Shown: positions 1 to 64,000 of the stretch, piece by piece
Numbering within the stretch: the stretch's first letter is position 1
Layout: each line of letters begins with the position of its first letter
Source: Loxodes magnus
Taxonomy: Eukaryota > Ciliophora > Karyorelictea > Loxodida > Loxodidae
NCBI GenBank assembly: GCA_946699065.1
Contig: CAMPDV010000372.1
Span: forward strand, 124,001-188,000
Direction of reading: 5' to 3'
Length of the DNA stretch: 64,000 nt
Translations under genes and position numbers: made by a program
The notes under the pieces: model-generated
What the model saw: the letters and a program-made list of their open reading frames with translations, nothing else
Databases searched by the model: none
What the model was told of the DNA's origin: nothing

Positions 1-1655
1 ATGATATTCTTTATCATATCATAGTGTTTGAAATTTCTATTTAATACCTCCAAAATAATCTACCAAGAAATATAGTATTTTATATCTTGCCACTATAAAA
101 CTAACTTTAACAGTAATAGCGATTCTTTCTAAAGGTCTCTTAGCACCTTTTATCCCTTAAATCTCTTCTACTTTTATTTGTTCTTTAATAAGACTTAATT
201 TGCTTTCTTTTTTGATAAACTGCAAAATTTGTAATTGAAGAAAGTATATAAATTTGCTCTGATGAATAAAGATATTCCTATCAATTTATATTTAATTATT
301 ATTTTATGAAATAAAAGATAATTAAAGAAGCAATCGAAGGAAATGTATATATACCATATAGAGAAGAGTTGACTTAGTAGATTACATTTTTTAGAGTGTT
401 AGATTACTTAAGATGCTTATTACCAGTCACATTTCTTTACTTCAGTTTGAATTATCTGCCTATATGATTTATTTAAACTTTCCTAAGATATCTTTTTTAA
501 CTTTGCTCGCAAGAAGTTTTATATCCTTCTTTTTATTCTATTATTCTGTCTTTTATAGTTTTTTTTTATTTTTTAGGAATATATAATTTTAAATTAGGGT
601 CTCTAAATTCTAAATAATTAGGAACTTAATTAAGTAGCTTAAAAATGTTTCTATTGCTAATGCTTGCATATGCTTATTTATTACAACTTATGCTTATTTT
701 TCTAAAAGCATATTTACTTCAATTAATTTTTATTAAGTTTATCATGGTTACTCTAACGCTGTTTTATTATATACTTTTTTCAAATATACAAATAAACCTA
801 AAGAAATTTAGATAAGCTAGTTATTCTAATTAATAGAAGCTCTCTTTTTTTTTGATTGCTATACATCTTTCAAGCCTCTTTTTATTTTAATAGCAATTTA
901 ATCTATATCTTGGCAATTAAATTTAATCAATTACTATACAACTTATTCATTAATATAGCCTTTAAATATATTTTTGACTATGATAACTCTTCAAAAAATG
1001 GTGAGTTCAATTTTTGAGATAGATCTAAGAACTTGTTAAATATCTGTGCTATTTAAATAGTTATCTCCTAGGTATAAGTTATTGATTTTTTGCTTATATC
1101 ATAAACTTCTCTAATAATAAAATGAAGTTAAAGATACCCTTAAACCCTTATATTACTCTTAAAGATATATAAATTACTTATAATAATATTAAGATAGAAT
1201 ATTTCCTTTATAATCTAAGAATTTATAAGACTCTTCATTCCATTTAGTAATTAATTGATACATAGGGAGGATAAATTATTAATACCTTTATTATTTATTT
1301 TGTATAACTTTTGCCTTTAAGTTATAGCAGTATATGCTGTCATCTTTTTCGAGTAATTTTTATCTTTAGAATTCTAAACCCACAGATCTGCTTATATTTA
1401 CCAAAATAAATTAGTTTACTTTACTAGAGCATTTACAATATTTATAGCTTCCATCAATTGTATTTGTTCTAAGTATATAAAAAGAAATTAAAGTATGAAT
1501 TAGGTTTCTTAGAAGATCCTTTAAGCTCTTCTTTTATTAATTATTAGATTAAGAATAAAATGCAACATTTCTTGCAAAAAGTAGATTTTCAAAGGTATTC
1601 ATATCAGCCAAATTTCCATTAGCAAACTATACTAAACTCAAAAATAAGGAAAGCT
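1..1655. other. AT-rich stretch, no gene recognised
   Basis: Both strands were read with TAA/TAG as Gln and TGA as Trp. No domain, zinc knuckle, reverse transcriptase motif or SINE hairpin was recognised. The stretch is A/T-rich with mixed T-rich and A-rich patches. Confidence 0.5.
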
Positions 1656-1659
1656 TTAA

Positions 1660-2125
1660 ACCTTTTTTAGAAATGTACAAGAAACCGAAGGAAATATTAA
1701 CTACCGGATTTCTTATACTTAAGAATTGAAAATGAATATTCAATAAATAAGAGAATAGAAAGCTAGAAACTAAATTTAATTAATTAGCAGAGTTGAAGAA
1801 AAGCATATTGCTTTCAAATATGACAATGAATGATCCTATCAATGTAGAATACAAAGATAAATCAGAAAACAATTATTTATATTAAAGAAAAAAGTATTGT
1901 TGATATTGCAAGAGATTTGGTCATATTATAAGATAATGCAGATATAAGCAAAAATAATAGAAAGAAAATATAAATTATGGCAATCGCTCAGTAATTTATA
2001 TTGCACTCTAAATGGGATATTATATAAGATATATAAAATGGCTTCTAAGAAATAACAGAACTTTGAACAAAACATTTAAACAGGAAAATTCTCTAAAAAA
2101 TAAAAAAGCGAGATAATTACAATGA
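1660..2125 (+). pseudogene. gag-like ORF1 with CCHC zinc knuckle, frameshifted
   Basis: This is the C-terminal part of a retroelement ORF1 (nucleic-acid-binding Gag-like protein). A Gln/Glu/Lys-rich coiled-coil-like stretch is followed by a CX2CX4HX4C knuckle starting at 1898 (C-UGA-YCKRFGHIIRQC). The second residue is TGA where other copies in the window have TGG (CWFC). The frame shifts near 1770, upstream of the knuckle, so the N-terminus is uncertain. The ORF runs 75 codons past the first Cys and ends at a TGA (2123-2125) inside the ATGA that starts the next ORF. The TGA therefore looks like Trp inside the ORF and like stop at its end. Confidence 0.6.
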
Positions 2126-2775
2126 GTGAAAGTGAGAAATATGATTGATATGACGAACATTAACCACTTGGAAATCCAGAATTAAAAACACTTCCGACAT
2201 AAACTCAAATAGAAATATTATCTAAGTCATTAAAAGAGTTTATGTTTAAAAATAGATACCTCACTGATAAAGTAGAAAAATTAGTAAAACTAATAACATC
2301 TTTACTTGAGAAACAATATTAATAATCATAAGAAATAGAAAACAAACTGGAACAAAGAATTCTTTAAATTTAATAATAAATTCAGGTAACGCCATTTTCG
2401 TTTTAACAGAATTAATCAGATCCTATGGAAATAGAAAATGAAGCCTCAAATTGGGATAAACAGTAAACGTTTATTTAAAATAAGTAGTAAATTTAAATTA
2501 AATAAGTGTTACAGGAATAATAGTTTAAAAGAAGAATAAAATGCTACGTGTGCAATAAATAACACCAATGAAAATACTGCTACTAACTAAGCGAAATTTA
2601 AAGAAAGAATAAATAAGATATTTTTAGAAAACTATTTAGGATATATCCAACATAAAGCGGAAAAATTTATAGAAAAAAATTCTTTAATTCAAATCTTAAT
2701 CATTGGAGAAATAATTAGGAACGCTACATGCAAGATGAAAACTATTCAGAATATTAAAGGATGGTGCACTAATGA
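2122..2775 (+). CDS. gag-like ORF1 protein, CCHC zinc knuckle (retroelement)
   Basis: This 217-codon frame has no indel from ATG (2122) to TGA (2773-2775) if TGA is read as Trp at codons 9 (YD-UGA-YD) and 150 (inside the zinc knuckle). The N-terminus is acidic and is followed by a long Gln/Lys/Glu coiled-coil-like region. A PMEIENE segment, a form of the M(D/E)IE motif seen in other copies, lies before the knuckle. The knuckle is CYVCNKQHQ-UGA-KYC (C141, C144, H148, C153; one residue shorter than canonical between C2 and H). After it comes SGKIYRKK, the C-terminal motif shared by the gag copies here. The expected role is RNA binding in a retrotransposition particle. Its start overlaps the stop of the upstream ORF (ATGA). 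No reverse transcriptase follows on this strand. Confidence 0.72.
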
Positions 2776-2788
2776 AGTGCTACACCGC
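2764..2788 (+). other. 3' stem-loop of the gag element
   Basis: GGTG-C-ACT-AATG-AAGT-GCTA-CACC folds as an outer 4-bp stem, an internal loop and an inner stem. It has the same architecture as the SINE 3' hairpins in this window and shares the AGTGCTAC string with them. The ORF's TGA stop lies inside it. No TTTA tail follows, so this copy may have lost its tail. Confidence 0.45.
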
Positions 2789-2924
2789 CTAACTAAGCCT
2801 AGTAGAAATTCAAGACAAACTAATGGAGACAAGCTGATAGAATAGGTCAGATGGCTGACTACTAAGGCTTTAACAAAGCTTTTTAACTTTAACTTTTTTA
2901 TTTATAAACAGTCAGTTATACAAT

Positions 2925-3420
2925 AAAAATAAATCAATAGAGACCTTATACTGAAATGAATCATATTCAGTTTATATTCATAATCAGAGAAATTTATTAA
3001 GTTGCTTATACTAAAAGATAGGGGATATTTTATAAGGCTTTGTTAATAGTTAAAAAAATAAAGAATAGAGGAAAAAGACTTCTAAGTAAACTGAGGCAAA
3101 AATATTTCTTGAGAGATGGCAAAATTTATAATAGAAGGATGTATTAAGAAATTGAATTACATGAATTATTAACGGAAGCAATTAATATAATAACAAGGAA
3201 AATGAAAAAAGGAGCTACAGAACACATAATTCTTAAAAAGTAAGAAGAGTTCTAGCTTTAGATAAAGAATAAGAAGTAAACAATTAATAATTTCGAAAGC
3301 ATAAAGGAAGATGTAAAAAAATATAATGTAACTAGATTTAACTGAAACCATAAGAATTCTTTTAAAGGAAAAACATAAATCTATCATTATTATATAAGCA
3401 GAAGAAATTTTTAAAGGGAG
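2925..3420 (+). pseudogene. decayed gag-like ORF1 fragment
   Basis: The frame around 2998-3050 reads ...KDRGYFIRLC, which aligns with RKPGHFVRLC in the zinc knuckle of the 15874 copy. His has become Tyr and the second Cys is lost. Downstream, LRQKYFLRDGKIYNRR matches the conserved LxxxYxxxxGxIYxxK segment found after the knuckle in other copies. Frames change between the two segments. The call rests on motif order only. Confidence 0.5.
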
Positions 3421-3930
3421 GATTATTTACTCTACGATAAAAAGAGTAAACTATAAAATAAGAAGTTAAATTAATTTATCTTTATTTAGATTTCATTAAA
3501 AAATACTTTAATACTTAAACAAGATAAATTAATGAATAATAATATCTAATAAACTTATAATATCCATTTTAAGATAAATAATTATCCTAAAACTATTTAA
3601 TTAATAAATACAATTTTAAGGATTGATATTTTAACTTTCTACTTTAATTTCTTAATTTTTGCTTTTTTAAATAATAATAAATTTAATTATTTTCATAAGT
3701 ATATTTATTTAAATATTAGCTATTTCTTTTTTTAAATAGTTATCTTTAATAGAATTAATATTCTTTATAAATGTTTCTACTTATTAATGGTTTTTAATAT
3801 TTTAAATAAGGTTATTGACTAATTTCTAGCTTTTTTAAGTATTTTTATGACGAAGATTAAATTAGCTTTAATAAAAATGTTTATTTAATAAAGAAAAAAA
3901 AATGTATAATTAGTCTAGGAAATAATAATT
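3421..3930. other. AT-rich intergenic stretch
   Basis: Almost pure A/T with long T-rich runs. No coding signal, hairpin family or repeat copy was recognised. Confidence 0.5.
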
Positions 3931-3933
3931 GAA

Positions 3934-4233
3934 AAAATGGTGGGAGCTGAGAATTACCTTCGTGACTAAATCTTCTGGTTTTATGGCTAGGAACAAGTTC
4001 CTTTCCTGTCGCTGAGAAAGTCTCTGGTCAGAGTCATTTTCTGAAGGGAATGCTGTCTTTGAGATTATCCGCTCTTGGTAGGGGCTTGAAGCCTGGCTGG
4101 TCATAGCGAAGGAGCTCCCTAGCAGCTGTGCTGGAGCACAACAGGATATCCCCGTTATTCTATAAAAAGAGAGCATCGGGTCGTACAATCGGAAAAGGGT
4201 TTCCGGTCCAAAAACTTTTTTAGTTGAAATTGA
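3934..4233 (-). repeat. F2 short interspersed repeat, copy 1
   Basis: This ~300-bp G/C-richer block is present again at 31741-32048 on the opposite strand. The two copies are similar throughout, from TTTCAACTAAAAAAGT at one end to TTTTTCAATTAT at the other. It holds several short self-complementary stems (GGAACAAGTTCC, GGCTTGAAGCC, GGAGCTCC), suggesting a folded RNA or palindrome-rich element. The shared GAGC...GCTC terminal hairpin of other families is absent. The short open frames inside it differ between copies and look non-coding. Confidence 0.75.
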
Positions 4234-4239
4234 TTAATT

Positions 4240-4845
4240 AATCTAGGAAATATCAGATACTTTGTATTTAGATTTTTAAGTTTAAGATAATAAGTGAAAT
4301 GATACTACAAAATGGTTAATAAAATGAAAAATTAGTTTATTAATGAAAATTAAAATGTGAATCAGAAGATCTTTTATTAAATATTAGATAATATTCCATA
4401 TAATTAAATTAAGTATAGATGCTTTTAGATGAATACAATTTTCTTATTTTTCTTACTAAAATTAATAAATAGTTTAAAATGTAAATACTAATAGATAATC
4501 AAAGTTATTTGTAATTTAAACCAAGATTGATATAAAACTTATTAAGTATATTTTCTTAATCTTTAAATACTTATTAAATTTAACTTTCTCTTAAATATAG
4601 TTTAATATTTTAAAATTATTAAATATTCTAATTTTAAATTAAGCTTATAACTTAGTAAACAGCTGCTTAGATTTATTATTCAATTCACATAATCATAAGT
4701 TTATTTGAACTAAATAATTATTATAATTCAGAATTCTTTCGAAAAATATTTAAATTTAAATAAAAGAGTCTTGAGACATATTTTCATTGTTGAAATTACT
4801 TCCTTCAATTAAAGATGTCATAATGTTTTTTAAAAGTTTTTCAAC
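4240..4845. other. AT-rich intergenic stretch
   Basis: A/T-rich sequence with no recognisable gene or repeat family member. Confidence 0.5.
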
Positions 4846-4849
4846 TCAA

Positions 4850-6700
4850 ACACTTTCTACTTCATCTTCTCTTTCAGCTATATCATCTTCGTCATCAGTT
4901 TATTCATTCTAATCTCCCACTTTCTCACTTTTTTCTTCTTATCCTTCTTATCTTTCTCATTTTCATCATTCTCTTCATCTTTATCTTGCTATTCCGCTTC
5001 TTTACCCTTAGTCTCAGAACTTTCTTATTATAAGTCTTTTTATAATTCGAATAATTCTATTCTCTTTTAAGTAACATCCTATTGAAAATTTTAATTTGCT
5101 GTCCAATGTATTCTATTTTGTTTTTTGGAAGTTAATTGATATAATTTTGGTAATAGGTTATTAATATTTTCTAATGTCAACTTTTTCCAATTTTTACTAT
5201 AACCATTCTCGCATATCTATATATCAATCGTATTCAGAATATGTTCAAATTAATCAAATCATCCACACATACAATGGAAATTCTCAATTAAAAATGTCTG
5301 TCTTAAAGATCCTTGCGAAAGTTGTAACTTTAGGTACTGAGTTTGTATATACTAATTATTTCTTTTCGATACTATTTATTTAGTTTTGGATAGGTAATTT
5401 ACGGGAATCATTCTAATTATTCTAAATAACTTTGCAGTGGCGTCCTTTTTAGTCTTTTAATAGTTACTTCATAAATTTATGTTGAATCTTACTTTTAATA
5501 TATTTTGTTAAAGTATTAAAGCTACTACTATATTCCTAATTATTAATATCTATTTCGAAGTATTTAGATAGTCTTGTTACTTAGTCTCTATATTAATATC
5601 CTTCTTACCAGTTTTTCTTAAAAAGGGATCCTATTGCTGACTAGGGAAGATTAATACTTTCTTATCGTATTTTGTAAAAAAATTTAAAGACCTCAGAGCC
5701 ATTATATGTTTAAATAGCATTCAGTTAAGATCTATATAGCAAGACTCATTAAAAGTATTTCCAGGTGCTTAAAAGGCTTTTCTGCTACCAATCTCATGCT
5801 TTTATCAATTTTATTTAATATTGAAGTAATTTCATTTAGATACTGATTCACCACCATATTCTGCTTAAGGAGTGTGAACATGCGGCACAAAGTCTTAAAA
5901 TATCAGGGTATCGCATTTTTATACCTAGATAATATGAATATTGCCCTTTTTATACCAGACTGATAATCAATTGATGCCTATTTGCAGTGATTGGTTATAT
6001 CTTTTTTTATGAAGAATCACTCCTAAATATAAAATTTGCTATTTTTATGTAATATCATGATTTCCAATCTTCAAGATAAATTTTTTCTCTTTTCTTTTAT
6101 GCTTTTTTAGAAACTGAATTGCTTTACATTTGGAGGCATTTATTTTAAGTTAAGTCCAATTTAATACTCTGATTGTTTCATCCATTAATGATTACATGTT
6201 CTTTTTAGATTTTGAAAGGAGTATTAAATCATTAGCCCATCCTCTGCAAGTGAAAAAGTTATTGAAGTTATTACATTTGATTCCAATACTATTCCCTTTA
6301 CTTTCTATATGTCTGATAACAATATCATAATATAACAACACTAACACTAGTCCATGAGAACTTCCTTACATTACTCCATTGTTGTATTTAATCTTTTCAG
6401 AATAGCTTCCATCTAAGTACTTTCGAAAAATATTATTAACTCTATTGATTATCAATACCAAAAAGTACTTAAAACTTTATAAAATTTAACTTTTAGAGTC
6501 AAATAAAAGACAGTCAATCCAATAAATTGCTAGGTTTAATCTGCAAGATTTTAGCAAAGAAAATAAAAGCATAAGATGATTTCCCATTATAAGAATAAGG
6601 AAAGTAATTGAATTAAAGCCTTAAAATTAAAATCGTATATCTTAAATAATAATTTCATTAGAAGTTATTTATTCTCTAGGAAGTATAAATAAAACCTAGT
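4850..6700 (-). mobile_element. LINE (non-LTR) fragment E: reverse transcriptase and C-terminal part
   Basis: Reading from high to low coordinates, the frame gives an RT core. KYLDGSYSEKIKYNNGVMQG (near 6420-6365) is the segment before the palm. It is followed by LLYYDIVIRHIE and then CRGWANDLILLS (near 6247-6222) at the YADD active-site position. Here the box is WAND, so the first catalytic Asp is replaced and the copy is probably inactive. KINASKCKAIQFLKK follows, as in the thumb region of LINE RTs. Below 5640 the frame continues to a highly charged Lys/Glu/Asp tail near 5050-4900, like the tails of the other LINE copies. The 5' part (endonuclease) is missing above ~6700. TAA/TAG are read as Gln; one TGA falls in AIP-UGA-YFKT. 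Confidence 0.8.
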
Positions 6701-7865
6701 TACTTTATAATTTAATTTTTTGGATCTCATCTTTTTAAATTCACACTTATCTTTTAGAATGATTTCGATCGTAATTATTTAATTAAGCTTCAAAAATATT
6801 TCTTAATAAGGGAAAGGAGTATTTATTCCGCTTTTTTTTCACTTTAAGTTGATAGAATAAAAAGAATTATAAACTTTAAGCTCCTTCAATAAAGGATTGC
6901 CTTATATAAATAAGTTAAATGAAAGATAACTTAACACTCAAGAAAGTATTATGATATGTTTTTAATCTTGTTTGGAAATTTAGATTTCTTAGTAAGATAT
7001 GAATAAGAATTTAGGCTTTAAAGAATCAATTTAACAGGATTTGTATTAGCTAAAATTATTTGCTTTATTTATAATGAACTGCAAATAATTTCAAACAAAG
7101 CTAAATAAAAGCTTACTGTATGATAGCAACTACATCAAATTTATATTAGCTTGAATTTTATCAAAATTATAGCTCTTCAAAGTAAGTTCTTTAAATACGC
7201 CTAATTTCAACTTTCTATTAATTAAGTTGTTTTTGAGTGTTATAAGTAAAAATAAAGTTTTCTTTATAAATAATTCTAAGTCATTAAATGAGTATTTATT
7301 TAAGAGAAATTTATAAACAAGTTAGATAATAAACATTTGGCTAGTTTATGGTTAAATAAAATAAACTTTTAGTGAATATCAATCTTTGTTGCTCTAATGT
7401 AAGCTAGCACGTTAATGATGCTTGCAATTGCTTTATAAGATAACTTAATTAATTTTTTTATTTTTACGTCTTTAAATAAAAGGCCTTTTAGTGGTATATG
7501 GTTATATTTATATCTCTATAGACATTAACTTTATAATTTAATTAAATGAAAACTTGAATATAATAAACTTAACTTACTTCTTGACAAAGCTTTATAGTCA
7601 ATTATCTTTATTTTAAATTAGATATTTTTGGCTATTAGATAGAAAATTAAATGAAACTTACAAGTAAAATAAATAATATCTTTCATTATACTTTAGCTTG
7701 CTAATATTCTTAGATATTTCTAATATTTGTATGGCTTATTATATATTTATTAAAGCTTACTAATAAAACTATTTAAGATCTAAAATTAGTTTCAAAGGAT
7801 TGAAAAAAAAACTTTAAACTGAAAAAGAAATTCATAAGCTAAATTAGAGTAGTTATGATATATTT
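6701..7865. other. AT-rich stretch, no gene recognised
   Basis: No endonuclease motif continues LINE fragment E here. A/T-rich, no repeat family member recognised. Confidence 0.45.
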
Positions 7866-7867
7866 AT

Positions 7868-7912
7868 TATATAAGAGCTGATCGACATTGAGATGCTACG
7901 CACTCTATAATG
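7868..7912 (+). repeat. isolated SINE 3' hairpin
   Basis: AAGAGCTGATCGACATTGAGATGCTACGCACTCTATAAT matches the terminal hairpin of the F1/F3/F5 elements, including CTATAAT at its end, with several mismatches. No body homologous to the other families was recognised upstream, so this is a decayed or unique-body element. Confidence 0.6.
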
Positions 7913-9650
7913 TATGTTTTTTATAAGATTTTTGGGAATTTCAGGAGAATTAAAGGGGCTTTAATTTTTGTGAATTTGTATACTTTTTTTTGGAATATTT
8001 GAATTTTAGAATTCCAATTAGTTCATCTTGTAAGATGTAATTTTATGATAACAAATACCTAAGAAAATAATTAATTTTGATATCTGAAATTTAAGAAAAT
8101 CAAACCAAATCGAGTTTTCTCTTTTAAGTATCTCTTTTCTATGAAACAGAAAAACTATGAAGGTCTCTAGAAAAGAATAAATAAAAACCCCCCAACAATT
8201 GGATATTGGTATTTGCTTAAATCTATTATTGACTAATAACAATATAAAATATCCATTTACTAAAGATTCTAGTAGTCATCATATTTATATCATAAGCAAT
8301 TCTTTAATCCTAATTAGATAAATAATAAATGGAGAAATAAACAAATTGTTGTACAGTTACACCATAGATGGCTAAAACTATCATCTGAATAAAAAGCATG
8401 TAAAGTTTAGCGGAATGCTCCTTTAGGTATATACAACTTAATGTTTAAGATAAATTGATTTATTTAAAATAAATACTTAATCTTTTAAGAAATAATCGTT
8501 ACTTTAACTATTTTCATAAATTTAAAAATAAAAGAAGTAAAGTACAAGATCTAATGGTTTCTTCATCATATGAAAATTTCTTGATTATTAAGACAAGTAA
8601 TCTACGTATAAAAAAGCAGAGAATAGTTTAAATTATATTTTTGAATCTGTGAAAGAGAGATCTGAAATTTGATGAATTAAGAATTTAAGTTCTAAATTAA
8701 TTTAATGCCTCAACTAGAATTTAGAAACTAATGCTATTTCTTAAACTCAAATAAATTAAGGTCTTTAAAAAATGAAATTTCATTGTAATAAGAAAACTTT
8801 AAGATTTAAAGTTTAGGAGTAATTGAACTTCAAGTTATTGGATTTTCTTTGCATAGAAAATTTAAAATTTAAATACTAGTAAGCCAATAAAGATTAAATT
8901 TAGTTTGCTCTCATCTGAATAATTAGTATCTCAAATAGCATAATAAAGTATTTAGAGTAATCATATAACTTAAATCGCAAATCCGAATTTATTTCTGTCA
9001 ATCCTTTTTTTTCTCATTAAGCTAATTAAAAACTCTTAGATAAGTTCTTCATTCAACTCTAATAATTCAAATCTTTAATTTGCTTATATAAATATTAAAA
9101 CTTTAAAAAAAGTAGCCTGCTAATTAAGAGATTTCACTAATATTTATTTATAAAACAGCTATTATAAGTATATTTTCTCTCTTTCAAGCATTCCTTATTT
9201 ATATAATATTTATTTATCTAAAGTAGATAAAATTAATTTTACATTAGCCAAATAAATTCATAACCAAGTGCTTATTTTAACTTATTTTAGCATGAAGAAT
9301 ACTTAAAAAATTTTAAATTTAGTTACTAAATGTGTAATACTTAAACAGAAATAGAAAATCCTTGATGTGATAAACAAATAGTCTAAAATTAATTTCTATT
9401 TACTATATCTAGCTTAGAATAATTTAGTGTATCTTCATTTATTTTAGATAGATTAATTAAAATTAAAATTTTGGGATTTTATTTCGATATTTATTTGATA
9501 TCTTAATAAAGCTGAAAAGATTTTACTTTTTCTAACTTATTTCATTTGGAAGAAAAATAAGCTTTATTAAGGAAAAATTAAAAAGCAACTGAAGAAAAAT
9601 TTCTTCTATATGTATAATATCTTATAGAGTTTAAAATTATTGTATAACTT
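7913..9650. other. AT-rich stretch with weak ORF signal only
   Basis: A 74-codon TGA-to-TGA frame (8242-8018, -) and an overlapping frame starting near 8298 both look protein-like, so neither is convincing. At 8330-8420 (+) a short segment around HHRWLKLSSEQKA resembles part of a DNA-binding helix but has no supporting context. Everything else is A/T-rich with no recognised family. Confidence 0.35.
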
Positions 9651-9654
9651 AATT

Positions 9655-9950
9655 TAAATAGGCTGGTCCTTACTTTTTAAGATCGCGAGAAGAACTCCCC
9701 AGAGATGAACTGACTGTGAAGCAACCTTTTCTAAATGTTGAATCTGATTAATCTCTTCATCATTGGTAGGAAATCTACCTGTAATCACCTCTTGGCGTCC
9801 TGTGCTTTGGAGATTATTAACCACAACCTTACCTACAAGATGAAGAGAGAATGCTATGGGAAAATTGGAGATTAACGAGACTTATAAATTGACTTTTTTA
9901 AAGAGATACGTCCTATTGTAGGGCTACGCACTCTATAATATCATTTTTTA
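9655..9950 (+). repeat. F7 SINE-like element (single copy)
   Basis: The body is unlike the other families except for two parts. At 9755-9810 it carries the shared module CTTCATCA...GTAATC...GCTTTGG found in F1 and F5. It ends in a hairpin remnant (TTAAAGAGATACGTCC...GGGCTACGCACTCTATAAT) followed by a T-rich tail. The arrangement of module, spacer, 3' hairpin and CTATAAT is the same as in F1 and F5, which argues for one mobilisation mechanism. The 5' boundary is estimated from base composition. Confidence 0.68.
9755..9810 (+). ncRNA. three-way-junction RNA module in F7
   Basis: Stem P1 is CATTGG/CCTGTG (one T-T mismatch, one wobble), P2 is AGG/CCT and P3 is CC/GG around the conserved GTAATC. 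Flanks CTTCATCA and GCTTTGG match the modules in F1 and F5. Confidence 0.55.
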
Positions 9951-10394
9951 AGTTAAAATAATAATTAAATTTGATATATAGCAAATGTTTAAATTAAAAT
10001 TTACCTACTATCATGCTATTAAATCATTTTATAGATTGTTAATTATTACTTCATTTATATTTTTCTAATACTATAATAGTTAATTTAAATGGAAATAGTT
10101 TTCTTAATTAATAGAATATTGTTTTATTAAAATGGTATATGAGTTTGCAAACCAATCAAGATATTTAATTTCAAAATCTATAAGAGAATTCACTTGGATT
10201 TAGATACACAAGTAATATAAAAATTTAAAGAATACTTCTAAATAACTACTTCAAATATATAATTAGTTCTGCATATTTATTAATTAGTTAAAATATAATA
10301 GTTTCAATATTTAAGAATATTGGGATATAGTTGCAATAATATAGCTTAGACTGTAAATATTACAAATTTGTTGAAAGATAAAAGTTTGTAAATG
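9951..10394. other. AT-rich stretch
   Basis: No gene or repeat recognised between the F7 tail and the C-terminus of LINE fragment B. Confidence 0.5.
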
Positions 10395-11645
10395 TCAATC
10401 AAGCTTCTTCTTGTTCTTTCTCTATTATATATTTTTATTTATTGTCTTGATTAAATTTTTCTTTTTTTCTTCTAGAAACTCTTCTAAAAACTCATCTTGT
10501 AGTTTAAACATTTCAAGACGCTTTTTTTGTAATTTGGAATGAAAATGTTTGATTAATTTGTCTATTTTAGGAATAAGATTCTTTGAAAAACGTTTGTTCA
10601 TTTTTTTAGTATAAAGGATTAGCTTCTTCTTTTCTTTTTCTTTAAAATCTTTATGACTTTCGAGTTCCTCAATAATATCTGCATAGTATTAGCAATCGAA
10701 AATATGATCAGTTTCATCAAAGTCTTAGCCACATAAGCAAATAATGTTATATCTAGCGTTAATGTGGTAATTACTGAGTTTTTATTGAAAATTATATGAA
10801 AAAGTCCTAAGTTTATAGATAGAAATAGTCTCTCTAATATAGTGTTTATTATTTTTGGTATAAGTAATTTCAGGAATTACACTTTAATTATCTCTATTTA
10901 GTCTATTCCTTAAGAGACATTCCATTATGAATTCATGTTTCATTTTTTATTCCGTGAGTTTATAAAAATCCAAATTATTCTAAACATGTGACATACCAAA
11001 ATTATACAAATCGATACATTTCTTTATATTTTTATAGTATGGTAATCTAAATCTAGGGCACTTTTCTAATAAAAAAGCAAAATCTGAGTTAAGATTTTCT
11101 TTGCTGAATTAAATTAAATTCAAATGTTAAAGAAGGATCGTCTACTTAAGAGCTTTCTACTTCCCTATCCAACCAATAGGAACTTGATCTCTAGGTGGTC
11201 TTCTCCTCCCTTCACTGTCAAGTTTTCGGAATGGTTGTCTCTTCATATAACTTGCCTTCTTCTTATAAATTTCTCCATTCCTGGTTGGGTAAAATTAGGT
11301 TAGGTTCTTTGCTGCATAATATTAATTTTTAATAAAAGTAAATAAGCTTTTGAATTGCCATATGTATAAAAGGAAGCCAATTTAGGTCTATAAAACATGA
11401 CTTATTGAACGTGGATTCTTAAGATCTAAACGGCAATCTTGGGATAAGTCTTTACGATTTTGTTATCTTGCTTTTTATTCCTTTAATTCCAGAAATAGTA
11501 GCTCAAGGAGTAATATCGCTTCCATATTCAACTTTAGGCAAAATAAAAGTTCTGCAAAGAGTTTTGAAGCTGAGATAGGATATTAATCCATACTTAGAAA
11601 GTATTGCAGTAACTTTTTAGAAGGATTCACTTTAATAAAATTGTT
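10395..11645 (-). mobile_element. LINE fragment B: post-RT and C-terminal zinc domain
   Basis: The minus-strand frame starts near 11645 with a post-RT segment (KVTAILSKYGLISYLS, then RTFILPKVEYGSDIT) matching the same region of LINE fragment C. It continues to a C-terminal zinc-like motif near 10740-10690 (CLCG...TDHIFDC). It ends in a Lys/Glu-rich tail with TGA near 10398. The motif is the CxC...H...C found at the end of non-LTR ORF2 proteins. P-UGA-A in this segment is shared with fragment C, where the same TGA precedes AVMS. At least one frameshift is present. The RT core is absent, so this is a 5'-truncated copy abutting the C-terminus of LINE A. Confidence 0.75.
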
Positions 11646-11699
11646 AATGGAATGGAGTTACTGATATAAATTAGATACTTCATTTTAATTATGTTCAAA

Positions 11700-14600
11700 A
11701 AGTTCAAGCACGTTTTTTCATCTTTCTACTTTTCTCCGTTGTTTCTTGAGCTTTCTTGTTGTTTTTCTTTAGGCTCCAATCAATTATCTGCGTCTTGTTC
11801 TACAATTTCTATTCTTTTTTTTCATAGATTCTTATGAAAAATTTTTATCTGAAGATCTGCATCCATTTACTTATGAGAAGTGAACTGCTAGTTTAAGAAG
11901 AGTAAATCGTAAGTTACTAGTTTTTCCAAGTTTTTTCCAGGAAATTTATCAGAGATATTTCTAGCTATGTCCTATTAGTAGATACATTTGAAGATATGTC
12001 TAAACGTGTCTTTTCCACCACATTTACAGAGGTAATTTTTTACAGGATAATGACGCATATGTAAGTCATATTGAAAACTGTAAGAATTAGTTCGTAATTT
12101 AAAGATTGAGATGATTTCTTTTTTATATTCCTTGCTAAGTTTATTGTAATTTATTTCAGGAAATTTCAAAAATCCTACAAGTTACTCTCTAAATATCTGT
12201 GCAGTGGGCATGTCTCTATATCGTATAGTTGCTTCTTAATAGAATTTGTTTCTTATTTTTACTTCAATAAGATTCACACAAAAGAAAGTTAATTAGAAAT
12301 CATGGTTTGATCGCCATTGTTAATTCCGTAATACTAAAACATCCTTTTAACTTACTAAAGGTACAAAGATTTTTAGTTTCAATTGCATTCAAAGAGTCTT
12401 CCTATATTGGATTCCGGATAAGTCCTAGCTTTTTTCCGTATTTTAAAGTAGAAACGGAAAAAGTGACTAGCCATAATATGCTCAAAAGGATGTTAGTTAA
12501 AGTCTATGTAACAGGACTCATTAAAGACAGAGAAAGACGACTGTAAAGCCTTCCTCTCCATTATGCGCATACTTTTGTTTATCTTCTCTTTCATAGACTA
12601 TGATTTCTCATTTGCAGTAGCTTTTTAAATAGCTATTTTTTATTTGGTAGCTACTGCTGCACAATGTAATTTGTAATTTATTAGATTTCTAACTAATATC
12701 CCTAATAGGTAACTTCATCTTTTTAAGCAATTGATATTCCATTTAGCCTTAGAATAATAGAAAGTTAGCTTTCTTTTCCTTGATTTTTTTCAAGAATTCT
12801 TTTGCTTAACATTTAGCTACATTAATTGTAAGTTTCGCTCAATCAAAAACTGTAGATTCTTGTAATAATTTTTAGGCATTTTCTAGGAAGAGGATAATTG
12901 GATTAATTCGTCAGCAAAGGTTCTTACTACGAAAGTTTTAGATAATACTTGAAATCCTAATTTCTTCTAATTATCTTCTAAATATCTTATAACAATATCA
13001 TCATATAAAATTGCAAGTACAGATGCATTGCTACTTCCTTATAATACTCCATTGTTATATTTAATTGTTCTTGTAAGATACCATCAATTATATACTTAGT
13101 ATCAACATTATCATAAAAAGATTCTAGAGCCAGAATTAACTCCAAAGGTAACCTAAGTCTTCTAAGATGATCAAAAAGTAATTTCCTTGATATACTATCA
13201 AGCATTTTTTCTACATCTATTAAAGTAGCAATTAATCACTTTTTATGAGACCATCTGCGATGCTAATCTATAATTTACAAAATAGTCCAGATTTGTTAAA
13301 TAGTGGAACGTTTACGAATAAATCCAAATTGGACTGGATGTAAAATGTTTCGTTCATAATTATAATTATAAAGCCGTTATGTTAGTGCTTTATCATATAT
13401 TTAAGCAAGCAGTTCAATAAAGAGATAGGTCGTCAATTACTTTTTCTTCCTTTTTTGAAAATCGGAAGAATATTTATTTTTTTCATTGAATTAGGTATTT
13501 TAAATGTTCTAAGCATGTTATTAATGAAACTTTTATCTATTTGATGCAAATCTTAACCTCCATATTTAATAAGCTCAGCTTTTAGACAATCATTACTTGA
13601 GGCTTTATTATTTGCAAGTTAAGATATAATCTTTTTTATTTCCAATCACATAAAAAGAGTCATATTTTATAAACGACTCAATTCTTAATTCAGGATAAAA
13701 GGTTTATTTCTAAATATTCCATCTATTTTTCTGTTTGAGATGTCAAAATCTATCTTACTTATTTTCGAATGTTTATCAAAAACGTTATTTTCCCATTTTC
13801 AATAAATTGCTGTTGTTAGTTGAAGTTAAAGGTCATCTAAATACGAATTTTGGGTTTATTAGGCTTTTATCTTGCTTAAGCATTATTTAAGCATTTTAGT
13901 TAAGATTTTTATGCTTTTTCTTAGCTTTTTATTTTTTCCATTTCCAAAATTTGTGAAGATAACGCTTATAAGATTAAATTTTAAGCTAGTAAAGTTCGGT
14001 AACTTCTAAGTTATGACATCCGTACAAAGCTAATACGTTCTAATACGCAATATTATCTTTTTTTGCTTAAACAAATAACGAAGCTAAGTAACTTGGCAAT
14101 TTATAATAATTTTTTCTTTGATTTTACCATCCAAGCGCAATCTCAGTATTATAACTAATAAGATCGCAGATGTCTTAATACTAGTTTTCAACATCATTCT
14201 AATCAAGTTATTAGAATTGGTAGAATTGTCCCAAAAATAGATTTTAATAGTAACTTCTCGTGGCTCAGATTCTATAATTTAGAAACTTTAAAGAGTAATC
14301 GTTATTGTTAATCTTATTCGCTTCTTTTTAAATTATAATTTAACTTAATACTTAGTGGAAATTGGTCAGAATGTAAACCCGAATCTTGGATAAGTTTATA
14401 GTCAACAAAATCATTAGAATTTAAATGCTAAGTTGCCAAGTAGTAGTCATTACAATAGCATTAATTATTCACTCTATGAATAAATGTGTTGGACTCTTAA
14501 TCATTTAAAGGTATTAATTCATTTGCTTCTATAAAGTCTAGTAATCTTTAAGTATTATTATTGATTTGTGATAAATTATTACCGTAGTTAAGAAGTAATG

Positions 14601-15280
14601 CATTAAAGTCACCACAAAAGGATAAAGTGTTCTGGTTGCTATTATTTATGATATTATTAAGGTATTCATATACAATGTCCTTATAAATATTTGACTTTTC
14701 ATTTGTAGGCAAATAACATGATGAAATTATTAAATTTCCAACTTTCACGCTTATAAAATGCCCAGGAAGATTTGAGAAATCTAATTAATTTTTACAAGAA
14801 TCAAGTTACTTTTTTACTAATAGACATACTCCACCTGCACGTTTATTTGCATTTTAGTAATAGGTACGATATTGTTCTATAACAACTGGGCAATATGTTT
14901 ATTACGTTCATGTTTCGTTTATTGAAAAAATGTCAAATTCATCATCAAGGATGAACTATTATAATGCCGTTTGTTTACTAGCTATTGAGCTTATATTTAC
15001 ATGTCTTATTTTTATTTCCTTAGATTCTTGTGTTCCACCAGGAAGCCCTCCCTAATATATGCAAATATGTTTAGTCCCTTATGAATCTCTTTAAATATGT
15101 ACCAGTTCTTTTTTATACTCAGGGTGCTTGTGGAAATATTAGATCAAAAATGTAAATTACTTAAATCGAATAAGATTCTAGTAGTTTATTGCCTATTTTA
15201 ATAACATTTTAGGTACTATCTATAGTGCCTTGAGTTAATTCTTTATTAATTGTTATATATCTTCCTTGAATATTGCTCAT
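11700..15280 (-). pseudogene. LINE A ORF2: AP endonuclease, reverse transcriptase, C-terminal zinc motif
   Basis: This is the most complete non-LTR ORF2 in the window, with ATG at 15280. Domains in order: N-terminal leader; APE-type endonuclease (~15030-14150) with NISSIASKQ, SINET-equivalent written INE-T-UGA, CGDFNAL and HSDQFPLS; RT (~13900-12700) with QFGFIRKRST, TLIDVEKMLDS (motif A), NGVLQGSSNAS (motif B) and RTFADELIQL (motif C); and a C-terminal LCKCGG...FRHIFKC near 12020-11975. Conserved catalytic positions have changed: the SDH His is Gln and FADD is FADE. Together with several frameshifts this indicates an inactive copy. In-frame TGA occurs at the Trp of ETW and before LIATLIDV, both shared with fragment C. 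The C-terminal tail near 11850-11700 is strongly basic. Confidence 0.85.
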
Positions 15281-15841
15281 TTAATATAAGTTCCTCCTTC
15301 ACGAACCTTATCTAATCAAGTTTTAGAGTTGGAGAGATTAAAAATTTTATTACCGTATTATCTTTTCACTTTCTCTTTCATTTTTTCATTTAATAGTGCG
15401 TTTAACTGGAGGATATTGAATTCCATCTTCTTCATGTTTTGTTCTGAAAGGGTTTGATTATTTAATAATAGTGTTATTCTAATTTTCAATATAAATAATG
15501 TTTGTTTAACTCATTTAATCTTTCATCAAGGCTTGGTTTTTAGGTCAAATAATTCTTTCATTAATTATTCGTTAATTTCTTATTATTTTCTTAAGTTTTA
15601 CTCAAACTTTTAATTGTTACAAGTGTGATTTATATTTAGCTAATGAAGCAATTACTGGAGCTTTATAAAATTCTCATTAAGGAAACTTGTTTAGCGAAAT
15701 TGATCCTACTCTTCAATTTTTATTGTACTAGATGAAGCATTTGAACATTAAACTTAATTTATATTTGTTTATCCTAACTTATATTGTCTATTTAAGTTTG
15801 ACTAATTTTATATGAATTCACTTCCATTTGAGTTTGCATTT
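15277..15841 (-). pseudogene. LINE A ORF1: coiled-coil nucleic-acid-binding protein
   Basis: The frame opens with MQTQMEVNSYK (15841) and is rich in Gln, Asn, Lys and Ser with coiled-coil-like spacing. It ends with RQYGNKIFNLSNSKT-UGA-LDK and YIK-TGA. The RQYGNKIFNLSN segment resembles the conserved GxIYxxK element that follows the zinc knuckle in the gag copies. No intact CCHC motif was found here. Its TGA overlaps the ORF2 ATG as ATGA (15280-15277), which suggests coupled termination-reinitiation. At least one frameshift lies near 15560. Another TGA (SKT-UGA-LDK) sits at a plausible Trp. Confidence 0.62.
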
Positions 15842-15873
15842 CAAATTGAATTACTGTTTTTATTAGTAACTGA

Positions 15874-16455
15874 TTATTATATAGTAACAACAAGACTGAA
15901 CTCAACAATCATCCTTAGTTATTAGAATTTAACTAGAGAATCAAGCAGACAGAAGAAAAATTAAACTAATTCGCTGAGATTACTGAGAGTCTGTTTCTAA
16001 AAAATCTCTCTCACAACGATTCTATGGATATAGAGCTTGCAATTCAACCAGTAAAAAGAAATAGAATGAAGGAAAAACCTAAATGCTGGTTCTGCAGAAA
16101 ACCTGGTCATTTTGTAAGACTATGCTGGAAATATTAAAATAAACAAAATGAAGAGAATAAAAGAATTTAAAAAACACTGAATAAATTAAGCAGATTGTAT
16201 GTTACTCAAGAGGGTAAAATTTATAGAATTAAGATAACAAACGTAAAAAATTAGTAAATCGGTCCTGAAGAAAATATATGATTTAGACCCTAGTAAATAA
16301 TTGGAAAAGAACTAGATTTTAACAAAATCCCTATAATAAAACCTGGAGAAAAAAATAATAGTCGATATGTAATAATGAAGCATAAGACAGAAGAAGACTA
16401 TGAAGAATATATCCAGAATACTTTTTTTTAACATTTATAAACATTATATCAGTGA
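15874..16455 (+). CDS. gag-like ORF1 protein with CCHC zinc knuckle
   Basis: Gln/Glu/Asn-rich coiled-coil region (~15895-16015), then SMDIELAIQP (the M(D/E)IE motif), then an intact CX2CX4HX4C knuckle (CWFCRKPGHFVRLC, ~16084-16125) with Trp as TGG. LYVTQEGKIYRIK follows, the conserved C-terminal motif. The frame has one internal TGA (PEENI-UGA-FRP) with about 60 more codons before TGATGA at 16453-16458. The element lies head-to-head with LINE A ORF1 (33 bp between them) and has no ORF2 downstream. The N-terminal boundary is uncertain because upstream codons are equally A/T-rich. Confidence 0.68.
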
Positions 16456-17760
16456 TGATTCTAATGAAAGGTGGTATCACTTTAATTAATAATAATAATT
16501 ATTATTATAAATTATTCTATTATTTTCTAATTCTCTTAGTTTCCATATTAATACATCTTAAATGATATTTTCTTTTCATTGTTACTCTGTTTTCAACATA
16601 ATATATTACTTATTTCCATTTTAATATTGCTTTTCTAATTCTTTACTCAAAAAATTTAATTCTATAGCATCTAACACTAATAAGTAGATTATTGGTTTAA
16701 ATATTAATAATTTTATAATTAAGCTTCAGTGTTTATTTTTTATTAATAAGCTTATTAAAGTTCTTGTTAGATATGCTTTAGTGTGAATTCTTACTATTTA
16801 TATAATTCAATTTATACTTGCATGAAGTTTATTTCTTTATGAGTTAGTATATCACTAGATTATAAGATAGTTTGTGTTTATTTACGTCTTTTACTAGCTC
16901 TGTTTATTTGCTTATATTGATTATTCTCTTCTTGCAGAAATGCTTATACCAGTCTTGACAATTTAATTAATAAAGCAAACTTAGAAATTTGCTTAAACCT
17001 CTTTATCTAAACATTATATTTAATCAGTTGCAATATTCAACTGTTTAGACCGTATTTTTAATTATTATTACTCTTATAGATCTAACATTAGCCTCTAATT
17101 TTCATTTTTGATCTCCTTGATTTTCTTAGTCATTTTATTTATATAAGTCTTATACTATTTAAAAAGTGCTTCATAAGAGCTTTTCATGACTTAAATGTTT
17201 TGGATATTTTATGTAAGAATAGTGTTTAGATTTCTAAAGAATTGCTATTATCTGTTAGTTTTTATATTTTAGTCTTGAGTTCTTTTACTTCATTTAGAAG
17301 TGTTTACTTTTATTTTTTACTTAAAGAGTATCTTAAATACTCATAGTATTATTTACTGTATTTAACTGGTTAGAGAATGAATCATCAAAAGTATCTTACT
17401 ATGTAGAGGATATTTTTGATACGAGTGTTCAGACTGAGGTACCAAGCTAGTTTTTTATCTAAAAATATATTTATGAGTCTTAAGAATTCTTGTTAGGTAG
17501 TTTCCATTTCTTAGGGAATTTCGAAGTAATTTGAACGGATTTGAAGGAACTTGTTAACTGGAGATTAACTGCAGCTATTTAGTTAAGCTCTTAACAAGGT
17601 TATAATCTGCTTTACTGATTTTAGTTGAAATGAGTCAGGATCCGTTTTTAGAAAGTAGGTAGCATCTGCCTATGCTAATTTCATTAGATGGTAGCTTCTT
17701 TATTTTTAGATAAACAAGAGTCGACAAGATTTTAATCCTGCGATATTTAGAAATCATCCA
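16455..17760 (+). CDS. possible multi-pass membrane protein (uncertain)
   Basis: From ATG 16455 (overlapping the gag TGA as TGATG) the frame stays readable to about 17760 when TAA/TAG=Gln and TGA=Trp. It gives a very hydrophobic protein with many possible membrane segments. A more mixed part near 17370-17700 includes SYYVEDIFDTSVQTEV and VI-UGA-TDLKELVNWRL. The caution is serious: under this code no codon is an unambiguous stop, and T-rich DNA translates to hydrophobic residues by default. Part of 17370-17700 also looks protein-like in another frame. A basic tail follows to ~18060. No family recognised. Confidence 0.25.
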
Positions 17761-18060
17761 TTTTTTTATTTTTATTGATTTAAGTAAGTTAGTGAAAAGC
17801 TTTGAGTAAGTATTGTTAGTAAGCTGGGAAAAGTAAGAAAGAAAGAATTGTAAAGAAAAGTGAGATTAAGTAAAGAAAGAAAAAAAGTTTGAATGTAAAG
17901 AAGAGAAAAAATGAACTTTTGGATTTTATAGATAAGAGAAAAGTATTTAATCAGTGCTTCAAGCTTCTAAGGCAGATGAATCTGAGAATGAAGATAACAA
18001 AAACTTTAAAAAATAAAGCTTCTCTCGAAAAATTATACGACTTGCTAAAATTGTGATATA

Positions 18061-18535
18061 TTAATCAAATTCCAGGTAAGAAATATCCCTTGTCTAGTTA
18101 GTATAGTAATTCATAAGTTTGATGGATAAGTTTTTAATAATAAATCAACTTCCCGCTTCTAATCATACAAAACCGATCAACAAGACGGAGAGATAGAAAA
18201 GTCAGTTTCCCGCGTATTGTTAATGTTAACTTCGAAATTAATTTTTTTCTCAATTTATATAAATTTAAAAAAAAAGTGAATGCTAAGTGACATGAAAGCA
18301 TTAACTTAAAAAATAAAATAAAAGAATTTGGATAATATAATGTGCCCACTGTGTCTAGAAAATTTAAATTAGAACTTAAAATAATTAAAGATTTTTAAAG
18401 AATAAGAGATTAAAAATATTTAAAAAGGAAACAAATAAAAATCCTTCTATAGGATCATCTTTAAATTTTTTTAAAGTACTGATGGATATTTAAAATGATT
18501 TACGGATAGAGGATTTTCATTAGTCTTTTTCCTTT
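18061..18535. other. no gene recognised
   Basis: A 71-codon minus-strand frame (18349-18134) is open but hydrophobic and T-rich-derived. No family motif was found. Confidence 0.4.
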
Positions 18536-18539
18536 TTTC

Positions 18540-18955
18540 CAAGTTATTTATCGTTTATTAATTTTTTTTTCTTCTATTCATATCATTTCGATTCAGTTTT
18601 TTAATCATTTTATTCTTGCTCATATTAATTAATTTTTGTTATCTTTATCAACTACCAAATTAAATGCATTTTTTCCTACGTTTGATGTTTTTTTGATTTC
18701 AAAAATACTAACTTTGCTTTATTTAACTTCTGTTTCCTCATTTTTTTAATATGATTTTTCAGGATATTTTATGCGTATCCATTTTTTCTGAATTTCATTT
18801 TAATAATCATCATAACTAAAAAATTTGCAAAGTAAAGCTTTTTAAGAATAATAGTCTAAATTGCAAAGTTTATCAAGGTTTTGAGATAAAATGTTTTTCA
18901 AATAAAAACTAATTTTTTCTTACAAAGACATGCATAAGATATTGATAAAAGGCAT
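18540..18955 (-). CDS. unassigned small protein (uncertain)
   Basis: Downstream of the GNAT remnant on the same strand, a frame from ATG 18955 gives a mixed, non-repetitive sequence. It includes LCNLDYYSQKALL, EIQKKWIRIKYPEKS, SIFEIKKTSNVGK and FNLVVDKDNK, and ends near 18540 at a TGA after NWIEMI. Two Trp positions are TGA. The balanced composition (Asp, Glu, Lys, Val) is unlike the T-rich default translation and favours real coding. No domain recognised. It could also be the 3' continuation of the acetyltransferase transcript. Confidence 0.33.
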
Positions 18956-19122
18956 TTTTTTAGACAATAAGTAAAATTTCTAATAGATAGCTTTAAAATA
19001 AGGCAAGTTAGACGATTGACTTTGTATATGATATAGTTTTATATATTTTTATCAATTTTTTTAGGTTAATTAAGAAATTATTTTGAAGTTAGAGTCATAA
19101 TTTACTTAAAACCTGCAAATTT

Positions 19123-19816
19123 TCACGTATTTCTTTTAACTTTTTTTTTTCCATTTTCATCGAAATTATCTTCTGCAAGCCAAATTTAAAATGCTTTTTT
19201 AACTCTTGGCCATTCCTTGTCAGTTAAAGAAAACCATGCGCTATCTCTCGATCTTCCCTTGTAAACTATTGCTTATCTCTAAATCTAAATTCCTTCGAAT
19301 TGTAAACCAAATCTTTTAAGTGCAGATTTAGTAGGTTCATTAAATTTGTCACATTTAACCTCGTTTCGTCTATACCCAAGTTCATCAAAAGCTCTTTTCG
19401 CTAACAAATATTAAGCTTCTGTTGCAGCTGTTTTTTACCTCAATAATTTTGTAAAAAAGTTCCAATTTCTATGACTCCTTAGCTAGCATCGAATCTTAGA
19501 TAAAAAATAATACCTACAGCAAGTCCAGTCTTTAAATCAACTACTGCATAATAAATTGATGCATTACTTTATGAGTATTATTCTACTCAAGAAGCGAGAT
19601 CTTATTTAGTATGAAAAGGACCGAAGAGAAAATATGTTCCTCTATTATCTGGAGATAGTTGTATTGCTTCAAATATATCAGATGCATGTCTTGCTTAAAG
19701 AGGTTCAATACTGCAATATCTACCTTAGATAGCAGTTCTCGGTGGTACTTTTTTGGGGTTCATCCTAGCATTTATCCACCTACAGGTTAACCATATTAAT
19801 TTAATCTCTAAACCAT
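19123..19816 (-). pseudogene. GNAT-family N-acetyltransferase (RimJ/RimL-like), frameshifted
   Basis: The conceptual order matches the bacterial-type GNAT family that acetylates small molecules or protein N-termini. It has an N-terminal NQYGQPVG segment, then GRYCSIEPLQARHASDIFEA, YFLFGPFHTK and IYYAVVDLKTGLAVGI. The acetyl-CoA region is GVIEIGTF...TAATEAQYLLAKRAFDELGY, followed by VKCDKFNEPTKSALKRFG, FEGI and VYKGRSRDSAWFSLTDKEW. It ends in WLAEDNFDENGKK and TGA at 19125-19123. Length is ~231 codons, usual for the family. Three single-base losses break the frame: the T6 run at 19749-19754, the A6 run at 19453-19458, and near 19190. Two Trp positions (G-W and S-W) are TGA, while three others are TGG. 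It is decayed, or intact with homopolymer errors. The family is common in bacteria and fungi, so horizontal origin is possible. Confidence 0.85.
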
Positions 19817-20200
19817 AATGATAATGATAATTATATCATACCAATGCTTAAATAAATGTACTTAATCAAAGTTAATCACTTAATTTTGTTAGACTTTAGC
19901 TATCAAAAATAGAAAAATCAGATAAATCTTAAATTAGAAAAAGAGTCACTTTTAATAACTCATCATGTGCTTACAAACTAAATATAGATATTTATTGTAA
20001 TACATCTCTAGCTAAGAACTTCCTTTTAAATCTAATTCTAGAAAACTGGGATAAGTGATAGTATTTAGGCATTTCGTAAAAGATCATACAATATTTGTTT
20101 ATAAATACCTATAAGTTATAATTGAAACTAAAAAGCAAAATATAAATTATCAATTGGAGGCTTTTAAAGTAGTTCATCGTATGAATAAAGAGTAAGATCA
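19817..20200. other. intergenic, divergent from GNAT remnant
   Basis: A/T-rich spacer between the GNAT start on - and a possible ORF on +. No promoter motif could be assigned. Confidence 0.4.
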
Positions 20201-20205
20201 CTAGC

Positions 20206-20720
20206 ATGAAAGCACCATCCTGATCAAAAGAAAAATTTAATTCTAGGTTTATGAATCCAGAAATAGAGGCATTTCGACAGAATGTTCAAAGCGATGGAAT
20301 TCCCTCACTGTAATTATCCAAATATAAATTGCCTTTTTCCGACGTGACAAAAATATTAACTAGTACTTAAAGACTGTATAATAGAGCTATGGCTGAGAAA
20401 AGTCAGAGCTTACGATATAGATAAACTAAAAAATAATAAAAATAGAAAATAAAGAGAAAACTAATTAAACTAAAAATCCATATAGTTGAAAAACTGAAAA
20501 ATCATAAACGTAAATAAAAAAAATAAAAAAAAGCATCCGAAAGTTAATTTTCTTTTAAAAGTTGAAAAAAGCAAACTGAGTTCTAAAAAAATTGTAAATA
20601 AAGTAAAATATTAAAACGAAAGAAAATTAAAAGAAAAAAGAACATTTAAAACTAAATAAAATTGCACTTCATAAAGAATATAAATTATAGACTTTGTTAT
20701 AATGGATTAAAAATTAGATA
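20206..20720 (+). CDS. unassigned basic protein (uncertain)
   Basis: ATG at 20206 opens a frame starting MKAPS-UGA-SKEKF. It then has NPEIEAFRQNVQSDGIP, LPFSDVTKILTSTQRLYNRA, and a long Lys/Arg/Gln-rich stretch (RQTKKQQKQKIKRK and beyond) that would suit RNA or DNA binding. The first 70 codons have a normal amino-acid mix. An overlapping frame from 20180 also reads as plausible protein, so frame choice is not secure. It lies 140 bp upstream of the gag element at 20858 and could be part of it. No family recognised. Confidence 0.33.
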
Positions 20721-20857
20721 TTAGTGATTATGAAAATTGAACAAGCTGTAACTTATAAAAAATCATATTATAAATCAATAAATCAAAAAGAAGTATTTCC
20801 GACATTCTCTGGAAAATTGATTAAGAAAAGGCATTTAATTTAAAAATAAGGATAAAA

Positions 20858-22150
20858 ATGGTAGACGGCTTCTGTATCACCTTATAAGAATAGGAGAGGA
20901 AGCATTAAGCGTCAATTCTTGCGATCACGTCGTCTTTTTAAAAGCAATCTTCTTAATAAAATTGGCACTAACTCTCATAGACTAGAAAAAAAGATATCAT
21001 TAAGACTCTTCAACAAGTCGAGACTCCAACATCAGAGGAGAAGTCTAGGAAATAGACTAAGAACATAATGTATCAAGAAGACGCGGATTTCATCACTGAA
21101 AAAATGATTAGCTATAGCTAATTAAAGTGGCGCTAAACCTCCAGGAAGAGATGAAAAGGCTAAAGAAGGAAAACAAAAAATTAGAAGGGATTTTATGCAA
21201 ACAAGAAGAGCTTGATTTAAGGCTCATGTTTTTAGTTAAAGATTTTAAAATTTTCTGAAGTGTTTCATAAGATAAAAAACCAATCTTAAGGCTAGAAATA
21301 GAAGCAAAAGAAATTGGAAATAGGAAAGAGAAATAGAAGAAAGTTAGCAAAAATTACAACTTCAAATGGAGACAAGGGAGCAAAAAGTGACCCAATGATG
21401 GTTAAGAAGAAATTAACAGAAATCATTAAAGAAAATAGAGTTAAATAAAGATTAGGAAAAAATGCTTCTATTGCGGAAGTTCATAACATTTATATCGGAA
21501 ATTTTAGAAATTCTAGAAAGAAAAAACTTAACAATTGAATTCAATAAAACGAAGAAAGAAACAAGAAGAAGCAATATTAGACCGAATGCAGAGCAGTCTG
21601 TGTGGAGAAATTTATGAATTCAAGTAAGATGCGATAAGACAAGAATAGGAAAAGAAAGGAAAGGAAAACCTGGGAAAACACAAGTTCCCACTCTCGCTAA
21701 AATTGGAGATACAAACATTTGTATTTAACAGCAGAGATAAAATACTTTCTTCAAGAAATTATTGAAATATCTCTTAAATAAGAAATTAAATATATTTATA
21801 ATAATAATTAAAAAAATTACTTATACTTATTGTAGAATCTTTAATGTCTACTAATCATCGTCAGATATCTTAAATGGGGATTAACTTATTAAAAAATTGC
21901 TCTTAAGGCTTAAAAGAAAATGCCTTTTAGCAATTAAAGAAATTAAGCAAAGGTTAGAGAAATTAGAGAGCTAATAGCCATAAAAAAAATCAAGATTCAA
22001 TGATAATAGAAGAACAACCCATGACTTAAGAAAAATACTTCAAAAAAAAGTGCTACATATGTGGCAGTCAATATCATCTTTGAAGAAGATGCTAGGGAAA
22101 TAAGGAAACTAGAAAAAAGATTTGAAATGAATTGACCATGTTTTATCCTT
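20858..22150 (+). pseudogene. gag-like ORF1 element, frameshifted
   Basis: ATG 20858 (MVDGFCI) opens a frame with ETPTSEEKSRKQTKNIM, a segment shared with the copies at 38617, 50268, 50075 and 55456. It continues as ADFITEKMISYSQL, has a frameshift near 21120, then LQEEMKRLKKENKKLEG (coiled coil) and KDFKIF-UGA-SVSQDKK. The TGA is at the same place as in the 38617 and 57003 copies. The zinc knuckle near 22050 reads CYICGSQYHL-UGA-RRC, with TGA where the 38617 copy has TGG (HLWKRC). Between coiled coil and knuckle the frame changes several times. Downstream at ~21640-21730 lies a GGGAAAACAC...CTCTCGCTAAAATTGG segment similar to the 3' region of the 50075 copy. Confidence 0.7.
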
Positions 22151-22159
22151 CCTCGGATG

Positions 22160-22339
22160 GCTAATTATGACGTAAGAAGATAATTCCAAGACTGTTCGGA
22201 AAGCTCGGAAGTGAACTTGGGTGGAGATACCGGGGAGTCCGAGACCCTGTAAAAGGTAATACAGGGGGTTATGGATCTTTTAAGGGAACACTCCATTAAC
22301 CTTAAAATTTTTAATTTAATTTAATTTAATTTAATTTAA
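22160..22339 (+). other. structured 3' end of gag element with (TTTAA)n tail
   Basis: A G/C-rich block folds into successive stems: CTCGG/CCGAG, then CCCTGT/ACAGGG, then GGTTA-TGGA/TCCA-TTAACC. It is followed immediately by about six TTTAA units (22309-22339). Stem-loops plus a short tandem tail are typical 3' ends of non-LTR elements. Confidence 0.6.
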
Positions 22340-23635
22340 GGCTTAAAAGAAGAGACAATTTGAATAAAGATCAGAGCAAAAATACTTTCCAGACTTATTT
22401 ATATCAATTTTTTACGTTTGATTCTTAATTTACTTTATTATTCGATCTTCATTGAATCTTGTATAACTTTAATCATAATTTACTATAATTTTATTAATTG
22501 ATATTTCAATTTTCTTTTGATTTTTATCCTCTGTTCTTTCAATTTCTCGATAAAATTGATGTATTGAGTCTTTTCAGTTCCTTTCTGTATTCAGTATTTT
22601 ATTATTATTGCAGTTTGTTAGATTTGCAGGTTAAGCTGTTTAGGTTGTTAATTAATTGCTACGCTGTGAACTAAAGTTTTTATTTTCAGTCTTTAAAAAT
22701 TAATTTTCAGTTAAGATATCTTTATTGTTAGTTCAAAGAAGATTGATTATTAGTTAGATGTAATGCAATTACTATATCTTAGTAAACAATCGCCTGAATA
22801 TTAATCAATTTACAACCTTCTAGGCAAAGCACCAGGCTCAGATAGAATCAAGGGAAAATTGTTTATTCAGGAGATTATCTTACTATGATAATATGGTGAT
22901 GTCTAGTACCTTTATCCATCTAAAATGGAACTATTATGTTTAAAAGGCTAACTTTGACTGATTTACTAAAGTTAAGTTGGTAATAATCATATTCCTTATA
23001 TAAGAAGCATAATTACTATGACTTTCTACTAATTAAGTTTGTATTTGAATTATAAAAAGTACTAACTTATTAATTGTTAAAGTTCTGTATTCAAAGCTTA
23101 GATATATTAATAAATTTTAGTTGCGATAATTCATTTATTAAATCTTTAGGTTGCAGCTGCATAAAATTTATGCTAAATTTACATTTTTATATGCTTAGTA
23201 AATTATTTTTGACTGCAATTATGTTCTGAGTTATCCTATTAAATATTAAAGTGTGTAGTCATCAATCTTCAGATTTATATTTTAACTCCTTGTTCTTATT
23301 CTTTTTTTTAAAATAGATAGCTTTGCTCTTAGTTATTTTTTAATAGTTATCTTTACCTAAAATCTAAAAAGATTAGTCGAAGAATTTTATGAATAGAGCT
23401 ACTAAATTGGAAGAAATCTACTACCTTAAAATTAGGCTCTATTTCAGGTTTTTCATTGAAATACATTTTTCTGATGCCAATCTATCAAAAACTTTGATTT
23501 AATTAATTGGTTAATATGCTTTAATAATCCAATTCTCTGAGTTCTAGATCCCATTAAAGATTATTACATAAATCAGAGATTTCTAGGAATATTTCTTTTC
23601 TCATTCAAGTTCAAAATCTCAAGTTAACTTTATAA
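22340..23635. other. AT-rich stretch, no gene recognised
   Basis: No zinc knuckle, RT motif or SINE hairpin. A mixed-composition patch at 22840-22960 has no recognisable product. Confidence 0.45.
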
Positions 23636-23887
23636 ATAAATAATAAATTTGATTATAGAGCGCGTAGCACTCTCATTGGTGCGCAGCTCTTTAAAAAAAA
23701 TGTTTCATACTGACAAGAATGTTTGCTACTGATAAAATTATCAGATACTGGTAGACCTTGTTCAATACTGGTATAATTATTCAGTACTGATAAAAATGTT
23801 CAATACTGATATAATTTAAGAATACTCGTAATCTTTAATATTTGTTGGAGGTCCAAGGACATGGCAGGATTGTGTCTCATTGCATCA

Positions 23888-23947
23888 CCAAAGCAGAGGA
23901 CGACATGTGTCAATTATGGGTACTTAAACTCCCAACCTCTGATGAAG
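23888..23947 (-). ncRNA. three-way-junction module 2 of F1 copy 1
   Basis: Same P1 (CAGAGG/CCTCTG), P2 (GGG/CCC) and P3 (GAC/GTC) as module 1 but with a different P3 loop (ACAT) and ATAATTG. Module 2 is therefore an internal diverged duplicate. Confidence 0.6.
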
Positions 23948-24035
23948 CTCGCAATATTATTTCTTTTTCGTTCCAGAATTAAAGCTAAACTAAGCCAGTG
24001 CCGAAGGTCTAAGAATCTTATGTCTCGAGGCCAAA

Positions 24036-24097
24036 CCAAAGCAGAGGAAGACATAAAGTCGATTATGGGTACTTAACTTCCCCCACCTCTGATGAAG
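24036..24097 (-). ncRNA. three-way-junction module 1 of F1 copy 1
   Basis: P1 CAGAGG/CCTCTG, P2 GGG/CCC and P3 GAC/GTC with conserved ATAATCG between P2 and P3. Flanked by CTTCATC and GCTTTGG on the element's sense strand. Confidence 0.6.
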
Positions 24098-24423
24098 ATG
24101 ACCTTATTGCTCACCTCCGAACAACTATTTAATATTATATAATAAAGATTCTTCAGTATAATTTCTAATTATATCTGTTATGTTTATGCTTCTTAGTTTA
24201 TTAGATCTATATTATTAGTTATAGTTCTTTATTCAGTAAACTATTCTGGAAATCAGTTTAAACAGTTATCTCTTTAGAATTTACGTAAGTTGCTTATACT
24301 GATTATTCAACTACTCTAATCTTCTCTTTGGACTAAAATAAAAACTAATTCCTTTCTTATTTCTTTTGATTAATTTCATAATTATAGTTATAATATTGAA
24401 AGGTATTACACATATTAATAAAT

Positions 24424-24742
24424 AGGAAGGAGCAATCCTCCAACGGAAATTGACTTAAACTCTGGTACCAGGAAGTATCTCATAGGTGAAGAAACAATCA
24501 AAATATTGAAAGGAGATAAGAGAAGAGCGGAGAGGAATCAAGTAGCATTAATGGTGTAAGATGCCAGATACTATGGTCTTTTAGGGTAGCATTCCGATCG
24601 CGGTCCTATAGAAGACAAAACACACAAGGGAATGCTAGCACTGTGGAAGACTTTAGTAAGAAATTTTTTAAACTTTAAAAATCTTTATTAAAGAGCTGTG
24701 CACCATGAGAGGCTACGCTCTCTATAATCTCATTTATTTATA
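24424..24742 (+). repeat. F3 SINE-like element, copy 1
   Basis: It begins with the hairpin GGAGCAATCC-type 5' end (GGA-GCAA-TCC with a GNRA loop), then CTGGTACCAG. A conserved central GGTCCTATAGAAGACA comes next, then GGGAATGCTAGCACTGTGGAAG. It ends with the shared 3' hairpin (AAAGAGCTGTGCACC...GGCTACGCTCTCTATAAT) and an ATTTATTTA tail. Six F3 copies occur in the window; this one is closest to those at 48814 and 56233. Confidence 0.85.
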
Positions 24743-25090
24743 AGTAGCATTCTCATAAGATCTCAGTTTAAATTTCAACTTTAATACGATTAGCAGGTCA
24801 ATCTTAAGTCCATGTACTTTTTGACTATTATAAGAGGATATATCAATTTAAATTTTAGTTCAAATTTGTCTGAAAATAAATTTTTTGGAAAAATACAAGA
24901 TATACTTATGTTCTAAAAAGGTAACTACTTCTTAATATTATTTTAAAAAGAATATGAGCCATTAAGCATTCATTTAACTACTATGTTATATTAAATAAAT
25001 AACCATACTAAGATAAAAAGTTATATCTTGTTTATCAGTATTTATATAAAAATAAAATACAATTAATAGTCAAAACCATTTCAAGAAAAT
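24743..25090. other. AT-rich spacer
   Basis: No gene or repeat recognised. Confidence 0.45.
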
Positions 25091-25094
25091 TTAT

Positions 25095-26085
25095 TTTTTT
25101 ACCTAAACTACAAAATAACCTTTTTTGTTTAATTAGATTGATTCGCATCTCTTCTTGAGAAATCCCATTTACGCTGGATGAGTTCACTCTTAACTATGTC
25201 TGGCTCAACTGCTTTAATTTATTCAAAATTTTTCAAGTGAGAAGATGGTTAATTGATAAGTCATTTATCGCTATAAATGATAACTATTTATCATTTACTT
25301 AACTCAAGTTGTTTCTATCTATTGTTTTTATGTTTGCTTAATCAAAGATTTCTCAATTATAAAAAACGAGTCCTAGAAGCCTTTGCTAAAATTAATTTCC
25401 TTCCTTATTTTAGGGCTGAAAATCCTTTTCACTTAAAAAACAACATTCTTTGATTTCCATTGAGTTTGAGAAATTTGCCTTTAGTCTTAATCTTTTTCAC
25501 TTCCAATAAGATAACATATATTTGCTTCTAAGTTTTCTATCTGTAGAATGAGATTTAACTACCACTTGATTGATTCTTCCTTACATAAAAAGCAGACTCT
25601 TGTGCTCTTATTTTATCTCCTAGCAGCTATATACTTCATCTGAGTTCGTTTACTGTAATTACTATTTTATTTGACTTCTTCTAAGTGTTCGCTGAACTAT
25701 TCTAAAGTAATTTCGTGATGAATCTATATTACAAGTTTAAAATGTCGTAATCTACAATAAAGCCAAATAAACTTCCTTAAAACTGATTTTAGTAATTTTA
25801 TCTGTTTATTGGATCAAGTAGCTTATTGACCTTATAAAATAATGGAAGTTATCTTGGAACATTGTAAGCTAGAGTCAATGATATAGGAATATGATCCGTG
25901 ATTAGTCGATCATAGTGAGTCTAGAATTATTGATTTAATAAATATTCAAATATTGAGTTGCTAATATGTAGTCAATACAGTAGCATTAATGATTTGCTCT
26001 ATTAATGAAAGTATTAGCTATAGGGTTATTGATAATATACAAATCACTTTATAATAATAATAAGCTATAAAAGCTTCTTTATTTG
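25095..26085 (-). mobile_element. LINE fragment D: endonuclease C-terminal half
   Basis: On -, the frame reads TFINRANHQCYCIDYILATQ, aligning with TFIHRVNNQCYCNDYYLATQ of LINE A. DRLITDHIPISL follows, the SDH-type motif with Asp and His both present, unlike copies A and C. A linker then runs to ~25100 with basic residues and no RT motif. It is a separate insertion from fragment C, whose C-terminus ends just upstream at ~26110. Confidence 0.65.
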
Positions 26086-26109
26086 AAATATTGAGACATG
26101 ACTGCATAA

Positions 26110-29100
26110 TTATCGGTAAATAATCATGCAAATTATGCTAAATTTAAAAGTTTCTACCTTTTCAATCACGGCTCTCTTTCGTTCTCATCTTGATAATGAT
26201 TCGATTAGTTCATTAAATCTAACTTATTATTTTCTTTTAATAGGATCTACTTTTTCACTCTAGTCTTTAAAAATCTTTAATCTTCTTCTAAATAGTTATT
26301 GACAGAATATTTTATGTACTTGTCTACTTTAACCATCTTACTTTTTGTAAATCATCGATTAATATAGTTTTAGTCACACGAAATTAGTCTTCTTTAATCT
26401 TTTCCAGTAATTATTTATGTTTATTAAAATCCTTAAAATGTCTGAATAAAGGTTACATTGGAAAATGTACCCAAATGTATCAAATTCCTATCTGCATAAA
26501 CAAAGTTAGCTGAATTATGTTTCGATATGTCGTTGATTCAGTTCATATTAAAAATTATGAGTGTAAGTTCTTAGTTTATAGATTGAAATAGTTTCTTGGA
26601 TTAGATATCTATTTTATTTGGTGATGTTATTAAAGGGAAAATATTTTAATTACTTTCTATTTAATCAAACAATCTTTTTGCTGTTACTGCATTCCTTTAA
26701 ATATCTAAATCATAGTTTTCAGGGCTTTTTTGACTATGTATTTCTTGTAGGAAAGGTTAAATTTATTACGCTTTTGAGGGAAAAGACTATATCTGGATTA
26801 AGATTTTCCTAGCTGATTCGAATTAATTTTCAGTAAAAACGCATAAATTTTTATGTCGAAGAGTGGATAAATGGAAGTCAGTTTAGACCAATAAAGCAAG
26901 ATTCATTAGAGGAGCTAATCTTGATAAAAGAAACTGTGATCTTGCAATTTTTCTTATCATTCCTTTAATTTCCGACATTACTGCTCAAGGAATTTATTGT
27001 TTCCGTATTCTACTTTGGGTAAATGAAAGTTCTACAATTTTTTTATAACTAATTGGAGATGCAATGCCATATTTGGAAAGTACAGTAGTCGTTTTCAAAA
27101 TTGCTCTCCTATATACAGAAACCTTTTCTTCACAATGCTTTTTATCCTTTTACTTGTTACCCAATTTGTAACCTAGATAAGTGATTGAGTCTTGCTATGT
27201 GATTGGAATTCCATTAATGTTTAAGTCAATTTCAGTTTCTTCTCTTTTTTCTCAGAAATTAAATCGTTTCACATTCCCTTGCACTTATACTAAATCTTAC
27301 TTAAGTAAATAAAATTGTTTGTGACTTTTAATAATTTCTAGACTTTTTAGGAATCTGCAAATTCTATTAAATCATCAGCAAAACCACGCACAGCGAAAGA
27401 TCTGAAACAAACATTAAATCCTAGTTTCTTTTAATTATCTTCTAAATATCTTATTACAATGTCATAGTATATAATTGTAAGTACAGGACCATGACTACTT
27501 CCTTATAGAACACCATTGCTAATCTTTATTGCTCTAATAAGATATCCATCAATAATGAACTTATCCTTAATATGTTATAAAATGATTCTAGAACAAGAAT
27601 TAAGTTTAACGGAAGCCTCAGTTTTCTTAAATGATCAAAAAGCAATTTCCTATGTATACTATCAAGCATCTTTTCTACATCAATTAATGTAGCAATTAAT
27701 CATTTCTTTCTTGATCATTACGATGTAAATCAATTATTTATTAAACAGTTCAAATTTATTAAGTAGTAGAACGTTTACGGAGAATTCCAAACTAAGTTGA
27801 GTGTAAAATATTTCGTTCATATATATAATTGTAAAGTCTTTAAGTAATTGCCTTATCATAAATTTTTAGCAAAGCAATAGTCTGCCAATTACTTCAAATA
27901 TTTTTACTTCCTTATTTGAAAATAGGAAGCATATTAACTTTTTTTCAAGCCATTCGATATATTAAACGTTCGAAACATATTACTAGTATAGCAAGTATTT
28001 TCTATATAATTCTCACCTTCCATATTTAATAAATTCAGCTTTAAGACCAACACATCCTGAGGCTTAATTGTTTGCTAGTTAAGATCTTATTCTTTTAATT
28101 TCAAATTCCGAAAAAAGAGACAAACTCTAAAGAGGTCTCAATTCCTAGTTATTGATAAAAGACTTATTCTTATATATTCTATTTATCTTATTATTGGAAA
28201 ACTCTGATCCTTCTTAACTAAGATTTGAATGCTTATTAAAAACTAGAGTTTCTCACTATTAATAAATAATTACTGTTAGTTTTAATTATATTCATTTAGT
28301 TACGAATTTTTGGATTATTAGATTCATAGTTTATTTAAACATTACTTAAGCATCTTTATTAAGGTCATAATATCTTTTCTTGGTTTTTTATTTTTCACTT
28401 TCGAAATTAGTCTAAATAATACCTATAGGATTATTTTTAATCTAGATTAGTTTTTTTTTTTGTATTTAGATCTTAAAATTTTGGGATTTTAAACAACAAT
28501 CGCTGTTCTTATTGTTAATCAAATCTTTTAAAAGCAAATCTCAAAGTTATACTTATAGGTTGATGATAAGAGTGTAGTCCTGAATCAAGAATAGCTCTAA
28601 AATCAGTGAAATCATCAAAATTTAGATGTTATGCTACTATGAAATAGTCTTTACAGTATTTTTAGTTATTTACCCTATGATCAAAAATCTTGGTTTGCTA
28701 ATCATTTAAAACTAATAGATCATTTGCTTCTATCAAATCCATTAACCTTTAAGTATTTTCATTGATTCGTGATGAATTATTGCCATAATTAGGAATTAAA
28801 GCGTTAAAGTCACCACAGAAAATAGTAGGATTCTGATTATTAAAATTTATGATATTGCTTAGATATTCATATTCAATATTCATACTTATATTCGATTTTT
28901 CATTTGTGGACAAATAGCAAGACGCAATTGCTAGTTTCTCAACACTTATACATACAAAATATCCAGGAAGATTTGAAAAGCCAATATAATTTTAACAAGA
29001 GTTTAGTTATTTTTTGACTAATAAATATACTCCACCTGCTCTAGTATTGCCATTTTGAAAATAAGTTCGATATTTTTACAGAATTTTTGGACTATAAGGA

Positions 29101-29290
29101 TCTTGTGTTCAAGTTTCATTAATAGAAAAAATATCAAAATCATTATCTAAAATAAACTATTCTAATGCAACTTATTTACTAGTATAGAATTTATATTAAT
29201 ATGCTCTATTTTTATTTATTGAGTTGCTTGTATTTCAGTGTACATTCTTTAACTAGAATTCTATTTTCTTTCAAAATCTCCTACTAAATT
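26110..29290 (-). mobile_element. LINE fragment C: endonuclease, RT and C-terminus
   Basis: Second long ORF2 copy. The endonuclease shows DFDIFSINET-UGA-TQ (~29120), RAGGVYLLVKK, FCGDFNALIPNYGNN (~28790) and an altered HSYHQPIS. RT shows QFGILRKRSTTQQI-UGA-TV (~27790; LINE A has TGG at this Trp), IATLIDVEKMLDSIHRKL (~27690), NGVL-type motif B, and RGFADDLIEF (~27380), where the FADD box is intact. A post-RT segment IP-UGA-AVMSEIKGMIRKIARSQF (~26990) follows. The C-terminal zinc motif near 26470 is eroded (FRHFKDF). Several frameshifts are present, so it is inactive. The 5' end (ORF1) is missing. Confidence 0.83.
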
Positions 29291-29493
29291 AGGTTTCCGT
29301 TTAAATATAGTCTTATTGTTATTTTTGTTAATATAAGTATAATCAAGATTAATACTTTTTTTATTTTTATTTGCTTGCGATCCTACTTTAAGTTCTGGAT
29401 TGAAAATGCATAGAAGTTTCTAACCATTGTGAATTTATATATGTAATAAATTAGGTGCATTGCGAATTTAATTTCTATAATATATAATAAATA

Positions 29494-29838
29494 AATTGAT
29501 TATAGAGCGCGTAGCACTCTCGTTGGTGCGCAGCTCTTTAAATTAATTTTATTTAATGTCGAAAATTTTTTTATGGGTCTCTCTTTCCTTGTTTTCTCTT
29601 CCTGCAGTAGTCCCTGTAATTTTTCCTTCCAAAGCATAGGATGCAATATGCGATTACGGGTACATTTCCCCGGCCTATGATGAAGTAAGTTTCCTCCTGG
29701 CATTCAAAGTTCTCCAGTTTGTCACATCTTCCTTCTCTTGTATTAGGTTTCTCTTCCTCCTATTTATCCTCCATCCGCGCTCATTTTTTTGTTGCCTTGC
29801 TGGGCTTCCAAGGAAAGGACTTTCCACCCTATCTAAAT
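29494..29838 (-). repeat. F5 SINE-like element (single copy)
   Basis: On -, it starts with GGTGGAAAGTCCTTTCC (self-complementary GGAAAG-TCCTTTCC) and carries one three-way-junction module at 29685-29629. It ends with a perfect-looking AAAGAGCTGCGCACC...GTGCTACGCGCTCTATAATC hairpin and a TTTATTTA tail. Its body is otherwise unlike F1. The 67-codon frame here (29703-29500) runs through the hairpin and is not a gene. Confidence 0.78.
29629..29685 (-). ncRNA. three-way-junction module in F5
   Basis: P1 is CATAGG/CCTATG where F1 has CAGAGG/CCTCTG, a G-C to T-A exchange on both sides. P3 is GCA/TGC where F1 has GAC/GTC. P2 GGG/CCC and the GTAATC core are conserved. Confidence 0.65.
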
Positions 29839-30670
29839 TATTTTATATAATAATAAATAAGGTCAATTAGTCATATTCTTATATTAATTGCCTTTTTTCT
29901 ATTTGCTATTTAATTCCCATCACACGTAGCTCGATTTAACTTGCAAGATAGTGTAATAAATCTGTTTTCTATAGTTGTAAAAAGATTCTATTTTATCAAT
30001 GTTTTGATTTTAAGAATGAAATGAATTGTTTGCTTCTATAATCACACTTCCTTATTAATTCTTCAATATTTATATTATAAATCCAAGATTCAGGTTACAT
30101 AGGTCTCTAAATCTCTTAATTTATTTAAGCATCTCGATAACTTCTTTTTCCATGCTATATTATTACATTCTAATTTCACATAACTGAGATCTAGTCCTTT
30201 TTATAATAAATTCTGAAGTATCTATTTAAAAGCTTTATTAATGATAATATAAATCACTTAATTGAAATGCTTAAGTTTAGCTTAGTTTTAAAGGTTTTAA
30301 CATCTGCTAAACTTAACTTTGCTATTACTATTTCTGAAAGTCTGATATTCTAGATTAAGCGTCTAATTTCCTTCTCGTTCATTATCATTGATCAATTAAA
30401 CATACTGAATATTCAATGTACTATAAGCATCTTATAATTTGTAGGCATTTTATTTTAACTTTTGTAGTCCTCAAGAAAAATTATCAAGTTAATGCTAAGT
30501 TATATCAGTTATAGTTCCATAAGAAATTGCTTCAATGTTTGCTTCAGTTTAAACTACCTTGTTAAATACCCCAATACTTAAATATTAGGTACTAGTATCA
30601 ATTTTTTCAGCTTTTACTTGTAATTTAGTTTAATATAGAAATTTAAATAATCTTAAATTATTTGATTTTA
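29839..30670. other. AT-rich stretch
   Basis: No domain, RT motif or repeat family recognised on either strand. Confidence 0.45.
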
Positions 30671-30676
30671 AAAAAA

Positions 30677-31261
30677 ATGGATTAATCTCTTCGACTCTCA
30701 AAAAATTAACTTAGAAACCTAAAGAGAAAAGCGGCAAAAGAAATTTAGAAAAAATAATAACAATAGGAGGAGTCAAGCTCTTCTTCAGAAGGTAAAGTTA
30801 TGGTAGGATAAATAGAGATAAGTTAACCTAAAAACGAAACTAATCAAAAACTTTAAATTTAATTAGACTAAATGTAAAAAGTAATCTCAAATTATGAAGA
30901 AACAACTTACAACTTAGGCGAAAAAATACGGGAACTAATGAGTAACATAGAAGATTAGAACAACGAATTACTAATACTTAGAAGATAACTTATTTGTAGC
31001 AAATTAATAACGGAAGAATAACTCTGAACTTAATCATAATAAAATTTTAAATACGACACAAAAATGGAAATAGAAAAAATACCAATAGAATTAAAAACAG
31101 AATTGAATCCAGAAAAATAAATGATTGCTACAAGTTTCATTAAAAGATTAGAAAATATAGAAAATAAATTATCATAAAAAAGCACGAAATAAAGACAATA
31201 ATACAAACTTTGTTGATGTTGCAAATCAAATCAACATATTTTAAAAAACTGTTGATAATGA
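30677..31261 (+). CDS. gag-like ORF1 protein with CCHC zinc knuckle
   Basis: One uninterrupted frame runs from ATG 30677. It has a basic N-terminus, a Gln-rich EEQ/Ser-rich stretch and a coiled coil (EKIRELMSNIEDQNNELL). MEIEKIP precedes the knuckle C-UGA-CCKSNQHILKNC, with C179, C182, H187 and C192 (exact CX2CX4HX4C), followed by UGA-Q-UGA-KKINEQEQKR. The two codons at Trp positions align with TGG in the 15874 copy (CWFC... LCWKYQNKQNEENKR), so TGA very probably means Trp here. If so the frame continues past 31261 through basic sequence to the ATT-repeat tail near 31500. A third TGA lies in EEQL-UGA-TQSQQ. No ORF2 follows. Confidence 0.75.
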
Positions 31262-31515
31262 AAGAAAATAAACGAATAAGAACAGAAAAGAAAAGAACAT
31301 GGAGACAACACAATAAACTATGAATAACTCCAACAGGGATCTACAAATAAAAGCTTTTTGCAAGACCACTTGAACGGTTACAGTGGTAACCTTCCACTTA
31401 ATAAAAAGGTCGTGGATCACACTCACGTTAAAAAAACTGTCCGCAGGAACTGGTCGCAATTCCAGAGAATGCAAAACTCTACTAACTTTAAGTATATTAT
31501 TATTATTATTAAATT
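31262..31515 (+). other. 3' part of the gag element with hairpins and (ATT)n tail
   Basis: Contains the stem GGTTAC-AGT-GGTAACC (31374-31391) and GGAACTGG...AATTCC, then five ATT units (31494-31511). It may be translated in frame with the gag ORF if TGA is Trp, or be a structured 3' UTR. The tandem tail marks the element's end. Confidence 0.5.
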
Positions 31516-31740
31516 ATTTGATTTGATATGTAATAAAATGCTGTAAAATATAGAGTATATTATTGCTTTAAAATCCTAGAAAGCTTTTTAAAAAAGATAT
31601 TAGCTTTATATCATATTTTGCTAACTATTATTAATCTAAGAAAAACAGATTATGATGGGTATATTTTTTTACCTTTACCAACTAGAATTAAATCAAAGTG
31701 TTTTAAAACTACCAAAAAATGTGAAAAGCTTAAATAATTA

Positions 31741-32048
31741 ATTTCAACTAAAAAAGTTTTTGGATCGGAAACTCCTTTCTGATTGCATGACCCGAAACTC
31801 TCTTTTTATGGAAAAACGGGGATATCCTGTTGTGCTCCAGACAAAGCTGCTAGGGAGCTCCTTCGCTATGAGCAGCCAGGCTTCAAGCCCCTACCAAGAG
31901 CGGATAATCTCAAAGAAAAGTTCCCTTCAGAAAATGACTCTGACCAAGGACTTTCTCAGCGACAGGAAAGGAACTTGTTCCTAGCCATAAAGTCAGAAAG
32001 TGTGGCCATGAAGGTCATTCTCAGCTCCTACCATCTTTTCAATTATAA
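31741..32048 (+). repeat. F2 short interspersed repeat, copy 2
   Basis: Opposite-strand copy of 3934-4233, alignable from TTTCAACTAAAAAAGT to TTTTCAATTAT. Conserved internal palindromes include GGAGCTCC, GGCTTCAAGCC and GGAACTTGTTCC. Overlapping 74- and 115-codon frames inside it are not conserved in frame with copy 1 and are treated as non-coding. Confidence 0.78.
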
Positions 32049-34245
32049 AAGCTTAAATAATTTATTTAATAAAATAAGAATTATAATATATGAAAAAGTA
32101 AAGATCAACTTTTTTATATTAATTCAGTAAAAACAGCAATTTAATAGTTTAATAAACTTTTCGCATTTAAAGCATAAAAATGAATATGAAACCTTCAATA
32201 AAATCTATAAACATAGTATTATTCTCTTTATATCAAATTATTTTTTGTATTAGTTTTTTTATCAAAGTAAATATAAAGTAGAAATAAAGAATTTTTACCA
32301 CTTAGTTTGTAAAAAATTGTATTTAAATATCTTTCAAAGTAATAATCTTTAGTATTAATTGATAAAGTTGGAATTCAACTAAAATAGTACGACTATTTCT
32401 ATTAATGAAGCGAAACTTTTTCATCTTATATTTATTACAAAAAATACTTTTTTGATCAATAAATTAGAATTATTTTATCTATATTTTTCAAAATTCATTT
32501 TTAGCTTTAATTTTCTACTTTTTACCTCTTAATTTATGCAATTTCTTGCAGTTTTATTTTATTTTTTCTTATTTGATTTTCTTATTTCAATGCTCTTTTT
32601 TACTTTTATTTATAAGATTTTACTCCTTTTGTTTAGCTTTCTATCAAATTCCGAATATTTTATAAATATTTATCTTTTTTATGATATTTATAGAAAAAGA
32701 AATTAAAAGTGTTTAATCTTTTATAAGGTTATTTAAAAAAGTTTAATTACAAGCAAAAAAAAGAGAGAAAAATGCTTAAAAAATTTAATTTTTTCTAGTG
32801 CAAACTAAAGGAAATAAAAAAAGAGCGAAATCGATTATTAAAAGTCTTTATTCTTTTATAAAATTAAATTAATATAATGTTTAGATATTTTTCATTCTGC
32901 ATATGGTAAGAAGATTGCAAAAAATCAAATTTAAATCAAAAATAAAGATTTAAATAAAATTTATTTTTTAATAATATAAGCTTAATTTTTATGCTTCTAG
33001 ATATAATATTTCGTAATTTACTTCTAAAATATAATATCATAATCTACTAAGAAAAAGAAAATTAAATGCACTAATCAAGAATTGGAATGATAAAAATGAT
33101 TCAAAATAATAAATAAAAAAATAAAGTAAAAAAGCACTTAAAATACGAAAAATTATAAAAAAAGTTTAAAAGATTCAAAGCAATTAATAAGTTATTTAAA
33201 GTAGCAAATTATAAAAAATAAATTACCCCTTTAAAATTATAAAAAGTTTATATTAGTTTAAAAAATAATTTTGCTAAAGAGCAAAAGGATATTTTTATTT
33301 AAAAAACTACTAAATTAAAAAAAATTAAATTAATATTAATCATAGTAAAAGAATTCAAAATATTAACTAGAAATAAATAAGGGAAAATATTAAAAAATTA
33401 TATAAAATTCCATTTAAGATTAAAATATAATACATTTTACAAAAAAACTAAAGATCAAATTGAATATATTTTAAGTTTGATAAAATTTTATAAAGCATAA
33501 AATATGAAAATATGAAAAAAGACAAATAGCATTATTAAAATTGGTTTGAAAAATATATAAAAATAATTAAAATTAATAATAATCAAAAGATGAAAATCAG
33601 CGATAAAAAAAAGAAAATAACTTGAAAAAATATTATATTTTTCTATGCTGTAAAAAATATTTTGATGAAAAATCTCTTAAATTTTCAAGAATAATCAAAG
33701 AAAAACAAGAACGAACTTTGGGAGAAAAAATGTTGCTTTAAATGATAAAATTTTACTGTTTAACTAATAAATAAATTCAAAATGCAAAACATAAATTAAA
33801 TCTAGGATAAATAATTTAAACTAAATAAAGTTAAAAAATTTCGAAAATTTAATAAATATATTTAAAATAGTAAATAAAATTTGCAATTATATAGCAATAT
33901 TCTAATAAAGAAGGAAAATGTATAAAATATTTGCATTTTTATTTACATTATTGAAATAAAGAAAAAACATTTTAAAATATAGAAAATAGTTAATATGTTT
34001 TATAAATCAAAATAATAGTTTCAAAGAATCAATGAAACACGTTAAATTTAATATAAAATACTAAGGAATAAGGATTATCTTTAAAAAAAGTTTTATTGAA
34101 AAATAATTTTATTTAAAATATTAAAAATTTATTCTCTGAAAAAAATAAAAAAAGTCCAAATTAATTAAAAAATATCTTAAAAGTGAGATTCGCTCTTAAA
34201 TCAAAATTATACATTTAATTAAAAATTATTATTTAATATTAAATA
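32049..34245. other. very AT-rich block
   Basis: About 2.2 kb, with T-rich sequence first and A-rich sequence after ~32700. Long A and T runs, almost no G/C and no coding or repeat signal. Such a block is typical of intergenic ciliate DNA. Confidence 0.55.
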
Positions 34246-34273
34246 ATTGTTCAAAGGTGAGCAACAAGGACAT

Positions 34274-34335
34274 CTTCATTAGAGGGTTGGGAATTTAAGT
34301 ACCCATAATCGACTTTATGTCTTCCTCTGCTTTGG
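34274..34335 (+). ncRNA. three-way-junction module 1 of F1 copy 2
   Basis: P1 TAGAGG/CCTCTG (one wobble), P2 GGG/CCC, P3 GAC/GTC, with the conserved ATAATCG core and CTTCATT/GCTTTGG flanks. Confidence 0.58.
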
Positions 34336-34423
34336 TTTGGCCTCGAGACATAAGATTCTTAGACCTTCGGCACTGGCTTAGTTTAGCTTTAATTCTGGAA
34401 CGAAAAAGAAATAATATTGCGAG

Positions 34424-34483
34424 CTTCATCAGAGGCGGGGAATTTAAATACCCATAATTGACACATGTCGTCCTCTGCTTTGG
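34424..34483 (+). ncRNA. three-way-junction module 2 of F1 copy 2
   Basis: P1 CAGAGG/CCTCTG, P2 GGG/CCC, P3 GAC/GTC with an ACAT loop, and ATAATTG core. Confidence 0.6.
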
Positions 34484-34738
34484 TGATGCAATGAGACACA
34501 ATCCTGCCATGTCCTTGGACCTCCAACAAGTATTAAAGATTACGAGTATTCTAAAATTATATCAGTATTGAAAATTTTTATCAGTACTGAATAATTATAC
34601 CAGTATTGAACAAGGTTTATCAGTATCTGATAATTTTATCAGTAAGAAACATTCTTGTCAGTATGAAACATTTTTTTAAAGAGCTGGGCACCAACGAGAG
34701 TGCTACGCGCTCTATAATCAAATTTATTTATTTATTTA

Positions 34739-35245
34739 TATACTTCTTAAGAAAATGGATAACGAGCCCTAGTTAGCTAGTAGGTAATCCGCGCAGTGTA
34801 AACTGCATTACGAGTACTCTCACAATAGATGTCATAACGGATGAATATGAACGTACCCTTGATGTGATAAGACATACTTATTAGTGATACATGAAGCTGA
34901 TTTAGTGGCTCAGTACCAGTGCTTGAGCAACACGTACAAAATTCCATGTCTTAAAGTTCTCCCGTCTTCACTTGTCACTAATTTTGAAAGGAGCTGGAAA
35001 ATACCTAATGACATTAATTAGATCAATTAAAATTTTTATGTAGAATAATTTAATTAGGAGTGATATTTAGTACAAGAATGGAATTTCTCTATACCCTTCT
35101 AACTCCATCCTTCAAAAAGAATTTCAAGAATTTATAGAAAAGAGGTAATCAATTTTTTATTTTAAAAGCAGAGAGAAGAAGAAAGTATGATCCAGAGAAT
35201 TAAAAATAAATCAAGAGAATGTGAATCAAGAGTTTCAAAAACCAT
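34739..35245 (-). repeat. F6 short repeat, copy 1
   Basis: This ~500-bp repeat has five copies in the window (also 57560, 60602, 61815 and 62988). Its most conserved part, read on -, is a GCAGT-TTAC-ACTGC hairpin followed by GGATTACCTACTAGCTAACT. It lies directly after the tail of F1 copy 2 in the same arrangement as at 61812-61830. No coding content. Confidence 0.72.
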
Positions 35246-36920
35246 AAAATGGAGAGCTTAAAAATGATGATACCATTTTAATTCGTTTATATATATGAAA
35301 AATAAAATTTAAATTTAAAGAATAAAAATTTAAATCCTTTAAATATTTTATATCGCTTTTTTATTTTATAATTTGATGAATTTTAAGGGAATTAAACATT
35401 TTCTAATTAATCTATATTTTTCTCTAGTCGCATAAATTTTAATTTTATATTCAATAAAAAAATATTTTCTTTAAATATTATTTTGAATAAATATAACTAA
35501 GGTCTATAAAAAAGAGATTTATTAAAAATGATAAAGCTTTGAAAAACTTCTCTTTAAACTTTAAATTTTTTGAGTTAAATTAAAAAAATTATATTGATAT
35601 AAAGTTTATATATTTTTTTTAAATAGAGCAATGTATTTTTTCGAAAAAAACGACATTAAAATAAAACAAAAATAGCAAGATAAAAAAGATAAAAAAGGAA
35701 CTATATTAAACAAAATTTTTATAACGTTATTAATAATTTTAAGTAGATATAGAATAAAAATATATGCTGTAGCATTAATAAGAATGTAAAATAAATATTA
35801 TAAAGAACGAATAAAAATTTTAGATACTTTAAAATGGCAATAAACTTTCAGAGTAAAATACTGTTAAAATAAAAAATGAGTTATATAGAATAATAATTAG
35901 CTATCATGCAAATTATTTTGAAATTAATATGAATATTACCTTTAAAGATTTAGTTTAGATAAGTTTAATAATTAATATATATAATATTAATAATAAAATA
36001 AGATTAGTAAAACTTTACTAATATTTAAAATATTGAATATTAGTAAATAGATATAAATTAGGTGTAAGTACGAAAATAAAAATATACATAAATAATTATT
36101 TTTTATGCATAAAATAGTTTAAATTTAAAATAAATAAAAACCGAATAAAAGTGAAAAATATCAATAATTATAATAATTAAAAAAATCGAATATTAGATTC
36201 AGAAAGAATGCTTAAAAAAATTGAATTTGATTTACTAAATTTAAATAAAATAAAAGACAAAACATTTTATTAAAAAATATAAAGTAAAATACTTTAATAG
36301 AATAAAATAATTATTTTAGCACAATTTATAAGTTTACGTGATAAAAATAATTAAATAATTTAAATATTATTTTTTAGAACTTAAAGCTATTTTGATCTTT
36401 AGCTTAAAAATTTTATTTAGATTATAATTAATTTCTTAAAAGAAAGAAAAATTTCCAAAAATATTAAAAACAAATTAAATTAGAAAATATATAAAAATAT
36501 TTGAAAAATAGTTTATAACAACTTTTTATGAAAGATTCAAACGGAATTGTTAGTAACTTGAAACTGCTTGAAATATAAATACTAAATATTTAACAAGAAA
36601 GCATCAAAAATGCAATTAAAAAATAAAAATAATCAAAAATTTTATTTATTAAAGTTGATTATTTTTATAATCGAATATATTTTAAGCATAAAATGGATAA
36701 AATTTGGAATTAATATTCTGATTTATGCTATTTTTTTTTCTTTAATGATTATTTTCGTTTTTCTTAAAATCCACTAATTACTGTTTCAAGCATTAAGTAA
36801 GTTCCTTCTTTGCGTGACTGAATTTTAGAAAGGCATTACATGGTTAAACTTTAAGATATCTAAGTGATTAAATAATTTGATAAAGTTTTCTAGCAAGCTT
36901 TGAATATATAGTCTTAAAGG
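35246..36920. other. very AT-rich block
   Basis: A-rich sequence with almost no G/C and no gene or repeat recognised. Confidence 0.55.
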
Positions 36921-36923
36921 CTT

Positions 36924-37742
36924 AATGGTTCATATTCTTTCTAGAATAATATTAAGAAGTAGTTACCCTTTAAGAACAAAAGCATTTCTTATATTTTTCC
37001 TAAAAGTTTACTTTCAGACCTTAGACATATTTGAAGGTGAAAATGTTGAGAAATTGAAACCATACTTGCAATAACTAGCGTTATTAAGCCTGATTGAAAA
37101 ATTATAGATTTTGGCATATTTTTTGGTTTCTATTCTCTGAAAATGGCTGCATTTCTTGATTAAAATTAAGGTGGAATGATTTTTTCATTCGATGCTAATT
37201 CAATTTGTTAATGCCTCACTATGATTTAATAATTTTAAAAAGGTTTCTTAAGTTTATAATTATGCTATATACAACTAAACTAAAGAAGTTTAATTCTTGT
37301 TAAATAAAGAAGGTAGAGTTAGTACTTTGAAGTCAATAAAAAATAAAATATTAGAATTTGGACTTAAAGCTCCTTTAGACTACCAAAGAACACTTAAATA
37401 TAAAATTTTAGCTATAAAACTAGACGATTTTTTCCTCCAGAAACTCTACCTGAAGTATAACTAATAAAGATAGATATAGAAAATGCAGAAATAATGGCTT
37501 TATAAGGAGCGAGAAATATCATTAAGCGATCAAAAGATGTAATAATTATTATAGAAAGGAGATTTTCAATTACTAAGATAATAGACAATGCTTAACTAGA
37601 CGAAATTATGAACTGACTAGTCTAAGAAGATTTAATTTTCTTTATTTTAAACAGCTAGAATGCTTTGTAAAAGTATGACTGTGACGAAATTACCAAATAT
37701 TGAGGTTATCAAAACTATAAGCTATATAAAATATTTATTTGA
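36924..37742 (+). pseudogene. FkbM-family methyltransferase, frameshifted
   Basis: This is an SAM-dependent methyltransferase of the FkbM type. The N-terminus is MVHILSRII...FEGENVEKLKPYLQ. The SAM-binding motif follows as KPD-UGA-KIIDFGIFFGFYSLKMAAF and then GGMIFSFDAN (the FEPN-like motif). Next come VYNYAIYNQTKEVQFLLNKEG and RVSTLK, then AIKLDDFFPPETLPEV. The family's KIDVEGAE motif appears as LIKIDIENAEIMALQGARNI, followed by VIIIIER. The C-terminus is EIMN-UGA-LVQED...KY-UGA-GYQNYKLYKIF and TGA at 37740. TGA stands at Trp positions three times. Single-base losses break the frame near 37070, 37190 and at the T6 run near 37425. About 270 codons, normal for the family. The gene is either decayed or affected by homopolymer errors. 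Confidence 0.84.
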
Positions 37743-37859
37743 AGATTAACTTTAAATTTTCTTTTAATTAAAAGTAAAATTCTTTTAATGCAAGTAATGT
37801 GACTTCAAACTATTGTTTCAAAATAATATCTCTTCACTACTTATTTATATTGATTAATT

Positions 37860-38445
37860 ATTAGCATTTAATTTTGAGGAAAGCTAAATTCTCGCTGCGC
37901 GACATTCTTTAAAAGGTCTTTGATGAACATACAGGGATTTTATACTAATCAGATTCTGCAAACAGGACTTCCATGTTTATTGAATGCATATTCCACTTCA
38001 AGCCTATACCAAAGCTGAATAACCTCCTGATGTATTTCTTCAAAATCTTGAATCCAACTAGGAACCTCCTTCAGGATTGGAAATACAATCAGGCAATTTA
38101 AAATTTTTGCTTTCATCATTCTTTAAGTTTTCTTTGTTTTTCTATATAAACTATTTTTAAACAGTTAGCTTGAATCATCTAAGATGCTTAAATCATAGAT
38201 AAACTTTAGATTTTTACTAATTTTCTCTTTAAAAATGGAAATTTTCATCTATTGTGCTAATTTTAGATAACAATTGAACCATTTTGAATTAACTCCATTT
38301 CATTCTTCTTTATCTACTTAAATACCCTCTATCAAAACCTGTTGTAAGCTATGCTGTTTAACCTTTTTGAAATAAAGAGAATATTTACTACTCAATTTTA
38401 ATTTAGAAATTCATAGTTTTCTAATATCTAGTCAGTTAAACTAGA
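37860..38445 (-). CDS. unassigned protein, 5' end abutted by gag insertion
   Basis: A single frame of about 190 codons reads from ~38445 down to ~37860. It includes LDIRKLWISKLKLSSKYSLY, QQVLIEGIQVDKEE-UGA-NGVNSK, FKEKISKNLKFIYDLSILDD, LIVFPILKEVPSWIQDFEEI and VIQLWYRLEVEYAFNKHGSP. TGA at two places fits Trp. Composition is balanced and hydrophobic periodicity is alpha-helical. No family recognised. It is convergent with the FkbM frame. Its upstream end stops where gag-derived sequence begins (38450), so the N-terminal part may have been split off by insertion. Confidence 0.45.
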
Positions 38446-38449
38446 TCGG

Positions 38450-38580
38450 ATGTAAGAAAGTATGAAGAAGCAATTTTACAATTAAGGGGGAAAATCAAAG
38501 AATTAATGAAAAATATTGAAGACTTAATTAATCTGTTACCAATATTACGTCATCAAAAATCTAAAGTAACATAATAACAA
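38450..38580 (+). pseudogene. gag-like ORF1 fragment
   Basis: RYEEAILQLRGKIKELMKNI followed by EDLINLLPILRHQ aligns with NYEETTYNLGEKIRELMSNI and EDQNNELLILRRQ of the 30677 gag ORF. Only this coiled-coil segment remains, directly upstream of a second gag element of a different subfamily. Confidence 0.6.
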
Positions 38581-38616
38581 ACAGAGAAAAAATTTAAGAA
38601 ATATAGAAAAAAAATG

Positions 38617-39520
38617 TCAGGATTCAAACCGGGATTCTTCGTGGCTCCTAAAAAGTAGGAGTTAACTACATCCTAGAAAGGTAGGAAAAGGAAAAGGGTA
38701 ACAAAAAGATCACTCATCAGGATGAATCTCTCATATCTGAAGAAAAGCATAGGAAATAGGCTAAGAATATTATGCGCTTGGAAGTCTCGAATCTCACCAC
38801 ATAATAGTAAATAAGCTATGATTAGCTGATTAAAGTAGTGATAGATCTCCATGAAAAGATCAAAAAGTTGAAGAAAGAAAATAAGAAGTTAATGGAAAAA
38901 CTTGAACTTGCAGAGAAAATAAAATCGAGATTCATGACCTAAGAAAGAGACCTTAACGCATTTTGAAATATATCGCAAGACTAGAGCAGTTAATCTCAAA
39001 ACTAACAATAGAAGCAGAAAGAAATAATCAGCAAATTATAAAAAATAGAAGAAAATCAGTACAAATTGCAGCTTTAAATTGAATTGAAAAAATAAAGGAA
39101 TTATCCAATGATAATTGAAGGTTAAAATAATTCAAGATTTAAACCTAAACGATAAGCGAAAAGATGTTACTATTGTAACCAACAAAAGCATCTGTGGAAA
39201 AGATGCTAGAAATTTCTCAATTTCAAGTAAGAATATTGAAACTATTAGAAGTAGTTAGAGAACAAAAGGAAGAAACAATAACAAATAAAGCTATCAAGAG
39301 AAAGAGAAAGATTATACTGTAACATATTTGGGGAAATTTACGAGAAAAAAGACATCTAGCATCTAGGCGAAAGAAGAATTAAAGGACAACATGCATGGAA
39401 AGTAGAAGAGTTGTAGAGATTTTCAGAGTTCTATATTAAGCCTCTAGAGCAATCTAGAGGTTGGCGGGAAAGAGGTTGAAATACCTCTAAGAACACCAAA
39501 CATTTAATTTTGTATTTGTA
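38617..39520 (+). pseudogene. gag-like ORF1 element, near-complete
   Basis: Starts MSGFKPGFFVAPKKQE. It continues ISEEKHRKQAKNIMRLEVSN, then QQISYDQLIKVVIDLHEKIK (coiled coil to ~38950), DLNAF-UGA-NISQDQ, SMIIE-type PMIIEGQNNSR, and an intact knuckle CYYCNQQKHLWKRC (~39167-39208, Trp as TGG). RLYCNIFGEIYEKKD follows, the post-knuckle motif. One frameshift lies near 38680. The frame runs to the 3' hairpins at 39441-39500. An 85-90% similar copy lies at 50268. No ORF2 follows. Confidence 0.78.
39441..39500 (+). other. tandem 3' hairpins of gag element
   Basis: CCTCTAGA-GCAA-TCTAGAGG is a perfect 8-bp stem with a GNRA tetraloop. The second hairpin is AGAGGT-TGAAAT-ACCTCT inside a weaker GG(CG)...(AC)ACC stem. 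It is followed by T-rich sequence. Confidence 0.62.
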
Positions 39521-39559
39521 TCTATAGCAACCAGAGACTTTATGAGCAATCACAATCGA

Positions 39560-39990
39560 TAGTTAGGCAATAATAAAATATATTTATAGAAAGAGATTAA
39601 TCTAATTTAATTGATTAAGAAAAATAATTAAGAGAAGAATGATATAAATTACAAAAGAAAATAGAGAAATTGGAAAAAAGTGTTTTGAAAGCAAACCCAG
39701 GAAAAATATATAAAAAACTGCTACATTGTAAATCAATTTACAATATTAATTAAAAAATTGAGCATAAAGATAACTAAAATTAAGAGAGAAGCAAAGAAAA
39801 TGAAGGATGATGAATAAACTCTGAATAACTAAAAATGGAGTCAATAAATAGAAAACTTTATCAAGAACTGAAGATAATTATTAGTGATAATCTACCATAT
39901 ATAAAAAAGTTGTGCTATCCATCCATGATAAAAATAAGAGGCAGCAAATACTAGTTTGAAAGCCAAGAGGAAGTTTAAAATTTAGCTTTC
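39560..39990 (+). pseudogene. decayed gag-like fragment (uncertain)
   Basis: A Lys/Asn/Gln-rich frame contains NCYIVNQ, resembling the start of a zinc knuckle with one base lost (CYIC...). In the shifted frame LKMESINRKLYQELKIII follows, then KIRGSKYQFESQEEVQNLAF. The order resembles the gag copies but the His and last Cys are not clear. Confidence 0.32.
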
Positions 39991-41405
39991 AAAATATTAT
40001 TATTATTAATATAAAGTAAGAAAAAGTATTAAATTTTTTGAAAGTTACTATTTAATGTTAATTAAGCAAGTTTTCCTTTTTTATATAAATAAGTAATTTT
40101 TGCTTAATTTTCAATTTTTATTTATTATTAATATAACTTTTAGAAAATAGTCATAATTGTAAAATAAGAGAGGAACTATTCAAAATAATTAGAATGTGAT
40201 TATTAAAAATAAATAAGCACATCTTTTTGATAGGCACTGGGCATTTTGTAAACCAATAAAGTTTTTTTATCATATGGGCAAATTATTTAATTCCTTTATA
40301 GTGATTTTTTTCAGAGATTTATTTTTATTGATTAAAAATATTAATTTTTATTTTTGCTAAGGATAGTTATTTTTATAGATTTTAAAATCCTTTAATTCCT
40401 TTTTAAGGAATTTTTATGGAAAAAAACTGGACTTCATTGGAAATGAGTAATATACTTTAAATATGATCTTTACAACTTAAAGCAATATTTCTAGAAATAA
40501 TTTTAACGAATAGTAATATTAAATATATTTTAGAATTGTTAATGATTTCTTTAATAGAAAGGAAAAATAGTATAAAATATTTTATTATATAAGCATTATT
40601 TTAATTTAACTTTTAATCCTTTTTACTCTTACTTTCTTAAGTTAATTATTTCTGATTACTTTAAAAAAAAAATTTAATTTGCATCCTTTAAGAAATTTAG
40701 TCTTTCTGTATCTAATTTTTTAACTTTAAATATTCATGCTTCAATATATTAATAATATTAATTACACTTAGTTTCTAATTTAATTTACCATCTTTTGCTA
40801 AATTATCATATTTCCTTCCATCAATCATTTGATTTCATAGATGATCATAACTTTACTATTGATAAATATCTACCACAACTCATTTTAAATTCTACATTGA
40901 CTCTAAATTTCTTCTATAGAGTATTTATGGCTTAATCTATAATATGATAATTATTTTCACATCATCTAATTTCTCGATTTGGAGATTCTTAAATATTTTT
41001 CAAACTCTTAACATTTTTCAAGTAAAGTTAAACTTATTAAAAAAAGACTGCGATTATTTTATTTTTGAAGATATTAAGTTTAAGGATTTATAAATTTCTA
41101 TAGTTTAGAAATTCTTATTTTAAAGTTTTCAAACCTCTGATAACTTTATATTTTTTTAGAATGCTTCTTATGTTCAATCTGTAATATAGGATTTATTTTA
41201 ATTTTCTTAACTAAATTAGACAATTTATAATTGAGCATTTTTTTTTCTGCAGTACTTCAAATATAAAAGAGTGATTTTTATATAAGAGGCCAATTTATAA
41301 TTAATTTAAATTTTAGTATTAGTTCTCTTATCTTATTTCATAAATTAAAAATTCCTCACTTCTCTTCTTAGATTTTTATTTAATATTATTGATATGATTA
41401 TGCAA
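39991..41405. other. AT-rich stretch
   Basis: T-rich, with no recognised gene or repeat. Confidence 0.5.
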
Positions 41406-41406
41406 A

Positions 41407-41738
41407 TTTTTTCATATAAATAAACTCGATTATAGAGCGTAGAACTCTCGATGGTGCGCTGCTCTTTAAATTAATTTTATTCAAAGTTAATAAAATTTCT
41501 CCTTGGAAGTTTCCTCCAGTGCTTCACTCCTTTGGAAATTCTGTCTTTTAATAGGGCATTGTCGGAGTGATGCCCCAAGAGACCTAATCGCCAGGCATTT
41601 TTCAAAAACCATTAATCAAGCCTCCAGTTCTTTCGTCTTGGCTCCTGCCAAGATTCTTTCTCAGCTTGTTGCTCCTGAAATACTTGCTGGTATTTTAAGT
41701 TAAGTTAATCTTAGTTTGAGTATTGCTCCTCCCTATTT
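41407..41738 (-). repeat. F3 SINE-like element, copy 2
   Basis: On -, it starts GGGAGGAGCAAT, has TTAAAATACCAGCAAGTATTTC in place of the CTGGTACCAG block, TTGGGGCATC...AACAATGCCCTATTAAAAGACA, and GCACTGGAGGAA. It ends with a GAGCAGCGCACCATCGAGAG...TTCTACGCTC hairpin and CTATAATCGAGTTTATTTA. It pairs with copy 4 (45936) as a subfamily. The 66-codon frame inside it is an artefact. Confidence 0.85.
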
Positions 41739-42569
41739 AAAATATATTAAATATAATATTTTCAAATTCCTTCACCCTTTTCCCAAAGAGTATTTCTTTT
41801 AATTAATATGAGTAATTTAGTGTTATTTCTAATTTCTAAATTTTCTTTTATTATGCTGAAAAATATCTCTTTGCAGATTAAAAATCCATAATTTAAATTA
41901 AAATATAAAGACAATATTGATTAACTTTGAATGTTTTAGGATTCATTTTGACGAATTGATAAATTATATGGATAATCATTTTTTGGACATTAAGATTATA
42001 TTCAGTAGCTCAGTTATAAATATAAACTCCAAGAGTAATGAATGCATACTTCAAATTTACAGGCTTCAAGCTACATCCATACAAGATAATTTCGTAAATG
42101 CATTTCCTTCAAGATCTAATATCCAACAAGGAATCTATTTAATTTCAGGGTAATATTCAGAAAATTCAAAACGATATTCCTACAATCTTTTGACTATTAG
42201 TTTTTATTAAGTTATAGCATTTTAATATTTACAATTACTTTTATGTTTTTTAACTTTTTTCTCAGTAAAGATTAAATTATTAATTTCTACTTATTGAAGC
42301 TTTATTCACAATTCTTTATTTATTTTTTTCTATTCTAATTCAATTAAACATTTAGAAACTTATATTTTCAGAAAATCTAATCTTTTACTATTGAAAATGA
42401 ATAAAAGCTTCCAAAAATTTTATTTTTGAATTAATAAAAAATGAAAGAAAAAAATTATGAAAAACATAGTTACTTTAATAAAAAGCAAAATAAAGCTAAT
42501 ATATTAAGAAGATTTAATTATATGCTAATGTAGAAACATCATAAGCATTAAATACTAAAATATATTAAA
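41739..42569. other. AT-rich stretch with an uncertain ORF
   Basis: A frame from ATG 41917 reads FDELINYMDNHFLDIKIIF then NECILQIYRLQATSIQDNF, fairly balanced for ~75 codons, but no family or supporting context was found. Everything else is A/T-rich. Confidence 0.3.
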
Positions 42570-42880
42570 AAAATTAGATTGTAAAGCGAGTAGCTCTTTA
42601 AAAAAATGTTTTATTATTTAATATAAAGGTCTTTTCGAAATCACTCCATGTGCTAGCATTCATTAGTACCAACTTTGTCTCAATAGAGCTGTGGAAAAAT
42701 GTTTTCCCTAAGAGACCTTAGAGTCTGAGAATCTTTCAACCTGTTGTTTCTTGATGCCTCAAAATCTGAGTTATTTCTTGACTCCTGCCAAGTTTTTTGC
42801 TCTTTTCTCAAACCACGAATACTTCCTAGCACCAAATTTTTTTTTCGTTGTTAGTAGGAGGATTGCATCTCCCTATTTAA
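42570..42880 (-). repeat. F3 SINE-like element, copy 3 (eroded)
   Basis: On -, GGGAGATGCAATCCTCC (5' GNRA hairpin, partly broken), CTAGGAAGTATTCGTGG, GGTCTCTTAGGG, and a 3' hairpin reduced to AAAGAGCTACTCGCTTTACAAT. More diverged than the other F3 copies, with an internal deletion in the terminal hairpin. Confidence 0.7.
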
Positions 42881-43090
42881 ACCAAACTATATAATAATCA
42901 AAAAAATTAAAATTAAGGAATTTCTTTTTTTTCTAAGCATTTAGTTTAGTCATATCTGTATATTGATAATTCTCTATATTTTTGCTATTAATGATTACTC
43001 TTATTTAAGCATTTTAACATTATGCTAATTAAATTTATCATCCTTTGATTTAAGCAAATTTTTAAACAGTGAAAATATTAGTTTAACTTA

Positions 43091-43690
43091 ATGAAGAAGG
43101 AGGACATTGTAAAATTTTTACTTCAACTGATAAAAGATAGAATAAGAGACATCCTGGAATTTAAAGAACAGATGAAAGCTAATAAAAAGGCCACAAATCA
43201 GGTTAGAACTCTAATATCTGAAGAAAAGCCTAAAAATAGGTTAAAATATCTTGAAGCAAGAGTATTGGATTTCACCATTGAGGAGCACAAATTTTCGATT
43301 AATTAGTTACCATAATTGGAAAAAGGCAAAGAGATTGAAAAAGATAATTATAACTTTATGATGATTTAAAATTCCAAGAAAAAACTAATTAAAATTATGT
43401 CGTAAGAATAGGGTTTAATACCTTATGAAATTTGCAGCAAATTTAAAGCAGCTTATTCTATATTTATTAACAAAAACGGTTTAAAATCAGAAAAATTACA
43501 AAATATTAGTGAGGATATGATGTAGATCGAAAAACTTGAAGATAAAGAACAAAATGGAGAAGAAAGAGATGCTAATTTTGCAATGAGGAAATAAATTATG
43601 CAGACGCTGACACAAATTTCTAAAATTTAATTAAAGATACTAAAAAGAATTTAGAGATATGTACCAATGATAGAAATTTAAATCAAATGA
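43091..43690 (+). CDS. gag-like ORF1 protein without zinc knuckle
   Basis: From ATG 43091 (MKKEDIVKFLLQLIK) a single frame of 199 codons runs to TGA at 43688. The part LISEEKPKNRLKYLEARVLD-FTIEEHKFSINQL aligns with the SEEKSRKQAKNIMRLEVSNL-TTQQQISYDQL block of other gag copies. A coiled coil and IMSQEQGLIPYEICSKFKAA follow, corresponding to MTQERDLNAF(W)NISQD. No internal TGA. No CCHC motif was found downstream, so the C-terminal half has been lost or has diverged. Flanked by SINE F3 copy 3 on the left. Confidence 0.58.
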
Positions 43691-43933
43691 AAATAAAAAA
43701 GAAAAAGAAAATCTATAAGGCATTGAAAAGAGAGTTTATAAGAAGAAATCCTAACTCAACTAACAAATAAAATAAGGTTTCCAAGATAAAAATGTAAAAA
43801 ACTCAAAAATTTTTGTAAACATCCAGATATTCTTTAAGCTGGAGTGAAAGAGATTATATAGTTTGAATATATCAAATTTTATTTATCATTATCCTTCGTG
43901 AAAAATATATAATCATTTAAAATATTGATAATT

Positions 43934-45352
43934 TCAATTAAATTAAGATATTATTAGATTTTTAATTGGGCTATATCTGCGTCAAATACTTAATGATATC
44001 CTCCCAATCTTTATTTTTAGTAGTATTATCTCTTATTGCGAATTATGCAATATCAAGAAGTTCTTCTCTGAAATTGCAACCAAGTTTTAAAGTGTAAATT
44101 CATTAAAGATGATTTTAAAAATGCTCTTTGAAATGAAAGAAATCGCAATATTTTCAAAAAATTTCTAAATGTTTCCAGGTCTTTTTTTCTAAGTATTTAA
44201 AGCATCGAAATGGGGGTTATCAAACATAGCAATGCTATTTAAAAAACTTTGGTCTTTTTTCTCCGAAAAATAGCAATTAATCAGTTTCATTCATGCTATT
44301 TTACTTGTAGAAATTACCAAGTCAATTTTTATCATATTAGAGTTTTTCTCAATTTTTAAGTAAATAAGATACATAAAGTTCATCGTATCCCTATCAAAAC
44401 TGTTACGAATGTATATTCTACATTCATTTGTAAATGAATTAAAACTTTTAATTTTCATCTCATGCGAATTTTTCTGTTGCATTAAAGAAAAGCTAAATAT
44501 AATCTTTTGCCTTGTAAGATAGAGAAACATAGAGCAAGCGTTAAGTAATTGTATGATCATAAAATTGTCAACTTTTAGTGCTGTAGAGATTTTTATAAAA
44601 ATGATAAAACTTAAAATTATTATATTCTTCGCCTCTTAGATACTCACAATTTTAAAGTGAAACATCGCTATCAGTTTACACTAATAGGTCTTGAGGTTAA
44701 AAAAATAGAGGTATTCATAATCTTTAATTTTGATATCATGAAATTTCTTCTGCCTTTTAACTAAAGTTCTTGGGTTTAGTTACATTGTAATAAACTATTT
44801 AGACTCCTCTTTTTTAAAGAAAGCTTAAAATTTATTGATACTCTTTACTTTCTCACTCTCATAAATTATTTTGCTAGAAAAAAACGACATTTCATCCACA
44901 TAATTAATAAAAGATTGTAACAAATGGTAAAATTGTTGAAACGTTTGCATTACATGAAAATGTAACAAACTTATTCTTTTAAAGCGTTGATCTTTATCAG
45001 ATTTTTTTGGCATCAATTTTTACACAGTTTTTTTATTCGTCGAAAAATTCTAAAAGCTAAATAGGAGATCGTAAAGCCTCTGTTGTATTTTTAAATTAAA
45101 CGTTTGAAGTAAAATATTTAGTAAAGTCTTTTAATTATAAGCTTTCTTAAATTTATTCGCTTAGTGTTAGATTGATATTTTTATAAAATACGCTATCTTT
45201 CTCCACTTCTTTGTTTTCTTAAAGTTAAGCATACTCTAGTTCTTATTCAACTTAGTCAGATTTTAAATTAGTATCATTAAAGTATTAAATTTAGATTTAA
45301 GTCTTTGAACTAACGTTTAAAGCATGAAAGTTGTAGATAAAATCCGTTTCAT
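43934..45352 (-). CDS. unassigned protein, intact 472-codon ORF
   Basis: One frame without any indel runs from ATG 45352 (MKRILSTTFMLQ) to TGA 43936-43934. Only two internal TGA codons occur (STSKIA-UGA-MKLI and SLSI-UGA-RRYS). The protein is Lys/Ile/Leu/Phe-rich with balanced Asp, Glu, Ser, Asn and Met. Examples are RFKRISLLHFHVMQTFQQFY, ESEKVKSINKFQAFFKK, NECRIYIRNSFDRDTMNF and GNIQKFFENIAISFISK. No signal peptide, membrane segment or catalytic motif was recognised. In-frame sequence continues upstream of 45352 to a TTTTTTTCAG at ~45390, which could be an intron 3' end or T-rich leader, so the true start may lie further up. This is one of two genes in the window with no frame break. Confidence 0.68.
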
Positions 45353-45399
45353 TAAGAAATGTATAATGATTCTAATTGCTCTATCAATCTGAAAAAAAG

Positions 45400-45930
45400 A
45401 AAATGCAAAAATATCAAAATGACACCAAAAAAATAACTAATAAGATAGTTATTTTAAATTTCATTATAATCTAAAGCATTAAAAAATTAAAAAACTAAAA
45501 TGCAGCAAAATTAAAATTAAAACTTTAAATAAGAAAATTAAAAAAATCGAAAATATATAAAAAGATCTAGAATTAAAATAAGGTAGCAAATTAAATTATT
45601 TTGAATATAAAAATAAACTAAGTTAAAATTGTAAATTCAATTAAGTGCTTGTAAAGATATTGAAATCATTATTAAGAGTTATCTAAACTTATCCAATAAT
45701 AATATATTATCGTTTTTCAAGATCATGAAGAGATTTATAGCGTTTTGATACTTAAGATAATTTATACTTATTATTTGGATTTTAGGTCAGTGACTAAAAT
45801 TCAAAATATTTCTTAAAAAAGGCTTAAAGCAACTTGTAAAAATTAATAATTTAATTTATAAGCATGATATATAATTATAATAAGCCAAAGGTAACTTGTA
45901 ATAGCAAATTCATATATTATATATAATATT
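45400..45930. other. AT-rich stretch
   Basis: A-rich. It could hold an upstream exon or the promoter of the 43934-45352 gene, but nothing can be assigned. Confidence 0.4.
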
Positions 45931-45935
45931 TTAAA

Positions 45936-46256
45936 TAGAGAGGAGCAATCCTCCAATTGAGATTAACTTATTGCATAGTACCAGCAAGTGCTTCAAGAGA
46001 AACAAACTGAACGAGAATCTTGACAGGAGCCAAGACGAAAGAATTGGAGGCATTGAGTAACGGTTTTTGAAAGATGCCTGACGATTAGGTCTCTTGGGGC
46101 ATCTCTCCAACAATGCCCTATTAGAAGACAGAATTTCCAAAGGAGCGAAGCACTGGAGGAATATTTCCAAGGAGAATATTATTAACATTAAATAAAATTA
46201 ATTTAAAGAGCTGCGCAGCATCGAGAGTTCTACGAACTCTATAATCGAGTTTATTT
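45936..46256 (+). repeat. F3 SINE-like element, copy 4
   Basis: 5' GAGAGGA-GCAA-TCCTCC hairpin, AGTACCAGCAAGTGCTTC, GGCATCTCTCCAACAATGCC, GAAGACAGAATTTCC, GCACTGGAGGAA. The 3' end is AAAGAGCTGCGCAGCATCGAG...TTCTACGAACTCTATAATCGAG + TTTATTTATTTA. It closely matches copy 2. Its tail meets the end of a minus-strand gag element at 46266. Confidence 0.87.
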
Positions 46257-46265
46257 ATTTATCAC

Positions 46266-47080
46266 TCATCCAAAATTTATCCTTTTTAGGAGTTTTTCTT
46301 TTTTCCCAAAAGAAACAAGTTCTTTCTCTTTATTGTTTAATAAAAAAAAATTGAAGTATCCATTTTTTACGAGTTTAGAAGCTCGGATTTATTTATTTTT
46401 ACTTCCTATTCCTTTACTCATCATTCTTGAAACTAATGAATCTGCGTTCTACAATTTCATGGGAACTAATTCCCTTAGTTATACATTAAAGTATTAAGGC
46501 TTTTTCTCATTATATATTCCAATATCTCTATTTTTATTCATTAAGTCTGTATTTTTTTGTAATATATAAATCTTACCAAAAAAAAATTGTAAGTTATTTG
46601 AGCTTCTTTAATCTGGTTTTAAGATAAATCTCTTTTCTCTTCGATATCCATTTTTCTACTATTGATTCAATTTACTCTTCTTTTGTTTTCTTTAATTCAT
46701 TTTTTTATTTAAATGCAATTTTTTGAGTTTAGCAGCTTTTTAATTTTTTTAATTTTAGATTAATCAGAAAGATTTCATCTCCCTTAGGTTATAATTCTGA
46801 CTTTTAAATTTTCTCCATTTTTCAATCTTTCTATGAATTTTCATTTAAAATCTTCAACTTCTGTTTCTCTCCTAATTTTTAATAACCTCATTGGAAATTA
46901 AGCAACTATCAAAAACTCTGTTCCAATGATAATTCGCTTACTACTGTAGCATAACAATTTCCTCTGATTCCTAGATTTTAAACTATCTAAGGATTTTTAT
47001 ATATTTTTTCAGTATCTTTCCATTTTGTATTCCAAATTTTTTTTAAATTAAGAAAAAATTAATTAGAATAAGACATTTGG
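46266..47080 (-). pseudogene. gag-like ORF1 fragment
   Basis: On -, NGYRRE/MDIEEKRDLSQNQIKEA precedes a region ending in GKIYILQKNTDLMNKNRDIG, the conserved GxIYxxK segment. It continues NVQLRELVPMKLQNADSLVS and ASKLVKNGYFNFFLLNNKEK to TGA at 46268-46266. Upstream near 46930, NYHWN and a single CY pair suggest an eroded zinc knuckle. Frames change more than once. Truncated or overrun at its 3' end by the F3 tail. Confidence 0.48.
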
Positions 47081-47945
47081 TAAAAAATTTGGCATTTCTT
47101 ATTTTTCTCTTACTTTAAAGAGATTGCAAAAAGTTTCACTTAAATAAGCTCCCGTTTTTTATATTAAACATTCTATTTGAGTTTAAAATAAAATTAGTAA
47201 ACATTTTAATTATTAATTTTTCATTTAAATTACCTTTCAAATTTCTCTAAAATTCGCTCATAAACTAATTTTAATAAATTTCTTCTTCATATTTGATTTT
47301 TTATAATTCTTCCAAAAAGTACTTATTTTTTCTTTAAATAAGAATTTTTCACAGTTATTTAAATTAAAAAAATCTGCTTTTTTTATTTTAATTTATATGA
47401 AAAAAATTAAAAAAATGAGTCAAAAGAAGAGACTCTTTTTAATGATCGTTTACTTATATTTTATTTATATATCAACTTTTTTGACTGAAGCTTAATAAAT
47501 TAAAAAGCATTTTGTATTTATGTCTTGACTTATGTATTTATCTTTGAGTTTTAGTTTAAATCACTTTCTCTTGTGATCTTCATTTTAACAATAGAATTAA
47601 TAATCTTCATAGCTAAAATTATTGTTTATTTAGAAAAATGAATTATTAGAAATAAATTATAAGGAAAAGCTTTATAAGTATATGTTTATTTAAATTTTGT
47701 AGTTAATTTGTCTAGGTAGCATTAATTAATAAATTAACTGTTTAAAATAGTTTATCAAGTTTGATTTTTATATTATATTTAATAGTAAGTTTGTTACAAA
47801 TTTATCTTACAAAAGTTTAAGAAAACTAGGAAAATTACATAAACTGCTTTTAAAATATTTCTATGAAATTCTAATTAAGGTATTATACTTTTACTTTTCA
47901 ATTCTAAACTTTTAACAGTAAGTCAAAAATCTAAATTTATTTTAA
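47081..47945. other. AT-rich stretch
   Basis: No gene or repeat recognised. Confidence 0.5.
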
Positions 47946-47949
47946 TGCA

Positions 47950-48205
47950 TTATAAAAGGGGGAGGTCATCTGGAAATTTACTGTGCACTCTTTTAGTTTG
48001 CAGTAGAGTAAGTAGAGATGCGCAGATAATACTGAAAACTAACAGTATTTGGAATTTTTCTGCTTTGAGGGCGAAATCATTCCATTCTGATCTCACTCTT
48101 TTTAGTCTTTCTTGAGGAAAGGTAAGTATTATATAGGTGGTATCGTAGAGAGAAACAAGAAATTGGAACCTTTATGAAGGTCCAATAAAGCCTAAATGCG
48201 AAGCT
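47950..48205. other. G/C-richer island, possible non-coding RNA
   Basis: A ~250-bp patch with clearly more G and C than its surroundings. It contains the stems AATACTG/CAGTATT (48031-48055) and TTGGAACCTT-TATG-AAGGTCCAA (48156-48184). No protein frame looks better than the others and no second copy was seen. It could be a structural RNA, a SINE of unknown family or a decayed gene. Confidence 0.3.
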
Positions 48206-48812
48206 ATTGAATTTAATATATTTTGAATCTTAATACATTCAGTTCTAATAAATTCTAAATTGTTAAATTACTCTATATTAGTGATAATTATTAATTGATA
48301 ATCAATAGAAATATAAGTGATTTTTTTATTTTATCATCATATATAAAATTACTATTTTTCCTTAATATAAAAACTTTATTTTTTCTAGTTTTCAGACAAT
48401 TTTATTAAAGAATTTTAAAACTAGTTTCATTTTACTTATTTACTAAAAATTAGATAAATATCTGAGAAAATTTTAATTCGAATAAAATTGTAAGTACAAG
48501 TAATTTTAAGTAGGATTTAACTATTACTATACATGATCCAATTTATTAAAAATAAATAATTAAATTTATTCTAATTAATACATTTTAAGTTACAATGGTA
48601 AATGTTCTTTTTGAGACACTTATTTCATTTAATGGCATTTAAATTTGCTGATACTAAATATTTTTGTAATAAAAGCATCAAAAGTATATTTTTTAACTTT
48701 TTTTGTTTAAATCATTTATATTATTTAATTTTTGCTTAAGAATAGTTTAAAAGTTTTAAAATTAAGAATTGAAGAAAAATGTAAAAAAAACGAATTTATT
48801 ATTAAAATAAAT
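48206..48812. other. AT-rich stretch
   Basis: No gene or repeat recognised. Confidence 0.5.
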
Positions 48813-48813
48813 A

Positions 48814-49116
48814 GGGAGGAGTAATCCTCCAAATGAAACTGGCTTAAACTCTGGTACCAGGAAGTATCACATAGGTGAAGAACCAGCCAAGAGGAGAGAA
48901 GACAAGATCGAAGAGGCATCAAGTAGCATTAATGATGAAAGATGCAAGATACTAAGGTCTCTTAGGATAGCTTTCCGATCTCGGCCCTATAGAAGACAAA
49001 TTCACAAGGAAATGCTAGTACTGTGGAAGACTTCAAATAGAATATTTTTTAACTTTAAAAATCTTTATTAAAGGGCACCATTGAGGTGCTACGCGCTCTA
49101 TAATATCATTTATTTA
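48814..49116 (+). repeat. F3 SINE-like element, copy 5
   Basis: 5' GGGAGGA-GTAA-TCCTCC hairpin, CTGGTACCAGGAAGTATCAC, GGCCCTATAGAAGACA, AAGGAAATGCTAGTACTGTGGAAG. The 3' hairpin is shortened on its left arm (AAAGGGCACCATTGAG) but keeps GTGCTACGCGCTCTATAATATCATTTATTTA. Close to copies 1 and 6. Confidence 0.85.
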
Positions 49117-49139
49117 TAATAATAACAATATTAATTTTA

Positions 49140-49229
49140 AGCTTTCCGTTTTAGGGATTTTCAACCCCGTCAGGAATACAGCGGTTCATGCTCCCTACTG
49201 TTAAATATAAAAGTTCGGGTCGCCCAATT
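49140..49229 (-). other. 3' UTR of minus-strand gag element
   Basis: On -, CCCAAT-CTCGCTAAA-ATTGGG and ACAG...CTGT stems follow the gag frame. The same CTCGCTAAAATTGG...ATATTTAACAG segment follows the 20858 element. The end lies tail-to-tail with F3 copy 5. Confidence 0.55.
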
Positions 49230-50075
49230 TTAGCGAGATTGGGAACTCGGATTTTTCCAGGTTTCCCCTCCTTTAACTTGCCTTGGTTCCATCTTAATCT
49301 TGTATATTGAACCATCCTGGTTGCAATACATTCTTTTCATTCTTGTTTCTTCTTTTTTCTTCTTTTTTTTGTTCTTATATCCAATAGTTTCTTTATTTCT
49401 ATTAGAATTTATAACACTTCTGATAAAAATGTCATTCGCTTCCACAAAAGAAACATTTCTTTTTTATTTTGAATTATTTTCCTTTATTTATTTGCTCTTT
49501 CTAGGCTTCGATTTCCATTTGTATAGCTCCAGTTTCGCTTTACTCTTTCTTAAAAGTTTACAATTTCTCTTCTACTTTTCCGAGTCTGTTATCCAGTTCA
49601 GTCTGTTTCTAAAGCTAATTTTAGGATTCGTTAGCATGACTTTTTAAGATATTCCTAAAGGCGTTAAGATCTCTTTCCTAGGACATAAGTCTTGACTCAA
49701 TTCCTTCTGCTAGGTCTAGCTTTGCGTATCATTGTCCTTCTTCAATCTCTTGACCTCTTCCTGGAGGTTCAGTACCACTTTGATGAGCTACTCCAAGCTC
49801 ATCTGGCCAGAAGGATTGAACTCTGATACCTCCTGGTGGAGAACAGATTTCATCTGTTTCCTCAGTTTCTCGCTTGAGGTTGGAGTTTCCGTGTGTATAT
49901 TCTTCAAGGTTGACTTTCGTTCGTTTAGTTAGATTCCAAGTTGTTAGTTCAGTGTTGGTTAAGGTTGTGATAGAGAAGATTGTTAAATAATTAAGACTTG
50001 GTTTCTTGTTTCCTCCCTTCCTTTTTGGCTTAGGAAGAGGTGGTATAGAAGCCTGACTTAAAACAATAAACAATT
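49230..50075 (-). pseudogene. gag-like ORF1 element with CCHC zinc knuckle
   Basis: On -, the conceptual order has SSEKLRKQMKSVLHQEVSEF, then MSLEQLIKVVLNLQEEVKRL (coiled coil), then ESRLMSQERDLNAFRN. MEIEAQKEQ precedes CFFCGSE-UGA-HFYQKC, an exact CX2CX4HX4C whose residue before His is TGA. RMYCNQDGSIYKIKMEPRQ follows, the post-knuckle motif. The DLNAF position here is followed by Arg. There are at least three frame changes, so the copy is decayed. The 114-codon frame 50073-49729 is a shifted reading of the same DNA, not a separate gene. Confidence 0.72.
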
Positions 50076-50267
50076 TTTTAAATTTTCTAATTTATTTATT
50101 ATTATTATTGGAAAAATATCTTATAAATTGAAGTTAAAATTTGCTTTAAGCTTTAAAAGTTTAGCTTTATTTAATTTATTTTTGCTATTTAAGTGAATTT
50201 TATTTTTTATTACATAAGTAAAGAGTTAAATAAACAATAAAAAATGATTAAATAAAAATAAAAAAAA

Positions 50268-51035
50268 AATGTCAGGATTCTTCGCGGCTCCAAAAAAGTA
50301 GGAGTTAATGACATCCTAGAAAGGATAGGACCAGGAAAAGGGTAACAAAAAGGTCATCCATCGGGATGAGTTTCCCATCTCTGAAGAAAAATCTAGAAAA
50401 TAGGCTAAGAATATTATGCGCTTGGAAGTCTCGAATCTCACCACATAATTAATAAATAAGCTATGATTAGCTGATTAAAGTGGTGATAGACCTCCATGAA
50501 AAGGTCAAAAAGTTGAAGAAAGAAAATAAGAAGTTAATGGAAAAACTTGAACTTGCAGAAGAAATAGAATCGAGACTCATGATCTAAGAAAGGAACCTTA
50601 ATGCATTTTTAAATATATCACAAGACTAAAGCAGTTAATCTCAAAACTAACAATAGAAGCAGAAAAAAATAATCAGCAAATTAGAAAAAATAGAAGAAAA
50701 TCAGTACAAATTGCAGCTTTAAATTGAATTGAAAAAATAAAGGAATGATCCAATGATAATTGAAGGTTAAAATAACTCAAGATAAAATCTAAACGACAAA
50801 TGAAAAGATGTTACTATTGTAACTCACAAATCATTTGTGGAAAAGATGCTACAAATTTCTCAATTTCAAGTAAGAATAATGAAACTATTAGAAGTAATTA
50901 AAGGATAACATGCATGGAAAGGAGAAGAGTTGTAGAGATTTTCAGAGTTCTATATTAAGCCTCTAGAGCAATCTAGAGGCTGGCGGGAAAGAGGTTGAAA
51001 AACCTCCAAGAACGCCAAACTCTTAATTTTTTATT
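50268..51035 (+). pseudogene. gag-like ORF1 element, sister of 38617 copy
   Basis: MSGFFAAPKKQELMTSQKG, then EFPISEEKSRKQAKNIMRLE, coiled coil LHEKVKKLKKENKKLMEKLE, and DLNAFLNISQDQ. At the last site the 38617 copy has TGA where this one has TTA. PMIIEGQNNSRQ precedes a zinc knuckle with one base lost (CYYCNSQ then frameshift). It ends at 50960-51020 with the same tandem GNRA hairpins and a TTTATTTATTTATTTA tail. The C-terminal LY...GEIY part is deleted relative to the 38617 copy. No ORF2. Confidence 0.78.
50960..51020 (+). other. tandem 3' hairpins of gag element
   Basis: CCTCTAGA-GCAA-TCTAGAGG, then GGCG-GGAA-AGAGGTT-GAAA-AACCTC-CAAGAA-CGCC, with two GNRA loops. A TTTA tandem tail lies at 51030-51048. 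Compared with 39441-39500, the second stem differs but pairing is kept on the inner helix. Confidence 0.68.
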
Positions 51036-51099
51036 TATTTATTTAATGATTGAATAAAAATTTAATATTTTTAATTTTACAAACTATGAGCAAATAAAA

Positions 51100-51460
51100 A
51101 TAATAATTTCAGTTGGCGAAGATATCAGAAGGAAATTTTCTTGCTCGTGATTTTTAGACTAGCTTAAAGAGACACAGACCGGAAAAAACGTTTATGTAGA
51201 AAGAAGGCCAAAAAAGCAGTATTGCTCTATCCTGTCCATAATCCTCTCTATGAGCCAGTTAGTAGATTTGAAGATCAATGCTGGATAATGGTATTTAAAT
51301 TATACCCATGAGAACTATGGACCGCTGTTGAGGGACGGAGTTTACCATGGTATAAAACGATACTCGTCAATAAAAAAAACAAATTATTCATGTCCATCAT
51401 AATGATCCAAAAAGATGATGAAATAGAAGAAAAGCCATAAAAAACCCGCCGATGAGCGGA
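51100..51460 (+). CDS. unassigned coding fragment (uncertain)
   Basis: One frame reads AVLLYPVHNPLYEPVSRFED then QC-W-IMVFKLYP-UGA-ELWTAVEGRSLPWYK and IMIQKDDEIEEKPQKTRR. It is rich in Pro, Trp, Glu and Arg, which is unusual for A/T-driven translation. Another frame (SVGEDIRRKF...NYGPLLRDGVYHG) also looks plausible, so frame choice is open. No family recognised. It lies between a gag element and the glycosyltransferase gene. Confidence 0.32.
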
Positions 51461-51837
51461 ATTTAGTGACAACATCTTTTAAGAGAACTATTTTGACTTT
51501 ATTAAATTTAAATTTAAAATTTACTATTTTATATAATTTAATTATAATTATTAATGCCAAATATTACTTGAAAAGTTTTACAACTTTTCTTTTTAGTATT
51601 TTTTCTTTCTTTATCTCACTTTTCTTAACTTTTAACTTCTGGTGGTTTAAACTTTTTTTATAATATTAATATTTTAAATGATTTTGAAATATTTTTAAGC
51701 TTTCTTTATAAATATAAAGTAATTTTTTTTAATTTTTAATTTCTTTTTTATTATGTAAATTTTTAAAAAAAATGTTTTTTTTTTGTTGATTTTTTGGTTT
51801 TTATTGAATTTATTTTACTTTTTTAATAATTTTCGTA

Positions 51838-52860
51838 ATGAAAACTAAGTTTATGCTTTTTTTTAGATTTTTTGGCTTTATTTTCTTTCTATTTTTTCTT
51901 TTTTAGATTTGGTTTTATCTTCATGAAATCTAATATTGATCTTTTTCATTTAAACTACACGATTTCATTTCTGCTAGCTATAATGACCAAATTTTATCCC
52001 TTTAATAGCAAATGATTTAGACCAATTGACCAGATTAAGTTTAAACTCAATCATCTATTTTTCCTGGTGTTGAGCCACCCCCAACTGTTGCTATTGGAGC
52101 TTTCTTTACTTAAAAAGCAGATCCACAAAGAGCTAAAACTAATTATAAAAATTGCTACAACTATTTTAAACCTTGATATGAATCGATACATAGATAAAAC
52201 TTATATGGAGTTTTACTTCATGATGGATTAGATCATAAAATTATTTAAACTTATACTACTTCAAGATTCAAGTTTTATGCCGTTAATAATTCGTTATTTT
52301 CACACAACTTGTGACCAAATGATTTAAGGTTTATAGCGATTTTTAATTTCATATTGGAACATAAGGATCTTCATTATATAGTAATATCAGATGTTTCTGA
52401 CGTTATTTTTAACAAGAATCCTACCGAATTTTTTCTTTAGAATCAAAATAAATCTTTTTTCCCTTCTTATGAATAGGTGACTTGACAAGGATGAATGAAA
52501 AAATTATATAAAAAGTGCTCTGATATATAATATTCCACTGAATAAAATAAAACTTATGCAGTAGGTATGTTTGCAGGATAACGATAATTTATTTTGCTTC
52601 ATCTTTATGCAATTAATGGTATGCTTTTAAAAATTTCACAATTAAGTGACAGTAAGAATGTTTTATGTGACTTTCAAACTCATCATGATGCTATTTATAA
52701 TTTCTTTAAAATTAATCCTAATTTAAATGAAATGATATATGAAGAATCATAGCCACTCTATAATAAAATTAAAACAAAATAAGGGGATTTAGGGGAATTA
52801 GCTTCCACGTTGCAGCAATATTTTATTATTCATAAGCATAGAAAAATTACTTGCAATTGA
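51838..52860 (+). CDS. type II membrane glycosyltransferase (GT-A-like, DxD)
   Basis: Intact 340-residue frame from ATG 51838 to TGA 52858-52860, immediately followed by TAA. Residues 1-26 form a signal anchor (MKTKFMLFFRFFGFIFFLFF), as in Golgi/ER transferases. The catalytic region has GAFFTQKADPQRAK, NCYNYFKP-W-YESI, FKFYAVNNSLFSHN, PNDLRFIAIFNFI, and HYIVISDVSDVIFNKNPTEF, whose DVSDV box is the likely metal/nucleotide-sugar site. MFAGQRQFILLHLY follows, then CDFQTHHDAIYNF and IIHKHRK. The layout (NDLRF, DxxDVxF.NP, AG, late D-A-N) suits a family of eukaryotic sugar transferases; donor and acceptor are unknown. TGA codons at 51937, 52027, 52174, 52312, 52483 and 52492 all sit where Trp fits; the one TGG is at 51910. 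No indel. This is the best host gene in the window. Confidence 0.82.
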
Positions 52861-53880
52861 TAAAGAAAAACATTAACTAAGATATTTAATATTAATCTTA
52901 AAAGTTTGCTAAGCTCTTAAAAATATAAAGCAACAAAAAGCACTAAAAATAACTATCAAAGTAATTAAAATATATAACTAATACAATTTTTAAAATGTTT
53001 GAAATCAAAAGAAAAAGATTATTTAAAGAATTAAAATGAAAATTTGTGGATTTTAAATTTAATTTAATTAGAGATTTACCAATCTTTTACCCAATGGTTA
53101 TTTATAAAAGTTCTTTAGTTTTTTTATAACTCATTAATAGTTAAATGGATATATGACTCTTTCTTATTTTTAACTTAGAAGAAATTTTCTTTTTTGCTTT
53201 TTTCTATTCAAATCAAGCATGAATAATTTATATTTGTAATAGTAAATGTTTTTATACTAACCTGTAAAATTGAATAAACGTATGTATGCTCATTTGACTG
53301 ATTTATTTCGCAAATAAAAATATTTTTTGCAGAATAACAACTATTGTCTGTAAAGTTTTTTAGTTTGCTTTTTCTTTCTCATCTTTTTTAATTTTAATTT
53401 TTATATTTCCTTTTAAATTTAGATAAGACACGTTAATCAGCTTCAATCTTAATTTCTTTTATTTCATTTTGCTTTACTTTCTTTACCTTCAGATTAAGAA
53501 CTTGTTCTTCTAGCTATTATCAAATTTTCTATATTTCTTTCATCTCTTACTTTCTTAAGTTTCTATGTTACTTTTTTGAGAGAAGAACAGATTACTCATC
53601 CTTTTTAATTTTTCTTGTTTATTTTATTTTATTTAATTAAAGTTAAAATGTTGATTCAAGACAATTTAATATATAATATTTCTGCTAAAATTTGTTTTTC
53701 ATTTTTTATAAATTAAATTATAATTTTAACTGATTCTGCAATAATATGAGATATTATAAAAAGAATTTGCTAAATTTTCAAAAAATTAAAAAATCCAAAA
53801 CATGTCCTTTGAATTATTTTCCAAAACAAAAACGATAAAAATACATTTAAATTATGACAAAAATATAAAGCTTTATATAA
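52861..53880. other. AT-rich stretch
   Basis: Downstream of the glycosyltransferase. T-rich with no gene or repeat recognised. A 62-codon frame at 53802 runs into the F4 hairpin and is ignored. Confidence 0.5.
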
Positions 53881-53883
53881 TTA

Positions 53884-54290
53884 ATAAAAATGATTATAGA
53901 GCACGTAGCACCTCGTTGGTGTTCAGCTCTTTCAATATTAATATTAAAAAAAGTGTTCTCATACTTCTTGTTGCCATTATATCTGTCTAGTAATCACATC
54001 AGCTTCTCCAAATGAAGAATCTGCTTATTAAAAATTATTATTGAGGCTTAACTAAATGATCCAATCTTCTTGAATAAGATCTAAATAAGAATTAGTTATT
54101 AAATCATTATTATGTTCATCTGTCAAACGTTCATACTGCCAGCGAGAACCCTCAGGCAAGTTAGGTTTGTCTCTTACAATCTTATCCATTCTTCCCAGAA
54201 ATGGCATCTAGCGCGAGATTATTGGTAATGCAGTATGCACTCCACCAAATAACCTATTAGTTCTTTTGACCTTGCCGTCATCAATATTTT
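53884..54290 (-). repeat. F4 SINE-like element, copy 1
   Basis: Read on -, it starts at ATATTGATGACGGCAAGG and ends with the shared hairpin GAGCTGAACACCAACGAG-GTGCTACGTGCTCTATAATC and an A/T tail. The body (~340 bp) is unlike F1/F3/F5/F7. It has a frame of ~110 codons without TGA reading e.g. DKPNLPEGSRWQYERLTDEH, so it may be the 3' end of a coding element. Copy 2 lies at 58213. Both copies begin at the same base, which argues for a defined element, not random 5' truncation. Confidence 0.82.
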
Positions 54291-54789
54291 TTATATATAA
54301 TAAATTAATTTTTTAACTAAGTTAATTTATGAAAAAAATGGCATTAATCAAATAAAAGATAAAAGTAATTATTTAATTTAAATTTAAAATTATTGAATAT
54401 ATAGTTATTAAAAATAAAAATATTTTACAGTTATGTTAAAAATCAATTTATAAAGGAGAAATTTAAATTTTATTTTAAGATTAAAGCAAAATTATTTATT
54501 TTAATATAAATATTTTAGTCTTAAATTTTAAATTTTTAAAGTCAAAATTTTTAAATAAATTTAAATATTTTAAATCATATTTTTTAAGTTATTCGAAAAT
54601 AATTTTTAATTAATATCACTTCGTTGAAAGAATCATAGTCATACTTTTCAAATAATTAGCAATTTTCAGATTTTAATTTACTTTTATGAACCTCAAAAAA
54701 TATTTTTTTAATTATTGATTTAAAATTTATATTTAATCCTTGTTGCTTCTTTAAAATTTAAATTTTAGATAGCGTTTTAAAAATTAAAT
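54291..54789. other. AT-rich stretch
   Basis: No gene or repeat recognised. Confidence 0.5.
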
Positions 54790-55456
54790 AAACCATTTAA
54801 ATATGATTTTTAACCTCTTTGTCGCCAGCTAAAAACCAATGTTTGAAAATTCCAGAATTTTCCTACTTTCCATAAATGCGTTTCTTAAGATCTTAAATTC
54901 CTCTGTTAGTTCTAATTCTCTTCTTTTCTGTAGATATTTCCTATCCCATTCATGCATAATTTTTTTATCATTATCTCCTTATTTTCAGCTGTTCTTTCTC
55001 TTTTTATTTTTTTGTTATTTTTTCGATTTTTCCAATATTTTTATTAAAATTATCCAAATCGTTTGTATATCCTCCACAAATTCGTTCTTGAATTACGGTA
55101 TAAGCAAATCTTCGCTAAACTTTAAAATTTTGTTTTTTTTCCTTCTTCTATTTTCATTTTATCATTCTATAACTTAGTTAATCAGTTTACTATTTTGATT
55201 TTTTATTTTAGTATATTGAAAATTTCATAGACTCTCAGTATCACTTTAGTATGCAAATGGAATTTTATCTGCTACGTTGTAATTGATTCAGTGAACTCTT
55301 AATATAAGATATTCTAAGGCTTCCTCTTAAGCTTTTTCTCTGAATTTGGAATTACAGCTTGATTTGTGCTCTTTTTGTTGTCCTAGAGATACTATGATAT
55401 CAATTGCTTCTTTTCTTGGAAGCTGCGAGGAATCGATTGTGAATGCCTTCCACCAT
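54790..55456 (-). pseudogene. gag-like ORF1 element
   Basis: On -, ATG 55456 gives MVEGIHNRFLAASKKRS (compare MSGFFAAPKK). After a frameshift comes NSEKKLKRKPQNILYQEFTE followed by SITTQQIKFHLHTKV, which aligns with the SEEKSRKQ...TTQQQISYDQLIKVV block. KILKFSEDLLIPQF and a Lys/Asn/Glu-rich coiled coil follow, then KIMHEWDRKYLQKRRELEL. No zinc knuckle was found. The T-rich 112-codon frame on + over this DNA (54839-55177) is antisense and not a gene. Confidence 0.58.
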
Positions 55457-55479
55457 TTTTATATACTTTTAATTATTTA

Positions 55480-56110
55480 ATATTATTTTATTATATAAGA
55501 TAATTACAAGAACTTAGCTTTCTTTTTCAATCAATCTATGTTATTAGATATTTTTATAAACTAATAATATAGTTATAATATATTAATACGACATCACCTT
55601 TATTAAATTTGCCACAAATAGCGTTTGTAGAAGTCTTTATACGTCAATAGATTTCGAAATCGTATTCTTCCGGTTTTTCTGGATCATAAATCCTTGTAAC
55701 TAGCTGATTTTGTTTTTTTTCTCCAAAGCTTGGAAATTAATGTCATATTGTCAGTTCTCAAATCTATCATGCAGTCTTAATTATATCTTGATCCCCTTTT
55801 CTTGAATCATCTACCGTTTTGCATGCAATAAATCTTGAAAGTTTTTAGATTCCTCTTTCTGTTTGTTAAGGTTATTCTTCTTAAATATGTAGCATTAATT
55901 TACCTTACGTCCTTTCTTTTTGCAATATCAATATCTAATTTTATATTTTCTAATAGAAGAAGTTTAAGATAGGATTTTATTCTCTTCGTAACTCAGGATC
56001 TGATCGTTAGTTAACTTTGGTTCACTCCAGTTATCTAAACCTTTGGTCAAACTTTTATCTTAAATTCCATTCGATTTGAATAATCTACCTATTAGAATTA
56101 ACGAATTTTT
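55480..56110 (-). pseudogene. gag-like ORF1 fragment with eroded zinc knuckle
   Basis: On -, LTKGLDN-W-SEPKLTNDQIL and then YKIRYWYCKKKGRKVNQCYI, which aligns with CWFCRKPGHFVRLC; the first Cys is Tyr and His is Arg. KKNNLNKQKEESKNFQDLLH follows, then GIKIQLRLHDRFEN. The frame is continuous for about 170 codons with TGA at Trp-like positions (R-Y-UGA-Y-C). Zinc binding is probably lost. Confidence 0.55.
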
Positions 56111-56232
56111 GTTTGTAGATTTTGAGCATTTCAGACTTTAATATAACTGTCTTTAAAATGCTATAAATACTAAAATAGTTACCACTGAGTAGAATAAGTT
56201 GATCAATTATTATATATAATTGATTTTAAATA

Positions 56233-56535
56233 GGGAGGAGTAATTATCCAACTGAGATTGACTTAAACTCTGGTACTAGGAAGTACCCCATGGATGAAGA
56301 ACCGAACAAGAATCTTGGTAGAAGTCAAGAGAGATAAGATTGAAGAGAAATCTAATAACTTTATTGATGAATGATACTAGATACTCTTAGGGAGTATTCA
56401 GATAACGGCCCTATAGAAGACAAGACTCACAAGGGAATGGTAGCACTGTGGAAGATTTCAACGAAGAATCTCTTTTACTTTAAAGAACTTGATTAAATAG
56501 CTGCACGCCATTGGGATGCTACGCGCTATATAACC
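56233..56535 (+). repeat. F3 SINE-like element, copy 6
   Basis: 5' GGGAGGAGTAATTATCC (hairpin partly broken), CTGGTACTAGGAAGTACCCC, GGCCCTATAGAAGACA, GGGAATGGTAGCACTGTGGAAG. The 3' hairpin is TAAATAGCTGCACGCCATTGGGATGCTACGCGCTATATAACC, degenerate, with a T-rich tail. Confidence 0.83.
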
Positions 56536-57000
56536 TTAGTTTTTTTTTTAAATATTAATGCTAAACTTAATAACCAACAGATTTTTATTCCACAATATCT
56601 TGCGAAGCTAAAATCAGAAAAGTAAAGAATATAAGTTTAAACCCAGGCTTAATAGTAACTGTATGCATTAAAATAGTACAAGCTACTAAACTATCCTCCA
56701 AACAGGAAAATAAAATAAAATGTGTAATCTTATAATCTTCTATATATAAGAAGAAGGTATCACTGTATTCATCATAATAGTACTATTACATTTTTGTATC
56801 CGTATTTATCTAGAAATATCAGAAAGTTCTAGAAAACTATTATTAACGTAAAAAGAGTGCTAGCAATATTTAAAATTATCAATCTTATGATTTTGCATCA
56901 GCTATTGCTTTATATGATATAGTATATATTTCAGAGGTAGTAGGATTAAGATTTATCATTATAATTTACCAATGTAATAGAAAAAGGAATAATAGGCAAA
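56536..57000. other. no gene recognised
   Basis: Mixed A/T-rich sequence between F3 copy 6 and a gag element. No motif found. Confidence 0.4.
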
Positions 57001-57002
57001 AG

Positions 57003-57560
57003 ATGAAAGGAATACGCAAAGGCTTTCTTGCTTCCAAAAATAAGGGTAAATGATATCTAAATCTATAGAACAAAGTAAAAACCGCAATAGGGTTACCTAC
57101 CAAATTGAAGCTCCATCCGCTGATGTGAAGTTTAGGAAATAGGATAAATTACCTCATTCTTGGAAGCCTCTGATTTTACTACTGAGCAATAAATAAGCTA
57201 TGATTAGCTGATTTATGTGATGCAAGACCTCAAGGAAGAGATCTAAAAGCTAAAGAAAAATTACAAAGAGCTTATGGAAGGACTAGAACTAGCAGAATTA
57301 ATTGAATCAAGACTAACATCCCAGGAGAGAGATTTTAGCACCTTTTGAAGTATATCACAAGATAAGTGTAATAAATTTTAAAGCTACTAGCAGAAGAATA
57401 AAGAACTTGGAAACATAACTTAAGAATGCAAGAAAATTAATAAAAATTTAAAATTAAATCGACAAAAAAGATATAGAAGCAACTCAATAATACCATGAAG
57501 CAAAATGAAAATAGAGCGTCACTAACCTCAGCTCTCAATATTGATTTCGAGTTATTGGGG
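57003..57560 (+). pseudogene. gag-like ORF1 fragment
   Basis: MKGIRKGFLASKNKGK matches the MSGF...APKK start. After a frameshift come FLEASDFTTEQQISYDQLIY, coiled coil LKEEIQKLKKNYKELMEGLE, and SQERDFSTF-UGA-SISQDK, with TGA at the same site as the 20858 and 38617 copies. A Lys/Asn/Gln region follows. No zinc knuckle remains; the copy is cut at ~57560, where an F6 repeat begins. Confidence 0.7.
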
Positions 57561-57715
57561 CAATCTTTCTTCCCATTTGAGAGAACCCTTTAATAAGTTA
57601 GGCATATCTCCCAAAGCTCGACTACCTTTATTATGGTGACAACTCTTACAAGATTACTCATAATACTGTCTACACTGTACCAGATTACCTGCTAGACTGT
57701 CAAAAATTTAGAATC
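57560..57715 (+). repeat. F6 short repeat, copy 2 (partial, eroded)
   Basis: Matches the distal part of F6: ACAACTCTTACAAGATTACTC, then TACTGTCTACACTGTACCAGATTACCTGCTAGACTG against GCAGTCTACACTGCAGTGGATTACCTACTCGGCTAACT. The hairpin is imperfect. Confidence 0.5.
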
Positions 57716-58212
57716 CATTTTTTACAACTATATATAATATTTTAAGCAGAGATACTAAACTTACTATAAGCACTAAAATTTAAAAAATAAAAGCATGAAG
57801 AAACTAAAAAATATTATTTAAGTTACTCTATTCGAATAGATTTAAGAAGCCTTCTTATTTTAAGCAAACGAATATAGAAAAAATAAATCGCTGCTATAGC
57901 AATTTAAGAAGTTAAATTATTAAGTTAATAAGAGAAAATCTTTGTTAAGGCTTAAAGTATAAAAAAGATAAACTAGTTATAATTAATTAATTCAAAATTT
58001 TCAATATACATGAATATTAATAAATGGTAGTGATATAGACAGGACTTTTTTTATTTATATGAGATTGGAAAGAAACTAAACTACTTTATAGTGATACAAA
58101 TAGAGTACTTGAAATTTAAAATATAATTAAAATGCTAATTTAAGAACTAAACTTTCTTTTCAATTGATTTAATAAAATAGTATAATTAAATAAATAATGT
58201 ATAATTTTTTAT
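57716..58212. other. AT-rich stretch
   Basis: No gene or repeat recognised. Confidence 0.5.
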
Positions 58213-58612
58213 TAATGATAACAAACTTAGTACCTCATTGATGTTCAGCTCTTTCAATATTAATATTAAAAAAAGTGTTCTCATACTTCTTGTTTCCCTT
58301 ATATCTGTCTAGTAATCACATCAGCTTCTCCAAATGAGGAATCTGCTTATTAAAAATTATTATTGAGGCTTAACTAAATGATCCAATCTTCTTGAATAAG
58401 ATCTAAATAAGAATTAGTTATTAAGTCATTATTATGTTCATCTGTCAAACGTTCATACTGCCAGCGAGAACCCTCAGCCAAGTTAGGTTTGTCTCTTACG
58501 ATCTTATCCATTCTTCCCAGAAATGGCATTTAATGCGAGATTATTCGGAATGCAGTATGCACTCCACCAAATAACCTATTAGTTCTTTTGACCTTGCCGT
58601 CATCAATATTTT
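58213..58612 (-). repeat. F4 SINE-like element, copy 2
   Basis: About 97% identical to copy 1 over the body. The terminal hairpin is eroded (GAGCTGAACATCAATGAGGTACTAAG) with loss of the GCTCTATAAT arm. The start ATATTGATGACGGC is the same as in copy 1. The high identity of the body indicates recent mobility. Confidence 0.83.
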
Positions 58613-59030
58613 ATAACATATAGCTTTATTTGATTTATACTTAAAAGTTTCAGATAATCAAATTTAAAATATAAATTGCTATCCTTTTTAACAAATTTAA
58701 TCAATCCCAATATTTAATCATTTTAAGGATTTTTCTACTTTCGACAGTATATAAAAATAAGAAGGTATAATTTAGTTAGATTATTTAATAACAATTAAAA
58801 AATTTTCACTTATAATGACACTATTATTTCTAAATTTATCGTATAGTTCTGAAGAAAAATAAAAGATCTTAATGAAATTTAATTTTGATAAAACTTTGCT
58901 TTTATAAGTAATTTAAAAAAGAAAGAACATAGATCGTAAAATAATAATAAACAGACAAAATTAAAGCACTTAAATTATGTAGTTAAGAAATATTTGAATA
59001 TTGCTACTTGTATAAAATTAAAAATAGAAT
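58613..59030. other. AT-rich stretch
   Basis: No gene or repeat recognised. Confidence 0.5.
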
Positions 59031-59032
59031 TT

Positions 59033-60420
59033 TCAATAAAATTATTCAGTCATTTTTACTTCCAATTTTTGTGTTTATCTAATCTTCTCTTTTTACAAAA
59101 GTTAATCTTGATAGGGTTGAACTTATTAAAGACTTTTTTAAGTATTAATTATTTTCTCCAAACTTATAACTAATTATTGTATTAAATCATCCATGCTAGG
59201 TATATTCTCATCAAAGTCATTTTTTTCGGTAAATTTTTATTTTAAATACTTATAAATTTCCTCTTCATTTTTATTTTCTTTAGCGAATTCTTCAAATTCA
59301 AATAAAGCTTTGAAGGGAGTGTTCGTTCTCCTGATATTATATTTCTCAATTAATTTGAATATTCTTAATTCATCATCAGTATCAGAAACTTTTATCTCTG
59401 TTATATTCTTATTCGGAACGTTTTTAGATCCTTTTATCTCTTTTTCCTTCTATATAAATCTTGAAATTATTGAAGTATTATAAAAACACAAGTTATTAGT
59501 AAAATAATTATCATAAGAAATCCGGATGGTAAAAGTGCCTTTTCTTCAAACATATTTTCAATGGTACATCTGTGTATTCAAACGAAGTGGCATTATTTGT
59601 CTTTCCATATTGCATTAAAATTGCAATCTTCCTTGTCATTAAGACTTTCCTCATTGTTGCATTTGAATCACATATAAAATCTCCTATTAAGGCGGAATTT
59701 TTACATCACGTTTTTAGGCATTTCTCTTTCTTTTCTTAAACTAAGCTTTCGGTACAATTTCCTTCACTAAAATCGCAAACATAAGTATTACAAACTTTAT
59801 CACAATAAAAATCCCCTATCCATTAATATATGCAACCACTTTATTCACACTAAGTAAACTCCCCTAATAATTATTTACAATCTCCCTTATCAAACTTACA
59901 CTAATTTGTAAAGTAGACAACTCACATTTGCTTTCTCCAATTCATTAAAATTAACAAATTTATGAACAATCAGAGTAATCTTCTAAGTCAAAATTGCATT
60001 CTAGAATGTTGCAAGAGAAATCACATTGCTTATCTCAAATTTATTCTTTCAAGCTACTCTTTGATCTGCTTAATCATAGTCTATTATCTATATTTCATTT
60101 TTTTATTTGCAATCTCCTCCATCATAATCACATTCAGGTAAATTGCATTCTTCATCACAAATTCCATCCTAAACTAATTTTCAATAGCATTATTTTCATC
60201 CACATTATGCATTCTAACAGTCTGGAAAATCAAATTAGCATTCCTTATTTCTACATTCTTCATTACAAACTCCATTTAATCTAAGTTCAGTACTACATGA
60301 GCAGTTATCTTTATTTTAAACGTGCTTTCAACAATCTTCTCCATCAAAACTACAGTTAGTCATATAACAATATAACTTTAATTTTTTAACAGTGGATAGA
60401 TTTCCTAAAAAACAAACCAT
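59033..60420 (-). pseudogene. LNR (Notch-repeat) single-pass membrane protein, frameshifted
   Basis: On -, tandem Lin-12/Notch repeats follow ATG 60420: MTNCSFDGEDC-UGA-KHV, LRLNGVCNEECRNKECQFD, LVQDGICDEECNLPECDYDG-GDC, DKQCDFSCNILECNFDLEDY, CKFDKGDCKQ, and FYCDKVCNTYVCDFSEGNC. These have the Cys spacing and DGGDC calcium-site pattern of LNRs. A membrane span (GFLMIIILLITCVFIILQ, ~59510) with a basic stop-transfer YRRKK follows. An acidic cytoplasmic tail (ELRIFKLIEKYNIRR, FTEKNDFDENIPSMDDL) runs to TGA 59035-59033. It is a surface protein of unknown role. Several Trp are TGA. Four single-base losses (near 60100, 59905, 59655, 59445) break the frame, at least three in A/T runs. They may be sequencing errors, decay or very short introns. 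No signal peptide was seen, so an upstream exon may be missing. Confidence 0.8.
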
Positions 60421-60601
60421 GTATATTTAAATTAAAAGACTTAAAGTTTATAACTAAAGTTATGTAGACGAAATTTATAAAAATGAGCCAAAATAAATTT
60501 CTAAGTATAGTTAAAAAATTAGGTATCTATCATAAATAATACATCCATGATTAATAAAAGAAGCCAACTCTATTCCTAATAAAAGTCTAATAATATTCAA
60601 G

Positions 60602-61045
60602 CTTTACCTGGTCTCTTTGTTCATATTTTGATTCTTTTCTTCGTTTTTCAAATAAAATTGGTTAGCTTTTTTCTTTAGTTTCTTGTGAGTGATTCAAAAA
60701 GCAGGAGTTAGAAGAAGTTAGAGGATAATCTGATACTTGTGACAAATGCTACAATCGAGTTAAGTGATTCTAGATAAAAAATTATTTCTGATCTCAGTTA
60801 TGTCTTTACTTTTTTTCAAATTCTCAAGCAAATAAACGAAATATAAAGATAGGATAATTCTGAGACCTAACTTCAGTGCTTTCTAGGCAGACTCTCGTAC
60901 CGATAGAAAAAGCCCTCAAATAAGTAAGGCTTATAAATAAAGGGCATGTCCTTACTTATTTGTGGTGGCATCTGATACAAGAGTATTTGTAATGCAGTCT
61001 ACACTGCAGTGGATTACCTACTCGGCTAACTAGAGCCCAACATCC
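60602..61045 (+). repeat. F6 short repeat, copy 3
   Basis: Starts GCTTTACCTGGTCTCTTTG. It contains a 13-bp perfect stem CAAATAAGTAAGG...CCTTACTTATTTG (60916-60961) and the GCAGT-CTAC-ACTGC hairpin, and ends GGATTACCTACTCGGCTAACTAGAGCCC. It lies in inverted orientation to copy 4 across the F1 element at 61318. Confidence 0.75.
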
Positions 61046-61346
61046 ATTTAAAAAAGGAATATAATAAGTCTCGAGAAAAGAGTAAAATAGAACTTTAAAA
61101 TGATAAAAAATAAGCTATCAAATTATCTTTGGCTATTTTAATGAAAAAGGGATTTTTTTAGTTTTTTTAATTTTACTTATTCTTCACTAATAATTAAAAA
61201 ATATAAATCTTATACTTCTTTCTCAAAAATATACCTAAATTTAATTATTTAAAATACTCAGACTATAAATCATAAAATTTGATAATTTATTATATATATA
61301 TTTTTTAAAACCGCCATAGTTGTTCGAAGGTGAACAACAAGGTCAT

Positions 61347-61408
61347 CTTCATCAGAGGTTGGGGAAGTTAAGTACCCATAATCGACTTTATGTCTTCCTC
61401 TGCTTTGG
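61347..61408 (+). ncRNA. three-way-junction module 1 of F1 copy 3
   Basis: P1 CAGAGG/CCTCTG, P2 GGG/CCC, P3 GAC/GTC, ATAATCG core and CTTCATC/GCTTTGG flanks. Confidence 0.6.
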
Positions 61409-61501
61409 TTTGACCTCGAGACATAAGATTCTTAGACCTTCGACACTGGCTTGGCTTCGTTTATTTTTAATTCTGGAACGAAAAAGAAATAATATTGCGA
61501 G

Positions 61502-61561
61502 CTTCATCAGAGGTGGGGAATTTAAGTACCCATAATTGACACATGTCGTCCTCTTCTTTGG
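61502..61561 (+). ncRNA. three-way-junction module 2 of F1 copy 3
   Basis: P1 CAGAGG with CCTCTT (one pair weakened), P2 GGG/CCC, P3 GAC/GTC, ATAATTG core. The GCTTTGG flank is TCTTTGG here. Confidence 0.55.
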
Positions 61562-61814
61562 TGATGCAATGAGACACAATCCTGCCATGTCCTTGGACCT
61601 CCAGCAAGTATTAAAGATATCGATTATTCTGAAATTATATCAGTATTGAACATTTTTATCAGTACTGAATAATTATACCAATATTGAACAAGGTTTACCA
61701 GTATCTGATAATTTTATCAGTAAGAAACATTCTTGTCAGTATGAAACATTTTTTTTTAAAGAACTGCGCACCAAAGAGAATGCTACGCACTCTATAATCA
61801 AATTTTTTATTTAT

Positions 61815-62325
61815 ATGAAATTGAAAAATGGAAAATGTGCTTTAGTCAGCCAAATAAATATCCGGTGTAGTGTGAGGTGCATTACGGTGCTCTCATAATA
61901 AATATCACCATGGTTAAGTAAGGACGTGTTTTTGTGGGATAAACATTACTTTTTCGAGGATTATCTCTAGTGGTATGAGAATCTTACTAAAGGTTCAGCA
62001 TCAATGCTTGGAATAATGGGCACTGAAATCTATCTTAGAGTTCTTTTGACTTCACATGTCTTTAATATAGGGGAATGGGAAAATAACTAAAGATATAGCT
62101 GTGGCCAACTGTAATTTTTATTTAGAAGAATTTATTTGACCGTGCTGGTTAGCACAAGAATTGGTACTCATCTAATCCCTTCTAACTCCAGCTTTCTTTA
62201 AGAATTTACAGAATACAAAGAAGAAGGTAATCAATTTTTATTCTTAAAACGGAGATAAGAAGAAAATATGATTCAACGAAGGAAAAATAAATCAAAAAAA
62301 TGTGGATCAAAGAGACTAGGTGAAG
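61815..62325 (-). repeat. F6 short repeat, copy 4
   Basis: Inverted relative to copy 3. The distal hairpin is eroded (GTAGTGTGAGGTGC) and the 13-bp stem is largely lost. The end GCTTCACCTAGTCTCTTTG is conserved. It begins directly after the F1 copy 3 tail with the same AAAATGGA junction as at 34745. Confidence 0.7.
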
Positions 62326-62985
62326 CTAGAATCATTCTAGACTATTTCAAACAATAAATTTGGTTTTTTAATTAAATCGTAGTAATCATTATAACGATAA
62401 CATCACACTAATTTTCTTCATTTATTTCAATGCTTAAAAAATTTCGGAAATGATCCAAACTGGACAGCTACTTTACCTTTGGAATTTCTTTAACCAATTC
62501 TTCAAATTTCTTTAACGGTAAAAAGTTAAAAATCTTGCAAATATAAGAATAGACAGATTTTAATTTTTAATGCTATCTTATATTTATCTATTTTTCAACA
62601 AATAAATCGATTTATTATTTGGTTTTTTAGAACGTGTTGAAAAATTGTAATGCTGATATATCGTAAACATAAATGAAAAAACGTAAAAAAAATTGAAAAC
62701 TTAATAATAATCTTCCAGTAGTTAGATAAAACTATTACTCTATAAACTTTAATATAAAAAAGCTTTAAATTTTATTAGGTTTATACTTTATTTGATATCA
62801 TTTATCGAACATATTTTTTATGGGCTTATGTTTATATTTATGTCAACTCAGAAATTAAAATTTCTAAAATAATATTTATAAAAAAGAAATTAATTAATTA
62901 ACGTAGTAGCAACATAATTAGCATCACTACGATTAAGAAAGAAAGTATATTTTTATATAAAAAATACTTAGTTATGCTTTTAGCT
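62326..62985. other. AT-rich stretch
   Basis: No gene or repeat recognised. Confidence 0.5.
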
Positions 62986-62987
62986 TC

Positions 62988-63400
62988 ACCTGGTTTCTTT
63001 AATTAAATTTTTTTCTCTCCGTTTTTGAAATCTAAATTGGGTATCTTCTTTCAAAAAATTCTTTTGTTTCTTTCTAAAAACTTTAATTAGAAGGGATTAG
63101 AGATATTCCGATAATTGTGAAAAATATCACAGTCGAGTTTAATCCTTCTAAATAAAAAATATATCTTATCTATTCACATCTTTAGGCTTTTTCAATTCCA
63201 GTCCAGTAATGTAACATGAAGAAAGGAAACACCGAGACCATTACTTTAGTGACTCTTATCATACTCATATCGCTAGAGAGAAGCAACGAACAAGTAAGGC
63301 TTATCATACAAAGAATCCATCCTTACTTATTCGTGATGGCATCTATTACAAGAATACTTTCAATGCAGTCTACATCTTTAAAATTTAAATTAGCACTAAT
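62988..63400 (+). repeat. F6 short repeat, copy 5
   Basis: Starts GCTTCACCTGGTTTCTTTA. The long stem is CGAACAAGTAAGG...CCTTACTTATTCG (63284-63330), in which one A-T pair of copy 3 is replaced by G-C on both arms. The distal hairpin is truncated (GCAGTCTACATC). The 80-codon frame across it is not a gene. Confidence 0.7.
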
Positions 63401-64000
63401 AAAAAAATTATTAGTATACTTAGATTTATTTAAAATAAAGGTAATATCCTCACAATAGCAAGACATTTTATGATTAAATAGTTATAAATATTTCTTAGAA
63501 AAAAGTTAAAAATAAAAAGACTTAAAAATTTATTTTTTCTAGTTGAATTTTTAAAAAAATTAGAAAAAAAAGATACAAAAAATCAATTTTTAATGAGGAT
63601 ATTACTAATAATTACACAATAAACGTCCGAAATAATTTTAGCGAGATTATTGTATATCAAAATCAAAATTTATTGATTGCTCTTTTATTATCATCCTCTA
63701 AAAAAATGAAATCTATGTTCTTTTTTTTCGAAAAGAAGCCTCCCATTTAAGAGAGCTAATGAGGAATTAATCATTTCTAAGTTATTAATAAACCACACAG
63801 TTTTTTAAATTTCGTATTATTAGGAATTAAAGGTTTTTAGATAGAACTAAATAAAAAAATGTACGTAATTGTGTATTCTATCACTATGTCATAATTTAAA
63901 TAGGCTAAATAGCATAATTTATAAAATAAAAGTTAGATTTAGTAACTACTTATGTAAACAATATTCATACTACTCGATTAAAATTTTACATCAATAAATT
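63401..64000. other. AT-rich stretch to window end
   Basis: No gene or repeat recognised. Confidence 0.5.

Follow-up and report, generated by a model that had tools for sequence, protein, structure and literature searches.

A short module that recurs in three otherwise different elements of the Loxodes magnus genome, F1, F5 and F7, is in our reading a conserved structured RNA domain of non-autonomous SINE-like retroposons with a putative docking role. We consider this reading as a whole to be moderately probable, and folding of the module as RNA to be very likely. The stretch of DNA analysed (64,000 nt, hereafter the window) has a G+C content of 25% and comes from an assembly of 705,730,643 bases in 7,843 contigs. 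It contains eight copies of the module: three F1 elements carry two copies each, and one F5 and one F7 element carry one each. A covariance model built from these eight copies, run with default filters, detected no further copies in the window at E-values up to 10. The module pattern CTTCATNNNNGG..TAAT..CCNNNNCTTTGG has 8,352 exact matches in the genome (4,127+4,225) and the reversed pattern 0+0; thus, the recurrence in three different elements claimed by the original prediction is borne out. The window elements other than F5 are located as follows:

9655..9940, plus strand: F7 element, module at 9755-9810
34226..34719, plus strand: F1 element, modules at 34274-34335 and 34424-34483; start approximate
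61300..61799, plus strand: F1 element, modules at 61347-61408 and 61502-61561; start approximate
23651..24145, minus strand: F1 element, modules at 24036-24097 and 23888-23947; start approximate

At the F5 locus the minus strand of 29629-29685 reads CTTCAT-CATAGG-..-CGGG..CCCG-TAATC-GCA.TGC-AT-CCTATG-CTTTGG, with P1, P2, the joint, P3 and P1' arranged as had been described from the sequence alone. The parts of this element are:

29490..29838, minus strand: F5 element, from the start TTTAGATAGGGTGG to the tail; fits the consensus of 13 F5 loci, ends approximate
29686..29689, minus strand: 5' strand of P0, CTTA (family consensus CTTT); this copy has A-A at the innermost pair
29680..29685, minus strand: CTTCAT, invariant internal-loop strand
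29674..29679, minus strand: CATAGG, 5' strand of P1
29669..29672, minus strand: CGGG, 5' strand of P2
29657..29660, minus strand: CCCG, 3' strand of P2
29652..29657, minus strand: joint RTAATY (here GTAATC, the G of which also closes P2); TAAT is invariant in the eight copies
29649..29651, minus strand: GCA, 5' strand of P3
29643..29645, minus strand: TGC, 3' strand of P3
29635..29640, minus strand: CCTATG, 3' strand of P1
29629..29634, minus strand: CTTTGG, invariant internal-loop strand
29625..29628, minus strand: AAGG, 3' strand of P0
29498..29537, minus strand: 3' tail hairpin shared by F5 with the other families; its exact 24-mer occurs 3,278 times in the genome

In the proposed fold, an outer helix P0, variable in sequence between families, would enclose an internal loop with the invariant strands CUUCAU and CUUUGG, in which the C-G and U-G beside P0 may pair. 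P1, with 6 bp, would lead into a three-way junction formed by hairpin P2, joint RUAAUY and hairpin P3, and P2 would carry a conserved GGAA..UACC loop. When the eight window copies were aligned, 96.8% of 95 pair cells were standard, compared with 43-58% after the 3' side had been slid, and 3 of the 12 pairs changed on both sides. The covariation score was 0.205 against a shuffled mean of 0.068, and none of 500 shuffles scored as high, in a control that leaves the relatedness of the copies in place. One of the three double-changed pairs lies in P2 and is unsound: the P2 variant AGG/CCT ascribed to F7 proved to be a mutation of the single window copy, and the F7 consensus of 27 loci reads TTGG..CCTG with a U-U mismatch at that pair, so that P2 gives no family-level compensation. 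A double change at P3 pair 3 is missing from this analysis because F5 is gapped at that column.

The between-family changes predicted for P1 and P3 were recovered. P1 is CAGAGG/CCTCTG in F1 and CATAGG/CCTATG in F5, a double change at one pair (pair 3: G-C in F1, U-A in F5, U-G in F7), and all six pairs can form in the F7 consensus CATGGG/CCTGTG, two of them as wobbles; in the window copy of F7 this helix contains a T-T mismatch. P3 is GAC/GTC in F1 and GCA/TGC in F5, with double changes at pair 2 (A-U in F1, C-G in F5 and F7) and pair 3 (C-G in F1 and F7, A-U in F5), and F7 provides a third variant, GCC/GGC (CGCC/GGCG). The P3 strands of one family pair with each other at 3 of 3 positions and with those of another family at only 1 or 2 of 3; for P1, combining strands across families leaves 5 or 6 of 6 positions paired.

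Helix P0, which is absent from the original prediction, forms in each of the four consensus contexts from strands unrelated in sequence: AGGTCA/TGGCCT (F1a), TATTGCG/TGCAATG (F1b), CTTT/AAGG (F5) and AATCT/AGATT (F7). Its summed score of 47 compares with 22.8 +/- 4.8 and was reached in none of 20,000 shuffles, and among 24 permutations the true pairing scores best. The shuffle figure is somewhat flattering, since the helices were already known when the flanks were picked. By eye P0 looks weaker in some F1 loci. It was also predicted by RNAalifold on the flanked alignment. The minimum free energy (MFE) fold is the junction for the F1a, F1b and F5 consensuses, with P1 pair probabilities of 0.64-0.91; for modules without flanks it is the junction in F1a_34274, F1b_34424, F1b_23888 and F5, and other folds are found in the remaining four copies.

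Several results weigh against the fold. The junction of the F7 consensus lies 5.7 kcal/mol above its MFE, complete elements of the window are not more stably folded than shuffled sequences (z of 0.19, -1.29 and 0.39), and the RNAalifold covariation term is small (-0.39). Only three lineages (F1, F5 and F7) vary, and the independent compensatory events are therefore few. The large-alignment covariation check proposed with the original prediction, run within F7, revealed no excess of compensated pairs among 44 distinct copies, the P3 mutations of which are uncompensated (p 0.60). This result fits copies that decay after insertion and adds no support.

Conservation of the module at the DNA level, as an internal promoter or protein-binding boxes with only incidental pairing, would account for the uncompensated decay of F7, for the 34 invariant columns out of 62 with their long invariant strings, and for the pairs that never vary (3 of 6 in P1, 2 of 3 in P2 and 1 of 3 in P3). 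It does not predict the double changes between families at P1 pair 3 and P3 pairs 2 and 3, nor P0 pairing kept with four unrelated sequences, and we regard it as distinctly unlikely. The proposal of selection on a folded RNA thus stands on the P1 and P3 double changes, the four P0 helices and the invariant loop and joint letters, and fails for P2 compensation and in the within-F7 comparison.

To describe the elements, consensuses were derived from 27 F7 loci, 13 F5 loci and 8 double-module F1 loci, some of them near-duplicates, and the element ends are fixed in all three. F5 and F7 begin with TTTAAATAGGGTGG, and F1, F5 and F7 all end in a conserved 3' hairpin, AGAG..CTCTATAAT (also written AGAGC..GCTCTATAATC), followed by ATTT repeats in F1 and F5 and mostly by a T-run in F7. 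The 5' ends are intact, the family start being present in 67 of 68 module loci. Similarity between the consensuses is limited to the module (both F1 copies), the tail and the 14-nt start of F5 and F7, all other hits having E >= 0.06; one body domain is therefore present in families with different heads. The module begins about 100 nt from the 5' end in F7, 163 nt in F5, and 43 and 194 nt in F1, which usually carries two modules and also exists in a single-module form. Between the second module and the tail, the F1 elements at 23651-24145, 34226-34719 and 61300-61799 contain repeated ATCAGTATTGAA-like units.

Since the pattern has thousands of exact matches in the genome, the module is part of an abundant repeat. 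It does not stand alone; SINE-like repeats have it as a common domain. Most of the 100 module-pattern matches listed are F1-type. Patterns with F5-type ends (..CCTATGCTTTGG) have 539+512 genome matches and those with F7-type ends (..CCTGTGCTTTGG) 51+37, a few of the latter being F5-like; the control was 0 for both. A pattern with altered P1, in which the second P1' base is not C, gave 289+280 matches against 61+71 for its reverse. By eye, the 100 altered-P1 matches listed are chance matches plus mutated F1, F5 and F7 copies, with no clear new family among them; two of those listed (C68:570817 and C76:500668) are odd. Module patterns searched in viral contigs gave 0 and 0 matches.

The tail 24-mer has 1,586+1,692 genome matches (control 0). 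When 67 tails from the loci and the window were scored, with overlapping loci counted apart, the nearest family was F1 for 33, F5 for 21, F7 for 4, A for 6 and D2 for 1, and 2 were unclassified; one of these two (L007) closes a coding-like stretch. Six matches to the tail that had none of the listed modules close by were examined and turned out to be five F5 elements with mutated modules and one F1. Family A also has this tail and a weak likeness at the start; it starts near AAATAGGGAGGAGYAATCCTCC and has its own body, in which no module was found by pattern or model. D2 contains a coding-like stretch (GGVHTALPIISRQMPFLG..), and related stretches lie at 57567, 60894 and 63264. The window copies are:

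24417-24743, plus strand: family A
45930-46262, plus strand: family A
48806-49119, plus strand: family A
56225-56549, plus strand: family A
41431-41761, minus strand: family A
~42577-42900, minus strand: family A
53892-54370, minus strand: D2 element, ending in the shared tail or a decayed form
~58225-58600, minus strand: D2 element, ending in the shared tail or a decayed form

Newer elements adjoin the AT-rich tails of older ones at L011 and L046 (an F5-like start after an F1 tail; an A start after an F7 tail), which suggests that they were inserted into the older tails.

As expected of SINEs, F1, F5 and F7 are short (the distance between the start motif and the end of the tail is about 250-490 nt; one row of 1,455 nt in the length set spans two elements), multicopy, non-coding and dispersed, with thousands of dispersed matches. 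Together with the intact 5' ends, the common 3' hairpin and the simple-repeat end, this indicates that they are probably LINE-dependent SINEs, and their retroposon nature is likely. As SINEs they are incomplete: searches revealed no target-site duplications, no partner LINE and no clear pol III boxes. For target-site duplications, 46 elements gave a mean of 7.89 against 7.98 in 223 mismatched pairs, hence no signal, and AT-rich flanks could mask short ones. No A box was found in the F1, F5 and F7 consensuses, and promoters of this organism may differ; B-box-like hits are weak, with up to 2 mismatches, and confined to F5 and F7. The one overlapping the F7 module would suit a promoter function at the DNA level, but T-runs of 5-7 a short way upstream of the tail in each of the three consensuses argue against it, because T-runs terminate pol III. 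If pol III stops there in this organism, transcription by pol II is more likely.

No LINE carrying the shared tail was found in the loci sampled. LINE-like frames are present in the window and are sensible when TAA and TAG are read as Gln: the ORF at 5967-6740 on the minus strand, translated with code 6, matches RVT_1 in a Pfam search (E 7.3e-11), and no family was matched by ten further window ORFs. What looks like a decayed non-LTR retrotransposon can be read on the minus strand between about 29400 and 27000; it includes an FCGDFNA-like sequence, which we take to be a LINE motif. A LINE reading frame lies directly downstream of F5 in the same orientation in the window (29300-29835, minus strand) and also at L025 and L063, which have a 2.6-kb duplicated segment in common; the arrangement thus occurs at two seemingly independent places. 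The F5 and LINE stretch of the window is found again on contig C993 with 99.7% identity over 3.1 kb (L001 and L002).

The statement that the fold belongs to no known class holds for Rfam 15, which gave 0 matches at the gathering cutoffs in the whole window. When a single locus each of F5, F1 and F7 was scanned by E-value, no SRP, tRNA or 5S match appeared, and none of the sub-cutoff matches in these loci is to the fold class of the module; the best is to a family of C/D snoRNAs and lies on the other strand from the tail (23.4 and 21 bits at a cutoff of 50, E 0.14 and 0.77). Nothing pointing to a tRNA or 5S origin was found by ARAGORN (tRNA) or Rfam.

Derivation of a SINE head from 7SL, as in Alu, or from tRNA or 5S was weighed against the organism's own SRP RNA as well. 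For this RNA 30 matches were listed on three contigs, 29 of them over the cut-off, with a best score of 103.1 bits (Metazoa_SRP 101.6 bits); the roughly 30 gene copies are clustered on contigs C421, C93 and C273 (L075, L076). The architecture of the SRP Alu domain, with a stem, a hairpin, a short U-rich joint and a second hairpin, is like that of the module; F1 is dimeric, as Alu is, and F7 reads CCUGUAAUC, which we take to resemble Alu. In its 5' domain, UCC GGAGUAGUCGCGAUACUC UGUUAC GCCGGCGGC GGGA, however, the SRP RNA has the joint UGUUAC and a first stem shorter than that of the module. The best blastn hit between the module and the SRP locus was 10 nt long (E 0.12) and outside the SRP gene, and inside the gene the unfiltered module model R1 scored no higher than 7.6 bits (E >= 1). 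Descent from 7SL is not supported by these sequence comparisons, and a head of 7SL, tRNA or 5S type is very improbable. The ordinary tRNA, 7SL or 5S derivative named beforehand as the outcome that would count against the prediction was found neither by Rfam, nor by ARAGORN, nor in the organism's SRP RNA.

Self-cleaving ribozymes trim the transcripts of R2 and Penelope-like elements, and the module, as a compact junction RNA that lies in retroposon-like repeats and has invariant letters in its single-stranded parts, might act likewise. A transcript-trimming ribozyme is nevertheless highly unlikely here, as the position of the module within the element varies, sequence is kept on both of its sides, and no Rfam ribozyme family was matched in the window or in one F5, F1 and F7 locus each. 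F1 has a hammerhead-like CTGATGAAG on its other strand; by eye, F5 has not kept it. Origin from a decayed protein-coding element with a zinc-knuckle-like frame is extremely unlikely: one minus frame at F5, read by hand, gives CILCFGRKNYRDYC, but the module lengths of 62, 60, 57 and 56 nt allow no single shared reading frame, and the overlapping ORF 28880-29995 matches nothing in Pfam at E up to 1.

As the families differ in all but the domain, the tail and, for F5 and F7, the 14-nt start, one job for the domain in every family is most likely, and module and tail would both be needed. Recurrence and modularity of the domain, its pairing at the level of families, the common tail and the intact 5' ends are observed; we infer transcription, retroposition by a LINE and protein docking as the steps of the preferred reading, that of a structured domain of SINE-like retroposons. 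A protein or ribonucleoprotein, either from the host or encoded by a LINE, may recognise the invariant loops and would bring the element RNA to the reverse transcriptase, and the shared 3' tail hairpin would be the start site of reverse transcription, as in stringent LINE/SINE pairs. Docking by the module is a tentative proposal. A further extension, which we think rather unlikely, is a docking domain of 7SL-independent origin with an Alu-domain-like solution, in which a two-hairpin junction and a U-turn-like joint would recruit a ribosome- or LINE-associated protein; it would have passed between unrelated SINE-like families by exchange and been doubled in the seemingly most abundant one.

Animals are already known to have SINE superfamilies in which a central domain is shared: several central domains are named and selective constraint is suggested (PMC8010984), and SINE/LINE pairs including CORE-, V- and DeuSINEs are listed (PMC3747384). 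The CORE, V, Deu, Ceph, Inv, Pln, Snail and Meta superfamilies likewise have a short body domain across different heads and LINE-type tails, a likeness at the level of description. Unlike CORE-, V- and Deu-type SINEs, F1, F5 and F7 have no detected tRNA or 5S head, ciliate-code LINE frames, a pairing-supported fold, and a domain that usually occurs twice in F1. For 7SL-derived SINE1, compensatory changes are taken as selection on the fold, and SRP9/14 binding is proposed to deliver Alu RNA (PMC7245038). The module has a stem with two hairpins, a short linker and a dimeric form in common with this group (Alu, B1 and the hagfish SINE1-1_EBu), and differs from it in the 6-bp P1, the extra P0, the conserved internal loop, the joint RUAAUY and an origin other than the organism's SRP RNA. 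Stringent LINE/SINE pairs have a shared 3' hairpin followed by a simple repeat (PMC5135761); F1, F5 and F7 resemble them in the hairpin and the simple repeat or T-run and differ in that no LINE with the tail was found in the loci sampled. From the Paramecium tetraurelia germline, a code-6 organism, putative SINEs are described as multicopy, non-coding and beside LINEs (PMC5405496); by description they may be likened to F1, F5 and F7. In the open-access library, titles and abstract openings retrieved with the terms used contained no report of a structured SINE domain in a ciliate.

One reading of why SINE families keep a common short central domain ties the domain to reverse transcription (PMC8010984). 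With a concrete proposed fold, invariant loops beside variable helices and thousands of copies, the module could make RNA and DNA function separable, and it would add a structured RNA with no Rfam match.
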